Positions 1 to 64,000 of a stretch of 64,000 nucleotides of DNA are shown here, piece after piece. The stretch lies in the NCBI RefSeq assembly GCF_019024325.1, contig NZ_JAFNJS010000005.1, positions 372,001 through 436,000 on the forward strand. The letters are read 5' to 3'. The notes under the pieces are model-generated. The model saw nothing but the letters and a program-made list of their open reading frames with translations, was not told the origin of the DNA and did not search any database. The DNA comes from Falsiroseomonas tokyonensis (GTDB taxonomy: Bacteria > Pseudomonadota > Alphaproteobacteria > Acetobacterales > Acetobacteraceae). The translations under genes and the position numbers were made by a program. Position 1 is the stretch's first letter; each line of letters opens with the position of its first letter.

Positions 1-345
1 GTCGTGGCCATGAAACAGGTTGTCCCCCAGCACCAGGGCGGAGGGTTCGCCTGCGAGAAAATCCTCGGCCAGGACGAAGGCATGGGCGATGCCGCGCGGC
101 TTGTCCTGCTCGGCGTATTCCAGCTTCAGGCCCCAGCGCGCGCCATCCCCCAGCAGGCGCTGGAACAGCGGCAGGTCGTGCGGGGTGGAGATGATCATGA
201 TCTCCCGGATCCCGGCCAGCATCAGCACCGAGAGCGGGTAGTAGACCATCGGCTTGTCGAAGACCGGCAGCAGCTGCTTCGAGACGGCGAGTGTCGCCGG
301 GTGCAGGCGCGTGCCCGATCCGCCAGCCAGCACGATGCCCTTCAT
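1..345 (-). CDS. rmlA: Glucose-1-phosphate thymidylyltransferase RmlA (partial, N-terminal part)
   Basis: RmlA condenses glucose-1-phosphate and dTTP to dTDP-glucose, the first step of dTDP-L-rhamnose synthesis in the cytoplasm. Only the first 115 codons are present; the rest runs off the left edge. The protein opens with the nucleotidyltransferase signature [14 protein letters not shown], followed by [12 protein letters not shown] and [12 protein letters not shown], all diagnostic of the sugar-nucleotidyltransferase family. The ATG at 345 overlaps the rmlD stop as ATGA, so the gene is last of three translationally coupled rml genes here. The order rmlC-rmlD-rmlA leaves rmlB to lie beyond the edge or elsewhere. 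Confidence 0.95.
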
Positions 346-1238
346 AGCCCATTCTCCCCAGCTGGTCCGACCAGCGCATCCAGGCACAGCGCCAGAGACC
401 GACGCCAATCGGCCGGCTGGATGCCATGTACCCGGCGAATGTGGCTGCAATCGAGCCGCCCATCGGCGGGACGGGCGGCGCGTGTCGGGTAGTCCGTCGT
501 TGCGATGGCGGCAAGTCTCGGCCGCTTGTGCCCGCGTTGCGCCGCCTGGTCCAGGATTTCGGCGGTGAAGCCGTGCCAGGTGGTATGCGGTGCGCCGGTC
601 AGGTGGAACAGGCCGAAGGCGGCGTCGCCGGCCGGCGCTGCCAGCAGGCGGGGGGCCATGGCGGCCACGGCCTCGGCCAGGTCGGCGGCGAAGGTCGGCG
701 CGCCGTGCTGGTCCGCCACCACGCGCAGCTCCTCCCGCTCCGCCGCCAGGCGCAGCATGGTCTTGACGAAATTGGCGCCATCCGCGCTGCAGACCCAGGC
801 GGTGCGCAGCACCACGCTGCGGGGGTTGGCCGCCAGAACCGCGCCTTCCCCTTCCGCCTTGCTGCGGCCATAGACGCCGAGGGGGGAGGGGGCGTCGGTC
901 TCCAGATAGGGCGCGCCCTTCCGCCCGTCGAAGACATAGTCGGTGGAGAAATGCACGAAGGGCGCGCCGATCGCCGCCGCCGCGGCGGCGAGGCGCGCGG
1001 CGCCGTCCCGGTTCACCGCGAAGGCCAGCGCCTCCTGGTCCTCGGCGCGGTCCACCGCGGTATAGGCGGCGGCATTCACCACCAGCTCCGGCGCCGCCGC
1101 GCGCATCGCGCGGGCGACGGAGGAGTCCTCCGTCAGGTCCAGCTCCGGCGGCTCCAGCGCCACCACCTCATGCCCGGCGAAGCGTCGCAGCAGCGCCTGC
1201 GCCACCTGGCCCTGGCGGCCCGCGACCAGGATGCGCAT
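342..1238 (-). CDS. rmlD: dTDP-4-dehydrorhamnose reductase RmlD
   Basis: RmlD reduces dTDP-4-keto-L-rhamnose to dTDP-L-rhamnose, the sugar donor for LPS or exopolysaccharide. The 298-residue protein matches the usual family length. It starts with [12 protein letters not shown], a Rossmann glycine-rich motif near residues 7-13. It has the extended-SDR catalytic YGRSK, and FSTDYVFDG is typical of RmlD. The start at 1238 overlaps the rmlC stop by four bases, which fixes this ATG over an upstream in-frame extension that would run into rmlC. Its stop overlaps the rmlA start in the same way. Confidence 0.95.
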
Positions 1239-1840
1239 CAGAAGGCCGGCCCGAGATCGGCCAGGCGCGGCGCCCGGCGGTCCTTGTCCGACAGCGTGGC
1301 GGCGACGCCGGCCAGGCCCCAGTCGATGCCGAGCGCCGGGTCGTCCCAGGCCAGCGACCGGTCGCAGTCCGGCGCATAGAGGGCGGTGACCTTGTAGGCG
1401 ACCTCCGTCTCCTCCTCCCGCGTCGCGAAGCCATGGGCGAAGCCGGGCGGCACCCACATCATCCGGCCGTCCGCGGCCGAAAGCTCCACCGCCACATGCC
1501 GGCCGAAGCTGGGCGAGGCGGCGCGGAGGTCCACCGCCACATCGAGGATGCGGCCGCGCAGAACCCGGATGAGCTTGCCTTGCGCATGCGGGTTCACCTG
1601 GAAATGCAGGCCGCGCACCGTGCCGATGGCCACCGAGAGGGACTGGTTGTCCTGGACGAATTCATCGCCGATGCCGATGGCGGCGAAGTCCCGGCGCGAA
1701 TAGGTCTCGACGAAGGCGCCGCGCGCATCGGCGAAGCGGCGCACGGACACCAGAAGCGGGCCCTCGATGGCGAAGGCCGCGGCCTCGACATTGCCGGCGC
1801 GGCGGACCTCGGCGGCTGGCGGCCCGATCCCGTCCGGCAT
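1238..1840 (-). CDS. rmlC: dTDP-4-dehydrorhamnose 3,5-epimerase RmlC
   Basis: RmlC epimerises dTDP-4-keto-6-deoxyglucose at C3 and C5. The 200-residue cupin protein has the family blocks FADARGAFVETY, QDNQSLS, GLHFQ with the catalytic histidine, and GKLIRVLRGRILDVAVDLR. About 20 extra N-terminal residues precede the conserved domain, so a later start cannot be ruled out. It is the first gene of the rmlC-rmlD-rmlA run and follows a 203-base spacer that probably holds the promoter. Confidence 0.94.
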   Translation of the reverse strand: MPDGIGPPAAEVRRAGNVEAAAFAIEGPLLVSVRRFADARGAFVETYSRRDFAAIGIGDEFVQDNQSLSVAIGTVRGLHFQVNPHAQGKLIRVLRGRILDVAVDLRAASPSFGRHVAVELSAADGRMMWVPPGFAHGFATREEETEVAYKVTALYAPDCDRSLAWDDPALGIDWGLAGVAATLSDKDRRAPRLADLGPAF

Positions 1841-2043
1841 GGCGACCTCTCCTCTCTGACCATTGGCTCAGGCCTGCGGGTGACCTCGGCGCGCGCTGCG
1901 CGGGTCCCATCATCTCAATCAGGAGCGTTCTGGAACGTCTCCGCCGCAGATACACCTATCGCGAGACAAATCGTTTCATAATACAACCAAGGCCTTGCGG
2001 GAAGGTCGCCGCCGCGGCCGCGGCCCGGATTCCACGCAATCGC
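1841..2043 (-). promoter_or_regulatory. Spacer upstream of rmlC, probable promoter region
   Basis: This 203-base gap lies between the glycosyltransferase stop and the rmlC start, both on the minus strand. It includes a locally AT-rich stretch around 1930-1990, unusual for this genome. On the minus strand there is a TATTAT hexamer at 1983-1978 that could be a -10 element, but I see no convincing -35. No gene is supported here. Confidence 0.3.
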
Positions 2044-3321
2044 CTAATCCTCCCGCTCCGGCTCCGGCTCCCCGCCCGCCGCCAGCTTCTCCACCAGGTC
2101 GAGCTGCCGCGGCAGGCATATGCTGCGCAGGTCGTAGCGGGCGATGATGTCGGCGCGGCCCTGGGCGGCCAGCCCGGCATGGCCTTCCGGATCCGCCAGC
2201 ACCTTCAGCACCGTCTTCGCCAGGGTGTCGGGCTCGAAGAAGGGGGCCAGCAGGCCGTTGCGGCCGTGCTGCACCACCTCGGTCACCGGCCGGGTCTCGG
2301 AGCCGACGATCAGCGCGCCGCAGGCCATGGCTTCCAGCATCGACCAGGACAGCACGAAGGGATAGGTCAGATAGACATGCGCCCGCGTCACGCGGAACAG
2401 CTGGTGCAAATCGTCATGCGCGACGCGGCCGGTGAAGTGGATGCGTGACAGGTCGAGCTGACCTTCCAGCTCCGCCAGCATCTTCGCCTTCCAGTTCTCC
2501 GCCCCCTCCGGCTTGCGGCCGTAGGAGATCTCGTTGCCGCCGACAATGACGGTCTGCAGCTTCGGGCGTTCGCGCTGCAGCCGGGGCAGGGCGCGCATGA
2601 AGCTGGGGAAGCCGCGATAGGGCTCCAGGTTGCGCGCGACATACGAAATCACCTCGTCGCCCCGGCGGAATTCGCGCCCGCCCGCCATGCGGAACACCGC
2701 CTGCGGATCGGGCGCGCAGCGCTGCGTATCCACGCCCTCATGCAGGCAGGAGATCCGGCGCCGCGCCCAGTCCGGGTAGCGCGACCACTGCCAGCGCGTC
2801 GGGCTGATGCCCCAGTCGGCGGCCTGCAGGGAGATCAGCTGGGTGGCGTTCAGCACGCGGATGCGCGCCGCATCGTCCAGCCCCACCTGCTGATCCGGAT
2901 CGAAGCCCAGGTCCTGGCCGACCGAATTGTAGTAGAATTCCCAGTAGAACAGCGTGCGCGCCTGCGGGAAGACGTCCTTCAGGAACAGGCCCTCGCCCCA
3001 GCCGGGGTGGCAGACGATGATGTCCGGCTTCAGCCCCTTGTCGCGCAGCTGCACCAGCTTGTTGGCCAGGTGCTGGCCACGGCGGGTGGAGGCTTCCAGC
3101 GAGCGCAGGTAGCGGTGGGTCTGGTCCCCGGCGCCTTTCGGCTGGCCATAGGCGATGTAGTTCACCCCCGGCGCGGCATAGCCCGGCTTCTCCCCCACCC
3201 CCCAGACCTGCACCCCCTGCCGCTGCGCCAGAGCGGGGGCGAGATGGGCGTATTGGCCCGGGAAGTTCTGGTGGATGAACATCGCCTTCAGGGGGCGGCG
3301 TGGCAGCAGAAGGGCCATCAT
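2044..3321 (-). CDS. Family 4 glycosyltransferase (GT-B fold)
   Basis: The 425-residue protein is probably a retaining glycosyltransferase of surface polysaccharide or glycolipid synthesis. The N-terminal half has FIHQNFPGQYAHL, typical of a GT4 acceptor domain. The C-terminal half has HEGVDT, VARNLEPYRG, TVIVGG, FTGRV, and the donor-site block LEAMACGALIVGSET ending in HGRNGLLAPF, where the usual E-x7-E element lies. Two adjacent ATGs (3321, 3318) follow a GGAGA site; either could be used. It lies directly upstream of the rhamnose genes on the same strand, so a rhamnosyl or related transfer is plausible, but the sugar is unknown. Confidence 0.88.
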   Translation of the reverse strand: MMALLLPRRPLKAMFIHQNFPGQYAHLAPALAQRQGVQVWGVGEKPGYAAPGVNYIAYGQPKGAGDQTHRYLRSLEASTRRGQHLANKLVQLRDKGLKPDIIVCHPGWGEGLFLKDVFPQARTLFYWEFYYNSVGQDLGFDPDQQVGLDDAARIRVLNATQLISLQAADWGISPTRWQWSRYPDWARRRISCLHEGVDTQRCAPDPQAVFRMAGGREFRRGDEVISYVARNLEPYRGFPSFMRALPRLQRERPKLQTVIVGGNEISYGRKPEGAENWKAKMLAELEGQLDLSRIHFTGRVAHDDLHQLFRVTRAHVYLTYPFVLSWSMLEAMACGALIVGSETRPVTEVVQHGRNGLLAPFFEPDTLAKTVLKVLADPEGHAGLAAQGRADIIARYDLRSICLPRQLDLVEKLAAGGEPEPERED

Positions 3322-3489
3322 GTCTCCGACGGGCGGCAGGCTGGCCGCGAAACTGTAAGGCGGCGCGCGCAGGGTCAAGCGGCCCCAAACCCCGTCGCGG
3401 GGCTGGCGGGCTGTTCGGCGAAGGGCGCTCCTGGCAGATTGCCGAGGGTATTGTTTTGTAGGGCAGCCTGCCCACAGGGGAAGAAACGC

Positions 3490-5235
3490 ATGGCGGAAGG
3501 CACCAGGGGCAGCCGGAAGCGGCCGGAGGATCTGCGCAGCCATCGCTGGTACGGCGTGGACGATCTGCGCGCCTTCGGCCACCGGTCCCGCATGCTGCAG
3601 ATGGGTTTTTCGGAATCCGATTTCCGCGGCAAGCCGGTGATCGGGATCATCAACACCTGGTCGGAGCTGAGCCCCTGCCACTTCCATTTCCGCACCCGGG
3701 CGGAGGAGGTGAAGCGCGGCGTCTGGCAGGCCGGCGGCTTCCCGGTGGAACTACCGGCGCATCCGGTCACCGAGCAGTACATGAAGCCCACCAGCATGCT
3801 CTATCGCAACCTGCTGGCCATGGAGACGGAGGAACTGGCCCGCAGCCAGCCCTGCGACGGGCTGGTGCTGCTGGGCGGCTGCGACAAGACGCCGCCCGGC
3901 CTGGTGATGGGCGCGCTCTCGGCCGGGCTGCCCTTCATCTTCGTCCCCGCCGGGCCGATGAACAGCGGCAGCTGGCGCGGCAAGACGCTGGGCTCGGGGT
4001 CCGACGCCTGGAAATACCATGCGGAGCTGCGGGCCGGCACCATCACGCCGGCGCAGTGGAAGGACATGGAGGGCGGCATGGCCCGCTCCTTCGGCACCTG
4101 CATGACCGCCGGCACGGCGGCCACCATGATGCTGGCGGTGGAGGCGATGGGCTTGACCCTGCCCGGCGCCAGCTCGATCCCGGCCGCCGATTCCGCGCAT
4201 CCCCGCATGGCGACCGATTCGGGCAAGCGCATCGTCGAGATGGTCTGGGATGATGAGACGCCGGCAAAGCTGCTGAGCCAGGGCAGCATCGACAATGCCG
4301 TGGCCGCCACCATGGCCTTCGGCGGATCGACCAATGCCATCATCCACATCATCGCCATGGCACGCCGCGCCGGGCTGGAGCTGGATCTGGAGCGCTTCGA
4401 CGCCATCAGCCGCCGCGTGCCGCTGATCGCCAATCTGCGCCCAAATGGCGACACCTACCTGATGGCGGACTTCTTCTTCGCCGGTGGCAGCCGCGCCTTC
4501 CTGAACCGGCTCTCACCCCATCTGGACCTCAGCGCGAAGACGGTCTCCGGCGCCACGCTGGGCGAAGACATCGCCGGCGCCGATGTCTTCAACGCGGAGA
4601 TCATCCGACCGCTCGACCGCCCGCTGCAGGCGGAGGGCGGGCTCGCCGTGCTGAAGGGCTCGCTGGCGCCGCGTGGCGCCGTCATCAAGACCAGTGCGGC
4701 CGATCCGCGGCTGCTGAGCCATACCGGCCCGGCCGTGGTCTTCGAGAACTACGCGGACCTGAAGAAGCGCCTGGACGATCCGGACCTCGATGTGACGGCC
4801 GACAGCGTTCTGGTGCTGCGCTCCGCCGGGCCCCAGGGCGGCCCCGGCATGCCGGAATGGGGCATGATGCCGATCCCCCAGAAGCTGCTGAAGCAGGGGG
4901 TGCGGGACATGGTGCGCCTGTCCGATGCCCGCATGTCCGGCACAAGCTACGGCACCTGCGTGCTGCATGTGGCGCCCGAAAGCCATGTCGGCGGGCCCCT
5001 GGCCCTGGTGCGAGAGGGCGACCTGATCCGGCTGGACGTGCCGAACCGCAAGCTGGACCTGCTGGTGGAGGAGGCCGAGCTGGCCCGCCGCCAGGCCGCC
5101 TGGCAGGCCCCCACCCGCCGCTATGCGCGCGGCTGGACTTCCATGTACCTGGACCAGGTGACCCAGGCGGATGTGGGCTGCGACCTGCGCTTCCTGGAGG
5201 CCGGGGAGGCGACGCCGGAGCCCGACATCTACTGA
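3490..5235 (+). CDS. IlvD/Edd-family sugar-acid dehydratase, L-arabonate dehydratase-like
   Basis: This enzyme family dehydrates aldonic acids to 2-keto-3-deoxy acids using an iron-sulfur cluster and Mg2+. The 581-residue protein carries the three cluster cysteines in their usual contexts: Cys63 (SPCH), Cys131 (GGCDK) and Cys204 (FGTC). NTWSELSPCHFHFR and the WTSMYLDQVTQA tail are characteristic of arabonate/xylonate-type members rather than the branched-chain IlvD. The start follows a GGGGAAGAA ribosome site. It is divergent from the glycosyltransferase. No other pentose-pathway gene is adjacent, so the exact substrate (L-arabonate, D-xylonate or D-fuconate) is inferred from similarity only. 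Confidence 0.9.
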   Translation: MAEGTRGSRKRPEDLRSHRWYGVDDLRAFGHRSRMLQMGFSESDFRGKPVIGIINTWSELSPCHFHFRTRAEEVKRGVWQAGGFPVELPAHPVTEQYMKPTSMLYRNLLAMETEELARSQPCDGLVLLGGCDKTPPGLVMGALSAGLPFIFVPAGPMNSGSWRGKTLGSGSDAWKYHAELRAGTITPAQWKDMEGGMARSFGTCMTAGTAATMMLAVEAMGLTLPGASSIPAADSAHPRMATDSGKRIVEMVWDDETPAKLLSQGSIDNAVAATMAFGGSTNAIIHIIAMARRAGLELDLERFDAISRRVPLIANLRPNGDTYLMADFFFAGGSRAFLNRLSPHLDLSAKTVSGATLGEDIAGADVFNAEIIRPLDRPLQAEGGLAVLKGSLAPRGAVIKTSAADPRLLSHTGPAVVFENYADLKKRLDDPDLDVTADSVLVLRSAGPQGGPGMPEWGMMPIPQKLLKQGVRDMVRLSDARMSGTSYGTCVLHVAPESHVGGPLALVREGDLIRLDVPNRKLDLLVEEAELARRQAAWQAPTRRYARGWTSMYLDQVTQADVGCDLRFLEAGEATPEPDIY

Positions 5236-5398
5236 GAGCCTGACCCAGGAGATCCGCGGGTCGGTCCAGTGCGGCTTTTCCGTCCTGGCGGCGTCCGGCA
5301 ACCTGCGGATGCCACCAGCATCGGCGGCCTTGCCGGTCCTGGCCCGGGACGAAAATCCGCGACCCGTCCTCAGCCGGCAACCTCTTGGGTCAGGCTCT
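5235..5398. mobile_element. 164-bp inverted-repeat element, MITE-like
   Basis: The ends form an inverted repeat: AGAGCCTGACCCAGGAG at 5235-5251 pairs with CTCTTGGGTCAGGCTCT at 5382-5398 with one mismatch. The interior keeps weaker symmetry (a TTTTC-GTCC block on the left mirrored by GGGACGAAAAT on the right) and a direct repeat CCGGCAACCT at 5295-5304 and 5374-5383. It has no coding capacity. Size and ends fit a non-autonomous insertion element, perhaps mobilised by an IS5/IS427-type transposase; that family assignment is a guess. The left end begins on the last base of the dehydratase stop codon. No clean target duplication is visible (TGA on the left, TGG on the right). It could alternatively act as a transcription terminator. 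Confidence 0.5.
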
Positions 5399-5421
5399 GG
5401 GGCATCGCCCTAGGGCTCGCC

Positions 5422-5742
5422 TTAGCGGCGGGCCTTCCGCGAGGGACGGCTGGCGGCCGGGGCCTCGGCCTTCTTCGATCGGGCGCGCGGCATGGCGGGG
5501 GCGGGGCCGGCATCATCCTCCACCACCGGCGCCGGGCCCAGCCGGGCCGGGCTTTCCGTCAGCGTCGCGCCGATGCCGGGGTGATGCGCCGCCCCGGCCA
5601 AGTCGGATGGCGGCGCGGCCGCGGCCTGCTCCGCCATCTCGCGGCTGGCGCGCGCCCAATGCGCCTCTTGCCGGCCCTGCGGGCGGCCCTCCTGCTCCCA
5701 GATCTCATGGGCACGCTGGCGAATGCGGTCCTCGTCGGACAT
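5422..5742 (-). CDS. DUF2934 domain protein
   Basis: The 106-residue protein opens with MSDEDRIRQRAHEIWEQEG followed by GRQEAHWARA. This is the short DUF2934 helix motif found in many alpha- and betaproteobacterial small proteins of unknown function. The remainder is Ala/Pro-rich and ends in a basic tail (SRPSRKARR) that could contact nucleic acid. An AGGGAG site sits about eight bases before the ATG. Neighbours are a small hydrophobic protein and a signalling pair. No biochemical role can be assigned. Confidence 0.8.
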   Translation of the reverse strand: MSDEDRIRQRAHEIWEQEGRPQGRQEAHWARASREMAEQAAAAPPSDLAGAAHHPGIGATLTESPARLGPAPVVEDDAGPAPAMPRARSKKAEAPAASRPSRKARR

Positions 5743-5806
5743 GGCTGTCTCCCTGGCTGAAGGCCGGGCCCGGCCCGTCCCCGCGACGTGCGGCGGTCAG
5801 GGCGGG

Positions 5807-6034
5807 TCAATCCTCCGGATGATCCGTTGCGAACGGCGAGCCCCGGCCCGGGTTCCGTGCGCCGTCTTCCAGCCGGCAGGCGCCGGGCGCGGGCGCGGTG
5901 CAGCGGCCGAACTGGCAGCAGGAGGGGCCCAGCAGCAGCAGCATCGCCAGGGTCAGGGCGAACAGGCCGCGCCGCAGCCGCGGCCGTGGCGCCACTGCCG
6001 GGGGGCGGCGGCGGAAGGGTGATTCGCTCAGCAT
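5807..6034 (-). CDS. Small putative membrane-anchored protein, 75 residues
   Basis: I do not recognise this protein. It has an Arg-rich N-terminus, a single hydrophobic segment (LFALTLAMLLLLG, about residues 24-36) ending in CCQFGRC, then a polar tail with another Cys. This could be a signal anchor or a lipoprotein-like export signal followed by a short cysteine-containing peptide. The ribosome site is weak and base composition alone could sustain an open frame of this length, so its reality is uncertain. Confidence 0.4.
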   Translation of the reverse strand: MLSESPFRRRPPAVAPRPRLRRGLFALTLAMLLLLGPSCCQFGRCTAPAPGACRLEDGARNPGRGSPFATDHPED

Positions 6035-6105
6035 GCGGCGCTCGGGTCGGATCCCCTGATGCGTTTTCTGGGTGGCCTGGCGCGGCTACGCGGCGTGGGA
6101 ATGCC

Positions 6106-7494
6106 CTAGCAGCCGCGGATCAGCAGCCGGGCGCGCAGCCCGCCCTTTGGCATCCGCCAGGCATCCAGCCGCCCGCCCTGTAGCGCCGCCAGCCGCCGGG
6201 CGATGGCGAGGGCCAGGCGCCGCGCCGCCTCCGCCTCCTCCCCCGGCTGCGTGGCGCCCGAGGCGATCAGCAGGTCGAGCCGCGCCTGCCCGCCGGCCGC
6301 CTCCAGCGCCAGCTCGGCCCGGCCGCCGGCCGCGCCGCCCAGCGTCGTGCCGCCCAGAAGCGCCATGGCGCGGGCCAGCCTTTCATCGTCCAGCAGGAAG
6401 GCCCGCTCCGGCTCCGCCTGCAGCACCGCCGGCCGGTCACAAGCCAGGCCCAGCGCCGCGAGAGCTTCGGCGACACGGTCGAGCAGGCGCTGCGGCGAGA
6501 CCGGCGCGCGCCGCGGCTGCGCCACCCCGGCCTGCAGCGCCACCAGGTCCATCAGCTCGTCCAGCAGATGCAGCAGCCGCCGCGGCGCCCCGGCTTTAAC
6601 AGGCGGGCGCGGCGCGGCGCGCAGCAGGTCGCCCAGCGGACCGTGCAGGTCGCGGGCGATGCCCTCGATCCCATTGCCGGCGGGGTCCAGCCGCTGGGCC
6701 AGGGTCCGCAGCAGCGCCTCCGCCGCACGGCAGGGGCTCAGCGGCAGTTCCTGTGCCCAGGCGGCCGGTTCCGCCCGCGGGGGCGCCGGCGACGCCTGGC
6801 GCGGCTGCGGATCCGGGATCGGCGCCAGCAGGCCGGAAGCGGTGGGCCGGCGGGTCCAGGCAATCGGGGCATGGATGGTGCCGCTGGCGCGACGTGGCGG
6901 CCAGCTGGCCTCCGGCGCGCCGGCCAGCCAGGCGGGCGCCGATGGCGCCCCAGGCTCCGCCGACTGCTCCGCCGCCTGCTCCGCCTCCTGCCAGGCTTCC
7001 GCGGCCACGGCGGCGCGGCGCAGCGCGGCGCGGGCCAGCGCGTCCTGCACCATGCGGGCCAGCTCGCTCGCGCGCATCGGCTTGTGCAGCGTGCCGAAGG
7101 CGCCGAGGCGCGCGGCGGCCATGCCCTGGGCGGCGGAGGCATAGCCGGTGACCAGCACCACCTCCAGCGCCTGGGCCTGGCTGCGGCCGCGCAGCGCCGT
7201 CTCGGCCAGCGCCAGGCCATCGGTGCCGGGCATGCGGATATCGGTGACCAGCACGGCGACATCCGGACGGCGCCGAAGCAGGTCCAGCGCCGCCTCGGTG
7301 GAGCCGGCCGAGACCACCTGCAGCCCGCGCCGGCCGAGCGCGCCGGCCAGCTCCTCCCGCACGTCCCAATCGTCGTCGACGATCAGGACGGCACCCTCGG
7401 CCGGGACCGGCTCCGCCTCGCCGGAACGCAGGCGGGGCAGGCGGAGCGTGCTGGGCGGTCGCGGGCCGCCAAGGCCGATCGGCAGGTTCATCAT
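6106..7494 (-). CDS. Receiver domain fused to a degenerate histidine-kinase module
   Basis: Residues ~35-150 form an intact CheY-like receiver: acidic pair in VLIVDDD, phosphoacceptor Asp85 (VTDIRMPG), Thr116 (LVTGYAS) and Lys138 (HKP). A Pro/Ala-rich linker follows to ~250. Residues ~255-462 resemble a HisKA/HATPase pair, but the H-box reads ARDLHGPLGDLL, with Arg281 where the phosphoacceptor His belongs. The N-box Asn and the G1 DxGxG motif are also absent, while a G2-like RRLALAIARRLAALQGG is kept. It therefore probably receives phosphate but cannot autophosphorylate. It is divergent from the OmpR-type regulator at 7774. Two tandem ATGs (7494, 7491) follow a GGAG. Confidence 0.8.
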   Translation of the reverse strand: MMNLPIGLGGPRPPSTLRLPRLRSGEAEPVPAEGAVLIVDDDWDVREELAGALGRRGLQVVSAGSTEAALDLLRRRPDVAVLVTDIRMPGTDGLALAETALRGRSQAQALEVVLVTGYASAAQGMAAARLGAFGTLHKPMRASELARMVQDALARAALRRAAVAAEAWQEAEQAAEQSAEPGAPSAPAWLAGAPEASWPPRRASGTIHAPIAWTRRPTASGLLAPIPDPQPRQASPAPPRAEPAAWAQELPLSPCRAAEALLRTLAQRLDPAGNGIEGIARDLHGPLGDLLRAAPRPPVKAGAPRRLLHLLDELMDLVALQAGVAQPRRAPVSPQRLLDRVAEALAALGLACDRPAVLQAEPERAFLLDDERLARAMALLGGTTLGGAAGGRAELALEAAGGQARLDLLIASGATQPGEEAEAARRLALAIARRLAALQGGRLDAWRMPKGGLRARLLIRGC

Positions 7495-7517
7495 CTGGCT
7501 CCGTCTCGCATCGCGGC

Positions 7518-7586
7518 CCCTGGGCTGGGGTCCCTGGGCTGGGGTCCCTGGGCTGGGCTCCCTGGGGCTGGGCTCCCTGGGCGGGC
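7518..7586. repeat. Tandem 14-bp repeat (about five units)
   Basis: The unit CCCTGGGCTGGGGT occurs at 7518-7531 and 7532-7545. It is followed by a variant at 7546-7559, a 15-bp variant at 7560-7574 and a partial copy at 7575-7586. The array sits in the leader between the divergent signalling genes, just upstream of the minus-strand receiver gene. Such arrays change copy number by slippage and could alter promoter spacing. Confidence 0.85.
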
Positions 7587-7731
7587 CCGGACCGCCCTGG
7601 AAGGCGAGGCGATAAATGGAGCGAAGGGGCGTCAGCGTGTTGTCGCTTTTGGTATTAAGAATTCTGCCAAGTGCGGCGCCGGGCGCTCGACGTCGTGCGA
7701 CATCTTCGGGTAAACGGTTAAGTCAAGAAAT

Positions 7732-7749
7732 GTCTCCATTTGTGGAGAC
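7732..7749 (+). promoter_or_regulatory. Hairpin/operator in the leader of the OmpR-type gene
   Basis: GTCTCCA (7732-7738) and TGGAGAC (7743-7749) form a perfect 7-bp inverted repeat around a TTTG loop. It lies 24 bases before the ATG at 7774, in a stretch that is less GC-rich than its surroundings. It could be a dimeric regulator site for autoregulation or an RNA hairpin in the leader. Which of these applies is not decided by sequence. Confidence 0.45.
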
Positions 7750-7773
7750 GCCCCCCGCTCCGGGAGACTCAGC

Positions 7774-8556
7774 ATGACCTCGGCGACAATGCGCGCCCAG
7801 CGCGGTGGTGTGGAAGCCGGGGTCGTGGAGCGGGAGAAGCGCGCCGAGGACCAGGCGTTGCTGGGCCAGGCGATGATGCCGCTGGTGCTGCTGGCGGATG
7901 ATGAGCGGGAACTGACGGACGAGATGGCGGCCTATTTGGCCCGCTACGGCCTGCGGACCATCGTCGCCAATTCCTTCGCCGCCGCCGTCGCGGTGGTGGA
8001 GACCCACCGGCTGGATGCGATCATCCTGGACCAGCGCCTGGGCCCGGTGGACACGCTGCCGCACCTGCCCGAACTGCGCGCCCGGACCGAGGCGCCGATC
8101 CTGATCGTCACCGGCAACCGGGAGGAAACGGACCGCGTGCTGGGGCTGGAACTTGGCGCCGACGATTTCCTGGTGAAGCCGGTCTCGGGGCGCGAATTGG
8201 TGGCGCGCCTGCGCGCGCGGATCCGCCGCCCCGGCAATGCCCTGCCGGCGCCGCGCCGCGACCGCTGGCGGCTGCAGGCGGTGGAACGGCGCCTGGTGCG
8301 GCCGGATGGCAGCCAGCTGGAGCTGACCGGGGCGGAATTCGACCTGCTGGCGGTGCTGGCCGCCATGCCGGGCGAGGTGCAGACGCGGGAGGCGCTGACC
8401 CAGCAGGTGTTCCGCCGCGCCTGGCGGCCGGGGGACCGCGCGGTGGATAACGCGGTGCTGCATCTGCGCCAGAAACTGGCGCCGGAGCTGGGCGAGCGCT
8501 GCATCATCACCATCCGCCAGGTCGGCTATGTCTTCATCGGCTTCCCGAACAGCTGA
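7774..8556 (+). CDS. OmpR/PhoB-family response regulator
   Basis: The 260-residue protein has a receiver domain from about residue 35 (VLLADDERE; phosphoacceptor in IILDQRLG; TG in IVTGNRE; Lys in FLVKPVSG). It then has a winged-helix DNA-binding domain (LTGAEFDLLAVLA, VDNAVLHLRQKL, IITIRQVGYVF). About 30 N-terminal residues precede the receiver, but a GGGAG site seven bases before the ATG at 7774 supports this start over the internal MM at residues 34-35. No complete histidine kinase is adjacent. Its divergent partner carries only a decayed kinase module, so the cognate kinase is probably encoded elsewhere. Confidence 0.9.
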   Translation: MTSATMRAQRGGVEAGVVEREKRAEDQALLGQAMMPLVLLADDERELTDEMAAYLARYGLRTIVANSFAAAVAVVETHRLDAIILDQRLGPVDTLPHLPELRARTEAPILIVTGNREETDRVLGLELGADDFLVKPVSGRELVARLRARIRRPGNALPAPRRDRWRLQAVERRLVRPDGSQLELTGAEFDLLAVLAAMPGEVQTREALTQQVFRRAWRPGDRAVDNAVLHLRQKLAPELGERCIITIRQVGYVFIGFPNS

Positions 8557-8590
8557 GGCCTAAGGAAGGCCCCTCGCAGGCCGTTCAGCC

Positions 8591-8612
8591 AATGTCGTAA
8601 TAACGAGACATT
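8591..8612. promoter_or_regulatory. Inverted repeat upstream of treS-mak
   Basis: AATGTC (8591-8596) and GACATT (8607-8612) form a 6-bp inverted repeat around an AT-rich core. It is followed by AAATTGGCGACAATTGACTT at 8619-8638, whose TTGACT could serve as a -35 element. No good -10 is visible at the expected distance. The position, between the regulator stop (8556) and the treS-mak start (8762), fits an operator for the trehalose gene. Confidence 0.35.
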
Positions 8613-8761
8613 CGGCGAAAATTGGCGACAATTGACTTGCCTGTCGTCTTCCCCCCCATTGGAACCTGGGTGGATTGGCGCCGCTCTGGTGGCAGATCGG
8701 CGCCGAAGGCGGAACGGCATGGGCTTCATCGCGTTCCGCCCGCTTGACCGAGGGGACAAGC

Positions 8762-12238
<3,477 letters not shown>

Positions 12239-12271
12239 GCGGGAGGCCCGGCTTTTGCTTATCCTCGGCGC

Positions 12272-13665
<1,394 letters not shown>

Positions 13666-13669
<4 letters not shown>

Positions 13670-15942
13670 AGGGCATGGGCGCGGCACTGCGGCATGACAG
13701 CGCGCTGAAGCACACCACGGGCGAGGCGCGCTTCGCCGATGACGCGGCGGAGGCCGCCGGCACGCTGCATGCCGCGCTGGTGCTGTCGGCCGTTGCGCAT
13801 GGCACGGTGGTTTCGCTCGACACCGCCGCCGCCCTGGCGATGCCCGGCGTCGTCGCCGTGCTCGGCCCGCGCGACATTTCCGGCGAGAACGACATCGCCG
13901 CCTCCGGCCATGGCGAGCCGCTCTTTGCCGACCCCCTCGTGGAATTCGCTGGCCAGCCGCTGGCCATGGTGGTGGCCACCACGCGCGACGTGGCACTGCG
14001 CGCGGCCGCGGCGGTGCGCGCCGAGATCGCGCCGCTGGAGCCAGTACTGAGCATCGAGGCTGCGCTGGAGCGCGAAAACTATGTGGTGCCGCCGCAACTG
14101 CTGGCGCGCGGCGATGCGGCCCGCGCCATCGCCGCGGCGCCGCGCCGGATGGAAGCGGAATTCCGAGCCGGCGGGCAGGAGCATTTCTACCTCGAAGGCC
14201 AGATCGCCATCGCCACACCTGGTGAGGATGGCGAGATCGCCGTGCTCTCCTCCACCCAGCATCCCTCCGAAGTGCAGCATGTGGTGGCGCGCGTGCTCGG
14301 CGGCGCCTGCAACGGCGTCACCGTCACCTGCCGCCGCATGGGCGGCGGTTTTGGTGGCAAGGAGAGCAATGCGAGCTGGGTCGCCGCCGCCGCCGCGCTG
14401 GCCGCGCGGCATACCGGCCGGCCCGTGAAGCTGCGGCTGTCGCGGCGGGCCGACATGCTCGCCACCGGCAAGCGCCACCCCTTCCTCTATCGCTGGACCG
14501 CGGGTTTTGATGACCAGGGCCGCGTGCTGGGGCTGGAGGCGCTGCTGGCGGCGGATGGCGGCTGGTCCGTCGACATGTCGCCCGGCGTCGTCTTCCGCGC
14601 CGTCACCCATGCGCTGAACTGCTGCGACGTGGCCGACGTGGCGCTGACCGCCTGCGCAGTGAAGACCAATACCGTCTCCCACACCGCCTTCCGCGGCTTC
14701 GGCGGGCCGCAGGGCGCGCTGCTGATGGAGGATGTGGTGCACCGCATCGCCGCCGCCTGCGGCCTGCCGCCGGAGGAGGTGCGCGCGCGCAATTTCCTCG
14801 GCGCGCCGGGCAAGGGGGAGGAGACGCCCTATGGCCAGGCGGTGGAGGGCGACCTCATCGCCCGCGTTTGGGCGGAGGCAAAGCGCGACAGCGACTGGGA
14901 CCGCCGGCGCGGGGAGATCGCGGCCTTCAACGCCACGCATCCCACGCTGCGGCGCGGGCTGGGCTCCATGGTGCTGGCCTTCGGCATCTCCTTCGGCGTG
15001 ATGCATCTGAACCAGGCGGGCGCGCTGGTGCATGTCTACTCCGATGGCTCGATCCGGCTGAACCATGGCGGCACGGAGATGGGGCAGGGGCTCTTCGTGA
15101 AGGTGGCGCAGGTGGTCTGCGACGTCTTCGGCACCGACCTCGACCGCATCGCCATCACCGCGACCAGCACCGCGGAGGTGCCGAATACCGCCCCCACCGC
15201 CGCCAGCACCGGCAGCGACCTGAATGGCTGGGCCGCGCACAATGCCGCGCAGACGATCAAGGGCCGCATGGCGGAGGTGGCGGCCAGGCGCTTCGGCATT
15301 CCGGTGGAGGCGGTGATCTTCGCCGACAACCGCGTCTGGGCCGAGCAGGTCGGCGGCAACCGCTTCCTGGAATTCGGCGAGCTCGCAAAGCTCTGCTTCC
15401 TGGAAAGGGTCTCGCTATCCTCCACCGGCTTCTACCGCACACCGGACATCCACTGGGACCGCGCGACCATGCGCGGCAAGCCCTTCTTCTACTTCTCCTA
15501 CGGTGCCGCGGTCTCCGAGGTCATCGTCGATACGCTGACCGGCGAGCACCGCTGCCTGCGCACCGACATCGTCCAGGATTGCGGCCGCAGCCTGAATCCG
15601 GCCGTGGATCGCGGCCAGATCGAGGGCGCCTTCGTGCAGGGCCTGGGCTGGCTGACCTGCGAGGAGCTGTGGTGGGACCAGGCCGGCCGGCTGCGCACAG
15701 TGGGCCCATCCACCTACAAGATCCCCGGCTCCCGCGACGTGCCGCCGGTGTTCAACGTGCGGCTGCTGGAAGGCGCGCCGGCGCGCAGCGAGACCATCTT
15801 CCGCTCCAAGGCGGTGGGCGAGCCGCCCCTGCTGCTGGCGATCAGCGTGGCCAACGCGCTGAAGGATGCGATCGGCGTGGAGGGGCTGGACCTGCCGGCG
15901 ACGCCGGAGCGGCTGCTGATGGCGCTGGCGGCGCGGCGTTGA
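13666..15942 (+). CDS. xdhB: Xanthine dehydrogenase large, molybdopterin-binding subunit
   Basis: XdhB is the catalytic molybdenum-cofactor subunit. The 758-residue protein has the molybdopterin-binding blocks GGGFGGKE, FRGFGGPQG and NHGGTEMGQGL. The catalytic glutamate is Glu719 in SKAVGEPPL. HTTGEARFADD at the N-terminus is the usual start of the family. It is coupled to xdhA by a four-base overlap. The maturation gene xdhC, which often follows xdhB, is not present; the next gene is on the opposite strand with its stop codon abutting this one. Confidence 0.95.
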
Positions 15943-16236
15943 TCAGGGGCGGGTGATCGGCGGGGTATCGCCCTGCTGCTGCTGCTGGATGTCCTGCAGC
16001 TTGTCCATCAGCTCCTGCACCGTCTCGAGGTACTCCTCGATGAAATCCTGCTGCTGGTCCGTGGCGCCACCGGACGAGCCGGCCGCACCGACGCCCTGAT
16101 CCTCGGGCTTGGACCCTCCGCCACCCTGGAAGCCCGAAATGCCGAAGCCGCCTTGCACCTGGGCAAGCGCCTGGTCATCCAGCGTCGCCGGCCCCTGGCC
16201 GGAGTCGGAAGCCTCGCCTTCGGGCTGGCTGGGCAT
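15943..16236 (-). CDS. Small protein with a double-glycine leader-like motif
   Basis: The 97-residue protein matches no family I recognise. Residues 19-30 read LDDQALAQVQGG. This resembles the hydrophobic-position plus Gly-Gly processing signal of peptides exported by peptidase-containing ABC transporters. The stretch after it is Gly/Ser-rich, then residues 64-87 are amphipathic and Glu/Gln-rich and probably helical, with a Gln run. The ATG at 16236 is chosen because GAAGGAGA lies six bases upstream; a longer frame to 16254 lacks such a site. It converges on xdhB with abutting stops. No C39-peptidase transporter is nearby, so export is only a possibility. Confidence 0.6.
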   Translation of the reverse strand: MPSQPEGEASDSGQGPATLDDQALAQVQGGFGISGFQGGGGSKPEDQGVGAAGSSGGATDQQQDFIEEYLETVQELMDKLQDIQQQQQGDTPPITRP

Positions 16237-16371
16237 TGGCGGTCTCCTTCTCATGCGGTTGGTTTATTGCCTACAGCCCGCAGGCGGGCCGAGGCAATTC
16301 ACGATGCGGCCGCAGGTGACGCATGGGGGCCGCCGGGAGTATGCTGGACCTCCGCAAGCAGGAGGATGCCC

Positions 16372-17274
16372 ATGGCACCCCATGGCAGGCAGGCGGCCAT
16401 TCGCGCCTTCTTCGACGAGCCGACCAACACCGTCTCCTACCTGGTCTGGGACCCCGCCACGCATCGCGGCGCGGTGGTGGACCCGGTGCTGGACTGGGAC
16501 AATCGCAGCGGGGAGGCCGATACAAGCTCTGCCCAGGCGCTGCTCGACGCCGCCAAGGCCGAGGGCGTGACGCTGGACTGGGTGCTGGAAACCCATGTCC
16601 ATGCAGACCACCTGACCGCCGCCCCCTGGATCAAGCAGCACAGCGGCGCGCGCATCGGCATCGGCGCCGGGGTGAAGCGCGTGCAGACCATCTTCCGGCC
16701 GGTCTTCGGGCTGGAGGACATGGCGCCCGAGGGCGGCGACTTCGACCACCTGTTCGAGGATGGCGAGCGTTTTCGCATTGGCGAGCTTGAGGTCGAGGTG
16801 CTGCACGTGCCGGGGCACACGCCGGCCTGTGCGGCCTACAAGATCGGTGACGACGTCTTCGTCGGCGACACGCTGTTCATGCATGACTACGGCACGGCGC
16901 GCGCCGATTTCCCGGGCGGCGATGCCCGCACGCTGTATCACTCCATCAAGCGCCTGCTGGCCCTGCCGCCGGAGACGCGGCTTTGGATGTGCCACGACTA
17001 CAAGGCGCCGGGGCGGGACCGCTTCGCCTGGCAGTCCACCGTGGCGGAGCAGCGCGCCCACAACCCGCATGTGAAGGACGGCCAGACGGAGGAGGATTTC
17101 GTCGCCTTCCGCACCGCGCGTGACGCCAAGCTGGCCGCGCCGACGCTGCTGCTGCCCTCCATCCAGGTGAATATCCGCGCCGGCCGCTTCCCGGCAGCGG
17201 AGGCGAATGGGGTGCGTTACCTCAAGATCCCGGTGAAGCCGAAGACCGCGGAGGCCGCCGCCGGCTTGTCCTGA
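16372..17274 (+). CDS. Metallo-beta-lactamase-fold hydrolase, persulfide dioxygenase-like
   Basis: The 300-residue protein belongs to the ETHE1/Blh branch, whose members use one iron to oxidise glutathione persulfide to sulfite in sulfide detoxification. The metal motif is HVHADH (His75, His77, Asp79, His80). It is followed by HVPGHT (His149) and the metal-bridging Asp166 in GDTLF. MHDYGTARADFPGGDA and CHDYKAPGRD are typical of this branch. AGGAGG directly precedes two ATGs; the second (16372) has proper spacing. No rhodanese or sulfide:quinone reductase lies beside it. Confidence 0.88.
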   Translation: MAPHGRQAAIRAFFDEPTNTVSYLVWDPATHRGAVVDPVLDWDNRSGEADTSSAQALLDAAKAEGVTLDWVLETHVHADHLTAAPWIKQHSGARIGIGAGVKRVQTIFRPVFGLEDMAPEGGDFDHLFEDGERFRIGELEVEVLHVPGHTPACAAYKIGDDVFVGDTLFMHDYGTARADFPGGDARTLYHSIKRLLALPPETRLWMCHDYKAPGRDRFAWQSTVAEQRAHNPHVKDGQTEEDFVAFRTARDAKLAAPTLLLPSIQVNIRAGRFPAAEANGVRYLKIPVKPKTAEAAAGLS

Positions 17275-17319
17275 CGGCGGCCGGCCCGCATCCTGCCGCG
17301 GAAACGGGGAGGGTTTGGG

Positions 17320-18297
17320 ATGCAACTCGGCATGGTCGGGCTGGGCCGCATGGGCGGCAACCTGGTGCGTCGCCTGATGCGCGCCGGCATTTCCTGCACC
17401 GTCTGGGACCGCGACCCGGCCGTGGTGGCGACCCTCGCCGCCGAAGGGGCGGAGGGGGCCGACAGCCTGGCCGACCTGGTGCGCCGCCTGCCGGCGCCGC
17501 GCGCCGTCTGGGTGATGCTGCCCGCCGGCGCGGCGACGGAGGAGGCGCTGGCCCAGCTCGCCCAGCTGCTGTCGCCAGGCGATGTCGCCATCGATGGCGG
17601 CAACGGCATGTGGAAGGACGCCATCCGCCGCGCGGCGCTGCTGCGGGAGCGGGGGATCGAGATGCTGGATATCGGCACCTCCGGCGGCGTCTGGGGTCTG
17701 GCACGGGGCTATTGCCTGATGATCGGCGGCCCGGCCGGGCCGGTCGAACGGCTGGACCCGATTTTTCGGGCCCTCGCCCCCGGCGAGGCCGCCGCATCGC
17801 CCACGCCGGGCCGCAGCGCAGCGGCCGATCCCCGCCCCCCCCAGGGCTATGTCCATTGCGGCGCCAATGGCGCCGGGCATTTCACAAAGATGGTCCACAA
17901 CGCCGTCGAATACGGGATGATGCAGGCGATGGCGGAGGGGCTGGAACTGCTCCGCCAGCAGGGCAGCGATTCCGTGGCGCCGGAGCTGCGCCTCGACCTC
18001 GATGTGCCCGATATCACCGAGGCCTGGCGCCGCGGCTCCGTCGTCGCCTCCTGGCTGCTGGACCTCACGGCGCAGGCGCTGGCGGCGGATGGGGAGCTTT
18101 CGACCTATTCCGGCAGGGTCGGCGATAGCGGGGAGGGGCGCTGGGCGGTGCAGGCGGCGATCGAAAGCGCGGTGCCGGCGCCGGTGCTCTCCGCCGCGCT
18201 CTATTCGCGCTTCCGGTCGCGGCAGGAGGCGCCCTTCGCGGACCGCTCGCTCTCCGCCATGCGCAACGCCTTCGGCGGGCATCTGGAGCCGAAATGA
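17320..18297 (+). CDS. gnd: 6-phosphogluconate dehydrogenase, short (YqeC/GndA) type
   Basis: This enzyme oxidatively decarboxylates 6-phosphogluconate to ribulose-5-phosphate. The 325-residue length fits the shorter NAD-preferring type rather than the ~470-residue enterobacterial Gnd. It has the N-terminal dinucleotide motif GLGRMGGN, the substrate block DIGTSGGVWG, and the catalytic lysine region GHFTKMVHNAVEYG. Residues ~165-180 are a Pro/Ala-rich insertion before that block. Its stop overlaps the gluconokinase start as ATGA, so the pair converts gluconate to pentose phosphate. Confidence 0.93.
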   Translation: MQLGMVGLGRMGGNLVRRLMRAGISCTVWDRDPAVVATLAAEGAEGADSLADLVRRLPAPRAVWVMLPAGAATEEALAQLAQLLSPGDVAIDGGNGMWKDAIRRAALLRERGIEMLDIGTSGGVWGLARGYCLMIGGPAGPVERLDPIFRALAPGEAAASPTPGRSAAADPRPPQGYVHCGANGAGHFTKMVHNAVEYGMMQAMAEGLELLRQQGSDSVAPELRLDLDVPDITEAWRRGSVVASWLLDLTAQALAADGELSTYSGRVGDSGEGRWAVQAAIESAVPAPVLSAALYSRFRSRQEAPFADRSLSAMRNAFGGHLEPK

Positions 18298-18788
18298 CGG
18301 CGCTGGTCCTGGTGATGGGCGTCTCGGGCGCCGGGAAATCCACCGTCGGGCCGCTGATCGCCGCCGGGCTGGGCCTGCGCTTCGACGATGCGGACAGTTT
18401 CCATCCAGCCGCGAACGTCGCGAAGATGAGCCGCGGCGAGGCGCTGGATGATGCCGACCGGGCGCCCTGGCTGGATGCCATCGGCGCGCATCTGGCGGCG
18501 CATCGCGGCATCGGCTGCGTCGTCACCTGCTCCGCCCTGAAGCGCGCCTATCGCGACCGGCTGCGCGCGGCGGCGCCGGATCTGCGGCTGGTCTATCTGC
18601 AGGGCGACATGGCGCTGGTCGCGGCGCGGCAGGCGGCGCGGGAAGGGCACTTCATGCCGGCCAGCCTGGTGGCCAGCCAATTCGCCACGCTGGAACCGCC
18701 GGCGCCGGAGGAAGGCGCCATCCTCCTGGATGTGGCGGCGACGCCGGAGGCGCTGGCGGAGGCTGCCATTGCCGGCGTCCGGCGATAG
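18294..18788 (+). CDS. gntK: Gluconokinase
   Basis: GntK phosphorylates gluconate to 6-phosphogluconate, the substrate of the preceding gene product. The 164-residue protein is the normal GntK length and has the Walker A motif GVSGAGKST, then DDADSFHP, LDDADRAPWL and CSALKRAYRDRLR, all typical of the family. Translation is coupled to gnd by a four-base overlap. No gluconate permease is next to it. Confidence 0.95.
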   Translation: MTALVLVMGVSGAGKSTVGPLIAAGLGLRFDDADSFHPAANVAKMSRGEALDDADRAPWLDAIGAHLAAHRGIGCVVTCSALKRAYRDRLRAAAPDLRLVYLQGDMALVAARQAAREGHFMPASLVASQFATLEPPAPEEGAILLDVAATPEALAEAAIAGVRR

Positions 18789-19214
18789 GCCCGGCGCATC
18801 GCCGCCAGCCGGATGCGTCGCAGTCTTCGGGAAAACCGAACTTCCGGTAGGCGTGCGGGCGGGCTAACCTGGGATTAAGTGCAGATTCTGCCTGTCCAGG
18901 CGCCTGGGCGGCTTTGCCATGTCATGTTTGACCGGTAAGGGCGCAGCAGGGCAGCATGAAGGTCGGCGATCCATGTCGAATGCGAAGCGAGATCATGTTG
19001 CTCTGGGTGACTCATGCAGCAACGGGTCGACCGGGCGGCAAGCAGAGGATGCGGCCGCTCGACATGGTTCCGTGGGCCGCTTGCCTCTCCGCCACGGTAC
19101 GCGGGACGAAGACGGGTTGAACCGACGAGGCCACGTCCTGCAAATGGTGCCGATAACATCTTGAATTCCACATTCTTTGCGGTGCCGTGTGGCGCAATAC
19201 TGCAGCGAGGGACC
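18789..19214. other. 426-base intergenic region, no supported gene
   Basis: Two small inverted repeats follow the gntK stop: CGCATC/GATGCG at 18795-18800 and 18812-18817, and TTCGG-GAAAA-CCGAA at 18826-18840. They could serve as a weak terminator but have no T-run. The rest contains only short frames without ribosome sites or recognisable domains. Composition falls from the genome's usual level toward the following glycosyltransferase genes. The promoter of that gene probably lies in the last 100 bases. Confidence 0.5.
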
Positions 19215-19964
19215 ATGCAGAAGATCATTGTCATTAACCTCGATTCGGATCGTGCGCGTTTTGAACGAATTTCCGACTCGCTTGCCGAACAAGGTATGAC
19301 GCCCCACCGCCTTCCGGCTTTGCGTGGAACTTCCCTGCCGAAACTGATCCGCGGTTTCATTCCCGGCGCCGCGAATGCGGAGCACGGGACCCTGGGCTGC
19401 TTCCTGAGCCATGTTCGCAGTTGGGAAACCATTGTCGAGAATGGCTGGGATGGCGCCATCATCCTGGAAGACGATGCACGTATCGCACGACCGCTGGAGG
19501 ATGTCGGCAAGGTGCTCTCGGAGGCCGGGGCGGACCTTGTTTTCCTGAATGATCGCATGTCGGTCCTGCGGCGCGCGGATGCGAACAGCGACGAAATGAA
19601 CCAGGTGATATCGATCGAGGACTCCATCCTGGAGCGCGGTCCTTCCCAGTCAACGGGATGCGGAGGCGATGGCTATTGGCTCAGCCGGGCCGGAGCCGAA
19701 AGCCTGCTGGCCATTGTCGCGCAGCATGGCGTTCAGGGCGATGTGGATTGGCTGATACTATTTGCCGCGGTGGGTAAGGAAGGCCTTGCACGGCTGAAGC
19801 GCAATTATTTCTTCTTCCGGAAACTTACGGGAATTTCAAACTACTATGATCTGGCGGTTCCGGTCCTGAAGGGAGCGGTCCTGAAGGTCGCAGCCATTCT
19901 GCATCCTGGCGGGTCCAGTTCTCGGAAGGAGGAGAACGCGCTCAACAAGGTCGTGGGAGAATGA
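19215..19964 (+). CDS. Glycosyltransferase family 25 (LPS-type)
   Basis: The 249-residue protein shows the GT25 pattern found in LPS galactosyl- or glucosyltransferases. It starts with KIIVINLDSDRARFERI, then LPALRG, GTLGCFLSHVRSWE, and the acidic metal/donor motif ILEDDARI near residue 90. A GAGGGA site lies three bases before the ATG. The sequence is markedly less GC-rich than the flanks (the row 19801-19860 has 24 G+C of 60), which suggests horizontal acquisition. It is followed on the same strand by a pyruvyltransferase-like gene. Confidence 0.85.
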   Translation: MQKIIVINLDSDRARFERISDSLAEQGMTPHRLPALRGTSLPKLIRGFIPGAANAEHGTLGCFLSHVRSWETIVENGWDGAIILEDDARIARPLEDVGKVLSEAGADLVFLNDRMSVLRRADANSDEMNQVISIEDSILERGPSQSTGCGGDGYWLSRAGAESLLAIVAQHGVQGDVDWLILFAAVGKEGLARLKRNYFFFRKLTGISNYYDLAVPVLKGAVLKVAAILHPGGSSSRKEENALNKVVGE

Positions 19965-20096
19965 GGCAGGTCCGGCGCTGCATCGCGCCGTTCAATACGG
20001 AGCCCGCCTTCGGCCGCAACCGGCATGGTCGGATTGGCACGGCGCACAAGACACGACCTCCAGATCATTCGCAAGCATCAAGGAAGCATCACTGAC

Positions 20097-20900
20097 ATGG
20101 CGGCTAGACCAATCTCGATCTATTGGTGGAAATCTCCGGATTTCGTCAATATCGGCGACGAAATAAACCTGCAGGTTTGCGCCTACGTTTCGGGCCGCAC
20201 GGTCGAGCATGCTGAGCTGGCAGAATGCGACCTGCTTTCGATTGGCAGCGTTGTACACTTCCCTGTCAATCTCAAGACATTTACAACGCGCCAGACACCG
20301 ATCCACGTCTGGGGCTCCGGATCGCTTGAGCCAAAGCCGGTTCCCCCTGGCACGCCGTTGGTGTACCACGCGCTTCGTGGGCCACTTACGCGATGCCTAA
20401 CCAGCGCGTCGAACGACCTGCCGCTAGGCGACCCAGGTCTGCTTGCCCCGCGCATCTGGAAAGGCGCGTCGCAGAAAGCGCATCGCTGGGGTGTCATCCC
20501 GCATCATTCGCAGCGCAGCGCCGCCTGGGTGAAGCATGTGCTGGCGAACACGCCCCGCTCGGTCATGATCGATGTCTGCAACCCGGATTTCGCCGCCACT
20601 TTCAAACTTCTGTCGAGTTGTGATTTTATCGTTTCGACGAGCCTTCATGGACTGATTTTTGCGGATGCCTGGGGTATCCCGAGCATCTGGCCGGAATCCG
20701 CTGAGGTGCATCGTGGTAAATCCTGGAAGTATTTTGACTACTTCGCATCCGTGGGGCGGTCGCAATTCCGTGCGGTAACACTTCCGCCGTCAGGAAATCT
20801 TGCGGACCTTCCGCAGGGGCTGTTGCGCACCGAACATCTGGCCGGAATTCCCATGATCGGCGACAGGCTGGAGGCATCCTTCCCCCGCGACGTCTTCTGA
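20097..20900 (+). CDS. Polysaccharide pyruvyl transferase family protein
   Basis: Family members add ketal-linked pyruvate to surface polysaccharides. The 267-residue protein shows the family's NIGDEINLQV near the N-terminus, a central WGSGS, the RGPLTR motif, DPGLL, and the C-terminal STSLHGLIFADAWGIPSIWPE. The ATG at 20097 is preceded by AAGGAAG at about ten bases; an upstream in-frame start at 20025 lacks the family pattern. It shares the lower GC of the GT25 gene and probably forms a two-gene polysaccharide-decoration unit with it. Confidence 0.82.
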   Translation: MAARPISIYWWKSPDFVNIGDEINLQVCAYVSGRTVEHAELAECDLLSIGSVVHFPVNLKTFTTRQTPIHVWGSGSLEPKPVPPGTPLVYHALRGPLTRCLTSASNDLPLGDPGLLAPRIWKGASQKAHRWGVIPHHSQRSAAWVKHVLANTPRSVMIDVCNPDFAATFKLLSSCDFIVSTSLHGLIFADAWGIPSIWPESAEVHRGKSWKYFDYFASVGRSQFRAVTLPPSGNLADLPQGLLRTEHLAGIPMIGDRLEASFPRDVF

Positions 20901-20936
20901 CGGCCAGGCAGCAGGCCGGCGAGGTGCGGCCCTTGC

Positions 20937-21947
20937 CTATGTCAGCAACGCGGCGAAGGTCTCAGGTGACTGATTGCGGCGACCGGTCTCAAGGTCCTCG
21001 ATAAGTGCACACAGCCTTCGCATCATCGGCACGGGCACGCCCTTTTCCGCGGCCAAGCCAGGCACCAGGCCGATCTGCGCATCCGCCTCCGTCTTGCGCT
21101 TGCGGACCGCCAGGTCGCGCCAGATGCCGGAATGGGTTTTTGCGCCCACCGCATTGAAGTCGCGCAGCCAATCGACCACCGCCGCGCCTTCCGCATCCGG
21201 CACGCCGGGCGCGAAGGCCATGGGCCGGAACTCGCCGAAGCCGCGGGGGGTGACGCCATGGGCGAGGGCGGTGGCGACCACCTCCCGTCCCAGCGCCAGC
21301 CAGACGGGCAGGCGGGCGGGGTCGGCGAAATTGGCGCTCATGCTGTCGTTGTTCAGCGCCGTGGCAAACAGCATCGCGCCATAGGCCATCTTGCCCCAGA
21401 GGTAAGACCAGATGTCGTCGGTGAGGATCGCATCCGGCTCGAATTTCTGGGCCAGCGCGAACATGGCCTCCGTGCGCGGCCGCGTGATGCCGTCGAGCTC
21501 GCCGATCACCACCGCGCTGCGATTGCCGAACAGGATCTCGCCGGGGCCGTGCCAGTCGGCGCCGAAATTGACGAAGCAGCCCATCACACGATCGGCGCCG
21601 AGGGCGCGGGAGAGGGCGATCTCGTTCAGCCCGTTCTGGGCGGAGAAGACAAAGCCATCGGGCGCCAGATGCGGCGCCAGCATCGGGATCGCCGCCGCGG
21701 TGGCCTGTGCCTTCACGGCGAGGACAATTCGGGAATAGGTGCCGGTGAGCTCCGCCGGTGTCACCGCGGGAATCACCTGGGTGAACTCGGCGACGGGGCC
21801 GGTGATGCGGAGGCCTGTCGTGCGGCAAGCCTCGACATGCTCGGCGACGGTATCGACCAGCAGCACCTCATGCCCCGCTTGCGCCCAGAAGGCGCCGAGC
21901 GTGCCGCCGATGGCGCCGGCGCCCCAGATGACTATCGGGTCTGCCAT
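20937..21947 (-). CDS. Ketopantoate reductase (ApbA/PanE) family protein
   Basis: The 336-residue NADPH-dependent reductase has the Rossmann motif IWGAGAIGGTLG at the N-terminus, LAVKAQAT, and a C-terminal helical domain. It belongs to the ketopantoate reductase family, but the setting (last gene after a creatininase-family hydrolase and a substrate-binding protein) suggests reduction of a different 2-keto acid. Its ATG lies inside the end of the creatininase-family gene (16-base overlap) behind a GGAGGGA site, so translation is probably coupled. Confidence 0.82.
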   Translation of the reverse strand: MADPIVIWGAGAIGGTLGAFWAQAGHEVLLVDTVAEHVEACRTTGLRITGPVAEFTQVIPAVTPAELTGTYSRIVLAVKAQATAAAIPMLAPHLAPDGFVFSAQNGLNEIALSRALGADRVMGCFVNFGADWHGPGEILFGNRSAVVIGELDGITRPRTEAMFALAQKFEPDAILTDDIWSYLWGKMAYGAMLFATALNNDSMSANFADPARLPVWLALGREVVATALAHGVTPRGFGEFRPMAFAPGVPDAEGAAVVDWLRDFNAVGAKTHSGIWRDLAVRKRKTEADAQIGLVPGLAAEKGVPVPMMRRLCALIEDLETGRRNQSPETFAALLT

Positions 21948-22639
21948 GGTCCCTCCAGCGCCTCGCGGGTCTCGGCCACGCCGATGTCCCAAATGGATTG
22001 CATTGTCGCGTCGTCGATCTGCCAGGGGCCGCCAAAGGCGCCATCGCCCAGTATTTCGCGTGTTTGCGCGGGTCCGCTGGCCTTCATCCGCGCCAGGTCC
22101 GGCACGGGCTTGCGGCCCTCCGGCGCCGGCGCGTGGGGCAGGCGGGTCCAGGGATAATTCTCGAACCAGTTGCCGTGACTGGCGGAGGCATCCGCCGCCA
22201 TGGCCGCGGCCCAGACGCGCGGCGTGTTGTACCAGTTGTGGAATTTCAGGCTGAGGCCGGGGGTTTCCGCCATCATCTCCTGCAGCAGCGCGGCGACGGG
22301 CGCATTGCCGCCATGGCCGTTCACCACCATCACGCGGCGGAATCCAACGCGCGTGACGCTGGCAACGAGGTCGCGCATCACCGCCAGCAGCGTCTCGACG
22401 CGCAGAGAGATGCTGCCGGGAAATGCGGCGAAGTAGGGGGCAAGGCCGAAGGGCATCACCGGAAAGACCGGCACGCCGAGCGGCCCCGCCGCTTCCCGCG
22501 CTACGCGTTCGGCCAGGATGGCATCGGTGGCGAGGGACAGCTGCGCATGCTGTTCGGTGCTGCCCAATGGCAACACGCAGCGGTCATCGAGGCGCAGCCG
22601 CGCCTCGATATCCCGCCAGTTGTGGTCTGCGACGATCAT
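21932..22639 (-). CDS. Creatininase family amidohydrolase
   Basis: The family contains creatininase, MftE-type peptidases and related Zn/Mn amidohydrolases. The 235-residue protein has the metal motif GSTEQHAQLSLATD near residue 26, then NGHGGNAPV, and SHGNWFENYPWT with a metal-ligand Glu. The gene sits between the binding protein (ATGA overlap at 22639) and the reductase, so it probably cleaves an amide imported by the ABC system. Creatinine itself is one possibility among several. Confidence 0.87.
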   Translation of the reverse strand: MIVADHNWRDIEARLRLDDRCVLPLGSTEQHAQLSLATDAILAERVAREAAGPLGVPVFPVMPFGLAPYFAAFPGSISLRVETLLAVMRDLVASVTRVGFRRVMVVNGHGGNAPVAALLQEMMAETPGLSLKFHNWYNTPRVWAAAMAADASASHGNWFENYPWTRLPHAPAPEGRKPVPDLARMKASGPAQTREILGDGAFGGPWQIDDATMQSIWDIGVAETREALEGPWQTR

Positions 22640-24225
22640 CAGCGCGTCGGCACGATGTCCATCGCCAGCGTGTCCTCGTCGGTGCGGGCGCGCACCAGGT
22701 TTACCCTGTCCCGCCGCATCGCCCAGGCGGAGCCTACCGAGGCCAGCGGCATGCCGACGCGGTCCTGCGTGAAGAGCGTGGCGATCTGCTGCAGCAGTTC
22801 CTCCCGCTTCTTGTCGTCCAGCTCGATGGAGGCGGCCTGGATCAGCCGGTCCATCTCCGGGTTGGAATAGCCGTGCCAGTTGAAGGCGCCGAGGCGCAGC
22901 GCCGGGTTGTTGGTGTGAGCATTGGACGAATAGTAGTAGTTCGCCTCGCCCGTCAGCGTGCCCCAGCCGGCCATGATGTTCGACAGCTCGCCGCGCGCAC
23001 GTGCCGGGAAGATGACCGCCGCAGGCTGGCCGGCCGCCTGCACCTCGATGCCGATGCGGGCGAACATTTGTGCGAGGGCGGTGCCGACGCCATTGTCGCC
23101 CGGCAGGCGGTTGTTGGTGAAATTCAGCACCATCCGGAAACCGTTGGGATAGCCGGCCTCGGCCAGCAGCGTGCGGGCGCGGGCCAGGTTCGGCGTCGGG
23201 ATGGGGATATTCGGGTTGAAGCCGAAGATGCCGGGCGTGACCATCTGCCCCTGCGGGCTGCCCAGCCCTTCCATCGCGATCTCGGCCAGCGCGCGGCGAT
23301 CGATGGCCAGGTCCATCGCCTCCCGCACCCGGATGTCGCGATAGGGATTGGCCGCGAGACGGGAGCCATCCTTGGCCGTCACCTGCGGCGTAGTCTCGCG
23401 AAAATCGAGCTGCAGGTTGAAGACATAGACGGTATCCGCCTTCACCACGCGCAGCGCGCGGTCGCGCTCCAGCGTCGAGACATCGGCCGCCGGCACGCGG
23501 ACGATCATATCCACCTGTCCCGTGCGCAGCTGGGCCACGCGGGCGGCGTCGTTCGGAATCTCGCGGCGCACATGCCGCGCCCAGGGCTGGCGGCCGCCCC
23601 AGTAGCTGTCGTTGCGCTCCACCACGAATTGCTCGCGCGGAGTCCAGGAGACGAAGCGATAGGGGCCGGTGCCGATGGCGGCGCGGCCGCTGTTGAAGGC
23701 CTCGTTGCTCGTCTCCGGCGTCAGGCTGGCGGTGGCGCGGGCGCTGGTGATGAAGACGCGGATGAAGTCATTGGGCAGCGTCGGCGCCGGGCCATCCGTG
23801 ATTACGTGCAGCGTATGCGCATCGACGATCCGCAGGTCCTTCACGCTGCGGACGTAGATGCGCGTGGGGTTGGGGCCGGACAGCACCTGCATGCGGCGGA
23901 TGGACGCGACCACATCCTCCGCCGTCATCGGGCTGCCGTCATGGAAGGTGACGCCCTGGCGCAGCTTGAATTCCCAGGTGGTGGCATCGATCGGCCGCCA
24001 GCTTTCGGCGATGCCGGGTTCCAGCTGCAGGTTTTCGCCGGAGACGACCAGCGTGTCGAAGACATGCTTCAGCGCCTCGGCATGGGTGCCGGTGGCGGTG
24101 TAATGGGGGTCCACCCCCTCCGGCCCCGCCCTCACCCCGAGGTTCAGGGTCTGCGCGCCGGCGGCGCCCGTCATCAGCAGGCCGGTGGTGGCCGCCAGGG
24201 CCAGGCGGCGGAAGGTCTGGGTCAT
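22639..24225 (-). CDS. ABC transporter substrate-binding protein, peptide/nickel family 5
   Basis: The 528-residue periplasmic protein begins with a Sec signal (MTQTFRRLALAATTGLLMTG, cleavage near AGA-Q). It has the SBP_bac_5 signature around LRQGVTFHDGSPMTAEDVVAS. It would capture oligopeptide-like or opine-like solutes for the divergently encoded DppBCDF-type transporter. The ATG at 24225 is chosen because the signal peptide starts there; the frame upstream is not signal-like. The opposite orientation of binding protein and permeases is unusual for this family. Confidence 0.93.
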   Translation of the reverse strand: MTQTFRRLALAATTGLLMTGAAGAQTLNLGVRAGPEGVDPHYTATGTHAEALKHVFDTLVVSGENLQLEPGIAESWRPIDATTWEFKLRQGVTFHDGSPMTAEDVVASIRRMQVLSGPNPTRIYVRSVKDLRIVDAHTLHVITDGPAPTLPNDFIRVFITSARATASLTPETSNEAFNSGRAAIGTGPYRFVSWTPREQFVVERNDSYWGGRQPWARHVRREIPNDAARVAQLRTGQVDMIVRVPAADVSTLERDRALRVVKADTVYVFNLQLDFRETTPQVTAKDGSRLAANPYRDIRVREAMDLAIDRRALAEIAMEGLGSPQGQMVTPGIFGFNPNIPIPTPNLARARTLLAEAGYPNGFRMVLNFTNNRLPGDNGVGTALAQMFARIGIEVQAAGQPAAVIFPARARGELSNIMAGWGTLTGEANYYYSSNAHTNNPALRLGAFNWHGYSNPEMDRLIQAASIELDDKKREELLQQIATLFTQDRVGMPLASVGSAWAMRRDRVNLVRARTDEDTLAMDIVPTR

Positions 24226-24310
24226 TCTTTTCGTCCCCGAAGAAGCGTCCTGTGGGGCCGATGGTAGGAACGGCTTGCCTCCGCTGTCCATGGCCCGATA
24301 CTGGGGCGGA
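24226..24310. promoter_or_regulatory. Divergent promoter region of the peptide-type ABC locus
   Basis: This 85-base spacer separates the minus-strand binding-protein gene from the plus-strand permease gene and must carry both promoters. I see no clear -35/-10 pair or palindrome in it. No regulator gene is adjacent. Confidence 0.4.
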
Positions 24311-25285
24311 ATGCTCGGCTTCATCATCCAGCGACTCCTGCAATCCGTCGGCGTCATGCTGGCGATGTCGGCGCTCGTCTTCATCGGCGTATACGCCATC
24401 GGCAATCCGATCGACGTGCTGATCGCCCCGGACGCCACCCAGGACATTAGGGCGGAGGTGATCCGCCGCTACGGCTTGGACCTGCCGCTGTGGCAACAGT
24501 ACTTCGCCTTCCTCGGCCGGCTGCTGACGGGGGATTTCGGGCGGTCGCTGGTCTTCGACATTCCGGTGCTGGAACTGGTGATGCAGCGGCTTCCGGCGAC
24601 GCTGGAACTCGCCTTGGCCGCCGTGCTGATCGGCGCCTTCATCGGCATTCCGCTGGGCATCTATGCCGGGTATCGGCCGCATGCAGTCTCCTCCCGCGCC
24701 ATCATGGCGGTCTCCGTGCTCGGATTTTCCGTGCCCACCTTCTGGGTCGGGCTGCTGCTGATCCTGACTTTTGCCGTGAATCTCGGCTGGCTGCCGGCGG
24801 GGGATCGCGGGCCCACGGTAGAGGTCTTCGGCATCGGCTGGTCCTTCCTGACGCTGGAGGGGCTGAGCTACCTGGCGCTGCCGGCGCTGAACCTGTCGCT
24901 GTTCAAGCTGGCCATGATGATCCGCCTGGCCCGCGCCGGGACGCGGGAGATCATGCTGACCGACACGGTGAAATTCGCCCGCGCCGCCGGGCTCTCGGAA
25001 CTCACCATCCTGCGGCGGCACGTGCTGCGGCTGATCTCGATTCCGCTGGTGACGGTCTTCGGGCTGGAATTCGCCTCCACCCTCGCCTTCGCGGTGGTGA
25101 CGGAGACGATCTTCTCCTGGCCCGGCGTGGGCAAGCTGATCATTGATTCCATCACCTCGCTCGACCGGCCGGTGATGGTCGCCTACCTGGTCCTGGTCGC
25201 CTTCTTCTTCGTGGTGATCAACCTGATCGTGGACCTGTCCTACGCGCTGCTCGATCCACGGCTGCGGCGAGGGCGCGCGGCATGA
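24311..25285 (+). CDS. Peptide/nickel-type ABC permease (DppB-like)
   Basis: The 324-residue inner-membrane protein begins MLGFIIQRLLQSVGVML, the usual start of DppB-type permeases. It has six hydrophobic segments with the EAA-like loop RAAGLSELTILRRHVLR. The internal ATG at 24311 is preferred to 24290 because GGGGCGGA precedes it and the family start matches. Its stop overlaps the next permease start (ATGA). Confidence 0.92.
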   Translation: MLGFIIQRLLQSVGVMLAMSALVFIGVYAIGNPIDVLIAPDATQDIRAEVIRRYGLDLPLWQQYFAFLGRLLTGDFGRSLVFDIPVLELVMQRLPATLELALAAVLIGAFIGIPLGIYAGYRPHAVSSRAIMAVSVLGFSVPTFWVGLLLILTFAVNLGWLPAGDRGPTVEVFGIGWSFLTLEGLSYLALPALNLSLFKLAMMIRLARAGTREIMLTDTVKFARAAGLSELTILRRHVLRLISIPLVTVFGLEFASTLAFAVVTETIFSWPGVGKLIIDSITSLDRPVMVAYLVLVAFFFVVINLIVDLSYALLDPRLRRGRAA

Positions 25286-26142
25286 AGGCCTTTTGGCGCG
25301 AGTATCGCGAGAACTGGGTGGCGGTCGTCGCGCTCGTCGTCGTCGTGCTGGTGGTGCTGGCCGCGCTGACGGCGCCGATCTTTGCGCCGCAGGATCCCTA
25401 TGACTTGGCCGGGCTCGACCTGATGGATGCACGGCGGCCGCCGGGCTTCGTCGGGTCTGGTGAATACGTCCACTGGCTCGGCACGGATGCGCAGGGGCGG
25501 GACCTGCTCTCCGCTATCCTCTACGGGCTGCGCATCTCGCTGCAGATGGGGCTTGTGGCCGGCGCTGTGGCGATGACGCTCGGCGCGGCGCTCGGCATCC
25601 TCTCCGCGCATCTCGGCGGCTGGGTGGAGGCGCTGGTGATGCGGGTGGTGGACCTGCAGCTCTCCTTCCCCGCTATCCTGCTGGCGCTGGTGCTGGTGGC
25701 GGTGCTGGGGCAGGGGAAGTCGCAGCTGATCATCGCGCTGGTGGCCGCGCAATATGCCTACTTCGCCCGCACCGCCTATGGCGCCGCGACGGCCGAGCGG
25801 CAGAAGGACTATGTCGAGGCCGCCTCCGCCACGCCGCTGCCGAGCTGGCGCGTGGTGCTGCGCCATATCCTGCCGAATTGCTTGCCGCCGCTGATCGTCG
25901 TCGGCACCGTGCAGGTGGCGAATGCCATCGCGCTGGAGGCGACGCTGTCCTTCCTCGGCCTCGGCCTGCCGCCCACCGAGCCCTCGCTCGGCATGCTGAT
26001 CGCCAATGGCTTTCCCTATATGATGAATGGGCGGGCCTGGATTTCGGTCTATCCGGGCATCGCGCTGATCCTGCTGATCGTCGCCATCAACATTGTCGGC
26101 GACCAGATCCGCGACCAATTCAACCCGAGGCTAAGAAGATGA
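25282..26142 (+). CDS. Peptide/nickel-type ABC permease (DppC-like)
   Basis: The 286-residue permease has the N-terminal helix of the OppC type, the HWLGTDAQGRDLLSAILYG block and the EAA loop EAASATPLPSWRVVLRHILPN. FLGLGLPPTEPSLGMLI near the C-terminus is typical of DppC. It pairs with the preceding DppB-like protein as the membrane channel. The next gene starts 121 bases later, after a pair of GC-rich hairpins. Confidence 0.93.
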   Translation: MKAFWREYRENWVAVVALVVVVLVVLAALTAPIFAPQDPYDLAGLDLMDARRPPGFVGSGEYVHWLGTDAQGRDLLSAILYGLRISLQMGLVAGAVAMTLGAALGILSAHLGGWVEALVMRVVDLQLSFPAILLALVLVAVLGQGKSQLIIALVAAQYAYFARTAYGAATAERQKDYVEAASATPLPSWRVVLRHILPNCLPPLIVVGTVQVANAIALEATLSFLGLGLPPTEPSLGMLIANGFPYMMNGRAWISVYPGIALILLIVAINIVGDQIRDQFNPRLRR

Positions 26143-26159
26143 GCCCTCAGGCGCCGGGC

Positions 26160-26246
26160 GGCCGCTCCGCGGCCTCGGCTGCGCGCCTGCGCGCTGTTGC
26201 GCACATGGCAAGGCAGGTTTGTGCGCGCCGGCCGCCTCGCGGCCGG
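26160..26246. repeat. Pair of REP-like GC hairpins inside the ABC operon
   Basis: Two palindromes share the same core: GGCCGC-TCC-GCGGCC at 26160-26174 and CCGGCCGC-CTC-GCGGCCGG at 26228-26246. They are separated by about 53 bases rich in GCGC. They lie between the DppC-like stop and the DppD-like ATG. The arrangement resembles a BIME (paired REP units). It may stabilise the upstream mRNA or reduce downstream expression. Confidence 0.6.
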
Positions 26247-26263
26247 AAGGCAGTTCTTTCCGC

Positions 26264-27234
<971 letters not shown>

Positions 27235-27238
<4 letters not shown>

Positions 27239-28218
27239 ACCAGATTCTAGTCGCCGAGGGCGTGACGAAACGCTTCGACCCGCGGCTGTCACTGGGGGAC
27301 CGCATCGCCGGCGCGCTGGGTGCGCAGGTGGAGCGGCGCGCGGTGCAGGCCGTGTCGGACGTGTCGCTCTCGGTCACCGCCGGCGAGACGCTCGGCCTGG
27401 TTGGCGAAAGCGGCTGCGGCAAGTCCACACTCGGAAGAATGCTCGCCGGAATCCTGGCGCCGAGCGAGGGCCGCGTTCTCGTCTCGGGCGCCGCGCCCAT
27501 GGCCGGCCGGCACAAATCCACCACGCGCATCCAGACCGTCTTCCAGGACCCCTTCGCCTCGTTGAACCCGCGCATGCGCATCGGCGATACCATCGCGGAG
27601 GGCCCTGTCACCCATGGCCTGACGACGCGGGCGGAGGCGCCGCGGATGGTGGCACAGTGGCTTGCCCGCGTCGGCCTCGACCCCGCCTTCGCCACGCGCT
27701 TTCCGCATCAGTTCTCCGGCGGCCAGCGGCAACGCGTCGCCATCGCGCGGGCGCTGGCGATGCAGCCCGAGGTGCTGGTCTGTGACGAGCCGGTGGCCTC
27801 GTTGGATGTCTCGATCCAGGCGCAGATCCTGAACCTGTTCCTGGACCTGCGGCGGGACCTCGGCCTGACCTGCATCTTCATCTCGCACGACCTTTCGGTG
27901 GTGCGGCATGTCAGCGACCGCGTCGCCATCATGTATCTCGGCCGCATCGTCGAGAGCGGGCTTTCGCGAAGCGTCTACGCCGCGCCGCGGCACCCCTATA
28001 CGCAGGGGCTGCTGGACAGCGTGCCCAAGCTGCGGCTGGACGGCGAGGCGCCGGCGCAGTTCCGGCCGATCGCGGGCGAACTGCCATCGCCGCTGTCACC
28101 GCCCCCCGGCTGCGCCTTCCATCCGCGCTGCCCAAAGGCGACTGCGATCTGCCGCGCCGAGCGCCCGCTGCTGACGCCGCGGGAGGATGGCGCGCTGGTC
28201 GCCTGCCATCACGCGTGA
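27235..28218 (+). CDS. Peptide-type ABC transporter ATP-binding protein (DppF-like)
   Basis: The 327-residue ATPase has Walker A GESGCGKST, signature FSGGQRQR, Walker B VLVCDEPVASLD, and the PGCAFHPRCPKA C-terminal motif. The start overlaps the DppD-like stop by four bases, which excludes the longer in-frame extension into the previous gene. It completes a permease/permease/ATPase/ATPase operon. Confidence 0.94.
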
Positions 28219-28292
28219 CATCGGCGCCGCGTAACCTCCTCCACCGTCGCGGCGAAGCAACCTAGCCAACCCCTGCCGCACGGCGCCTCCAC

Positions 28293-28757
28293 ATGACCAT
28301 CCGACCTCTCGCTGCCAGCGACCTGGCGCCGCTGCGCGCCGTCATCGACGCCACTGGGCTTTTTCCCGGCGATCTCCTGGACGAGATGGCGGCGCCGCAT
28401 CTGCGTAGTGAGGGTCCGCCCGAACTCTGGCTCACAACCGCCGAGGTCACGGCCATCGCCTATGCGGCCGCTGAGCGCATGACGGAGGGCACCTGGAACC
28501 TGCTGCTGATCGCGGTGCATCCCGACCGCCAGCGCCAGGGAACAGGTGCTGGCCTCGTCTCGGCCGTCGAGGCGCGGCTGCGGGAGGCAGGTGCCCGCCT
28601 GCTGCTGGTCGAGACCTCGGGCCTCGACGAGTTCGAGCCGACGCGCGCCTTCTACCGCGCGCTGGGCTTCATGGAGGAAGGCCGGATCCGCGACTACTAC
28701 AAGGCGGGCGAGGACAAGATCATCTTCGCCAAGCCGCTGTTGCAGGCTGCGGGCTGA
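28293..28757 (+). CDS. GNAT family N-acetyltransferase
   Basis: The 154-residue protein has the acetyl-CoA-binding signature LLIAVHPDRQRQGTGAGLV (motif A, R/Q-x-x-G-x-G/A) and the C-terminal AFYRALGFMEEG. It would transfer an acetyl group to an amine of an unknown small molecule or protein. It lies 74 bases after the transporter operon on the same strand and may modify the imported compound, which is inference only. Confidence 0.88.
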   Translation: MTIRPLAASDLAPLRAVIDATGLFPGDLLDEMAAPHLRSEGPPELWLTTAEVTAIAYAAAERMTEGTWNLLLIAVHPDRQRQGTGAGLVSAVEARLREAGARLLLVETSGLDEFEPTRAFYRALGFMEEGRIRDYYKAGEDKIIFAKPLLQAAG

Positions 28758-28824
28758 ACAGCGGCAGCGCCAGAACGCGAAGGCGCGCGCGGATATGGCC
28801 GCCCATCGCCCGCGCGTGTTTCGG

Positions 28825-28851
28825 GCGCCGCAAATGATGACGAGGCGGCGC
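28825..28851. other. GC hairpin downstream of the GNAT gene
   Basis: GCGCCGC (28825-28831) and GCGGCGC (28845-28851) form a 7-bp perfect stem with a 13-base loop in the 189-base gap after the acetyltransferase. There is no following T-run. It could be a factor-independent or REP-type stop for the preceding operon, with low certainty. Confidence 0.3.
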
Positions 28852-28946
28852 AACCCCGGGCAGTGAAGCGCCGCCCCCACGCCACCGATCTGCAACGCGA
28901 CGCTGCGACAAACGGCCCGTCGCCACGGCAACCGGAGGATAACGAC

Positions 28947-29246
28947 ATGATCCGCAAGCTCACCCTCGCCTTCGCCGCCCCGCTGCTCGGCCTGTCCCTG
29001 GCCGCCCCGGCGCATGCCGTGCTCAGCGCCAATGGCATCAGCCACCAGGGCGTCACGCTGAACGGCCTCAGCTACAATGGGCAGCTCAGCATTGGCCTCA
29101 CCTTCAACGGCCTCACCTTCAACGGCCGCACATTCAATCGCGGGGCTTTCAACGGCCAGGTCAGCAACGGCGCGGAAGCCGAGGCGCCGACGCAGGCCAT
29201 CCAGGGGATCATCCTGCCCTCCGGCACCGTCCTGCGGCTTCGCTGA
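28947..29246 (+). CDS. Small exported pentapeptide-like repeat protein
   Basis: The 99-residue precursor has a clear Sec signal peptide (residues 1-24, cleaving after AHA). The mature part has a run of five-residue repeats of the form x-x-F/Y-N-G at about 38-75 (LTFNG, LTFNG, RTFNR, GAFNG, QVSNG). In DNA these are near-identical 15-base units. GGAGG lies eight bases before the ATG, excluding the longer upstream frame. It is followed 12 bases later by another exported protein, and the pair probably acts together in the periplasm or at the surface. Function is unknown. Confidence 0.75.
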   Translation: MIRKLTLAFAAPLLGLSLAAPAHAVLSANGISHQGVTLNGLSYNGQLSIGLTFNGLTFNGRTFNRGAFNGQVSNGAEAEAPTQAIQGIILPSGTVLRLR

Positions 29247-29258
29247 GGGGCTGACGCC

Positions 29259-30047
29259 ATGCGCCGCCTGCTCCTGCTCATGCTGCTGCTGGCAGGCTCG
29301 GCGGCGGCGCAACAGCCCCCGCGGCTGATCGGCCTGCGGGCGGAGGGCGGTGATTTCCGCGCCGACCTCTCCGACCGCACGGCGCTGCGCGGCGCTGACC
29401 TTGTTGGCGCCGTGCTGCAATTCGATGGCCTGGAGCTGCGCCTCGACGCCGCCCGCCGCGACGAGGCGGTGCCGATGGCCGGTGGGGGAACGGCCGGCGA
29501 TGTCTGGCTGTTCCAGGCCTCCGCCCGCAGCGCCGCCGCCGCGGAGTGGCAGGCGTTTTGCGACGCCGATCCGCAGGGCGAGCGCCTGCTGATGCCCTAT
29601 TCCGGGCCGGACGCAGCGCTGCGCCTGACCTGCTCCTCCGGCGCCATCGGCAAGTGCATCCGCTTCGGCTACCGCCCCTGGGCCAGCCTGCCGGACGGGC
29701 GCAGCCTGGCGCCCTTCCACGCCGCCTGCGTCCATATGATGCGCGGTGCCTATGGCGATGCCGAGCATGCCTGGACGCGGGACGGCATGCGCATCGACCT
29801 TTATGACCGCGTCGGCATCCAGTCCCCGACCAACGAGGAGGATCAGGACTTCGAGGCCGGCTGGACGCCACAGGGCGCCGTCTGCGTCGCGCATATGCGC
29901 GTGCCGGAGCATGGCGATCTCGCCTCCCTCCTCGCCGCCGCGCCGCGCCTGGCCGGCCGGACCAGCCCGGAGGCCTGCACCGAGGCGCGCGCCGAGGCCG
30001 AGGGCGCGCTGCTGTTCAACCGGTCGCGGCGCGCGGGCCCCGACTGA
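29259..30047 (+). CDS. Exported ADYC-like domain protein
   Basis: The 262-residue precursor has a Leu-rich signal peptide (cleavage near AAA-Q, residue 17). The body contains CSSGAIGKCIRFGYRPW, FHAACVHMMRGAYGD, WTRDGMRIDLYDRVGIQ and several cysteines, matching a family named for an ADYC motif found in Gram-negative exported proteins. Here the motif itself reads GAYG, so the cysteine is lost. The function of the family is not established. A GAGGGG site precedes the ATG, and close spacing ties it to the repeat protein upstream. Confidence 0.7.
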   Translation: MRRLLLLMLLLAGSAAAQQPPRLIGLRAEGGDFRADLSDRTALRGADLVGAVLQFDGLELRLDAARRDEAVPMAGGGTAGDVWLFQASARSAAAAEWQAFCDADPQGERLLMPYSGPDAALRLTCSSGAIGKCIRFGYRPWASLPDGRSLAPFHAACVHMMRGAYGDAEHAWTRDGMRIDLYDRVGIQSPTNEEDQDFEAGWTPQGAVCVAHMRVPEHGDLASLLAAAPRLAGRTSPEACTEARAEAEGALLFNRSRRAGPD

Positions 30048-30065
30048 ACGGGCCGGGGCGCCGCG

Positions 30066-30989
30066 TCAGAAATTCACCCGATCCCCGCCCTTCAGCGACA
30101 GGATCTCCCGCGCCTCATCCGGCGTCGCGACGGACAGCCCCAACCCCTCGATGATCTGCCGCGCGCTGCGCACCTGTTCTGCATTGCTCGCCGCGAGCCG
30201 CCCCGGCCCGCCCCAGAGACTGTCCTCCAGCCCCACGCGGATATTGCCGCCCATCGCCGCCGCCATGGCCGCGATCGGCAGCTGGTTCCGTCCCGCGCCG
30301 AGGACTGACCATTTGTAGCTGTCGCCGAACAGCCGGTCCGCCGTGCGCTTCATATGCATGACGTCCTCGGGATGCGCGCCGATGCCGCCCTGCAGGCCGA
30401 AGACTGTCTGGATGAACAGCGGCGCGCGCACGAGCCCGGCGTCCAGAAAGTACTTCAGGTTGTAGAGGTGTGAGGTGTCGTAGCACTCGAATTCGAAGCG
30501 CGTGTTGTTCTCGGAACAGGTGCGGAGGATGTATTCGATGTCCCCGAATGTGTTGCGGAAGAGGATGTCCTTGTTCTCGAGGTAGGGCTTTTCCCAGTCG
30601 TGTTGGAACGTCTTGAAGCGGTTCAGCATGCCGAACAGGCCGAAGTTCATCGAGCCCATGTTGAGCGAGGCCACCTCCGGCGCGAAGCTCGCCGCCGGCT
30701 TCACCCGCTGCTCGATGGTCATGGTCGGCGCGCCGCCGGTGGTGATGTTCACCACGCAGTCGCTGCGCTGCTTGATGACGCGCAGGAAGGGGGCGAAGGC
30801 CTCCGGCGACTGGTCCGGGCGGCCGTCCTGCGGATTGCGGGCATGCAGGTGGACGATGGCGGCGCCGGCCTCCGCCGCGCCGATCGCCGCATCGGCGATC
30901 TGCTCCGCCGTGATCGGCAGGTGCGGGGACATGCTGGGCGTGTGGATCGCGCCCGTCACCGCGCAGGTGATGATGACTTTCCGGCTCAT
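30066..30989 (-). CDS. Beta-keto acid cleavage enzyme (BKACE)
   Basis: BKACE enzymes condense a beta-keto acid with acetyl-CoA and cleave it to acetoacetate and a new CoA ester, using a metal. The 307-residue protein has the family start KVIITCAVTGAIHTPSMSPHLPITAEQI, the metal motif IVHLHAR, and C-terminal GLEDSLW. The family acts on compounds such as 3-keto-5-aminohexanoate or dehydrocarnitine. The gene is coupled (ATGA overlap) to a hydroxyacid dehydrogenase that would make the keto acid. Confidence 0.92.
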   Translation of the reverse strand: MSRKVIITCAVTGAIHTPSMSPHLPITAEQIADAAIGAAEAGAAIVHLHARNPQDGRPDQSPEAFAPFLRVIKQRSDCVVNITTGGAPTMTIEQRVKPAASFAPEVASLNMGSMNFGLFGMLNRFKTFQHDWEKPYLENKDILFRNTFGDIEYILRTCSENNTRFEFECYDTSHLYNLKYFLDAGLVRAPLFIQTVFGLQGGIGAHPEDVMHMKRTADRLFGDSYKWSVLGAGRNQLPIAAMAAAMGGNIRVGLEDSLWGGPGRLAASNAEQVRSARQIIEGLGLSVATPDEAREILSLKGGDRVNF

Positions 30990-31927
30990 GCCTTCTCGGC
31001 CTCCTTCTTGTGGGCGGCCAGTGCGGCCAGCCTTGCGTCGCGCCGGGCGCTGCGCTTCGCGATCTCCGCCCGGTCGGGCGTTTCGCCCCATTGCGCCATG
31101 ATCGCGCCGATGCCCGCCGCGCCAAAGACCTCGGGCGAGGGCGGCGCGGCGGCGATGCGGCCGTAGAAGGGGCCGTAGCGCGCGCAGTAGTCGGGGATGC
31201 CGCCCGGCGCATTCAGCTCGATGGTCGCGAAGGGGCCGAGGAAGGACCAGCGCAGGCCGAGGCCCTCGGCCACCGTGGTGTCGAGGTCCTGCGGCGAGAC
31301 ATAGCCCTCCTGCACCAGCCGGAAGGCCTCGGCCAGCAGGGCGCCCTGCAGGCGGTTCAGGATGAAACCCTCCACCTCCCGCTTCACCGTGACCGGCGCC
31401 TGGCCGATGCCGGCAAAGATCTCCCGCGCGCGCGCAAGGGTCTCGGGCGCGGTCCAGGGCGCGCCGCACAGCTCCACCACCGGCACCAGGTGCGGCGGGT
31501 TGACGGGATGCGCCACCAGGCAGCGGGCGCGGCCGGCCAGGCCCTCGGTGAAGACCGAGGCCGGGATGGCGCTGGTGGAGGAGGCGAGGAGGCAGCCGGG
31601 TGCGGCCAGCGCATCCAGCTCCGCAAAGATGGCGCGCTTGGTGGCGGCATCCTCCGGCCCGTTCTCCTGCACGAATTCCGCGCCGGCCAGCGCCGCCGCC
31701 AGGCTCGGCGCCAGGCTGATGCGCGCGGCGGCAGCGGCCGGATCGGCGCAGAGCCCGTGCCGCGCCAGCTCCGCCAGCCCCTGCGCGCAGAGGCCGGGCG
31801 CGGCCTGCAAGGCCGCGGGGGAGGGGTCGTGCAGCGCGGCCTGCCAGCCGGCCCGGGCGAAGATCATGGCCCAGGCCCGGCCGATCAGCCCCGCCCCCAC
31901 GATCGCAACCTTGCGCGCTTCCGCCAT
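30986..31927 (-). CDS. 3-hydroxyacyl-CoA dehydrogenase family 3-hydroxyacid dehydrogenase
   Basis: The 313-residue NAD-dependent enzyme has the Rossmann motif VAIVGAGLIGRAW, the catalytic-region block HPVNPPHLVPVVE, and the C-terminal FILNRLQGALLAEAFRLV. This places it in the lambda-crystallin/gulonate and carnitine-dehydrogenase branch. The following gene is BKACE, so it probably oxidises a 3-hydroxy acid (carnitine-like or sugar-derived) to the beta-keto acid. The start at 31927 (MAEARKVAI) is preferred to an upstream extension because of a G-rich ribosome site. Confidence 0.88.
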   Translation of the reverse strand: MAEARKVAIVGAGLIGRAWAMIFARAGWQAALHDPSPAALQAAPGLCAQGLAELARHGLCADPAAAAARISLAPSLAAALAGAEFVQENGPEDAATKRAIFAELDALAAPGCLLASSTSAIPASVFTEGLAGRARCLVAHPVNPPHLVPVVELCGAPWTAPETLARAREIFAGIGQAPVTVKREVEGFILNRLQGALLAEAFRLVQEGYVSPQDLDTTVAEGLGLRWSFLGPFATIELNAPGGIPDYCARYGPFYGRIAAAPPSPEVFGAAGIGAIMAQWGETPDRAEIAKRSARRDARLAALAAHKKEAEKA

Positions 31928-32012
31928 CTCGTTCCCCCCCCAGGGGCCGGTCCCTTGGGGGCACGATAGAAGCCGTGCGACGGCGCGCAATCCCGATCCG
32001 GCGCGGGGCCGA

Positions 32013-32204
32013 CTACTTCGCGCGGTCGAGCGCCTGCCAGAGCCCGACGATCAGCTGGCGGGCATTGGCCTCGTCGGTCGGCAGCCGCAGGAGGCGGCCT
32101 TCGCGGTCCATCAGGTGGATCTCGGCCCCCTCCTCGGAGGTGAGCAGGGTCGCAGCCACGAAATCGGGGGCGCGGGGGGATCGGGCAGCGGTATGCGTCA
32201 TCAT
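32013..32204 (-). CDS. Small hypothetical protein, 63 residues
   Basis: I recognise no family. The protein is compact and soluble with alternating charged and hydrophobic residues (LLTSEEGAEIHLMDREGRLLRL), suggesting a small beta-plus-helix fold. Two tandem ATGs (32204, 32201) follow AGAGGG at eight to eleven bases. It stands alone between the dehydrogenase gene and the DUF3141 gene on the same strand. Confidence 0.5.
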   Translation of the reverse strand: MMTHTAARSPRAPDFVAATLLTSEEGAEIHLMDREGRLLRLPTDEANARQLIVGLWQALDRAK

Positions 32205-32352
32205 CGGTTTGGCCCTCTTGCCTCGGTGCCGCAATTCTTGCGGCCTTGGGGTCCGATACGGGGGGCGTGCCGGACGCAGGGGCAGGATGGCATGGCCCGA
32301 TTGCCCAGTTGTGAATCCGGGCAGGGGCGATTTCGCGCGGCGTCGCCCGGCC

Positions 32353-34656
32353 TCAGCCGGGCTGGCGCGGGCGCTTCGGCGGCGCCAGCAGGCCGCGCAG
32401 CCGGTTCAGCATGGCCAAGGCGGGCTCGCCCAGCTCCTCCTCCGGCCCCGCCACATCCGCCACCGAGGCCAGGGCGCGGCGACGGTCGGCGGGGTCGGGC
32501 AGCAGGGAGACCAGCGTCTCGAAGGCCTGCTGCGGCGCCATCTCCACCACCACCGTCTGCTCCCGGATCAGCGCCTGGCGGGCGGAGGCGGTGAGCTGCG
32601 CGAAGGGTTCCTCCGTCGTCAGCAGCGCATTGGAGCGTGCCAGCCGGCTACGACGGACGCCACCGCGGGCCTTGGCCATCAGGATCATCATCCGCACCAC
32701 GGCCTCGGCATAGCCACCCTCGGCGATGCGATCGAGCGCCGCGCGCACATCGGGCGTTTCGGCCGCCAGTTCCGGCGCGGCATCCACCGTCGGCACCTCG
32801 GAGGCCACGTTGAGCGCGGAGAGCGTGCCATAGACGGCGTGGAAGGCGGTTTCCTGCAGCGAATCGCGCCAGTCGCGCCAGGCATCGATGCTGCGCTCCA
32901 CACTGTCGGCCCAGGCGCGTTCCATGGCGACGAAGGGATTATCCGGCGCCACCGGCTGGCGGTTGGCGCGCACCATATCGGCCATGGCGCCCAGCGGGCG
33001 CATCAGCGGGTTGGCGTCGCTGACGAGGTAGCGGCGCGCCCGCATCGGGTTCATCTGGCGGCGCAGCTCGGCCGATTCCTCGGTGGCGAACTGCCGCACG
33101 ATGGGGCTGGCGAACAGGTCGTAGATCATCTGGTTCAGCGCGGAGATGCGCGCCACCGCGGGGAAGGCCTCGTTCTCCGCATCGCCGGAGACGGCGCGGA
33201 TATCGGCCACCGTCTTCTCCACCAGCTCCACCTGGTAGCCGGTGTTCAGCCCGCTGCCGGCGGTGCCGGTGATGCGGAGTTCATACAGGCCGGGCGCCAC
33301 GCTCTCGATCAGCTCGAGCGTATTGGCGATTTCCGTGTGTTCCTTGTTGGCCACCTTGCCGGAGACGAAGATGCCCAGATGGCCGATCTCGTCATGCACC
33401 AGGTAGATGATGGTCTGGCCGAGGGTCTTGATCTCCTGTTCGTCGCGATAGACGTCGGCGATCCAGCGCAGCGCCTGGCCGGGCGGGGTGATGTTGTCGC
33501 CGGCCGAGGCGAAGACCACGATCGGCGACTTCACCGAGCGCATGTTGAAGGATGCGCCCTTGCCGGCGCTGATTTCGCCGCGGGCGAATTTGTCGCCGAT
33601 GAACAGGTTCTCGACGATCCAGCGGATCTCGTCCCGCGTCATCAGGAAGTAGCCACCCCACCAGCGCTCGAACTCCAGGAAGCGCTCGGCCTCGGTGTCC
33701 ACCTTCTCGTACAGGTTGTAGTATTTGCGGAACTTGGTGTTGCCGGGCGACAGGCTCTCGAAGTTGGCGACCAGGTTGGCGCCGTCGAAGGTGCCGTTAC
33801 CGAGGTCGGCCAGAAGTGCCGCGGGCCAGGACCCGCCGGCGAGGCCGCCGGTATAGCGCATCGGGTTGCGGCCCTTCTCGCCGGCCCAGTAGGAGAGGGG
33901 CGCGCCGTTCAGCACCAGCGGGCCGGTCAGCTCTGGCTCCGAGGCGCCGAGCATCATTACCGCCCAGCCGCCCTGGCAATTGCCGATGACCACGGGGCGC
34001 TGCGCCTCCGGGTGCAGCTCATGGATCTTGCGCAGGAAGATCGCCTCGGCCTCGGTGATGTCCAGGATGGTCTGGCCCGGCTCGGGGTCGCGGAAGAAGA
34101 TGACGAAATAGACCGGATGGCCGCGGCGCAGCGCGACGCCCACCTGGCTGTCCGACTTGAAGCCGCCGATGCCGGCGCCATGGCCGGCGCGGGGGTCGAT
34201 GATGACGAAGGGTCGCATGGCCGGGTCGGGCTCCCGCACCCCCTCCGGCGGCTTGATGCGGACCAGCGCGTAGTTGCAGCGGCGGGGCAGGGTGCGGCCA
34301 TCCACCACCATGTCCCATTCGAAGACCAGCACCGGCGGGCAGCCGGCCTTCTCATGCTCGGCGAAGGCATTGCCGGCCTGGCGCATCGTGTCCCAGAACA
34401 GGACGGACCGCTGCGAGGCATCCACCGCATAGGCCATGGCATCGGCCATCAGCGCGAAGGGTGAGCGGGCGAACAGGGCCGACCCGGTGGGGCCGGCACC
34501 GTCCATGATGCGGGGCGGGGCGAGCGCCGGGGCCATGGCGGCCAACTGCTTGCGCGCGACCTCGCCCATGGCCTGGGCCTGTTCCATGAAACGGCTCATG
34601 GTCTCGGCACTGCGGGCCATCAGCTCGCGCCCGGGGGGCGGGGTTTGGGCGTTCAT
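32353..34656 (-). CDS. DUF3141 protein, PHA-synthase-like alpha/beta hydrolase
   Basis: The 767-residue protein belongs to a family annotated as 3-hydroxyalkanoate synthetase-like. It has a lipase-box-like GNCQGG with Cys227 as the nucleophile candidate, as in PHA synthases. Downstream are ASAGDNITPPGQ with a probable catalytic Asp and VHDEIGHLG with a His. It is longer than typical PhaC (~590), with an extra C-terminal helical region. No phaA, phaB or phasin gene is near, so true polyester synthesis is unproven. The ATG at 34656 has AAGGA about nine bases upstream; the frame extends further without a site. Confidence 0.82.
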   Translation of the reverse strand: MNAQTPPPGRELMARSAETMSRFMEQAQAMGEVARKQLAAMAPALAPPRIMDGAGPTGSALFARSPFALMADAMAYAVDASQRSVLFWDTMRQAGNAFAEHEKAGCPPVLVFEWDMVVDGRTLPRRCNYALVRIKPPEGVREPDPAMRPFVIIDPRAGHGAGIGGFKSDSQVGVALRRGHPVYFVIFFRDPEPGQTILDITEAEAIFLRKIHELHPEAQRPVVIGNCQGGWAVMMLGASEPELTGPLVLNGAPLSYWAGEKGRNPMRYTGGLAGGSWPAALLADLGNGTFDGANLVANFESLSPGNTKFRKYYNLYEKVDTEAERFLEFERWWGGYFLMTRDEIRWIVENLFIGDKFARGEISAGKGASFNMRSVKSPIVVFASAGDNITPPGQALRWIADVYRDEQEIKTLGQTIIYLVHDEIGHLGIFVSGKVANKEHTEIANTLELIESVAPGLYELRITGTAGSGLNTGYQVELVEKTVADIRAVSGDAENEAFPAVARISALNQMIYDLFASPIVRQFATEESAELRRQMNPMRARRYLVSDANPLMRPLGAMADMVRANRQPVAPDNPFVAMERAWADSVERSIDAWRDWRDSLQETAFHAVYGTLSALNVASEVPTVDAAPELAAETPDVRAALDRIAEGGYAEAVVRMMILMAKARGGVRRSRLARSNALLTTEEPFAQLTASARQALIREQTVVVEMAPQQAFETLVSLLPDPADRRRALASVADVAGPEEELGEPALAMLNRLRGLLAPPKRPRQPG

Positions 34657-34737
34657 CCGGTGCATCCTTGGCTCGCCACGACTGCGGTGCAGCATAGCTG
34701 GGATCTCGGGACGGGGCACGCCAGGAAAGTTTCGCCC

Positions 34738-35346
34738 CTATTCCAGCCGCGCCCCCGCCGGCACCGCCATGCCCCGCCGCACCGCGGGCCGTTCCCCCAT
34801 CCGGCTGAACCAGGCGGCCAGATGCGGGGTGGGTTCCAGCGTCCGGTCCGCCCAGCCATGCTTCGCCACCCAGGGATAGGCGGCGATATCGGCGATGCTG
34901 CAGCTGGCGCCGGCCAGGTAGGGCACCTCGGCCAGGCGGCCATCCAGTAGGCGATAGACCCGGTCGACCAGCGCGGTGGTATGCGACCTCGCGGCCTCCG
35001 GTTTTTGCGGCGCCAACTCGGTCCAGTGATGCGCCTGGCCGGTGAAAGGGCCGAGGGAGGTCAGGGCGACCATCAGCCAGGACAGCGTGGTGGCCCGATC
35101 CTCCCCCAGCAGCATCCCGTGGCGTTCCGCCAGGTGCAGCAGAATGGCGCCGCTTTCGAAGATCGGGCGCCCCTCCTCCACCAGGATCGGGATCTTGCCA
35201 TAGGGGTTCAGCGCCAGGATCTCGGGCGCGAACTGTTCACGGGCGCGGATGTTCACGCCCGTGACCGCGTAATCCAGGCCGCATTCCTCCAGCATGATGG
35301 AGACGCGCTGGGAATTGGGCGTCGCCCATCCGTAGAAATGCCGCAT
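34738..35346 (-). CDS. Glutathione S-transferase
   Basis: The 202-residue protein has an N-terminal thioredoxin-like domain with NPYGKIPILVEEG and the glutathione-binding ESGAILLHLAE, and a C-terminal all-helical domain with CSIADIAAYPWV (N-capping box). It resembles the YfcG/YghU-type or Ure2-like group. The substrate is unknown. It stands between the DUF3141 and RTX genes on the same strand with short gaps. Confidence 0.9.
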   Translation of the reverse strand: MRHFYGWATPNSQRVSIMLEECGLDYAVTGVNIRAREQFAPEILALNPYGKIPILVEEGRPIFESGAILLHLAERHGMLLGEDRATTLSWLMVALTSLGPFTGQAHHWTELAPQKPEAARSHTTALVDRVYRLLDGRLAEVPYLAGASCSIADIAAYPWVAKHGWADRTLEPTPHLAAWFSRMGERPAVRRGMAVPAGARLE

Positions 35347-35374
35347 CCCGCCGCCTCCCCATGCCGGAGCCCAT

Positions 35375-38242
35375 TCACACCAGGATCAGGTCCGCCGTCG
35401 AGAGGGTGGTGACGCCGGACAGCGTCGCGACCCAGCTGGGATCGGCCTGGTCCCCCGTGCCATCGGCATCGAACCACAGCCGCCCAGTGCCGGTCTCGAA
35501 CAGGAATTGCGGCCCGGCCGCATTCGCTACCGGGCTGGCGCCGACCACCAGCGAAGGCGTCGTCGCACTGCCCAGCCCGAAGGCCTCGCGTTCGATCGCG
35601 ATGCGGTCCTCGCCCCGGACGAAGTCGAGGATGAAGTCGCCGGAGCCGGTGGCGCCGAGGCCGAAGCGGAACACATCGCCTCCCGCGCCGCCGGCCAGGA
35701 TATCGGAGCCCTCGCCACCCACCAGCGTGTCGTTGCCCTCGCGGCCCTCCAGGTAGTCGCTGCCCTTGCCGCCCCAGAAGGCATTGGCGGCGGCGGAGCC
35801 GCGAATGTCGTCGCCGGCGTCGCTGCCCACCACATTCTCGATCAGGCGCAGGGTCAGGCCCTGGGCCAGGCCGCCATTGTACTGCTGCGCCACCATGTCC
35901 AGCCAGACCGGCTGGCCCGAGACGATGTTGAAGCGCAGCGTGTCCACGCCGGAGCTGCCGTCGAAATAGTCGGTGCCATTGGCGTCGAAGTCGGTGCGCA
36001 CGAAGACATCGTCGCCGGCATCGCCATAGAGGCTGTCATTGCCGTCGCCATCGGTCAGCTCGTCATTGCCGCCGCCGCCGCGCAGCCTGTCATTGCCGGC
36101 ATTGCCCTCCAGCACATCGGCCAGCGCCCCGCCGGTGATGCTGTCATGGCCGCGGCCGCCGTCGAAGAAAAGCCGCTCCATGCCGGTGAAGCGGGTGGTG
36201 GCATCGACCTGCACCAGGCCGGTGGAGAAGGTGAAGGCGACATTCACGAACTCCTCGGTCAGGTCGAGGAAGAGGCGGTCCTCCTCGGTGCCGCCATCTG
36301 CATAGTCGCCGCGGTTCATATGCAGCTCATCCGCCCCGGCGCCGCCCAGCAGCGTATCGGCCTCGCCATCCTTGATGCCGCCGGTGGCCCAGAGGATGTC
36401 GGCGCCATCGCCGCCCTCCAGCCGATCGGCGCCATACCAGCCGGTCAGCTCGTCATTGCCGCCCAGGCCGCGCAGCGTGTCATTGCCCGACATGCCGTTG
36501 AACCAGTCACCCAGCGCGCCGCCCACCAGGCTGTCGCGGCCGGAACCGGCGCGAATGTGCACGCGCTCGATGTTCTTGAGTGAGACGTCGCCATTCACCA
36601 GCATGGCATCCGCCGAGAGGGTGAAGCTCAGGTCGCGGCTGCTGGCGCTGCGGTTGATCCAGGCGTTGTCGATACCGTCGCCGCCATCGACCGTGTACTG
36701 GCCGCCGGCGCTGCCGCCGCCATTGTTCAGAAAGACCACGTCGTTGCCGGTGCCGAGTTGGATGCGGCTCAGCCCCGCCGCGCCATCGACGCTGACCTCG
36801 TCATCCCCGGCGCCGGCATCGATGACATTGTTGCCGCCGCCATCGATGATGCGGTCCATGCCGCTGCCGGCGCGGATGGTGTCGTTGCCATAGCCGGCGG
36901 TCATCACGTCGTCGCCAGTATTGCCGGTCAGCACATTGTTGCCGCCGGCGGCGTTGAAGACCACGCGCTTGGCCGTGCCGGCGGTCAGCACGTCATCGCC
37001 ATAGGCCGTGTTGATCTCGACGATCTCGATATCGACCAGCGTGGTGCCGTCAGAGAGGGTGGCGGTCGCGGCGCCGGTGAAGCGGTAGTCGATCGCATCC
37101 GAATAGCTGAAGCGGTCGATCCGCGCGGTATCCATGCCGGCGCCGCCGCGCAGCGTGTCGATGCCGCCGTCGCCGACAATCATGATGTCGTCGCCATCAC
37201 CGCCCTCCAGCTGGTCCTGGCCCTCGCCGCCCATCAGCAGGTCATGGCCAGCGCCGCCGCGCAGCGTATCGGCGCCGCCAAAGCCGTTCAGCACATCGTC
37301 GCCGGCCTCGCCGGCGAAGAGATTGGCCTGTTCGGTGCCGTCGACGGTATAGGCCTCGATGTTGAGGATGCGCGTGCCGTCGGCCAGGACGTTCACCACA
37401 TTGGCGGCCTTGGCGACGAAGTTGCCGGACAGGCCGTGCATCACCAGCCGGTCCAGGCCCGTGCCGCCATCGATTGAATCGGCGCCCTCAATGCTCCAGC
37501 GCTCGATCACGTCATTGCCGCTGCCGCCATTCATCGTGTCGGCGCCGGTACCGCCGGACAGGCTGTCATCGCCGGCCTCGCCGAGCAGCGTGTCGTTGCC
37601 CTCGCCGCCGCGCAGCGTGTCGTGGCCGGTGCCGCCGTCCATCAGGTCGTGGCCGGCCTCGCCAAACATCTGGTCCTCGCCCGCCTGGCCATAGAGGCGG
37701 TCATTGCCGCTGCCGCCGAACAACTGGTCGCGGCCATTGCCGCCGCCGAGCTGGTCGTTGCCGGCATCGCCCAGCAGCGCGTCTTCGCCATTGCCGCCCT
37801 CCAGGCGGTCGTTGCCGTCCTCGCCGAAGAGGGTGTCGTTGCCCAGGCCGCCCAGGGCGGTGTCATTGCCGGCGCCGGTCACGAAGCGATCGTTCCAGGT
37901 GCCGCCGGTGAAGCGGTCGGCGAAGGCGCTGCCGGTCAGGGCGTAGTGTTCCACGCCGATGACCTGCGCCCCCAGCATGGTCACGAGATTGGCGGAATCG
38001 ACCACCTGGAAGGTGATGCCGGCCTTGGCGGCGGCGAAGGTGACGGAGAGCGTGTCGAAACCCGCGCCGCCGGCGACGGTGTCGCCCTGCATCTCGGCCT
38101 GGCTGTCGTAGAAGATGTGGTCATCGCCGCCATAGCCGATGATCAGGTCGGCGCCGGTCTCGCCGAACAGATAGTCGGTGCCGTCAGTACCCTCGATGAC
38201 ATGGGGAGACGCGGCGAAGGACGCCATTCTGGGCGCGCGCAT
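35375..38242 (-). CDS. RTX protein with hemolysin-type calcium-binding repeats
   Basis: The 955-residue protein is built of RTX nonapeptides (GGxGxDxLx). A dense block spans residues ~122-245 and further groups run through to ~865. The C-terminal ~100 residues (DFILDFVRGEDRIAI, then FDADGTGDQADPSWVATLSGV) are typical of type I secretion substrates, and there is no signal peptide. Ca2+ folding outside the cell is expected from the family. No enzymatic domain is recognisable, so adhesin, surface-layer or bacteriocin-like roles are all open. No HlyB/HlyD/TolC genes are in the window. AGAGG lies five bases before the ATG. Confidence 0.9.
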   Translation of the reverse strand: MRAPRMASFAASPHVIEGTDGTDYLFGETGADLIIGYGGDDHIFYDSQAEMQGDTVAGGAGFDTLSVTFAAAKAGITFQVVDSANLVTMLGAQVIGVEHYALTGSAFADRFTGGTWNDRFVTGAGNDTALGGLGNDTLFGEDGNDRLEGGNGEDALLGDAGNDQLGGGNGRDQLFGGSGNDRLYGQAGEDQMFGEAGHDLMDGGTGHDTLRGGEGNDTLLGEAGDDSLSGGTGADTMNGGSGNDVIERWSIEGADSIDGGTGLDRLVMHGLSGNFVAKAANVVNVLADGTRILNIEAYTVDGTEQANLFAGEAGDDVLNGFGGADTLRGGAGHDLLMGGEGQDQLEGGDGDDIMIVGDGGIDTLRGGAGMDTARIDRFSYSDAIDYRFTGAATATLSDGTTLVDIEIVEINTAYGDDVLTAGTAKRVVFNAAGGNNVLTGNTGDDVMTAGYGNDTIRAGSGMDRIIDGGGNNVIDAGAGDDEVSVDGAAGLSRIQLGTGNDVVFLNNGGGSAGGQYTVDGGDGIDNAWINRSASSRDLSFTLSADAMLVNGDVSLKNIERVHIRAGSGRDSLVGGALGDWFNGMSGNDTLRGLGGNDELTGWYGADRLEGGDGADILWATGGIKDGEADTLLGGAGADELHMNRGDYADGGTEEDRLFLDLTEEFVNVAFTFSTGLVQVDATTRFTGMERLFFDGGRGHDSITGGALADVLEGNAGNDRLRGGGGNDELTDGDGNDSLYGDAGDDVFVRTDFDANGTDYFDGSSGVDTLRFNIVSGQPVWLDMVAQQYNGGLAQGLTLRLIENVVGSDAGDDIRGSAAANAFWGGKGSDYLEGREGNDTLVGGEGSDILAGGAGGDVFRFGLGATGSGDFILDFVRGEDRIAIEREAFGLGSATTPSLVVGASPVANAAGPQFLFETGTGRLWFDADGTGDQADPSWVATLSGVTTLSTADLILV

Positions 38243-38389
38243 GGGAACCTCTTGGGGTGGATGGACAGCGGCTTGCCGTCCTTTCCCGTGGAGGCGCCCC
38301 TGCGATGGGCGCGCTTGCTAGGCCCGAAACATTGCGCCCCGATTGCGCGGCGCGCGGGCGATTGTTTCGCGTGTTGCGCGGCCGTTGCC

Positions 38390-39535
38390 TCAGGCCGGCC
38401 GCTTCTCCCGCGCATTTCGCAGCAGGGCGATGCTGCGATAGATGCCATGCACCATCTTCGAATAGGGCAGCACCACGAACAGCGCGAGTACCAGGCCGAA
38501 ATGCAGCGCCAGCATGATGCCCATGGCCCCGGTATGCCGCACCACCAGCAGCAGCAGCCCGGTGGAGCCGATCAGGAACAGCAGGCCGAGCAGCGCGTAC
38601 TCACCGCCCATCAGCTTTCGGGCCACCGGCGCCGGGTCCGTCACCGTCTTCACCCAGAGCAGCCCTGCCGTGCCGATGCAGAGCAGCACGCCGCCCCAGG
38701 TGCCGAACTGCACGGGCAGGGACAGGAAGGCATGCGGCGACCGCCAGCCGAAGATATGGTGGTAGATGGCGCCGGTGGTGGTGGCCGCGAAGCACAGCAT
38801 GAAGCCGAAGAACATCGCCTGGTGCAGCCAGCGCCGGTGTTGCGCGAAACTGTCGTCCAGGTCGTTGCAGCCATGCCCGCCGCCGCCGAGGTTGCGCAGC
38901 GTCAGCACATCCACCGCCGCATCCACGGCAGGCGCCGGCTGGAAGCTGCCGCCCATGCCGCCCGTGCCGCGCCAGTAACGGATGGCGCCCAGGGTCATGG
39001 CGACCACCGCGAAGCCGAAGCTGCCGCCCGCCAGCAGGTTGATCAGCCAGAGCGGGATGATGCGGAAGAAGGCGCCGGTGCCGGTCTGGGCAGAGAACAG
39101 CACGGCGGGGTCGCGGATCAGCACCGTCAGCACCAGCGCCAGGGTGACGAAGAGGGTCGCCGCGCCGGCCACCAGCGTGCCGTTGCGATCGAACAGCTTG
39201 CCCATGCCCGCGGGCCAGGCGAATTCGGCGTAGCTCTCCTGCCGGATGGTCGCGAAGGTCGCCGGGATATTGATGCCGAAGGCATGCGGCGGCGCGTATT
39301 GGCAGGCGTGGAAGCAGCCCTTGCAGTTGTGGCAGAGGTTGGCGAGGTGGGTCAGGTCCGCCTTCTCAAACTCTCGCCGCGCGGCCATGGCGGGGAAGAC
39401 GGCGCAATAGCCCTCGCAATAGCGGCAGGCATTGCAGACCGCCATCTGGCGGCGGGCGTCCTGGTAGGCGTCGGATTCGATCTCGGTCGCTTCCTGCAGC
39501 AGCAGGTCGAGCTTGCTCATTTCAGTTGCGGACAT
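38390..39535 (-). CDS. tcuB: Tricarballylate utilisation protein TcuB (iron-sulfur membrane electron carrier)
   Basis: TcuB passes electrons from the FAD enzyme TcuA to the quinone pool. The 381-residue protein has two 4Fe-4S-type cysteine clusters near the N-terminus (CNACRYCEGYC and CHNCKGCFHAC). Several membrane helices with histidines (RRWLHQAMFFG, YHHIFGW) follow, as expected for a haem- or quinone-interacting subunit. The start at 39535 is chosen because AAGGAG lies nine bases before it; it overlaps the tcuA end by 14 bases. Confidence 0.92.
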   Translation of the reverse strand: MSATEMSKLDLLLQEATEIESDAYQDARRQMAVCNACRYCEGYCAVFPAMAARREFEKADLTHLANLCHNCKGCFHACQYAPPHAFGINIPATFATIRQESYAEFAWPAGMGKLFDRNGTLVAGAATLFVTLALVLTVLIRDPAVLFSAQTGTGAFFRIIPLWLINLLAGGSFGFAVVAMTLGAIRYWRGTGGMGGSFQPAPAVDAAVDVLTLRNLGGGGHGCNDLDDSFAQHRRWLHQAMFFGFMLCFAATTTGAIYHHIFGWRSPHAFLSLPVQFGTWGGVLLCIGTAGLLWVKTVTDPAPVARKLMGGEYALLGLLFLIGSTGLLLLVVRHTGAMGIMLALHFGLVLALFVVLPYSKMVHGIYRSIALLRNAREKRPA

Positions 39536-40919
39536 GGCGCGCCGCTCCTTCACCGGCGAGCCGCCCGAAGACGGTGCCGAGGGTCATGCCGAAGCCGGCG
39601 AGATAGCCCTGGCCCAGGATATTTCCGGACATGATTTCCCCGCTCGCAAACATATTGGCGGAGGGTTTGCCATCCGCCATCAGCACGCGCGCCTTGTCGT
39701 TCACCTTCACGCCGAGGAAGGTGAAGGTGATCCCCGGTCGCAGCGGATAGGCGTAGTAGGGCGGCGTATCGATGCGCCGCGCCCAATGGCTTTTCGGCGG
39801 CACCAGGCCTTCGGTGCTGCAATCGTCGGGCACCATCGGCTTGAAGGTGCCGGGGCGGACGGCGGCGTTGAAGTCGGCCACGACCTTTTCCAGCTTGTCG
39901 GCATCGAAGCCCGCCATCTGCGCGATCTCGCGGATCGAATCCGCCTTGTAGGGCGGATAGACGCTGGGCAGAAAATTCAGCACGGCCTTGCTGTCCGTGA
40001 CCGCCAGGGCAATCTGGCCGGGCTGCTGCGCGATCAGCCTTCCCCAGATGGCATAGCGCTTCGGCCAGACATCCTCGCCCTCGTCATAGAAGCGCTCGAC
40101 GTCGCGGTTCACCACCAGGCTGAAGGGCACGCAGTCCAGCCGCATGGCCAGGCCGCCATCCTCCATCGGCGCGCGGGCATCGTTCGCCACGGCGTGGAAC
40201 TGGGTGGGGTCGCCCACCTGCTGCACGCCCTGGGCCAGCAGATCCTTCAGGATGGTGCCCTGGGCATAGGGCGTGCCGCGGATCTGGAAATTGTCGGCAG
40301 CGTCGCCCCAGTATTCGCGCAGCCAGTTGCGGTTCGCCTGGAAGCCACCGCTGGCGGCCACCAGCGCCTTGAAGCGGATGCGCTGCGGGAAGCCGCAGTG
40401 GGAGATGATGGCCTCCGTCGCGTGGCCTTCTTCCACCTGGATGTGCTGCACCTCGGTATCCGTCAGCAGCACGATGCCGAGCTTCGCGGCCTCCCGGTAC
40501 AGCGCATTCACCAGGGCCTTGCCGCCGCCGAGGAAGAAGGCGTTGGTGCGCGACAGCGACAGCGTGCCGGACAGCGACGGCTGGAAGACCACGCCGCAGC
40601 TCGCCAGGAAATCCGGCGCGTGCTGCGACGCCCGAATGCACATCCGGGCGAGATCCTCGTTCGTCTTGCCGCCGGTCACGCGGTTCAGGTCGTCCCAGTA
40701 TTCCTCCTCCAGGTAGCTGTCGGTCAGCACCTGGGTGGGGCCGGGATGCAGGGCGCGCAGGTTGCGGGTGTGGCGCGAATTGCCGCCGCGCAGCGGGGGT
40801 GGGGAGGCCTCGCAGAGGATCACGGAGGCGCCGGCCCGGCGCGCGGTGATGGCGGCGCAGAGCGCGGCATTGCCGCCCCCCACCACCAGCACGTCATAGA
40901 GACGGGCGAAATCCGGCAC
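39522..40919 (-). CDS. tcuA: FAD-dependent tricarballylate dehydrogenase TcuA
   Basis: TcuA oxidises tricarballylate to cis-aconitate, allowing entry to the TCA cycle. The 465-residue flavoprotein has the dinucleotide motif VLVVGGGNAALCAAI, LRGGNSRHTRN, and the fumarate-reductase-type C-terminus ASGEIMSGNILGQGYLAGFGMTLG split around FAD contacts. The reading frame starts with GTG at 40919, since the conserved motif begins nine residues later and there is no ATG nearby. The divergent GntR gene probably controls it. A dedicated tcuC permease is absent. Confidence 0.92.
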   Translation of the reverse strand: MPDFARLYDVLVVGGGNAALCAAITARRAGASVILCEASPPPLRGGNSRHTRNLRALHPGPTQVLTDSYLEEEYWDDLNRVTGGKTNEDLARMCIRASQHAPDFLASCGVVFQPSLSGTLSLSRTNAFFLGGGKALVNALYREAAKLGIVLLTDTEVQHIQVEEGHATEAIISHCGFPQRIRFKALVAASGGFQANRNWLREYWGDAADNFQIRGTPYAQGTILKDLLAQGVQQVGDPTQFHAVANDARAPMEDGGLAMRLDCVPFSLVVNRDVERFYDEGEDVWPKRYAIWGRLIAQQPGQIALAVTDSKAVLNFLPSVYPPYKADSIREIAQMAGFDADKLEKVVADFNAAVRPGTFKPMVPDDCSTEGLVPPKSHWARRIDTPPYYAYPLRPGITFTFLGVKVNDKARVLMADGKPSANMFASGEIMSGNILGQGYLAGFGMTLGTVFGRLAGEGAARHVRN

Positions 40920-40952
40920 TTCTTCGAGATCTCCTGGGCGTCTGGCACTGTT

Positions 40953-40968
40953 GTATCCACTGGTATCC
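40953..40968. promoter_or_regulatory. Candidate operator between tcuA and the GntR gene
   Basis: GTATCC occurs at 40953-40958 and again at 40963-40968, spaced exactly ten bases apart (one helical turn). It sits in the 95-base divergent spacer in front of both tcuA and the regulator gene. This is where an autoregulatory FCD-type GntR dimer would be expected to bind. Confidence 0.4.
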
Positions 40969-41014
40969 CGTCATGTCCAGATGGATGTTCCATTCCCGCC
41001 GCGGCCTGCGCTAC

Positions 41015-41704
41015 ATGGCTGCCATGGACCAGCCGCCCCCCGCCCGCGACCTCGGCCAGGAAGCCTATGGCCGCATCCGCGCCGCCATCCGGGAGGGTGC
41101 GCTGGCGCCCGGGCTGCGGCTGACGGAGACGGACCTCGCCGCCCGCTTCGGCGTCTCCCGCACCCCCGTGCGGCAGGCCATCGCCCGGCTTGAGTCCGAG
41201 GGCCTGCTGACCCACGAACCCCGCCGCGGCCTGACCGTGACACGCCCGGACCACCAGCAGGTGGTCGAGCTGTACGTGATGCGCGAAGTGCTGGAAGGCG
41301 CCGCCGCGCGCCTCGCCGCGCAGCACGCCAGCCCCACCGAGATCGGCGCCATGGCCGAACTCATCGAGGGCGAGCCCGCTTTGTTCGCCGATGCCCGCGC
41401 CTTGGCCGAGACCAACCAGCGCCTGCATGGCCTGCTCTATCTCGCTGCGCACAACCGCTACCTGCTGCGCAGCCTGGAGCAGATCTCCGCCACCATGGCG
41501 CTGCTGCCCAGTCTGCTGACGGTGGCCGGCCGCGCGGAGCAGGCGCATGCGGAGCACCGCGCCATCCTTGCCGCGCTGCGGGCCCGCGACGGCGACGCGG
41601 CGGAGGCGGCGAGCCGCGCCCATGCCCAGGCGGCGCAGCGGCATCGCCTGGCCTGGCTGGTGCGGACGGTGGGCGTGCCCTTCGCGGCGCCGGGCGCGGA
41701 CTGA
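41015..41704 (+). CDS. GntR family (FCD-type) transcriptional regulator
   Basis: The 229-residue protein has an N-terminal winged helix (GALAPGLRLTETDLAARFGVSRTP split with VRQAIARLESEGLL) and a C-terminal FCD effector domain with metal-binding-type histidines (ETNQRLHGLLYLAAHN). It is divergent from tcuAB and probably regulates them in response to a tricarboxylate or similar acid. Three ATGs (40973, 41015, 41024) lack clear ribosome sites; 41015 gives the usual family length. Confidence 0.88.
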   Translation: MAAMDQPPPARDLGQEAYGRIRAAIREGALAPGLRLTETDLAARFGVSRTPVRQAIARLESEGLLTHEPRRGLTVTRPDHQQVVELYVMREVLEGAAARLAAQHASPTEIGAMAELIEGEPALFADARALAETNQRLHGLLYLAAHNRYLLRSLEQISATMALLPSLLTVAGRAEQAHAEHRAILAALRARDGDAAEAASRAHAQAAQRHRLAWLVRTVGVPFAAPGAD

Positions 41705-41758
41705 CCGGAACTCCGCGGCGGCAGCGGGGTTGGATCCGGCAACAACCGGAGAGAACCC

Positions 41759-42231
41759 ATGAGCCGCGGCTTTCCTTCCATGACGGCGCTGCTGGGCGTG
41801 CTGGCCGTCCTCGGCTACCAGAATCGCGACAAGCTGTCCGAGATGCTGAACGGCGCCGGCCGCGGCGGGGCGACGCCGCCCGGTCCTGGCGGCGCGGCAC
41901 AGGGCGGCCTGTCCGGCATGCTCGGCGGGCTCCTGGGTGGGGGCGCGGCGGGCGGTGGGCTCAGCGGAGGGCTGCGGGAACTAGTGGAGCGCTTCCGCGC
42001 TTCGGGCGAGGGCGAGACGGCCGATTCCTGGGTGCGCCAGGGCCCGAACCGCGAGATGGCGCCGGACCGGCTGGAAAGCGCCATCGGCCCGGAGACGCTG
42101 GACGAGTTGGTGCGCCACACCGGCCTTTCCCGCCAGGAACTGCTGGCGCGGCTGCAGCGGGACCTGCCGCGGGCGGTGGATGACTGCACCGCCGGTGGCT
42201 GCCTGCCGGACGAGGAGCCGGCGCGCCGAGC

Positions 42232-42235
<4 letters not shown>
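41759..42235 (+). CDS. DUF937/YidB family protein
   Basis: The 158-residue protein has the YidB/DUF937 layout: a short hydrophobic start (MTALLGVLAVLGYQNRDKL), a Gly-rich linker (GGLLGGGAAGGGLSGGL), and a conserved helical domain (SWVRQGPNREM, then LARLQRDLPRAVD). Function is unknown. The stop codon overlaps that of the convergent ABC exporter gene. Confidence 0.82.
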
Positions 42236-44004
<1,769 letters not shown>

Positions 44005-44051
44005 CCGCGCTAGATGCGCCCCGCGCCCCCGTTTCGCAACCGGTGCGCCGG

Positions 44052-45371
44052 CTACTCCATGAAGCCGGGCTCGAGGAAGCGCGGGATCAGCAGCGCCATG
44101 TCGGGCCAGAGGATCAGCAGCACCAGCACCATGAACATCGGCACCAGCATGATCATCACATCCTTCAGCACGTCGATCAGCCGGAGATTGGCGATCGAAC
44201 AGCAGATCAGCAGGCACAGCCCATAGGGCGGCGTCACCAGGCCGAAGGCCAGCGACACGATGCTGATCATGGCGAAATGGACGGGATGGATGCCCGCCGC
44301 CGCGGCGATCGGCTGCAGGATGGTCCCGACGATGATGATGGCCGGGATCGCATCCAGGAAGCAGCCCACCACCAGGAAGACGGCGGCGATGAAGAAGCCC
44401 GCCGCGATCGGCCCCATCTCCCAGGAGGAGACATTGGCCAGCAGCGCCTGCGGGATCTGGTAGAAGGCCATCAGCCAGCCGAAGACGCTGGCGGTGCCCA
44501 CGGCGAACAGCGTGATGGCGGCGAAGCGCCCGGTTTCGCTGAAGGCGCGGTACAGGCCGCGCATATCCAGCTTGCGGTAGACCAGCAGCGACAGCGCCAG
44601 CGCATACAGCACCGCGATGCAGGCGGCCTCCGTCGGCGTGAACCAGCCGAAGATCTTGCCGCCGATGATGATGAAGGGCGTCATCAGCGCCGGGATCGAG
44701 ATGAACAGCGCATGCGCCAACTCGCCCCAGCTCGCCTTGGGGTAGGTCGGGTAGTTGCGGATCTTCGAATAGACGTGGACCGTGCCCATCTGCGACAGCG
44801 CCAGGAACAGCCCGGGCAGGATGCCGGCCAGGAAGAGCGCGCCGATCGAGGTGGTCAGCACGCCGCCCCAGACGATCATCAGGATCGAGGGCGGGATCAC
44901 CACCGCCAGCACGGCGGAGACGGCGGTGATGGCGACCGAGAAGCTCGGCGAATAGCCTTCCTTGATCTGCGCCTCGATGAAGACGCGGCCCTGGCTTGCG
45001 GCGTCCGCCGTGGAACTGCCGGAGATGCCGGCGAAGAAGACGGAGAGCACCACGTTGATCTGCGCCAGCCCGCCCGGCAGGTGCCCCACCATGGACCGGG
45101 ACAGCGTGACCAGCCGGTCCGTGATGCCGCCCGCCGTCATCAGGTTCGCCGCCAGCAGAAAGAAGGGCACCGCCAGCAGGATGAAGGAGTTGTAGGAGTT
45201 GAAGGTCTCCTGCACCAAGATCATCGGCCAGAGGCGGTCTTCCAGGATGAAGGCCGGCAGGCAGGCGATGCCGAGCGACACCGCCACCGGCACGCGCAGC
45301 GCCAGCAGGGTGAAGAAGATGCCGAACATGATCCACGCGGCATCGCCGGTGGCCAGCACATTGCCGCCCAT
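44052..45371 (-). CDS. dctM: TRAP transporter large permease (DctM-type)
   Basis: DctM carries out sodium-coupled acid transport using the periplasmic protein DctP. The 439-residue protein has about twelve hydrophobic segments. It has the family motifs VPFFLLAANLM, FAGISGSSTADAASQG and VVIPPSI, and the C-terminal GLVTPPYGLCLLI. Its start overlaps the DctQ stop (single-base junction at 45371), so they are coupled. The operon continues from the CoA-transferase and MaoC genes upstream. Confidence 0.95.
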   Translation of the reverse strand: MGGNVLATGDAAWIMFGIFFTLLALRVPVAVSLGIACLPAFILEDRLWPMILVQETFNSYNSFILLAVPFFLLAANLMTAGGITDRLVTLSRSMVGHLPGGLAQINVVLSVFFAGISGSSTADAASQGRVFIEAQIKEGYSPSFSVAITAVSAVLAVVIPPSILMIVWGGVLTTSIGALFLAGILPGLFLALSQMGTVHVYSKIRNYPTYPKASWGELAHALFISIPALMTPFIIIGGKIFGWFTPTEAACIAVLYALALSLLVYRKLDMRGLYRAFSETGRFAAITLFAVGTASVFGWLMAFYQIPQALLANVSSWEMGPIAAGFFIAAVFLVVGCFLDAIPAIIIVGTILQPIAAAAGIHPVHFAMISIVSLAFGLVTPPYGLCLLICCSIANLRLIDVLKDVMIMLVPMFMVLVLLILWPDMALLIPRFLEPGFME

Positions 45372-45886
45372 CAGGAATCAGCCCTTTCGCCATGCCGCAG
45401 GATCTGCAGGTCGTCCCAGATGCGCTCGCCGGCGAAGATCACCCAGGTGACGCCGGCGATGGGCCAGGCGATGTGGATGGTCCAGAGCGGCAGTTCGGCC
45501 AGCTCGCTGATCCGGAACCAGGCGGTATCGGTGAATTCCCAGCCATAGACGATGAAGACATAGGCGAAGCCGAGCACGAAGAGCGAGGAGAGGATGTCCA
45601 TCCCCGCCTTGGCGCGGCCGCGCAGGTTGTTGAACAGGTCCACGTTGAAGTGGGTGCCTTCCCGGATGCCCAGCATGGCGCCGATCATGATCATCCAGAC
45701 CAGCAGGAAGCGGGCCAGCTCCTCGGTCCAGATGTAGCGCGGGATCCAGTCCACAAAGCGGGCGAAGATCTGCATGGTGACGGGCAGGATGATGCCGACC
45801 ACCGTGATGACCAGCAGGATGTCGAGCAGCCGCGCATACAGCGCGGTGATGCGGCGGAACAGGCCGCGCGCGCCTTCTGGCGGCAT
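45371..45886 (-). CDS. dctQ: TRAP transporter small permease (DctQ-type)
   Basis: The 171-residue protein has four membrane helices and the motifs RYIWTEELARFLLVWMIMIGA (broken around WTEE and the LVW helix) and REGTHFNVDL that define DctQ. It forms the membrane complex with DctM. It starts 69 bases after dctP and ends on the first base of dctM. Confidence 0.94.
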   Translation of the reverse strand: MPPEGARGLFRRITALYARLLDILLVITVVGIILPVTMQIFARFVDWIPRYIWTEELARFLLVWMIMIGAMLGIREGTHFNVDLFNNLRGRAKAGMDILSSLFVLGFAYVFIVYGWEFTDTAWFRISELAELPLWTIHIAWPIAGVTWVIFAGERIWDDLQILRHGERADS

Positions 45887-45955
45887 GCGGGTGGGAATCC
45901 TTGCCTGGATGTGGGTAGGATGGGCAGGGCGCGCCGGGCGCCCTGCCCCGGAGGA

Positions 45956-46954
45956 TCAGGAGGTCAGTGCATTGATGGAGGAGAAGATGCGATCGGCATC
46001 GATCTCCTTGGCATAGGCCTCCATCACCGGCTGCACGGCGGCGTTCATCTGCGCGCGCTCGGTGAAGGCGATCTTCTTCAGGCGGCCGGCCGCTTCCAGC
46101 GCCGTGATCTTCTGCGCATCCTCGCTGCTTTCGGCATTGCGGCCGAAGACCCCGGCCTCACGCCCCGCGCGGCGCACCGCTTCCTGCAGCTCCCGCGGCA
46201 GGCGGGACAGGGTCTGCGCGGAGAAGCACAGCGGCCGCACGGTGATGGCGTGCTGCGTCATGATCAGGTTCGGCCCGACCTCGTAGAAGCGCATCTGCTC
46301 CACGCCCGCGGCCTCGTTCTCGCCGGCCTCGATCACGTTGTTCTGGATCGCGTTGTAGACCTCGTTATAGGCGATCACCTGCGGCGCCATGCCGATGGCC
46401 TGGAAGGTGCGGGACCAGATCGGCGCACCCTGCACGCGCACGCGCAGGCCGCGCAGCTGCGCCATGTTGGTGGCCGGGCGGTTGGAGAAGATGTTGCGCG
46501 TGCCGCCGCCGGCATAGCCGATCAGGGCCACGCGGGCACGGCGCTCCACCTCGTCCGCGACCGGCTTCAGCATGTCGCCGTCCAGAACCTTGTTCCAATG
46601 CGCCAGGTCGCGGAACAGGAAGGGCGCGTCGATGAAGGGCGCGGCGCGGCTGAAGGTGGACATATGCGCCGGGCTGACGATGCCGAAATCCACGGCGCGG
46701 CCGGCGGACATGTACTCGAAATACTGCTTCTCCAGCCCCAGCGAGCTGTTGAGGTGCCAGACGAAGTTCACCGGGCGGCCGTAATATTCCACCACCTTCT
46801 CGGCGAAGTGCTTCATGGCGCGGGTGAAGACGTGTTCCTCGTTGAACTGGCTGGCGCCGTTCAGCGTGATGGGCGCCTGCGCGCGCACGACATGCGGCGT
46901 GGCGAGAAGACCGGTTGCGGCGGCGATGCCGCCGAGAAGGGCGCGACGTTCCAT
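45956..46954 (-). CDS. dctP: TRAP transporter substrate-binding protein (DctP-type)
   Basis: The 332-residue periplasmic protein begins with a twin-Arg-like signal (MERRALLGGIAAATGLLAT, cleavage near VRA-Q). It has the DctP fold with the conserved arginine region GLRVRVQGAPIWSRTFQAIG for the carboxylate, then YNEVYNAIQNNVIEAGENE. It delivers an unidentified organic acid to DctQM. The gene follows maoC by 87 bases on the same strand, so the imported acid is probably the CoA-transferase substrate. Confidence 0.94.
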   Translation of the reverse strand: MERRALLGGIAAATGLLATPHVVRAQAPITLNGASQFNEEHVFTRAMKHFAEKVVEYYGRPVNFVWHLNSSLGLEKQYFEYMSAGRAVDFGIVSPAHMSTFSRAAPFIDAPFLFRDLAHWNKVLDGDMLKPVADEVERRARVALIGYAGGGTRNIFSNRPATNMAQLRGLRVRVQGAPIWSRTFQAIGMAPQVIAYNEVYNAIQNNVIEAGENEAAGVEQMRFYEVGPNLIMTQHAITVRPLCFSAQTLSRLPRELQEAVRRAGREAGVFGRNAESSEDAQKITALEAAGRLKKIAFTERAQMNAAVQPVMEAYAKEIDADRIFSSINALTS

Positions 46955-47041
46955 GGACCAACTCCCCTGTGTTGCCGGGTCAGCTCGCCCGGTTCAGCGC
47001 CGCAGTTTAGACCGGTCCTGCCGGGCTTGGAAACCGCCCAG

Positions 47042-47479
47042 TTACCGCTCCGCGGGCACCCATTTCAGGATATGGCGTGCCACCAGGCAGGTCGTTCCGG
47101 ACTGGTTCAGCACCTCGCAGGCCGCAATGCTCCGGCCTTTCGCGGCATCCAGCGCCTCCACCCGGTAGCGGGCCTCCAGCCGGTCGCCGATGAAGACCGG
47201 TGCCAGGAAGCGCACATTGTCATAGCCGAGCGAGACGGGCAGGCCGGTGCAGCCCGCCGCGATGGCGCGATGCGCGATCTCGGACGCGGTGGCGGACAGC
47301 ACGCCCAGCACCAGCGCGCCATGCGCGATGCGCTGGCCGAAGGGTGTGGTTGCGGCATAGGCGGCATCGACATGCAGCGGATCGTTGTCGCCAGTGATCT
47401 CGGCCGTCAGCAGCAGGTCGCGCTCCGTCACCTGCTTGGTGGCGAAGGCCGTTGCGCCCACCGCGATGCCGAAGATCAC
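47042..47479 (-). CDS. MaoC-like dehydratase (hot-dog fold)
   Basis: The 145-residue protein has the MaoC/R-hydratase signature with catalytic Asp and His in TGDNDPLHVDAAYA and the overhang region GQRIAHGALVLG. It would hydrate or dehydrate an enoyl-CoA/3-hydroxyacyl-CoA. The start is a GTG at 47479, fixed by the GTGA overlap with the CoA-transferase stop; the open frame extends upstream without family similarity. It is the first of two MaoC genes within 4 kb. Confidence 0.88.
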   Translation of the reverse strand: MIFGIAVGATAFATKQVTERDLLLTAEITGDNDPLHVDAAYAATTPFGQRIAHGALVLGVLSATASEIAHRAIAAGCTGLPVSLGYDNVRFLAPVFIGDRLEARYRVEALDAAKGRSIAACEVLNQSGTTCLVARHILKWVPAER

Positions 47480-49050
47480 AGCCCCGCCAGCCGCGGCGAT
47501 TGCGACCTTGCGGGCCGGGCCGCGATATGCGCGGCCAGGCCGATCTGCGCCTCGCCGAAAAGCCGCGCCTCCATCTCCCGCAGATCGGGCGCGATGGCGG
47601 GCCGGAAGCCCATGCGGCCGCACACCTCCTCCACCGTCAGGCCCGGCGCGATCTCGATCAGCTCGGGGCCCAAGTCGCCGAGGCGGAAGACAGCGGCCTC
47701 CGTCACATAAAGCACCGGCTGGCCGCGCTGGCGGGCGAAGGCGCCGGAGAAGGTGATCTGCTCCACCTGCTGCACCGCCTTCGGCTTGCCGCCGGCGGTC
47801 AGCGTGCCGCCGAAGATCACGCGCCGGGCATTCTGGCTGATATTGATGAAGCCGCCGGGGCCGACCAGCTTGCCGCCGAAGCGGGAGACATTGACGTTCC
47901 CCGCCGCATCGAATTCGGCGAAGGACAGGAAGGCGAGGTCGAGCCCGCCGCCATCGTAGAAGTCGAACTGGTAGGGCTGGTCCACCGTCGCGTCAGGGTT
48001 CGTGGCGGCGCCAGCATCCCCGCCCGAAGCTGGCGCACCACCGATATTGCCCTGCTCGTTGGTCAGGCAGATCGCATCGAGGCAGCCTTCCTCCGCCGCC
48101 ACATTGGCGATGCCGGTGAAGATGCCGGAGCCGAGGTTGCAGATGGCGCGGGGGAACAATTCCAGCGCCGCGCGCCGCGCCACGATCTTGCGCGCATCCA
48201 GCTTCAGGCGGGGAATATCGTCCAGCGGGATCCGCGCCTCGCCGGAATAGCCGAGGGAATGGGGGGTGAGGTAGGTCTGCTCCTGGTCGGGCTCCACCAC
48301 CACCAGGTCCACCAGGATGCCGGGGATCTTCACCATCTTCGGGTTCAGGCTGCCGCGCGGCGCCATGCGTTTGACCTGCACCACCACGATGCCGCCGCAG
48401 CGCTTCGTGGCCTGCGCCTCCGACAGCATCTCCAGCGTCACCGCCTCCTGCTCCATGGAGACATTGCCGTCCTCATCGGCCGTGGTGCCGCGCAGGAAGG
48501 CGATGTCGATGTGATAGGGCTTGTAGAACAGCATCTCCTCGCCGCGGATCGTCACCAGCTCCACCAGGTCTTCCTTCGCGGAAGGGGATTGGCGGCCGCC
48601 CTGCAGGCGCGGGTCGACGAAGCTGTGCAGGCCGGTCTTGGTGAAAAGGCCCATGCGGCCGGCCGCCATCTCTCGCATCAACTGGCTGAGCGAGCCCTGC
48701 GGCAGGGACCAGGCCTCTATCTCATCGGCCAGCGCCATGGCGCCGATTGGCGGGCTGTTCACATAGCTGCCGGCGATATTGCGCTTCAGAAGGCCCCTCT
48801 GCGCCAGGTGGCCAAGCCCGCGCGACCCGCCATCGCCCACGCCCACCGGATGCAGGGCGGTGAGGCCGCGCGGCGTTCCAGTTTCGGAAAACCGCGCGCC
48901 GAGCGCGGCCAGCAGCGCATCCGGCACGGCATGCCCCCCGCCGGAGCCGCCGATCAGCAGCGTATCGCCATCCCGCAGCAGCGAAGCCGCCTGCGGCGCA
49001 CTGACCTTGCGCATCGCGCCCGTTTCCCCAACCAATGTTTCCGCCATCAT
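47476..49050 (-). CDS. Fused acyl-CoA:carboxylate CoA-transferase (PCT/YdiF-type)
   Basis: The enzyme moves CoA between an acyl-CoA and a free acid, activating the substrate. The 524-residue protein carries both family I domains in one chain: SLLRDGDTLLIGGSGGGH in the first and the catalytic-Glu motif TNEQGNIGGAP in the second. Length and layout match propionate CoA-transferase/YdiF. Starts at 49050, 49047 or 49014 are all possible. It is divergent from the enoyl-CoA hydratase gene with only 28 bases between, so the two operons share a regulatory region. Confidence 0.9.
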   Translation of the reverse strand: MMAETLVGETGAMRKVSAPQAASLLRDGDTLLIGGSGGGHAVPDALLAALGARFSETGTPRGLTALHPVGVGDGGSRGLGHLAQRGLLKRNIAGSYVNSPPIGAMALADEIEAWSLPQGSLSQLMREMAAGRMGLFTKTGLHSFVDPRLQGGRQSPSAKEDLVELVTIRGEEMLFYKPYHIDIAFLRGTTADEDGNVSMEQEAVTLEMLSEAQATKRCGGIVVVQVKRMAPRGSLNPKMVKIPGILVDLVVVEPDQEQTYLTPHSLGYSGEARIPLDDIPRLKLDARKIVARRAALELFPRAICNLGSGIFTGIANVAAEEGCLDAICLTNEQGNIGGAPASGGDAGAATNPDATVDQPYQFDFYDGGGLDLAFLSFAEFDAAGNVNVSRFGGKLVGPGGFINISQNARRVIFGGTLTAGGKPKAVQQVEQITFSGAFARQRGQPVLYVTEAAVFRLGDLGPELIEIAPGLTVEEVCGRMGFRPAIAPDLREMEARLFGEAQIGLAAHIAARPARSQSPRLAGL

Positions 49051-49078
49051 AAACCTGTGGCGCAGGGGAGGAAGAGGG

Positions 49079-49810
49079 ATGCAGGACGGCCAGGTGACGC
49101 TGGAAGTGGCCGAGGGCGTGGCGGTGCTGACGCTGGACCGGCCCGCCAAGCACAATGCCATCACCAATGCGATGGCCGCGCAGCTGGCCGATCATGCGCA
49201 CGCCATCAACGCGGATGATTCAGTGCGCGCTGTCCTGCTGCGCGGTGCGGGCGCGAAGGCTTTCTGCGCCGGCATGGATCTGCGCGCCATCGAGGCTTTT
49301 CGCACCGCCTGGGATTTTCGGCATCGGCCGGACTATCCGGGGGCCGTGCGTGCCATCCGCAAGCCGGTGGTCGCCGCCATCAAGGGCTGGGCGCTGGGCG
49401 GCGGCTTCGAGCTGGCCCTCGCCGCCGATATCCGCATCGCGGCGGCGTCGAGCCGCATCGGCTTTCCGGAGGTCACGCGCGGCTGGGTCGGCGGCGGCGG
49501 TGCCTCCCAGATGCTGCCGCGCGTCGCGGGCTTCGGCCAGGCGATGCGGCTGCTGCTGACCGGCGAGCAGATTGAGGCGGAGGAGGCGCTGCGCCTGCGC
49601 CTGGTGGAACAGCTGGTGCCGGATGAGGCGCTGGAGGAGACGGCGCGGGCGATGTGCGCGCGCCTCGCCGCGCTAAGCCCCGTTGCGGTGCAGGCTGTGA
49701 AGGCGGCGGTGCGCCAGTCGCTGGAGGCGCCCCTGACGGCGGGCCTGGCCTATGAGAACGAGATGAACGTGCTGTGCCTGGCGGCGCTGCGGGAAAGGGA
49801 CAGGGCATGA
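49079..49810 (+). CDS. Enoyl-CoA hydratase/isomerase family protein
   Basis: The 243-residue crotonase-fold enzyme has the acyl-CoA-binding block FCAGMDLRAI and the oxyanion-hole motif IKGWALGGGFELALAADIRIA. At the usual second acid position there is FPEVTRGW; whether it is a hydratase, isomerase or hydrolase is not decided by sequence. GGAGGAAGAGGG precedes the ATG. Its stop overlaps the next start (ATGA). Confidence 0.9.
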   Translation: MQDGQVTLEVAEGVAVLTLDRPAKHNAITNAMAAQLADHAHAINADDSVRAVLLRGAGAKAFCAGMDLRAIEAFRTAWDFRHRPDYPGAVRAIRKPVVAAIKGWALGGGFELALAADIRIAAASSRIGFPEVTRGWVGGGGASQMLPRVAGFGQAMRLLLTGEQIEAEEALRLRLVEQLVPDEALEETARAMCARLAALSPVAVQAVKAAVRQSLEAPLTAGLAYENEMNVLCLAALRERDRA

Positions 49811-50826
49811 TCGGCATCGGCGTCATCGGCCTGGGCATGGCGACCCAGCCGCATATGCTGGCGATCCGCGACCTGGAGGCTGCCGGTGCGGCGCGGCTGG
49901 TCGGCGGGTTCTCGCCCAGCGCCGAGCGCCGCGATGGCTTTGCACTGCGCTGGAAGGTACCGGTCTTCGAAAGCCTACAGGCGCTGCTGGCCGCGCCCCG
50001 GCTGGATCTGGTGCTGGTGCTGACCCCGCCGGGCCAGCACCTGCCGGTGGCCCGCGCGGCGGCCGCAGCGGGAAGACATATGCTGGTGGAAAAGCCGCTG
50101 GAGCGCACGGCGGCGGAGGCCGAGGCGCTGGTGCAGGTGGCGCGGGATGCGGGCGTGACGCTCGGCGTCGTCTTCCAGCACCGCTTCCGCCCGGCGGCGC
50201 TGCGGCTGAAGCAGGCGGTGGCGGGCGGCGAACTCGGCACGCTGCTGTCCTGCTCCGCCTCCATCCGCTGGTGGCGCGATGCGGCCTATTTCGCGCAGCC
50301 CGGGCGCGGCATGAAGGCGCGGGACGGCGGCGGCGTGCTGCTGACCCAGGCGATCCATACGCTGGACCTTCTGCTGCATCTCGCGGGGCCTCTGGCCCGC
50401 CTCGGCGCGCTGGCGAAGACCAGCGGGCTGCGCGCCATCGATACGGAAGACATGGCCGCTGCCGCGCTGCACTTCGCCAATGGGGCGATCGGGGCGCTGG
50501 ATGCCACGACGGTGGCAGAGCCCGGCTATCCCGAGCGCATCGAGATCGCGGGCACCGGCGGCAGCGCATCCCTGGTGGCGGAACGGCTGGAGCTGCATGT
50601 GAAGGGCCGCCCCGTCGAGATCGTGGAAGGCGCCATGGCCGGCGGCGGCGGTGCGGACCCGATGGCCTTCGACCACGGCCCGCATCGCGCCATGCTGGCC
50701 GAGATGTGTGACGCCATCACCGATCGCCGCGCGCCGATGAACGATGGCGCCACCGGGCTGCCCGTGCTGCGCGCCATCGAGGCGATCCTGCGCAGCGCCG
50801 AGCTAGGCGCCTTCGTCGACCTTTGA
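49807..50826 (+). CDS. Gfo/Idh/MocA family oxidoreductase
   Basis: The 339-residue NAD(P)-dependent enzyme has the Rossmann motif IGVIGLGMATQPH, the family EKP (VEKPLERT), and a C-terminal beta-sheet domain with GGGVLLTQAIHTLDLLLHL. Members act on sugars, inositols or other polyols. Its coupling to an enoyl-CoA hydratase is unusual. It overlaps the convergent MaoC gene end by 24 bases. Confidence 0.9.
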   Translation: MIGIGVIGLGMATQPHMLAIRDLEAAGAARLVGGFSPSAERRDGFALRWKVPVFESLQALLAAPRLDLVLVLTPPGQHLPVARAAAAAGRHMLVEKPLERTAAEAEALVQVARDAGVTLGVVFQHRFRPAALRLKQAVAGGELGTLLSCSASIRWWRDAAYFAQPGRGMKARDGGGVLLTQAIHTLDLLLHLAGPLARLGALAKTSGLRAIDTEDMAAAALHFANGAIGALDATTVAEPGYPERIEIAGTGGSASLVAERLELHVKGRPVEIVEGAMAGGGGADPMAFDHGPHRAMLAEMCDAITDRRAPMNDGATGLPVLRAIEAILRSAELGAFVDL

Positions 50827-51270
50827 GGTGTGCACCATGAGGTCGTTCTCGCCCTTCTGAACAACCTCGCCACGCTGATTGGTCAGGTCGAAGGACATGG
50901 TGACGATCCCGCGCGCCGGATTCCTGGTCAGCCGCTTCGACAGCACGGTGATCCGTGCGGCGATCCGGTCGCCCACCAGGATCGGCCCGGCAAAGGACCA
51001 GCGCCAGGACAGTGAGACGATCGCCGCAAATTTCGTCGGCGCGCGGTTCTTCAGCCCGTCGCAGAGCGCCAATCCCAGCAGCCCATGCGCGACGCGGCCA
51101 GGATAGCCCAGGTCGCGCGCATAATCGTCATCCATGTGGATGTCGTAGAAATCGCCGGTCAGCCCGGCGAAGGCCACGATATGCGCCTCCGTCACCGTAA
51201 TGCCGCCGGTCTCGATGACCAGGCCGGGCTCCACCTGCTCGTAGCGCAGCAGCGCGGGATCGATTCTCAT
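50803..51270 (-). CDS. Second MaoC-like dehydratase
   Basis: The 155-residue hot-dog protein has the hydratase dyad in FAGLTGDFYDIHMDDDYA and RVAHGLLGLAL, similar in layout to the MaoC at 47042 but clearly different in sequence. It is the last gene of the long minus-strand train, coupled to the SDR by an ATGA overlap. Confidence 0.88.
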   Translation of the reverse strand: MRIDPALLRYEQVEPGLVIETGGITVTEAHIVAFAGLTGDFYDIHMDDDYARDLGYPGRVAHGLLGLALCDGLKNRAPTKFAAIVSLSWRWSFAGPILVGDRIAARITVLSKRLTRNPARGIVTMSFDLTNQRGEVVQKGENDLMVHTSKVDEGA

Positions 51271-52034
51271 AGCTGATGCATATGCAGGCCGCCGTCGATG
51301 TGGAAGGCATCGCCGGTGGAGAAGGGAATGGCGCCGGTGACGAGGGCGGCGATGGCGCGGCCGACATCCTCCGGCTCGCCCCAGCGGCGGATGGGCGAGA
51401 GCCCCTCCGCGATGCGCTTGTCGTATTTGGCCGTCACGGCCGCCGTCATATCGGTGCGGATCACGCCGGGGCGGATATCGTAGACCGGCACGCCTTCCTC
51501 CGCCATGCGGATGGCGAAGCAGCGCGCCACCATGCTGACGGCAATCTTGCTGGCGCTGTATTCGGTGCGGTCCGCGCTGGCCATCGCTGCATTGGCGGAG
51601 GAGATGAAGACCAGCGCGCGATTGCCACGCTGTGGCGCGCCGTCGGCCACCATGCGTCGCGCCACATGCTGGGAGACGAAGAAGGGCGCGCGGGTGTTGA
51701 TGTCGAGGCAGCGGTCCCAGGATTCGGGGGACACCTCCAGCAGGTCTCCGCGCTGCATCGCGCCGACGCCGGCATTGTTCACCAGCACCTCCACCCCGCC
51801 CCAGTGGCCCCAGGCCCAGCCGACCATGGCCGCCACCGCATCGAGGTCCGAGACGTCGCGGAGATGCCAGGCGAAGCGGCCACCGGCTTCCTGCACGGCA
51901 GCGCCGGTTTCCGCGAATCCGTCCTCGCCGAGGTCGCAGCCGAGCACGTCATAGCCCGCGGCGGCCAGCGCCACGCAGCTCGCGCGGCCGATGCCGCGGC
52001 GGGCGCCGGTCACCAATGCGACGGGGCGCGTCAC
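51267..52034 (-). CDS. Short-chain dehydrogenase/reductase
   Basis: The 255-residue SDR has the cofactor motif TGARRGIG, NNAG, catalytic Ser in FISSANAAM and YSASK, and a C-terminal DIRPGVIRTDM typical of 3-ketoacyl reductase-like SDRs. The start is a GTG at 52034 overlapping the acyl-CoA dehydrogenase stop (GTGA). It probably oxidises the hydroxyacyl product formed by a MaoC hydratase. Confidence 0.9.
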   Translation of the reverse strand: MTRPVALVTGARRGIGRASCVALAAAGYDVLGCDLGEDGFAETGAAVQEAGGRFAWHLRDVSDLDAVAAMVGWAWGHWGGVEVLVNNAGVGAMQRGDLLEVSPESWDRCLDINTRAPFFVSQHVARRMVADGAPQRGNRALVFISSANAAMASADRTEYSASKIAVSMVARCFAIRMAEEGVPVYDIRPGVIRTDMTAAVTAKYDKRIAEGLSPIRRWGEPEDVGRAIAALVTGAIPFSTGDAFHIDGGLHMHQL

Positions 52035-53191
52035 GAAAGAATCTCGCGTGCCATGATGACCCTCTGGATCTGGTTGGTGCCTTCGTAGATCTGCGTGATC
52101 TTGGCGTCGCGATACAGCCGCTCCACCGTCACGCCGCGGATATAGCCGGTGCCGCCATGGATCTGCACCGCATCGGCCGTGCGTGCCACAGCCGCATCGC
52201 TGGCAAAGCACTTCGCGAAACTGGCTTCCAGCGTCACGCGGCGGCCCTCATCCATGCCCTGCGCGGCGTCGCGCACCAGCAGCCGGGCCGCATGCGCATC
52301 CTTCGCCATGTCGGCGATCAGGAAGCGGATCGCCTGCTGCTCGGCGATCGGCTTGCCGAACTGCACGCGCTGCTTGGCGTAGTCGATGCTCTCCTCCAGT
52401 GCGCGTTGCAGGATGCCGAGCGCCAGGGCGGCGATGCCGATGCGGCCCTTGTCGAGCACCGACATCATCATGTGGAAGCCGCGCCCCTCCGGCCCCAGCA
52501 GCGCCTCCCGCGGCAGCCGCACATCCGTGAAGCGCAGCCCGCCGACCGGGGAGGCGCGCTGGCCCATCTTGTGCTCCGCCCGCAGCCGCTCGACGCCCGG
52601 TGCCGCGAGATCCACCAGGAAGATCGACATGCCGCGATGCCCGGCTGCGGGATCGGTCCGCGCCAGCACCGCGGCGAATTCCGCCCGCGGCGCCATGTGG
52701 ATCCACATCTTTTCGCCATTCAGCCGCCAGTCCGTGCCGTCGTGGCGCGCGGTGGTCTTGAGGTTGGCCAGATCCGATCCAGCCTCGGCCTCGGTCAGCG
52801 CATAGGCGCAGCTGGTCTCGTAGCGCAGCAGCGGCGTCAGGTACTGCGCCTGCTGCGCCGGCGTGCCGTGCTCGGAGAGTAGCGTGCCCAGCAGCTCCAC
52901 CAGCCCCACCTGGTCCGCTACGCTGGCATAGCCGCGGGACAGCTCCTCCATGACGATGGAATAGGCCTGCACCCCGGCCTCCGCACCACCCAACCGCTCG
53001 GGCACGGTGATGCCGAGAAGGCCGAGCCCGCCCAGCGCACGGTAGATATCGCCCGGAAAGGCTTCGCTCTCATCCAGCTCCGCCGCGCGCGGCGCCACCT
53101 CGCTCTCCGCGAAGCGGCGCACGGTATCGCGCAGGGCTGCGAGTTCCCCCGGTAGGGCCAAGGCTGCGTTTCCCCCAAGTCTTGCGCGCAT
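52031..53191 (-). CDS. Acyl-CoA dehydrogenase
   Basis: The 386-residue flavoenzyme has CAYALTEAEAGSD, the FAD region KMWIHMA, and IYEGTNQIQR with the catalytic-base glutamate typical of short/medium-chain members. It introduces the double bond into an acyl-CoA. It begins nine bases after the MATE gene and ends overlapping the SDR. Confidence 0.94.
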   Translation of the reverse strand: MRARLGGNAALALPGELAALRDTVRRFAESEVAPRAAELDESEAFPGDIYRALGGLGLLGITVPERLGGAEAGVQAYSIVMEELSRGYASVADQVGLVELLGTLLSEHGTPAQQAQYLTPLLRYETSCAYALTEAEAGSDLANLKTTARHDGTDWRLNGEKMWIHMAPRAEFAAVLARTDPAAGHRGMSIFLVDLAAPGVERLRAEHKMGQRASPVGGLRFTDVRLPREALLGPEGRGFHMMMSVLDKGRIGIAALALGILQRALEESIDYAKQRVQFGKPIAEQQAIRFLIADMAKDAHAARLLVRDAAQGMDEGRRVTLEASFAKCFASDAAVARTADAVQIHGGTGYIRGVTVERLYRDAKITQIYEGTNQIQRVIMAREILS

Positions 53192-53200
53192 CCTGCCGCG

Positions 53201-54511
53201 TCAGGCGCCGCCCGGCCAGACTGCCCGGCGCACGCCGAGCGCGGTGACGACGCCATAGGCGGTGATGCCCAGTGCGACCCCCAGGAAATGCCCCTCGATG
53301 CCCATGCCGAGCGGCCCCGCCAGCAGCGCCCCGCCACCCACGGCGAGCGCCAGGCGGGACAGCGCGCCCGCCACCGGATAGCCCATGCGGCCCGCGCCCT
53401 GGCTGGCAAAGTACAGCGCCATCCCCAGCCCGAAGCCGCCGAAGGCGAGGCCGACATAGGCCAGCCCGCGCGCCGCGATGGCCACCACCGCCGCATCCGC
53501 CGTGAAAAGCGCAGCCACCTGCACCGGCCACAGCGCCACCACCAGCCCCGCCGCGCCGGTCAGCAGCAGCGCCATGGCGGCACCCGTCCAGGCCAGCGCC
53601 CGCGCCTCGGCCCAATCCCCGGCACCGGCGGCGCGCCCGACCAGCGCCGTCAGCGCGGAGCCAATCCCGAAGGCCAGCGGGATCATCAGGAATTCCAGCC
53701 GCGCCGAGATGCCATAGGCCGCGACGGCCACCGCGCCATAACCCGCCATCTGCGCCGTCACCAGGATGGTGGCCAGGTTCGCCACCACCGCCAGCCCGCT
53801 CGCCACCAGCCCCACCGAGAGGATCCGTCCGAATATCGCCGCGCGGGGGCGCAGATGCAGCGTCGGCACGAAGCCGGCGCCGCCACGCAGCACCACCAGG
53901 CCCATGGCGAGCGTCGCCATCCAGAAAACCAGCGCCATGGCGGCACCGATGCCGGGCAGGCCCATCCCCGCCGGTTCCGCCAGCGCCCAGCTCGTGGGCG
54001 GCAGGGCCAGCCAGGCGAGCACCAGCACCCGCGCCGCCAGCGCATGCCGCCCCCCGCCGCGCAGCACGGAGGCCAAGGTATTGGTCATCCAGATCGGCAC
54101 CGCCGCGGCGCCGAACAGCCACATGGCATAGGGCGAAGCGGCCTCCGCCACCGCCGCGCCGCCGATGGCGCCGAAGATGGCGCGCGGGAAGATCGCCAGC
54201 GGCAGGGCGAACATCAGCCCGGCGGCGAGTGCGATCAGCGCCGCATGCAGCACCATGGCGGAGGCCTCGTCGCGACGACCGCCGCCCAGCGCGCGGGCGA
54301 TGGCGGAGACCACGCCGCCGCCCATGGCGCCCGTCGACATCATCTGCATCAGCAACGCGAAGGGCAGCACCGTGGCCCAGCCGGCCAAGGCCGCGGTGCC
54401 CTGTCGCGCCGCCAGCCAGGTTTCGAAGAGCTGCCCAAATACCTGCAGGATGGCGACGAGTGCGGTCGGCGCCGCCAGCGCCCCGATGCGCCGCAGCCGG
54501 GCCAGGATCAC
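53201..54511 (-). CDS. MATE family efflux transporter
   Basis: The 436-residue protein has about twelve membrane helices and the two-fold MATE layout (VFGQLFETWLAARQGTAALAG in the first half, GYGAVAVAAYGISARLEFL in the second). MATE proteins export cationic or polar compounds using sodium or protons. The start is GTG at 54511, overlapping the gamma-glutamyltransferase stop. Its placement inside a catabolic operon suggests export of a pathway product or toxic analogue. Confidence 0.9.
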   Translation of the reverse strand: MILARLRRIGALAAPTALVAILQVFGQLFETWLAARQGTAALAGWATVLPFALLMQMMSTGAMGGGVVSAIARALGGGRRDEASAMVLHAALIALAAGLMFALPLAIFPRAIFGAIGGAAVAEAASPYAMWLFGAAAVPIWMTNTLASVLRGGGRHALAARVLVLAWLALPPTSWALAEPAGMGLPGIGAAMALVFWMATLAMGLVVLRGGAGFVPTLHLRPRAAIFGRILSVGLVASGLAVVANLATILVTAQMAGYGAVAVAAYGISARLEFLMIPLAFGIGSALTALVGRAAGAGDWAEARALAWTGAAMALLLTGAAGLVVALWPVQVAALFTADAAVVAIAARGLAYVGLAFGGFGLGMALYFASQGAGRMGYPVAGALSRLALAVGGGALLAGPLGMGIEGHFLGVALGITAYGVVTALGVRRAVWPGGA

Positions 54512-56208
54512 AGGGCGATGGCCGCGGCGGGGCGGCGCGGGTCCGCGGCGGCGGAGAGCAGGCCGCGCGGATCCTTCCGCACCAGCTCGACGCAGCCGGC
54601 CAGCCAGGTGCGCTCCGGCCAGAGGCGGATGTCGTGGCCCATCGCCGCCAGCGCGTCCCGCGTCGCTTCGGGAATGCGCGATTCCACCGCCAGGCGTGCC
54701 GGGAAATGGTCGTGCGGGGCGCTGGTGCCGGGGAAGGCGTAGCTGGCGACCCGCGGCGCCTCCACCGCTGCCTGGGGCGACAGGCCATGGACGAACAGGT
54801 TCATCAGCACCTGCAGCAGGGCCTGCGGCTGCACGTCATTCCCCGGCGAGCCGAAGGGCATCACGCTGCCATCCGCGCCCAGGGCCAGCGCCGGCATCGG
54901 CGTCAGCCGCGGCCGCTTGCCCGGCGCGAGGCCGGCCGGATGCGACGGGTCCGTGCGGTTCTGTGAGCCGCGGTTGGAGGGCACGAAGCCGAGCCCCGGC
55001 ACCACCGGGCTGGACCAGGAGGCATCCGAGGGCGCCGAGGAAAAGGTCCCGCCCCAGCGATCCACCACCGCGACATAGGAGGTGCCGGCCTCCACCGGCG
55101 GCTCCAATGCCGCCGAGGCTTTGGGCATCCCGCGCCCGGTGCCGATCAGCGGCGGCATCATGCCCGGATGCGCACATGCCGGATCAATGCTGGCGACGCG
55201 CGCCGCGACATGTTCGTCGGACAGCATCGCGGCCAGCGGCACATCGACGAATCCCGGGTCGCCCAGGTGATGCTCGCGATCGGCAAAGGCGATCTTCAGC
55301 ACCTCCGCCAGCAGGTGCAGGTAGTCCACCGAGTTGTGCGGCAGCGCCGACAGCCCGGCGCGTTCCGCCATGCGCAGCGCCTGCAACAAGGTCGGCCCCT
55401 GGCACCAGGCGCCGCCCGTCAGAACCTGCTGGCCCCGCCACTGCACGCCCACCGGCGGCAGCACCGGGCAGCGGAAGCGGGCGAGGTCCTCGCGCGTCAG
55501 CCAGCCGCCTTCACCCTGGATGAAATCGACCATGCGGCGCGCGATATCGCCGTGATAGAAAGACTCCCGCGCCGCCTCCAGCCCCGCCACGCGATCCGCG
55601 CCGCGCGCGCGGGCCGCGCGTTCCTCATCCACCATGAAGCGCAGCGTGGCGGCGAGGTCCGCCTGGATGAAGATGTCGCCCTCCTCGGGCGCCTTGTCGT
55701 TCGGCAGGAAGATCGCGGCATTCTGCGGCCAGCGGCGATACTCCGCCGCATGGTTGCGAAGATTTTCGGCCAGCAGCGGATAGACGGCAAAACCCTCGGC
55801 GGCGAAGCGGATGGCGTGTTCGGCAACTTCGCCGAAGGTCATTGTGCCGTGGCGCTGCAGCGCCGTGATCCAGGCGCAGGGAGCGGCCGGCACCACCGTG
55901 CGCAGCACGCCCGCCGGCATCTTGCCGGCATGCTCGCGCTGGAAGAATTGCGCATCGGTCGCCGCCGGCCAGGGACCGACGCCGGCGATGGTCTCCACCT
56001 GGCCCGCCGCCGTGCGCAGGATGATCGGCGCGACGCCCGCCACACTCACCAGGTCGGGATGCAGCACGCCCAGCGCCAGCCCCGCCGCGCAGCCGGCATC
56101 CACCGCATTGCCGCCCGCCTGTAGCACCGCAAAACCCGCCGCACTCGCCAGGTAGTGCCCTGACGAAACCGCGTGGCGCGTGCCGCAGACCGTCTCCCGC
56201 GTCAGCAT
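54508..56208 (-). CDS. Gamma-glutamyltransferase family protein
   Basis: Family members are self-cleaving Ntn hydrolases that transfer or hydrolyse gamma-glutamyl groups. The 566-residue chain has the N-terminal LQAGGNAVDAG block and the nucleophile Thr in VEAGTSYVAVVD, and later FGSPGND. No signal peptide is present, unlike many periplasmic GGTs, so it is probably cytoplasmic. The start is at the ATG overlapping the upstream Bug gene stop (TGATG); a GTG one codon earlier is also possible. Confidence 0.88.
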   Translation of the reverse strand: MLTRETVCGTRHAVSSGHYLASAAGFAVLQAGGNAVDAGCAAGLALGVLHPDLVSVAGVAPIILRTAAGQVETIAGVGPWPAATDAQFFQREHAGKMPAGVLRTVVPAAPCAWITALQRHGTMTFGEVAEHAIRFAAEGFAVYPLLAENLRNHAAEYRRWPQNAAIFLPNDKAPEEGDIFIQADLAATLRFMVDEERAARARGADRVAGLEAARESFYHGDIARRMVDFIQGEGGWLTREDLARFRCPVLPPVGVQWRGQQVLTGGAWCQGPTLLQALRMAERAGLSALPHNSVDYLHLLAEVLKIAFADREHHLGDPGFVDVPLAAMLSDEHVAARVASIDPACAHPGMMPPLIGTGRGMPKASAALEPPVEAGTSYVAVVDRWGGTFSSAPSDASWSSPVVPGLGFVPSNRGSQNRTDPSHPAGLAPGKRPRLTPMPALALGADGSVMPFGSPGNDVQPQALLQVLMNLFVHGLSPQAAVEAPRVASYAFPGTSAPHDHFPARLAVESRIPEATRDALAAMGHDIRLWPERTWLAGCVELVRKDPRGLLSAAADPRRPAAAIAL

Positions 56209-57182
56209 CACTCCACCTGCACCCCGGCCAGCCGCGCCACCTCCGTCCAGCGGGCAATCTCGGGGGCGATGATGGCGCGGAATTCGGCGGGCGTGCTGAT
56301 GGTGGGCTTGATGCCGATGGCGGCGATGCGCTCGGCGAAGCCCGGCTGGGCCGCGATCTGCGCGATGGCCGAGGCCAATTCGCCGATGATGCCGGGCGGG
56401 GTGCCGGCCGGCACGACGAAGCCCAGCCAGCCGCTGGCCCGATAGCCGGTCAGCCCGACCTCGGCGAAGGTCGGCACATCCGGCAGCAGCGGGTCCCGCG
56501 TGGCGCCGGTGGTGGCCAGCGCCCGCGCCGCGCCGTCGCGCACCGGGGTCATCACCGAATTCACCGTGTTGAAGGTCATGTCCACCTGGCCGCCCAGCAT
56601 ATCCGTCACCGCCTGGGGGCTGCCGCGATAGGGCACGTGCAGGATGTCCACGCCGGCCATCTGCTTGAAGAACTCGGCCGCCATATGGGTGGAGGTGCCG
56701 GTGCCGGCGGAGGAATAGCTGAGCTGCCCCGGCCGCGCCTTGGCCGCCGCGATCACCTCCGCCACGCTGCGGAAGGGCGAGGCCGTGCGCACCACCAGCG
56801 CCGCGTCATTGGCGCCGACCAGCGCCACCGGATCGAAGCCGCCGACGGGGTCATAGGGCAGGTTGGCGCGGATGGCGGGGTTGATGGCCAGCACCGAGGA
56901 ATTGGCCATCAGGATGGTATAGCCATCGGCCGGCGAACGCGCCGCGGCTTCGGTGCCGATCATGCCGCTGGCGCCGGCGCGGTTCTCGATCACCACCGGC
57001 TGGCCCAGCAGCTCCGTCAGCTTCTGGCCATAGGCGCGGGCCAGCAGGTCGGTGCCGGCGCCGGGCGGGTAGGGCACGATGATCCTGATCGCCCGGCTGG
57101 GCCAGGCGGGCGTCTGCGCGAAAGCGAAGCCTGGGGCGAGGACGGCCAGGGCGAGCAGGCTGCGGCGGGGAAGCTGGGGCAT
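56208..57182 (-). CDS. Bug/TctC-type tripartite tricarboxylate binding protein
   Basis: The 324-residue periplasmic protein has a signal peptide (MPQLPRRSLLALAVLAPG, cleavage near AFA-Q). It has the family block RIIVPYPPGAGTDLLAR and VENRAGASGMIGTEA. It would bind a carboxylate. No TctA/TctB membrane partners are in the window. GAGGGA seven bases before the ATG supports this start. Confidence 0.93.
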   Translation of the reverse strand: MPQLPRRSLLALAVLAPGFAFAQTPAWPSRAIRIIVPYPPGAGTDLLARAYGQKLTELLGQPVVIENRAGASGMIGTEAAARSPADGYTILMANSSVLAINPAIRANLPYDPVGGFDPVALVGANDAALVVRTASPFRSVAEVIAAAKARPGQLSYSSAGTGTSTHMAAEFFKQMAGVDILHVPYRGSPQAVTDMLGGQVDMTFNTVNSVMTPVRDGAARALATTGATRDPLLPDVPTFAEVGLTGYRASGWLGFVVPAGTPPGIIGELASAIAQIAAQPGFAERIAAIGIKPTISTPAEFRAIIAPEIARWTEVARLAGVQVE

Positions 57183-57285
57183 CCGGGGGTCCCTCATCCT
57201 TGTGCCGGACCATGCTGGCACCCCGATGCTGCGCCGCGAAGGGGGGTGGCGATGCCGATGCGCAGCGCCCCCGATGCCGATGCCG

Positions 57286-58260
57286 TCAGCTGGGCTCCAC
57301 CCCCGCCGCGCGCACCACCGGCGCCCAGCGCGTGGCTTCGGCGGCGACGAAGGCGCCGATGCGCTCCGGGCTGAGATCACCGAGCGAGACCACGCCGACA
57401 CTCTCCAGCCGCGCCTTGATCGCGGCGTCCGCCAGGCCTGCCTGCAATTCGGTGTTCAGCCGCGCCGCGATGGCCGGGTCCAGCCCGGCGGGGGCGGCCA
57501 TGACGAACCAGTTGGTGGAGACCGATCCCGGGAACCCCGCCTGCACCAGCGTCGGCACCGCCGGCAGGGCGGAGACACGTTCGGGCGAGGAAACGGCCAG
57601 CGCCTTCAGCGTGCCCGCCCGGATCGCCGCCGCATTGGCGCCGGAAGTATCCCAGAGCGAGGTGGTATTGCCGCCGAGCACATTCTGCTGCGCCTCAGCC
57701 GCGCCGCGGAAGGGCACGTGCAGCATCCGCACCCCGGCCTCCATCCCCCACATCACCCCGGTCAGATGCCCGACGGAGCCGACGCCGGAGGAGCCGAAGG
57801 AGACGGCCTCCGGCGCGCGGGCGGCCATGGCCTTGTAGTCGGCCAGCGTCGCCATCGGGCTGTCGCCCTTCACCGCGCAGACGATGGGCGCGCCGCCGAG
57901 CATGCTGATCCAGGAAAAGGCACGGTTCGGGTCATAGGCCAGGCTGCGGAACAGGGAGGGCGCGACGGCCAGCGGCCCGGTATTGGAAACCAGCAGCGTA
58001 TGGCCATCCGCCACCGCCCGCGCCGCCTCCGCCGTCGCCACCGTGCCGCCGGCGCCGGGCTTGTTCTCCACCACGAAGGGCCGGCCGAAGGCGCGTTCCA
58101 GCCGGTCCGTCAGGGGGCGGATGATCAGGTCGCTGGTGCCGCCGGGGGCATAGGGGTTGAGGATGCGGACCGGGCGATTGGGCCATGGCGCCTGCGCCAG
58201 GGCGGGCGCGGCGAGGGGGGCCATCAGGGCGGTGGCGAGGATCTGGCGGCGGGTCGTCAT
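57286..58260 (-). CDS. Bug/TctC-type tripartite tricarboxylate binding protein
   Basis: A second 324-residue Bug protein has a signal peptide (MTTRRQILATALMAPLAAP, cleavage near ALA-Q), then RILNPYAPGGTSDLIIRP and VENKPGAGGTVATAE. It is a separate member rather than a recent duplicate, since the two sequences differ widely. GGAGAGACAGG precedes the ATG. It follows the GumN-like gene by 52 bases. Confidence 0.93.
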   Translation of the reverse strand: MTTRRQILATALMAPLAAPALAQAPWPNRPVRILNPYAPGGTSDLIIRPLTDRLERAFGRPFVVENKPGAGGTVATAEAARAVADGHTLLVSNTGPLAVAPSLFRSLAYDPNRAFSWISMLGGAPIVCAVKGDSPMATLADYKAMAARAPEAVSFGSSGVGSVGHLTGVMWGMEAGVRMLHVPFRGAAEAQQNVLGGNTTSLWDTSGANAAAIRAGTLKALAVSSPERVSALPAVPTLVQAGFPGSVSTNWFVMAAPAGLDPAIAARLNTELQAGLADAAIKARLESVGVVSLGDLSPERIGAFVAAEATRWAPVVRAAGVEPS

Positions 58261-58312
58261 CCTGTCTCTCCGGCGTTGCATCTCCGGTTCGATGCAATCG
58301 CCGTGCCGACAT

Positions 58313-59212
58313 TTATTCCAGCGGCGCGGCCGGGATGCGCACCGCCTCCACCCGGAATCCCGCGCGGCGCAGCAGCGCCGGCACGCCGGAAGGTCCTGCG
58401 GCATGGGCCGCGCCGATGGCGATCACCAGGCTTTCGCGCGGCAGGCGCTGCGCAAGGCGCCGCGCCATGACGGCATTGCGGCCGTCCAGCATCTGCCGGG
58501 CGAAGGCCTGGGCGAGGCCGGGCTCAGCAGCCATGGGCGCCAGCAGCTGCGCGCGCAGCCGGTCGAAATCGCCGGCCAGCAGCGCCTGGGCCATCCGCAC
58601 CTCCAGCACCGGATCGCCCTGCCGCATCTGCCGCGCCATCAGCGAGACCAGGCGCAGCACCGCATCGCCGCCCATGCCGCGCACCGCCAGCAGCATTTCG
58701 CGCCGCGTCTCCAGCCCCTGGATGGGGAGGCCGCGGCGCCGGGCCAGTTCTCGCAGCGCCGGGTCACCGCCGGCGGCGGGCGCGCCCTCGGGCGTGGCCG
58801 GTGGCGCGGGCAGGCCGGGGCAGGGGGCGGCGGGGGGTTGGGTGGCGGCGAGCAGGGCCAGGAACAGGCCGAGCGGGCTCAAGGGCTCCGGGACCAGCCG
58901 GGTGCAGGCGATGGCGGCTTCCAGCAGCCGGCGCTCGGCGGGCGGGAAGGGGTCCAGCACGGCGAAGCCGGGCGGGGCGCGCAGCAGGTCGCCCACATCC
59001 TCCGCATCCTCGACCGATTCCAGCAGCAGGGCGGCGCGGCCTTCGAAGGCTTCGGGCGCCGGCGGCAGCAGGCCGGGCTCCGGCTGGTGCGAGGAGGGGA
59101 TGAGCAGGGAGGCTGGGGCCTCCCGCCCGGCGGGGGTGACGCGGAAGGCGGGCAGCGTTTCCGCCAGCACCGGCCCAGGCAGCAGCAGCGCCAGCAGCAG
59201 CAACCAGCGCAT
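58313..59212 (-). CDS. TraB/GumN-family protein
   Basis: The 299-residue exported protein begins with a signal peptide (MRWLLLLALLLPGPVLA). It has family blocks LLIPSSHQPE near the start, LLLESVEDAE, and the C-terminal IAIGAAHAAGPSGVPALLRRAGF. The family is related to Tiki-type metalloproteases; its usual GTxH motif is here SSHQ. The gene starts two bases after the racemase-like stop. Its role in a catabolic operon is unknown. Confidence 0.8.
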   Translation of the reverse strand: MRWLLLLALLLPGPVLAETLPAFRVTPAGREAPASLLIPSSHQPEPGLLPPAPEAFEGRAALLLESVEDAEDVGDLLRAPPGFAVLDPFPPAERRLLEAAIACTRLVPEPLSPLGLFLALLAATQPPAAPCPGLPAPPATPEGAPAAGGDPALRELARRRGLPIQGLETRREMLLAVRGMGGDAVLRLVSLMARQMRQGDPVLEVRMAQALLAGDFDRLRAQLLAPMAAEPGLAQAFARQMLDGRNAVMARRLAQRLPRESLVIAIGAAHAAGPSGVPALLRRAGFRVEAVRIPAAPLE

Positions 59213-59214
59213 GC

Positions 59215-59946
59215 TCAAGGCGCGGCGTAGAGCGCGGCGATCTCGCCCGCGAAACCGGTCAGCGCGCGGTCGCGCTTCGGGCGCGGCGCGCCGGGCGGGG
59301 CCAGGCCCACCAGCGCCTCCGCCATCCGCACCGCGGCCGCCGTGCCGTCCACCAGCGGCACCGGCACGCGATCGGCGATGACGGGGGCGAGGCCCGCCAG
59401 CGGCCCGCCAGCCAGGATCACCGCCTCCGCCCCATCCTGTTCCACCGATTGCCGGCAGAGATCCACAAGCAGCTCCGCGCGCTGTTCCGCCACCAGGCCG
59501 GGGTCGCCGGCGAAGGCGGGGCCCATGCGGAAGCCGGCGCAGCGCGCGGCAAGGCCGTGATGCGCCAGGCAATCCTCGAACATCGGGCGCAGCGCCGCGG
59601 TGAAGGACACCACGCCGAAGCGCCGGCCGAGCATGGAGGCCGCATGGAAGGCGGCCTCGCTGATGCCGAGCACCGGCACGTCCAAAAGCTCCTTCGCCGC
59701 ATCGAGGCCCGGATCGCCGAAACAGGCGATCACCGCCGCATCATACTGGCCGCGCCGTGCGGCCAGCGCCGCCAGCGTGGCGGGGCCTGCCACCAGCCAA
59801 TCCGCGCGGCTGACGATCAGCGGCAGGCCGAAGGGGGCGGAGACCGTCTGCACCGCCGTCCCCGGCGAAGCCGCGGCCTTGGCTGCCAGGTCGATGCGGG
59901 CGGTAACGCTCTCCGTCGTATTGCTGTTGACCACCAGCAGTCTCAC
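59215..59946 (-). CDS. Asp/Glu/hydantoin racemase family protein (HyuE/HpxA-like)
   Basis: The family includes hydantoin and allantoin racemases, which use two cysteines. The 243-residue protein begins with RLLVVNSNTTESVT and keeps the first cysteine at Cys75 (VIACFGDPG). In the second active-site strand (VILAGGPLAG, residues ~177-185) the family cysteine appears as Gly180. It may be a non-racemising lyase or a changed enzyme. The start is GTG at 59946, overlapping the allantoinase-like stop (GTGA). Confidence 0.83.
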   Translation of the reverse strand: MRLLVVNSNTTESVTARIDLAAKAAASPGTAVQTVSAPFGLPLIVSRADWLVAGPATLAALAARRGQYDAAVIACFGDPGLDAAKELLDVPVLGISEAAFHAASMLGRRFGVVSFTAALRPMFEDCLAHHGLAARCAGFRMGPAFAGDPGLVAEQRAELLVDLCRQSVEQDGAEAVILAGGPLAGLAPVIADRVPVPLVDGTAAAVRMAEALVGLAPPGAPRPKRDRALTGFAGEIAALYAAP

Positions 59947-60860
59947 GGCGGCATCTCCTGCGTCAGCCAATGCCGCGCGATGTCACAGCGCCGCGCTACC
60001 CAGATATCCTCCCGCCCCGCCACATGCCGCAGCACCGCCGCCAGCCCCGGCATGCGCGCCGGCCTTCCGATGATGCGGAGGTGCAGCCCGATGGACAGCA
60101 TGCGCGGCCCGCCTTCCGCCAGCAGCCAGTCGATGGCGGCGATGCAGTATCGGGAGAAGTCCTCGTGGTGGACAAAGCCGCCGCCGGGGGCGAAGCGCAT
60201 GTCATTGGTGTCGAAGGCATAGGGCAGGCGCACATGCGTCGCGCTGTGCAGCCGCGGCAGGTCCTCGTCGTAATTGTCGCTGTCGTAGAGGAAGCCGCCT
60301 TCCTCCAGCAGCAGCCGCCGCGTGTTGACGGAAGACGCGCTGCGCGTGTGCCAGCCGACGGGCCTTTCGCCGGTGGCCTCGCGGATGGCGCCGACCGTCG
60401 CGGCGATCACCGCGCGTTCGGTGTCCTCCGCCATGCCGGCATGGCTTTCCCAGCGCCAGCCATGCGCCGAGACCTCGTGCCCCCGCGCATGCGGCGCCGC
60501 GGCCAGGATCGGCGTGGCGGCAATGGCGCGCCCGCAGCTCGAAAACGTGGCCTTCACCCCATGTGCATCGAAGGAATCCAGGATCCGCCACAGCCCGATG
60601 CGGCTGCCGTACCCAAAATGGCTTTCCATGCAGGGGTCGGGGTGGCCCACCACCTCCTCCCGCGCCTCATAGGTGGCCTCGTTGCGGGCATCGCCGGAGG
60701 TCAGCGACATCTCCGCCCCTTCCTCCACATTCACCACGAAGGACAGCGCGAGCTTCGCCCCGCCCGGCCAGCGGGCGGAGGAGGCCGCGCCGGCGCGGCC
60801 GGCGAGGTCCCGCGATGCGGGCGGCATGCCCCCAGGCAGGCCGGCAGGCAGCACGCTCAT
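59943..60860 (-). CDS. puuE: PuuE-type allantoinase / polysaccharide-deacetylase-fold hydrolase
   Basis: PuuE hydrolyses allantoin to allantoate. The 305-residue protein matches the family: LSFVVNVEEGAE, YGSRIGLWRILD, GHEVSAHGWRWESH, NTRRLLLEEGGFLYDSD, FDTNDMRFA, and LSIGLHLRIIGRPARM. Some PuuE proteins are fused to OHCU decarboxylase, but this one is not. It is coupled to the HIU-hydrolase-like gene upstream by ATGA and to the racemase-like gene downstream by GTGA. Activity on a related cyclic ureide rather than allantoin is possible. Confidence 0.88.
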   Translation of the reverse strand: MSVLPAGLPGGMPPASRDLAGRAGAASSARWPGGAKLALSFVVNVEEGAEMSLTSGDARNEATYEAREEVVGHPDPCMESHFGYGSRIGLWRILDSFDAHGVKATFSSCGRAIAATPILAAAPHARGHEVSAHGWRWESHAGMAEDTERAVIAATVGAIREATGERPVGWHTRSASSVNTRRLLLEEGGFLYDSDNYDEDLPRLHSATHVRLPYAFDTNDMRFAPGGGFVHHEDFSRYCIAAIDWLLAEGGPRMLSIGLHLRIIGRPARMPGLAAVLRHVAGREDIWVARRCDIARHWLTQEMPP

Positions 60861-61210
60861 GCCCCGCGATACAGTGAGAAGCCCCAGGGGGTGAATTTGA
60901 TCGGCAGGTGGTAGTGCAGCGTCGCGTCAAAAACCCGGAAGCGGAAGGGCACCAGCTCCAGGAAGGGCGGCGGCGGGCTGGCGGATTCGGCGAAGAAGGC
61001 GCCGATATGGAACAGCACCTCATGCACGCCTTCCTGCACGCCCTGGCCTTGCGTGACCGGGTGGTGCAGCGCGCCATCGGCGCCAAGCCGGCCCTCCGCC
61101 ACCGCAAGCCTCTCGCCATCCTCCAGGATCCGATGGATCTCCACCTTCATGCCCAGCCCCGGCCGGCCGCTGGCCACATCCACCGCATGCACTGAAATCC
61201 CACCCGGCAT
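60857..61210 (-). CDS. 5-hydroxyisourate hydrolase-like (transthyretin-fold) protein
   Basis: HIU hydrolase opens 5-hydroxyisourate after uricase action. The 117-residue protein has the right length and outline: GGISVHAVDVASGRPG with His8, HYHLP with His99/His101, and a C-terminal YRGA. Two family landmarks deviate. The DGR whose arginine is catalytic reads DGA (Ala47), and the YRGS tail ends in Ala. It may be an altered hydrolase or a non-catalytic relative. The ATG at 61210 overlaps the upstream stop as TGATG. Confidence 0.83.
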   Translation of the reverse strand: MPGGISVHAVDVASGRPGLGMKVEIHRILEDGERLAVAEGRLGADGALHHPVTQGQGVQEGVHEVLFHIGAFFAESASPPPPFLELVPFRFRVFDATLHYHLPIKFTPWGFSLYRGA

Positions 61211-61965
61211 CACGCGATTCCCCCCGGGGCCAGGGTAAACAGCCCCCCCCATGCCGGGCCAGGGCTTTCCGGAATGCCCGCCGCTCCAAGCCCGCCCCAG
61301 ACGCCGAGCGCCGTCGCATCCAGCAGCGGGATGCCCGTCTCGGCCTCCAGCGCCGCGGCCAGCGGGGCGGCGGCGCAATTGGTGTTCCAGAGGATGATGG
61401 CCTGCACCCCCGGCCGCGCGACCTGTCGCGCCAGCCCGGCCACCGCGTCATAGCCCACGGAGGCGAAGGCGAGATTGTCCAGGATGCCGAGGCTGGCCTC
61501 CGCCACCATCTCCACCCCTTCCGCCGCCAGGCCGCGCGCGGCGCGGTGGTTGTACTCCGCCGCATGCGGCCCGATCAGCGCGACGCGGCGCGCCCCCAGC
61601 AGGGCCAGGGCCTCCAGCAAGGCGAGGCCGCTGGTGGCGCAGGGCAGGCCGGTTTCCGCGCGCACCCGCTGCACCAGGGCGCGGTCGTGCTGCAGCCCGA
61701 TGACGGCGCCCTTGCTGGCGGACCAGATGATGGCATCGGGCTTCGCATCGGCCAGCAATTCGGCCGCCTGCATCATCGCCTCCCAGTCATAGCCATCCGG
61801 GAAGGGGTCAACCGAGCCGCGCTTCGCGACGCGGGTGAAGATCGGCAGCACGCCCGGCATGCCGTGCAGCAACGCCCTTGTGGTGCGCTCCACCACCGTA
61901 TTGGCGGAGGGCAGGATGGTGGCCAGCAGGCGCGGGGCCTCGGGCATCAAGGTCATCGGATCCAT
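61210..61965 (-). CDS. Maleate isomerase/arylmalonate decarboxylase-like protein
   Basis: The 251-residue protein has the family start ILPSANTVVERTT, the middle block CATSGLALLEALALLGARRVALIGP, and LLDATALGVW near the end. The two active-site cysteines are not in their usual places: the first strand reads IIWSASKGA and the second ILWNTNC. The substrate is unknown. It is the first gene of the minus train, divergent from a Bug-type gene with a 71-base spacer. Starts at 61965 and 61956 are possible. Confidence 0.78.
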   Translation of the reverse strand: MDPMTLMPEAPRLLATILPSANTVVERTTRALLHGMPGVLPIFTRVAKRGSVDPFPDGYDWEAMMQAAELLADAKPDAIIWSASKGAVIGLQHDRALVQRVRAETGLPCATSGLALLEALALLGARRVALIGPHAAEYNHRAARGLAAEGVEMVAEASLGILDNLAFASVGYDAVAGLARQVARPGVQAIILWNTNCAAAPLAAALEAETGIPLLDATALGVWGGLGAAGIPESPGPAWGGLFTLAPGGIA

Positions 61966-62036
61966 GCGCGCAGCCTGCACTGGGCGCCCGCGGCACGGCA
62001 ATTGCCTCGATACCGGTCCGATCGGAGATCCTGCCC

Positions 62037-63014
62037 ATGCGCCGCCGCCATCTGCCCGTTCTCGCGGCATTCGCCGCCCTTGCCACCGGCACCGGGCTGC
62101 GCGCCCAACCCGCCTGGCCGGCGCGGCCGATCCGCATCATCGTCACCTTTCCGCCCGGCGGATCCTCCGACATCGTGGCGCGCGTGCTGGCGGAGGTGCT
62201 GTCCCAGCGCCTGCCGCAGCGTGTGCTGGTGGAGAACCGGCCCGGCGCCGGCGGCACGCTGGGCGCGGCCTATGTCGCGACGCAGCCGGCAGATGGCTAC
62301 ACGCTGCTGCTGTCCAATACCGCGCCCATCGTCACCTCGCCCCCGATCTACGCCAATGTGCCCTACGACCCCGTCACGGGCTTCACCCACATCGCCTACC
62401 TCGGCGCGACGCCGCTGGTGATCATGGTGAACCCGCGGCTGGTGCCGGCCACCGACCTCGCGGGCCTGGTCGCCTGGATCAAGGCGCAGGCCACGCCGCC
62501 GGGCTTCGGCAGCTCCGGCGCCGGCTCCGTCGCGCATATCTTCGGCGAAGCCTTCACCCAGCGCACCGGGGCGCAGCTGACGCATGTGCCCTATCGGGGC
62601 AGCGCGCCGATGCAGGCGGATCTGCTGGGCGGGGCCATTCCGCTGGCCTTCGACACGCTGCCGCAGAATGTCGAGAACATCCGCGCCGGCCGGCTGCGCG
62701 CCATCGCCATCACCGCTCCCGCGCGGCAGGAGATGGCGCCGGAGGTGCCGACCACGGCGGAGGGCGGATTCCCCGGCCTGGTCGCCGAGAACTGGCTGGG
62801 CCTGGCCGGCCCGCCCGGCCTGCCCGCGCCCGTCGTCGCCACGCTGCACCGGGAAGTGGCGGCGGCGCTGGAAAACCCGCTGATGAAAAGCCGCATCCTG
62901 GAACACGGCATCGCGGTGCGGCCGATGACCCAGCCGGAATTCACCACCTATGTGGCGGAGGAGGTGCGCGTGGTCGGCGGCGCGGTGAAGGCGCTGGGCC
63001 TGACCGCGCAATGA
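62037..63014 (+). CDS. Bug/TctC-type tripartite tricarboxylate binding protein
   Basis: The third Bug protein (325 residues) has a signal peptide (MRRRHLPVLAAFAALATG, cleavage near LRA-Q), RIIVTFPPGGSSDIVAR and VENRPGAGGTLGAAYVA. GGAG lies about nine bases before the ATG. It is divergent from the ureide-type operon and overlaps the next gene (ATGA), so it probably supplies a substrate for that operon. Confidence 0.93.
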   Translation: MRRRHLPVLAAFAALATGTGLRAQPAWPARPIRIIVTFPPGGSSDIVARVLAEVLSQRLPQRVLVENRPGAGGTLGAAYVATQPADGYTLLLSNTAPIVTSPPIYANVPYDPVTGFTHIAYLGATPLVIMVNPRLVPATDLAGLVAWIKAQATPPGFGSSGAGSVAHIFGEAFTQRTGAQLTHVPYRGSAPMQADLLGGAIPLAFDTLPQNVENIRAGRLRAIAITAPARQEMAPEVPTTAEGGFPGLVAENWLGLAGPPGLPAPVVATLHREVAAALENPLMKSRILEHGIAVRPMTQPEFTTYVAEEVRVVGGAVKALGLTAQ

Positions 63015-63928
63015 GCAGCCTGCCCCGCGTGGTCGCCGTGCTCTTCGGGCGGCCGGGGAGGGACCCGCTGGAGATCGGCGCCTTCAACGCGGCGGGCCTG
63101 CAGGGCCTGGCGCGCGCCGCCGACCTGCCCGCGCGGATCGAAACGGTGTGGGAGCCGAACCCGGCCCGCCGCACCGCCACCATCGAGGCCGCGGCGGCAA
63201 GGGCGGAGCTGGTGGTGGCGCATGGCGGGCAGGGGGAGCAGGCGGTGGCCGAGGTGGCGCCCGCCTTCCCCGATGTCGCCTTCGCCGTCACCCAGGGCCG
63301 CATCACCGGCCCCAACATTGCGGGCTTCGAGGTGCTGCAGGAGCAATCCGCCTTACTGGCCGGCGCGCTGGCCGGCTGGTGGATCGCGCCCGGCGACACC
63401 GCCGCGCATCTGTCCGGAGAGCCGGTGCCGCCCGGGCTGCGCGGCCGCGCCGGCTTCGCCGCGGGCCTCGCCCATGCCAACCCCTCCGCACGCCTGCTGA
63501 GCGGCTTCTGCGGCAATCAGCACGACCCGGACCTGGCAGCGCGCTGGATCGCGGCCCAGGCGGCGGCGGGGGCCCGCGTGAACTTCGCCATGCTGGATGG
63601 CGGCCGCGCGGGGGCGATCGCGGCCTGCAAGGCGGCGGGGATGCGCGCCATCGGCAATGTGCGCGACTGGACGGCGGAGGATGCGGTCTTCCTCGCCTCT
63701 GCCATCGCCGACAATGGCGTGGCGATGCAGGCCGCCATCACCGCCTTCCTGTCCGGCGATTTCGCCGATCGCCGCATCGGGCTGGAGGCGCCGGAGGCAG
63801 TGCGCCTGGCGCTGGCCGCCGATGTGCCGCCGGCACTCGCCGCGCGGCTGGATCAGCTGCGCGAGGCGATCCTGCAGGGCGCGCTTACGGTGCCGGAGGC
63901 GTGGGCGGGGGCGGAGTGGGCGCCATAG
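63011..63928 (+). CDS. BMP/PnrA-like binding protein without a signal peptide
   Basis: Family members bind purine nucleosides outside the membrane for ABC uptake. The 305-residue protein has the BMP pattern (FNAAGLQGLARAA, VVAHGGQGEQAVAEVA, FAVTQG, LAGALAGWWI). It starts MSSLPRVVAVLFG with no signal peptide or lipobox. It is coupled by ATGA to the Bug gene. It may be a cytoplasmic ligand sensor rather than a transport protein, or export may depend on another route. Confidence 0.8.
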   Translation: MSSLPRVVAVLFGRPGRDPLEIGAFNAAGLQGLARAADLPARIETVWEPNPARRTATIEAAAARAELVVAHGGQGEQAVAEVAPAFPDVAFAVTQGRITGPNIAGFEVLQEQSALLAGALAGWWIAPGDTAAHLSGEPVPPGLRGRAGFAAGLAHANPSARLLSGFCGNQHDPDLAARWIAAQAAAGARVNFAMLDGGRAGAIAACKAAGMRAIGNVRDWTAEDAVFLASAIADNGVAMQAAITAFLSGDFADRRIGLEAPEAVRLALAADVPPALAARLDQLREAILQGALTVPEAWAGAEWAP

Positions 63929-64000
63929 GCTCCGGGCGCTTGCGCAGCTCCGCCAGGATATCGGCCAGCAGCACATCGGTGGAGCTCGGGCCCTTCACCG
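63885..64000 (-). CDS. C-terminal end of an unidentified protein (partial)
   Basis: The minus frame running in from the right edge ends at a TAA at 63887-63885. Its last 38 codons encode a short helix (STDVLLADILAELRKR) followed by a Pro-rich tail. The helix pattern recalls the C-terminal bundle of the MscL mechanosensitive channel, but too little is present to decide. It overlaps the end of the BMP gene by 44 bases in convergent orientation. Confidence 0.4.
   Translation of the reverse strand, partial: VKGPSSTDVLLADILAELRKRPEPMAPTPPPPTPPAP

Follow-up and report, generated by a model that had tools for sequence, protein, structure and literature searches.

The 5-hydroxyisourate (HIU) hydrolase fold is the familiar case of an enzyme turned hormone carrier, transthyretin. 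Its enzymatic members, UraH/PucM (TIGR02962, PF00576), have two catalytic histidines, an active-site arginine and a C-terminal YRGS motif. In a study of the K. pneumoniae enzyme, H7R and H92R are described as abolishing activity, R41K as costing about fivefold, i.e. as tolerated, and S108A as having a minor effect (PMC8272043). Ring opening by a distant relative of the allantoinase PuuE is described for A. nidulans, where the cyclic imide hydrolase HxnM is similar to HpPgdA, a protein with PuuE as its nearest characterised relative, and is followed by the amide hydrolase HxnN in a fungal route from nicotinate (PMC9304392). The active-site residues of arylmalonate decarboxylase (AMDase) are Gly74-Thr75-Ser76 and Cys188, as given in another report (PMC4996985).

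The window analysed here is a 64,000-nt stretch of Falsiroseomonas tokyonensis (contig NZ_JAFNJS010000005.1). At 59215..61965 it carries a minus-strand operon of four open reading frames (ORFs) that overlap end to start by 1, 4 and 4 nt. Pfam and PDB searches place the products in the families named by a first-pass annotation, which had also described the genes as tightly coupled; individual residues were assigned by aligning each product with solved structures in HMMER. The genes, in operon order, and the codons of interest are as follows.

61210..61965, minus strand: maleate-isomerase/AMDase-like (mal-like) protein P0004, 251 aa (Pfam Amdase, 69.5 bits)
61717..61719, minus strand: Ala83 codon of P0004, at the first-Cys site of maleate isomerase (Gly74 in AMDase; alignment to 2xec)
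61384..61386, minus strand: Asn194 codon of P0004, at the second-Cys site, with Cys197 three residues later (alignment to Nocardia maleate isomerase)
60857..61210, minus strand: K-type HIU-hydrolase-like protein P0003, 117 aa (Pfam Transthyretin, 83.9 bits)
61070..61072, minus strand: Ala47 codon of P0003, in place of the active-site Arg (alignment to HIU hydrolases)
60896..60898, minus strand: Lys105 codon of P0003, a clade-specific Lys four residues past His101 on the same predicted strand (99-107)
59943..60860, minus strand: PuuE-like polysaccharide-deacetylase-fold hydrolase P0002, 305 aa (TIGR03212, 283.8 bits)
59215..59946, minus strand: Asp/Glu/hydantoin-racemase-fold protein P0001 with a GGPLAGL motif, 243 aa (Pfam Asp_Glu_race, 175 bits); start GTG at 59946, alternative TTG at 59970
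59407..59409, minus strand: Gly180 codon of P0001, at the second catalytic Cys site (alignment to 3qvj)

P0003 has the transthyretin fold of HIU hydrolases: its fold model (pLDDT 93.5) is closest to 4q14 (TM 0.90) and 8uw4 (TM 0.89). It shares with UraH/PucM both catalytic histidines (His8 and His101, equivalent to K. pneumoniae His7 and His92) and a Tyr/Phe-Arg-Gly tail. It differs in carrying Ala47 at the position of K. pneumoniae Arg41, a substitution previously read by eye and now borne out by alignment, and in ending YRGA rather than YRGS, which had been overlooked; its score against TIGR02962 (79.4 bits) lies under the NCBIfam equivalog cut-off of 87.45. No arginine fills the site from a shifted but equivalent position. 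The candidate replacement is Lys105, which may reach the active-site pocket, judging from strand parity and transthyretin geometry. The first-pass annotation had proposed a different ring-opening chemistry. Since the His pair is kept and the lysine lies on the predicted strand of His101, however, hydrolysis by ordinary acid/base catalysis, whether of the same substrate or of a different one, would fit equally well.

Proteins with Lys105 and without Arg47, here called K-type, form a clade separate from ordinary HIU hydrolases. In a tree of 161 rows from which columns 47, 105 and 117 had been removed, all 55 K-type rows fall together (SH-aLRT 100), and the hosts are alpha- and betaproteobacteria and cyanobacteria, thus two phyla. 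Arg47 is missing from 90 of 90 rows with Lys105, and Lys105 from all 128 rows with Arg47. The two catalytic histidines are present in 89 and 90 of the 90 K rows, a count that includes genes fetched twice (the main set holds 77 distinct K sequences), and the final residue is mostly Ala, Gly or Val, not Ser. The scan for K-type genes is biased in that one of its two seeds contains the lysine; of the 73 K rows that it returned, 28 hold this seed and 45, which do not, were found via the N-terminal seed. A family-wide sample of 90 rows was picked independently of the lysine and covers 89 of 110 places (one twice, the 21 lowest-scoring left out); it comprises five K rows, window gene included and all lacking Arg, 84 rows with Arg and without Lys, and one with His47 and without Lys (L022). 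Across the phylum, the best 30 loci from a search of 398 genomes were classified, giving 24 ordinary and six K-type loci (own genome included), so that at least 6 of the 398 genomes hold the K-type. Literature searches, mostly of open-access papers, found no description of such an HIU-hydrolase subfamily; they covered HIU hydrolase paralogues, subfamilies with lysine, hydantoin racemase, caffeine, imidase with PuuE, amidase/hydantoinase, an Azospirillum gene cluster, the Asp/Glu racemase superfamily and Roseomonas urate. Our best reading of the sequences is that the K-type is an undescribed HIU-hydrolase-like subfamily that would open an imported cyclic ureide or imide.

The other three proteins are also off-type, including P0002, which had been thought the only normal one. 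P0002 belongs to the PuuE family (244.6 bits to 3cl6) but differs from the allantoinase in its TIGR03212 score, which at 283.8 bits falls short of the 424.6 cut-off, and in two motifs: GWH[TS][RK]S replaces the GWYTGR of ordinary PuuE, and LHLR its LHCR. The replacement motifs are common to 19 of 19 homologues in other genera (56-78% identity). P0001 is of the same fold family as the K. pneumoniae allantoin racemase KpAllR (3qvj, 120 bits) and retains its first Cys as Cys75, whereas the second is replaced by Gly180 within a conserved GGPLAG, in agreement with the first-pass annotation. Gly occupies this site in all 17 close homologues of other genera; the first site is variable among them (Cys in nine, Val in eight). 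By these sequence features, the PuuE-like and racemase-like proteins belong to conserved groups apart from allantoinase and allantoin racemase.

P0004 shares the fold of maleate isomerase and AMDase, the closest folds to its AlphaFold model (pLDDT 86.9), and scores far under the model cut-offs of both EutA (69.9 bits, cut-off 318) and AMDase (63.1 bits, cut-off 225). Neither maleate isomerase cysteine is in place, as had been noted, the sites being occupied by Ala83 and Asn194; at the AMDase sites stand Ala-Ser-Lys and Asn. Its relatives lack the first Cys, which is the AMDase layout, and many of those beyond the Falsiroseomonas group have an AMDase-like GTS together with the Cys in a CTN motif. 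The second-site motif is CTN in most relatives and WNTNC in three loci (L038, L041 and L043). The second Cys is held by 10 of the 11 nearest relatives beyond the Falsiroseomonas group (43-55% identity), and on this alignment P0004 has lost a residue that they keep. The first-pass annotation had taken restoration of the residues in close homologues as grounds for rejecting a new pathway; for P0004, such restoration is seen at one of the two sites.

The earlier view that the substitutions are conserved and not products of decay is sustained by the spread of the HIU-like clade over two phyla and by the invariant racemase-like Gly and PuuE-like motifs. Conservation across species, which the first-pass annotation had named as the sign that would support a new pathway, favours a distinct function. 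One related locus, L113 of Roseomonas genomospecies 6, matches only as two short pieces, as if broken, and would suit an operon in decay. The open frames, the conserved motifs and the similarity of the HIU-like proteins across Roseomonadaceae-type loci (62-93% identical) make decay most improbable, and we reject it on the conservation of residues and motifs across homologues. The idea of one parallel loss in neighbouring genes does not survive, as the four proteins stem from separate side branches; in family-wide searches, close homologues of the PuuE-like, racemase-like and mal-like proteins mostly lie scattered at separate genomic places. Coupling is strict in that the genes overlap at this locus, but the arrangement of the four varies between loci. 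Across 12 further Roseomonadaceae-type loci, the orders are mal-hiu-puuE-rac (three), hiu-puuE-rac (four), hiu-rac (four) and hiu without the other three (one). The operon brings the PuuE-like, racemase-like and mal-like genes together in some species only, and the full set is found in just 4 of 13 such loci with the window counted, which weighs against the reading favoured below.

The operon is flanked by genes related to solute-binding proteins, of which the last two below were located in L231, a stretch of the window's own genome.

62037..63014, plus strand: Bug/TTT-type solute-binding protein, divergent from the operon (ORF; family by eye)
63011..63928, plus strand: BMP-family-like protein (ORF; no evident signal peptide by eye)
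57298..58185, minus strand: Bug-like solute-binding protein downstream of the racemase gene (matched stretch; tblastn on L231, 38% identity)
56256..57158, minus strand: second Bug-like solute-binding protein (matched stretch; tblastn on L231, 39% identity)

All 12 Roseomonadaceae-type loci have a homologue of the divergent Bug/TTT-type protein (70-89% identical) directly upstream. The BMP-like protein scores 56.7 bits against a BMP-type model with a cut-off of 400, has weak PDB matches to solute-binding lipoproteins, and is matched in 14 of 77 K-type loci. This kinship of the Bug-like and BMP-like neighbours with binding proteins, together with the loss of catalytic residues from both racemase-fold proteins, could suggest that the four proteins are non-catalytic relatives retained as binding or regulatory subunits. 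The near-invariance of the catalytic histidines in the K rows exceeds what mere binding would lead one to expect, and we consider such a role improbable.

Outside the Roseomonadaceae group, where K-type loci only were counted, the K-type gene usually lies beside the binding protein of an ABC importer (48 of 65 loci) and an AS amidase (40 of 65); mal-like (21 of 65) and racemase-like (12 of 65) genes are less common. Genes in the neighbourhoods were called with simple scripts, and the calls are approximate. Because of this usual company, the substrate is probably an imported ring compound. Among solved structures, the importer's binding protein has no more than distant relatives; these include polyamine-, PLP- and iron-binding proteins and do not indicate its substrate. 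We tentatively favour, at somewhat under an even chance, the reading that the operon consists of conserved off-type uricolytic relatives that would catabolise a cyclic ureide or imide other than urate. Its broader form may also be entertained, with a little more reserve: an import-coupled cyclic ureide or imide pathway of alpha- and betaproteobacteria and cyanobacteria, in which a K-type ring-opener, its cation moved from Arg47 to Lys105, would act with Cys-poor racemase-fold enzymes, PuuE-like hydrolases and amidases. Counting against the favoured reading, the window locus lacks importer and amidase, their place being taken by the Bug and BMP-like binding proteins. With the fungal HxnM-HxnN route the pathway would have in common that a distant relative of PuuE opens the ring and an amide hydrolase acts next; it differs in that the amidase stands beside K-type genes of other bacteria and not in the window locus.

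A substrate other than urate is also disfavoured by ordinary uricolytic genes near some K-type genes: UraD is matched in 21 of the 77 K-type loci and PuuE in 14 of the 65 outside Roseomonadaceae, and at 18 loci an ordinary HIU hydrolase shares the fetched stretch with the K-type gene (17 if L089 is set aside, its second copy being a 27% outlier). This pairing of the two types, together with the ordinary HIU hydrolase elsewhere in the own genome, also counts in favour of such a substrate. The K-type protein could instead be an HIU hydrolase isoenzyme with its positive charge moved from Arg47 to Lys105, in a spare or conditional uricolytic operon. Its fold and His pair are those of the hydrolase, and the tolerance of R41K in the K. 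pneumoniae enzyme (PMC8272043) is compatible with such a move. In L088 and L116 the K-type gene has UraD as its immediate neighbour, and in L117 UraD lies 2.4 kb off, with an annotated PuuD gene beginning at the stretch edge. The HIU-like, PuuE-like and racemase-like genes parallel the hydrolase, allantoinase and racemase steps; moreover, a search of the own genome gave no UraD match, so that racemic allantoin might arise there. Against this stand the absence of the allantoin racemase Cys pair from the racemase-like protein, the importer and amidase as the commonest K-type neighbours outside Roseomonadaceae, and the equipment already present elsewhere in the own genome (G000): an ordinary HIU hydrolase adjoining a PuuD-type urate oxidase, and a second PuuE-family gene over the TIGR03212 cut-off (434.9 bits). 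With PuuD as the sole query for urate or xanthine oxidation, the threshold was reached in none of the 77 K-type loci. On balance, the isoenzyme is rather unlikely, though a serious contender.

If the operon acts on a cyclic ureide or imide other than urate, the His8/His101 pair would activate water for cleavage of a ring C-N bond, with Lys105 polarising the carbonyl in place of Arg47. The substrate would probably be a stable imported ring compound, converted to an open-chain amide or ureido acid. Methylurate, from the C-8 oxidation of caffeine (tmuH/tmuD) outlined in a review (PMC4408171), is a possible candidate. The PuuE-like protein might then act hydrolytically on a further C-N bond, either cyclic or ureido. 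Lacking the Cys pair, P0001 and P0004 would not be two-base racemases, and each may perform a one-base or no-thiol step, e.g. tautomerisation, decarboxylation or lyase chemistry. Such a scheme would give the HIU-hydrolase pocket one more functional exit besides transthyretin, the K-type being a second line of enzymes whose charge has been relocated. It would also supply a candidate pathway open to test, whose substrate the binding protein of the conserved importer could disclose. Adjacent HIU hydrolase, PuuE and racemase annotations need not imply urate catabolism; in public plasmid records, K-type members are labelled plain hydroxyisourate hydrolase.

The operon consists of four minus-strand genes, running from the mal-like to the racemase-like gene with successive overlaps of 1, 4 and 4 nt.

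Genes of the operon, assigned by family search
61965-61210, minus strand, mal-like gene (maleate-isomerase/AMDase-like)
61210-60857, minus strand, HIU-hydrolase-like gene
60860-59943, minus strand, PuuE-like gene
59946-59215, minus strand, racemase-like gene

The overlapping ORFs and family searches bear out the four coupled genes and the families named in the first-pass annotation, and alignments to solved structures confirm the substitutions it listed. The racemase-like protein keeps Cys75 and has Gly180 at the second cysteine of allantoin racemase; the HIU-like protein has Ala47 in place of the HIU-hydrolase arginine and YRGA in place of YRGS; and in the mal-like protein both maleate isomerase cysteine sites are replaced (Ala83 and Asn194). 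The PuuE-like protein, which had been considered normal, reaches 283.8 bits against an allantoinase model cut-off of 424.6 and does not fit that description. The proposal that parallel loss of catalytic residues signals a different ring-opening chemistry was half right: the operon is conserved and probably functional, but it brings together independent off-type branches, a new chemistry being a possibility only.

By its alignment, the HIU-like protein is a member of a conserved subfamily (K-type), which carries Lys105 and lacks the active-site Arg47. A scan of named genomes, using an alignment of five close homologues as the query, yielded 76 loci. In the pooled alignments, in which some genes, including that of the window, are counted more than once, Arg47 is absent from all 90 rows with Lys105 (Ala 28, Thr 24, Leu 14, Ser 9, Gln 6, Val 5, Gly 2, Met 1, His 1), and Lys105 is found in none of the 128 rows with Arg47. 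The first catalytic histidine is kept in 89 of the 90 K-type rows and the second in all 90. In a tree of 161 dereplicated rows, from which columns 47, 105 and 117 had been removed, all 55 K-type rows fall to one side of a single branch (SH-aLRT 100), inner forks being often unresolved with 115 columns. A K-type gene and an ordinary HIU hydrolase share one fetched stretch in 18 of 79 K-bearing loci (17 without the divergent L089 copy). Three pooled rows have neither residue. Two are fragments from Roseomonas genomospecies 6 (ATCC 49961; L113:8001-8187), where the K-type gene is matched in two short pieces alone and is apparently broken; the only full-length one is an HIU hydrolase with His47 (L022:1495-1842).

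Lys105 and His101, which precedes it by four residues, share one predicted strand (99-107), so the side chain of Lys105 should face the same side as His101. The equivalent transthyretin residue, Leu110, lines the hormone channel. The histidine pair is retained in K-type proteins, and Lys105 may take over carbonyl polarisation from Arg47. In the K. pneumoniae HIU hydrolase, H7R and H92R abolish activity, R41K carries an approximately fivefold cost and S108A has little effect (PMC8272043).

Residue roles for the other families follow published work on both K. pneumoniae allantoin racemase cysteines (PMC12661438) and on AMDase (PMC4996985). Searching the whole family found 17 homologues of the racemase-like protein in other genera (65-80% identity); since the second cysteine site is Gly in all 17 and the first is Cys in nine and Val in eight, the cysteine pair is, on this alignment, not what the group uses. 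A second-site cysteine occurs in one of 29 fetched non-window homologues (L149, 40% identity), and the K-type locus L054 has a racemase with both cysteines. The GWH and LHLR motifs are present in 19 PuuE-like homologues from other genera (56-78% identity). The predicted fold of the mal-like protein most resembles those of maleate isomerase and AMDase. Outside the Falsiroseomonas group, the protein's 11 closest relatives (43-55% identity) all lack the first cysteine, and ten have the cysteine in CTN (Ser in L157). The WNTNC of the window protein is common to L038, L041 and L043; Methylobacterium loci have WSTN at this site.

The full set of four genes is present in three of 12 further related (Roseomonadaceae-type) loci. 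The gene set varies in the other nine: four lack mal, four lack mal and puuE, and one has hiu without the other three. All 12 have a match to the divergent Bug gene and ten have one to the BMP-like gene; of the remaining two, L046 carries a fragment of the latter and L047 showed no copy. In another genome (G011, stretch L218), puuE-rac adjoins an amidohydrolase, and no HIU-like match was found among the called genes of that stretch. The window's BMP-family-like protein (63011-63928) has no signal peptide evident by eye, and its homologues also adjoin K-type genes in Burkholderiales (L093, L098, L102). Just past the window end (L230:986-2942), the BMP-like gene is followed by a small gene that by eye looks like MscL and by an M20 deacylase with 87% identity to the L039 copy; related loci also contain the M20 gene, and beyond it in L230 lies an apparent oligopeptide-type ABC transporter (by eye).

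Neighbours were counted at fixed match thresholds in 77 K-type loci, including near-identical strains and short contigs; the counts cover K-type neighbourhoods only. An ABC importer binding-protein homologue (46-100% identity to references) occurs in 48 loci, UraD in 21, Bug in 17, M20 in 15, BMP-like in 14 and D-hydantoinase in eight; matches to ATPase (45), amidase-signature amidase (40) and MFS (20), like weak racemase matches, are possibly general family matches. The importer binding protein and amidase are absent at these thresholds from the 12 Roseomonadaceae-type loci, and thus occur in 48 and 40 of the other 65. A mal-like gene is found in 24 loci (21 of those 65) and a racemase-like gene in 23 (12 of the 65). 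PuuD reaches threshold in none of the 77; an annotated puuD begins at the edge of stretch L117. In two annotated Azospirillum plasmid records, the genes run amidase, MFS, K-type gene (labelled hydroxyisourate hydrolase), a pair of ABC permeases, binding protein and ATPase. In L088 and L116, UraD lies directly beside the K-type gene and retains the HP and SxxEQ motifs, which hold its catalytic His and Glu. A minority of loci have an ordinary HIU hydrolase or PuuE gene close to the K-type gene; these genes, together with the adjacent UraD, argue against a wholly separate K-type pathway.

Elsewhere in the window's own genome, an ordinary HIU hydrolase gene adjoins a PuuD-type urate oxidase gene, separate from the operon. 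UraD (PF09349) has no match in the whole genome, despite the presence of PuuD, UraH and PuuE. The PuuE model has 14 matches there, some of them weak, and one other PuuE gene exceeds its cut-off. A second, weaker PuuE-like match lies beside a second racemase-like match outside the window (G000:C45:187661-189156).
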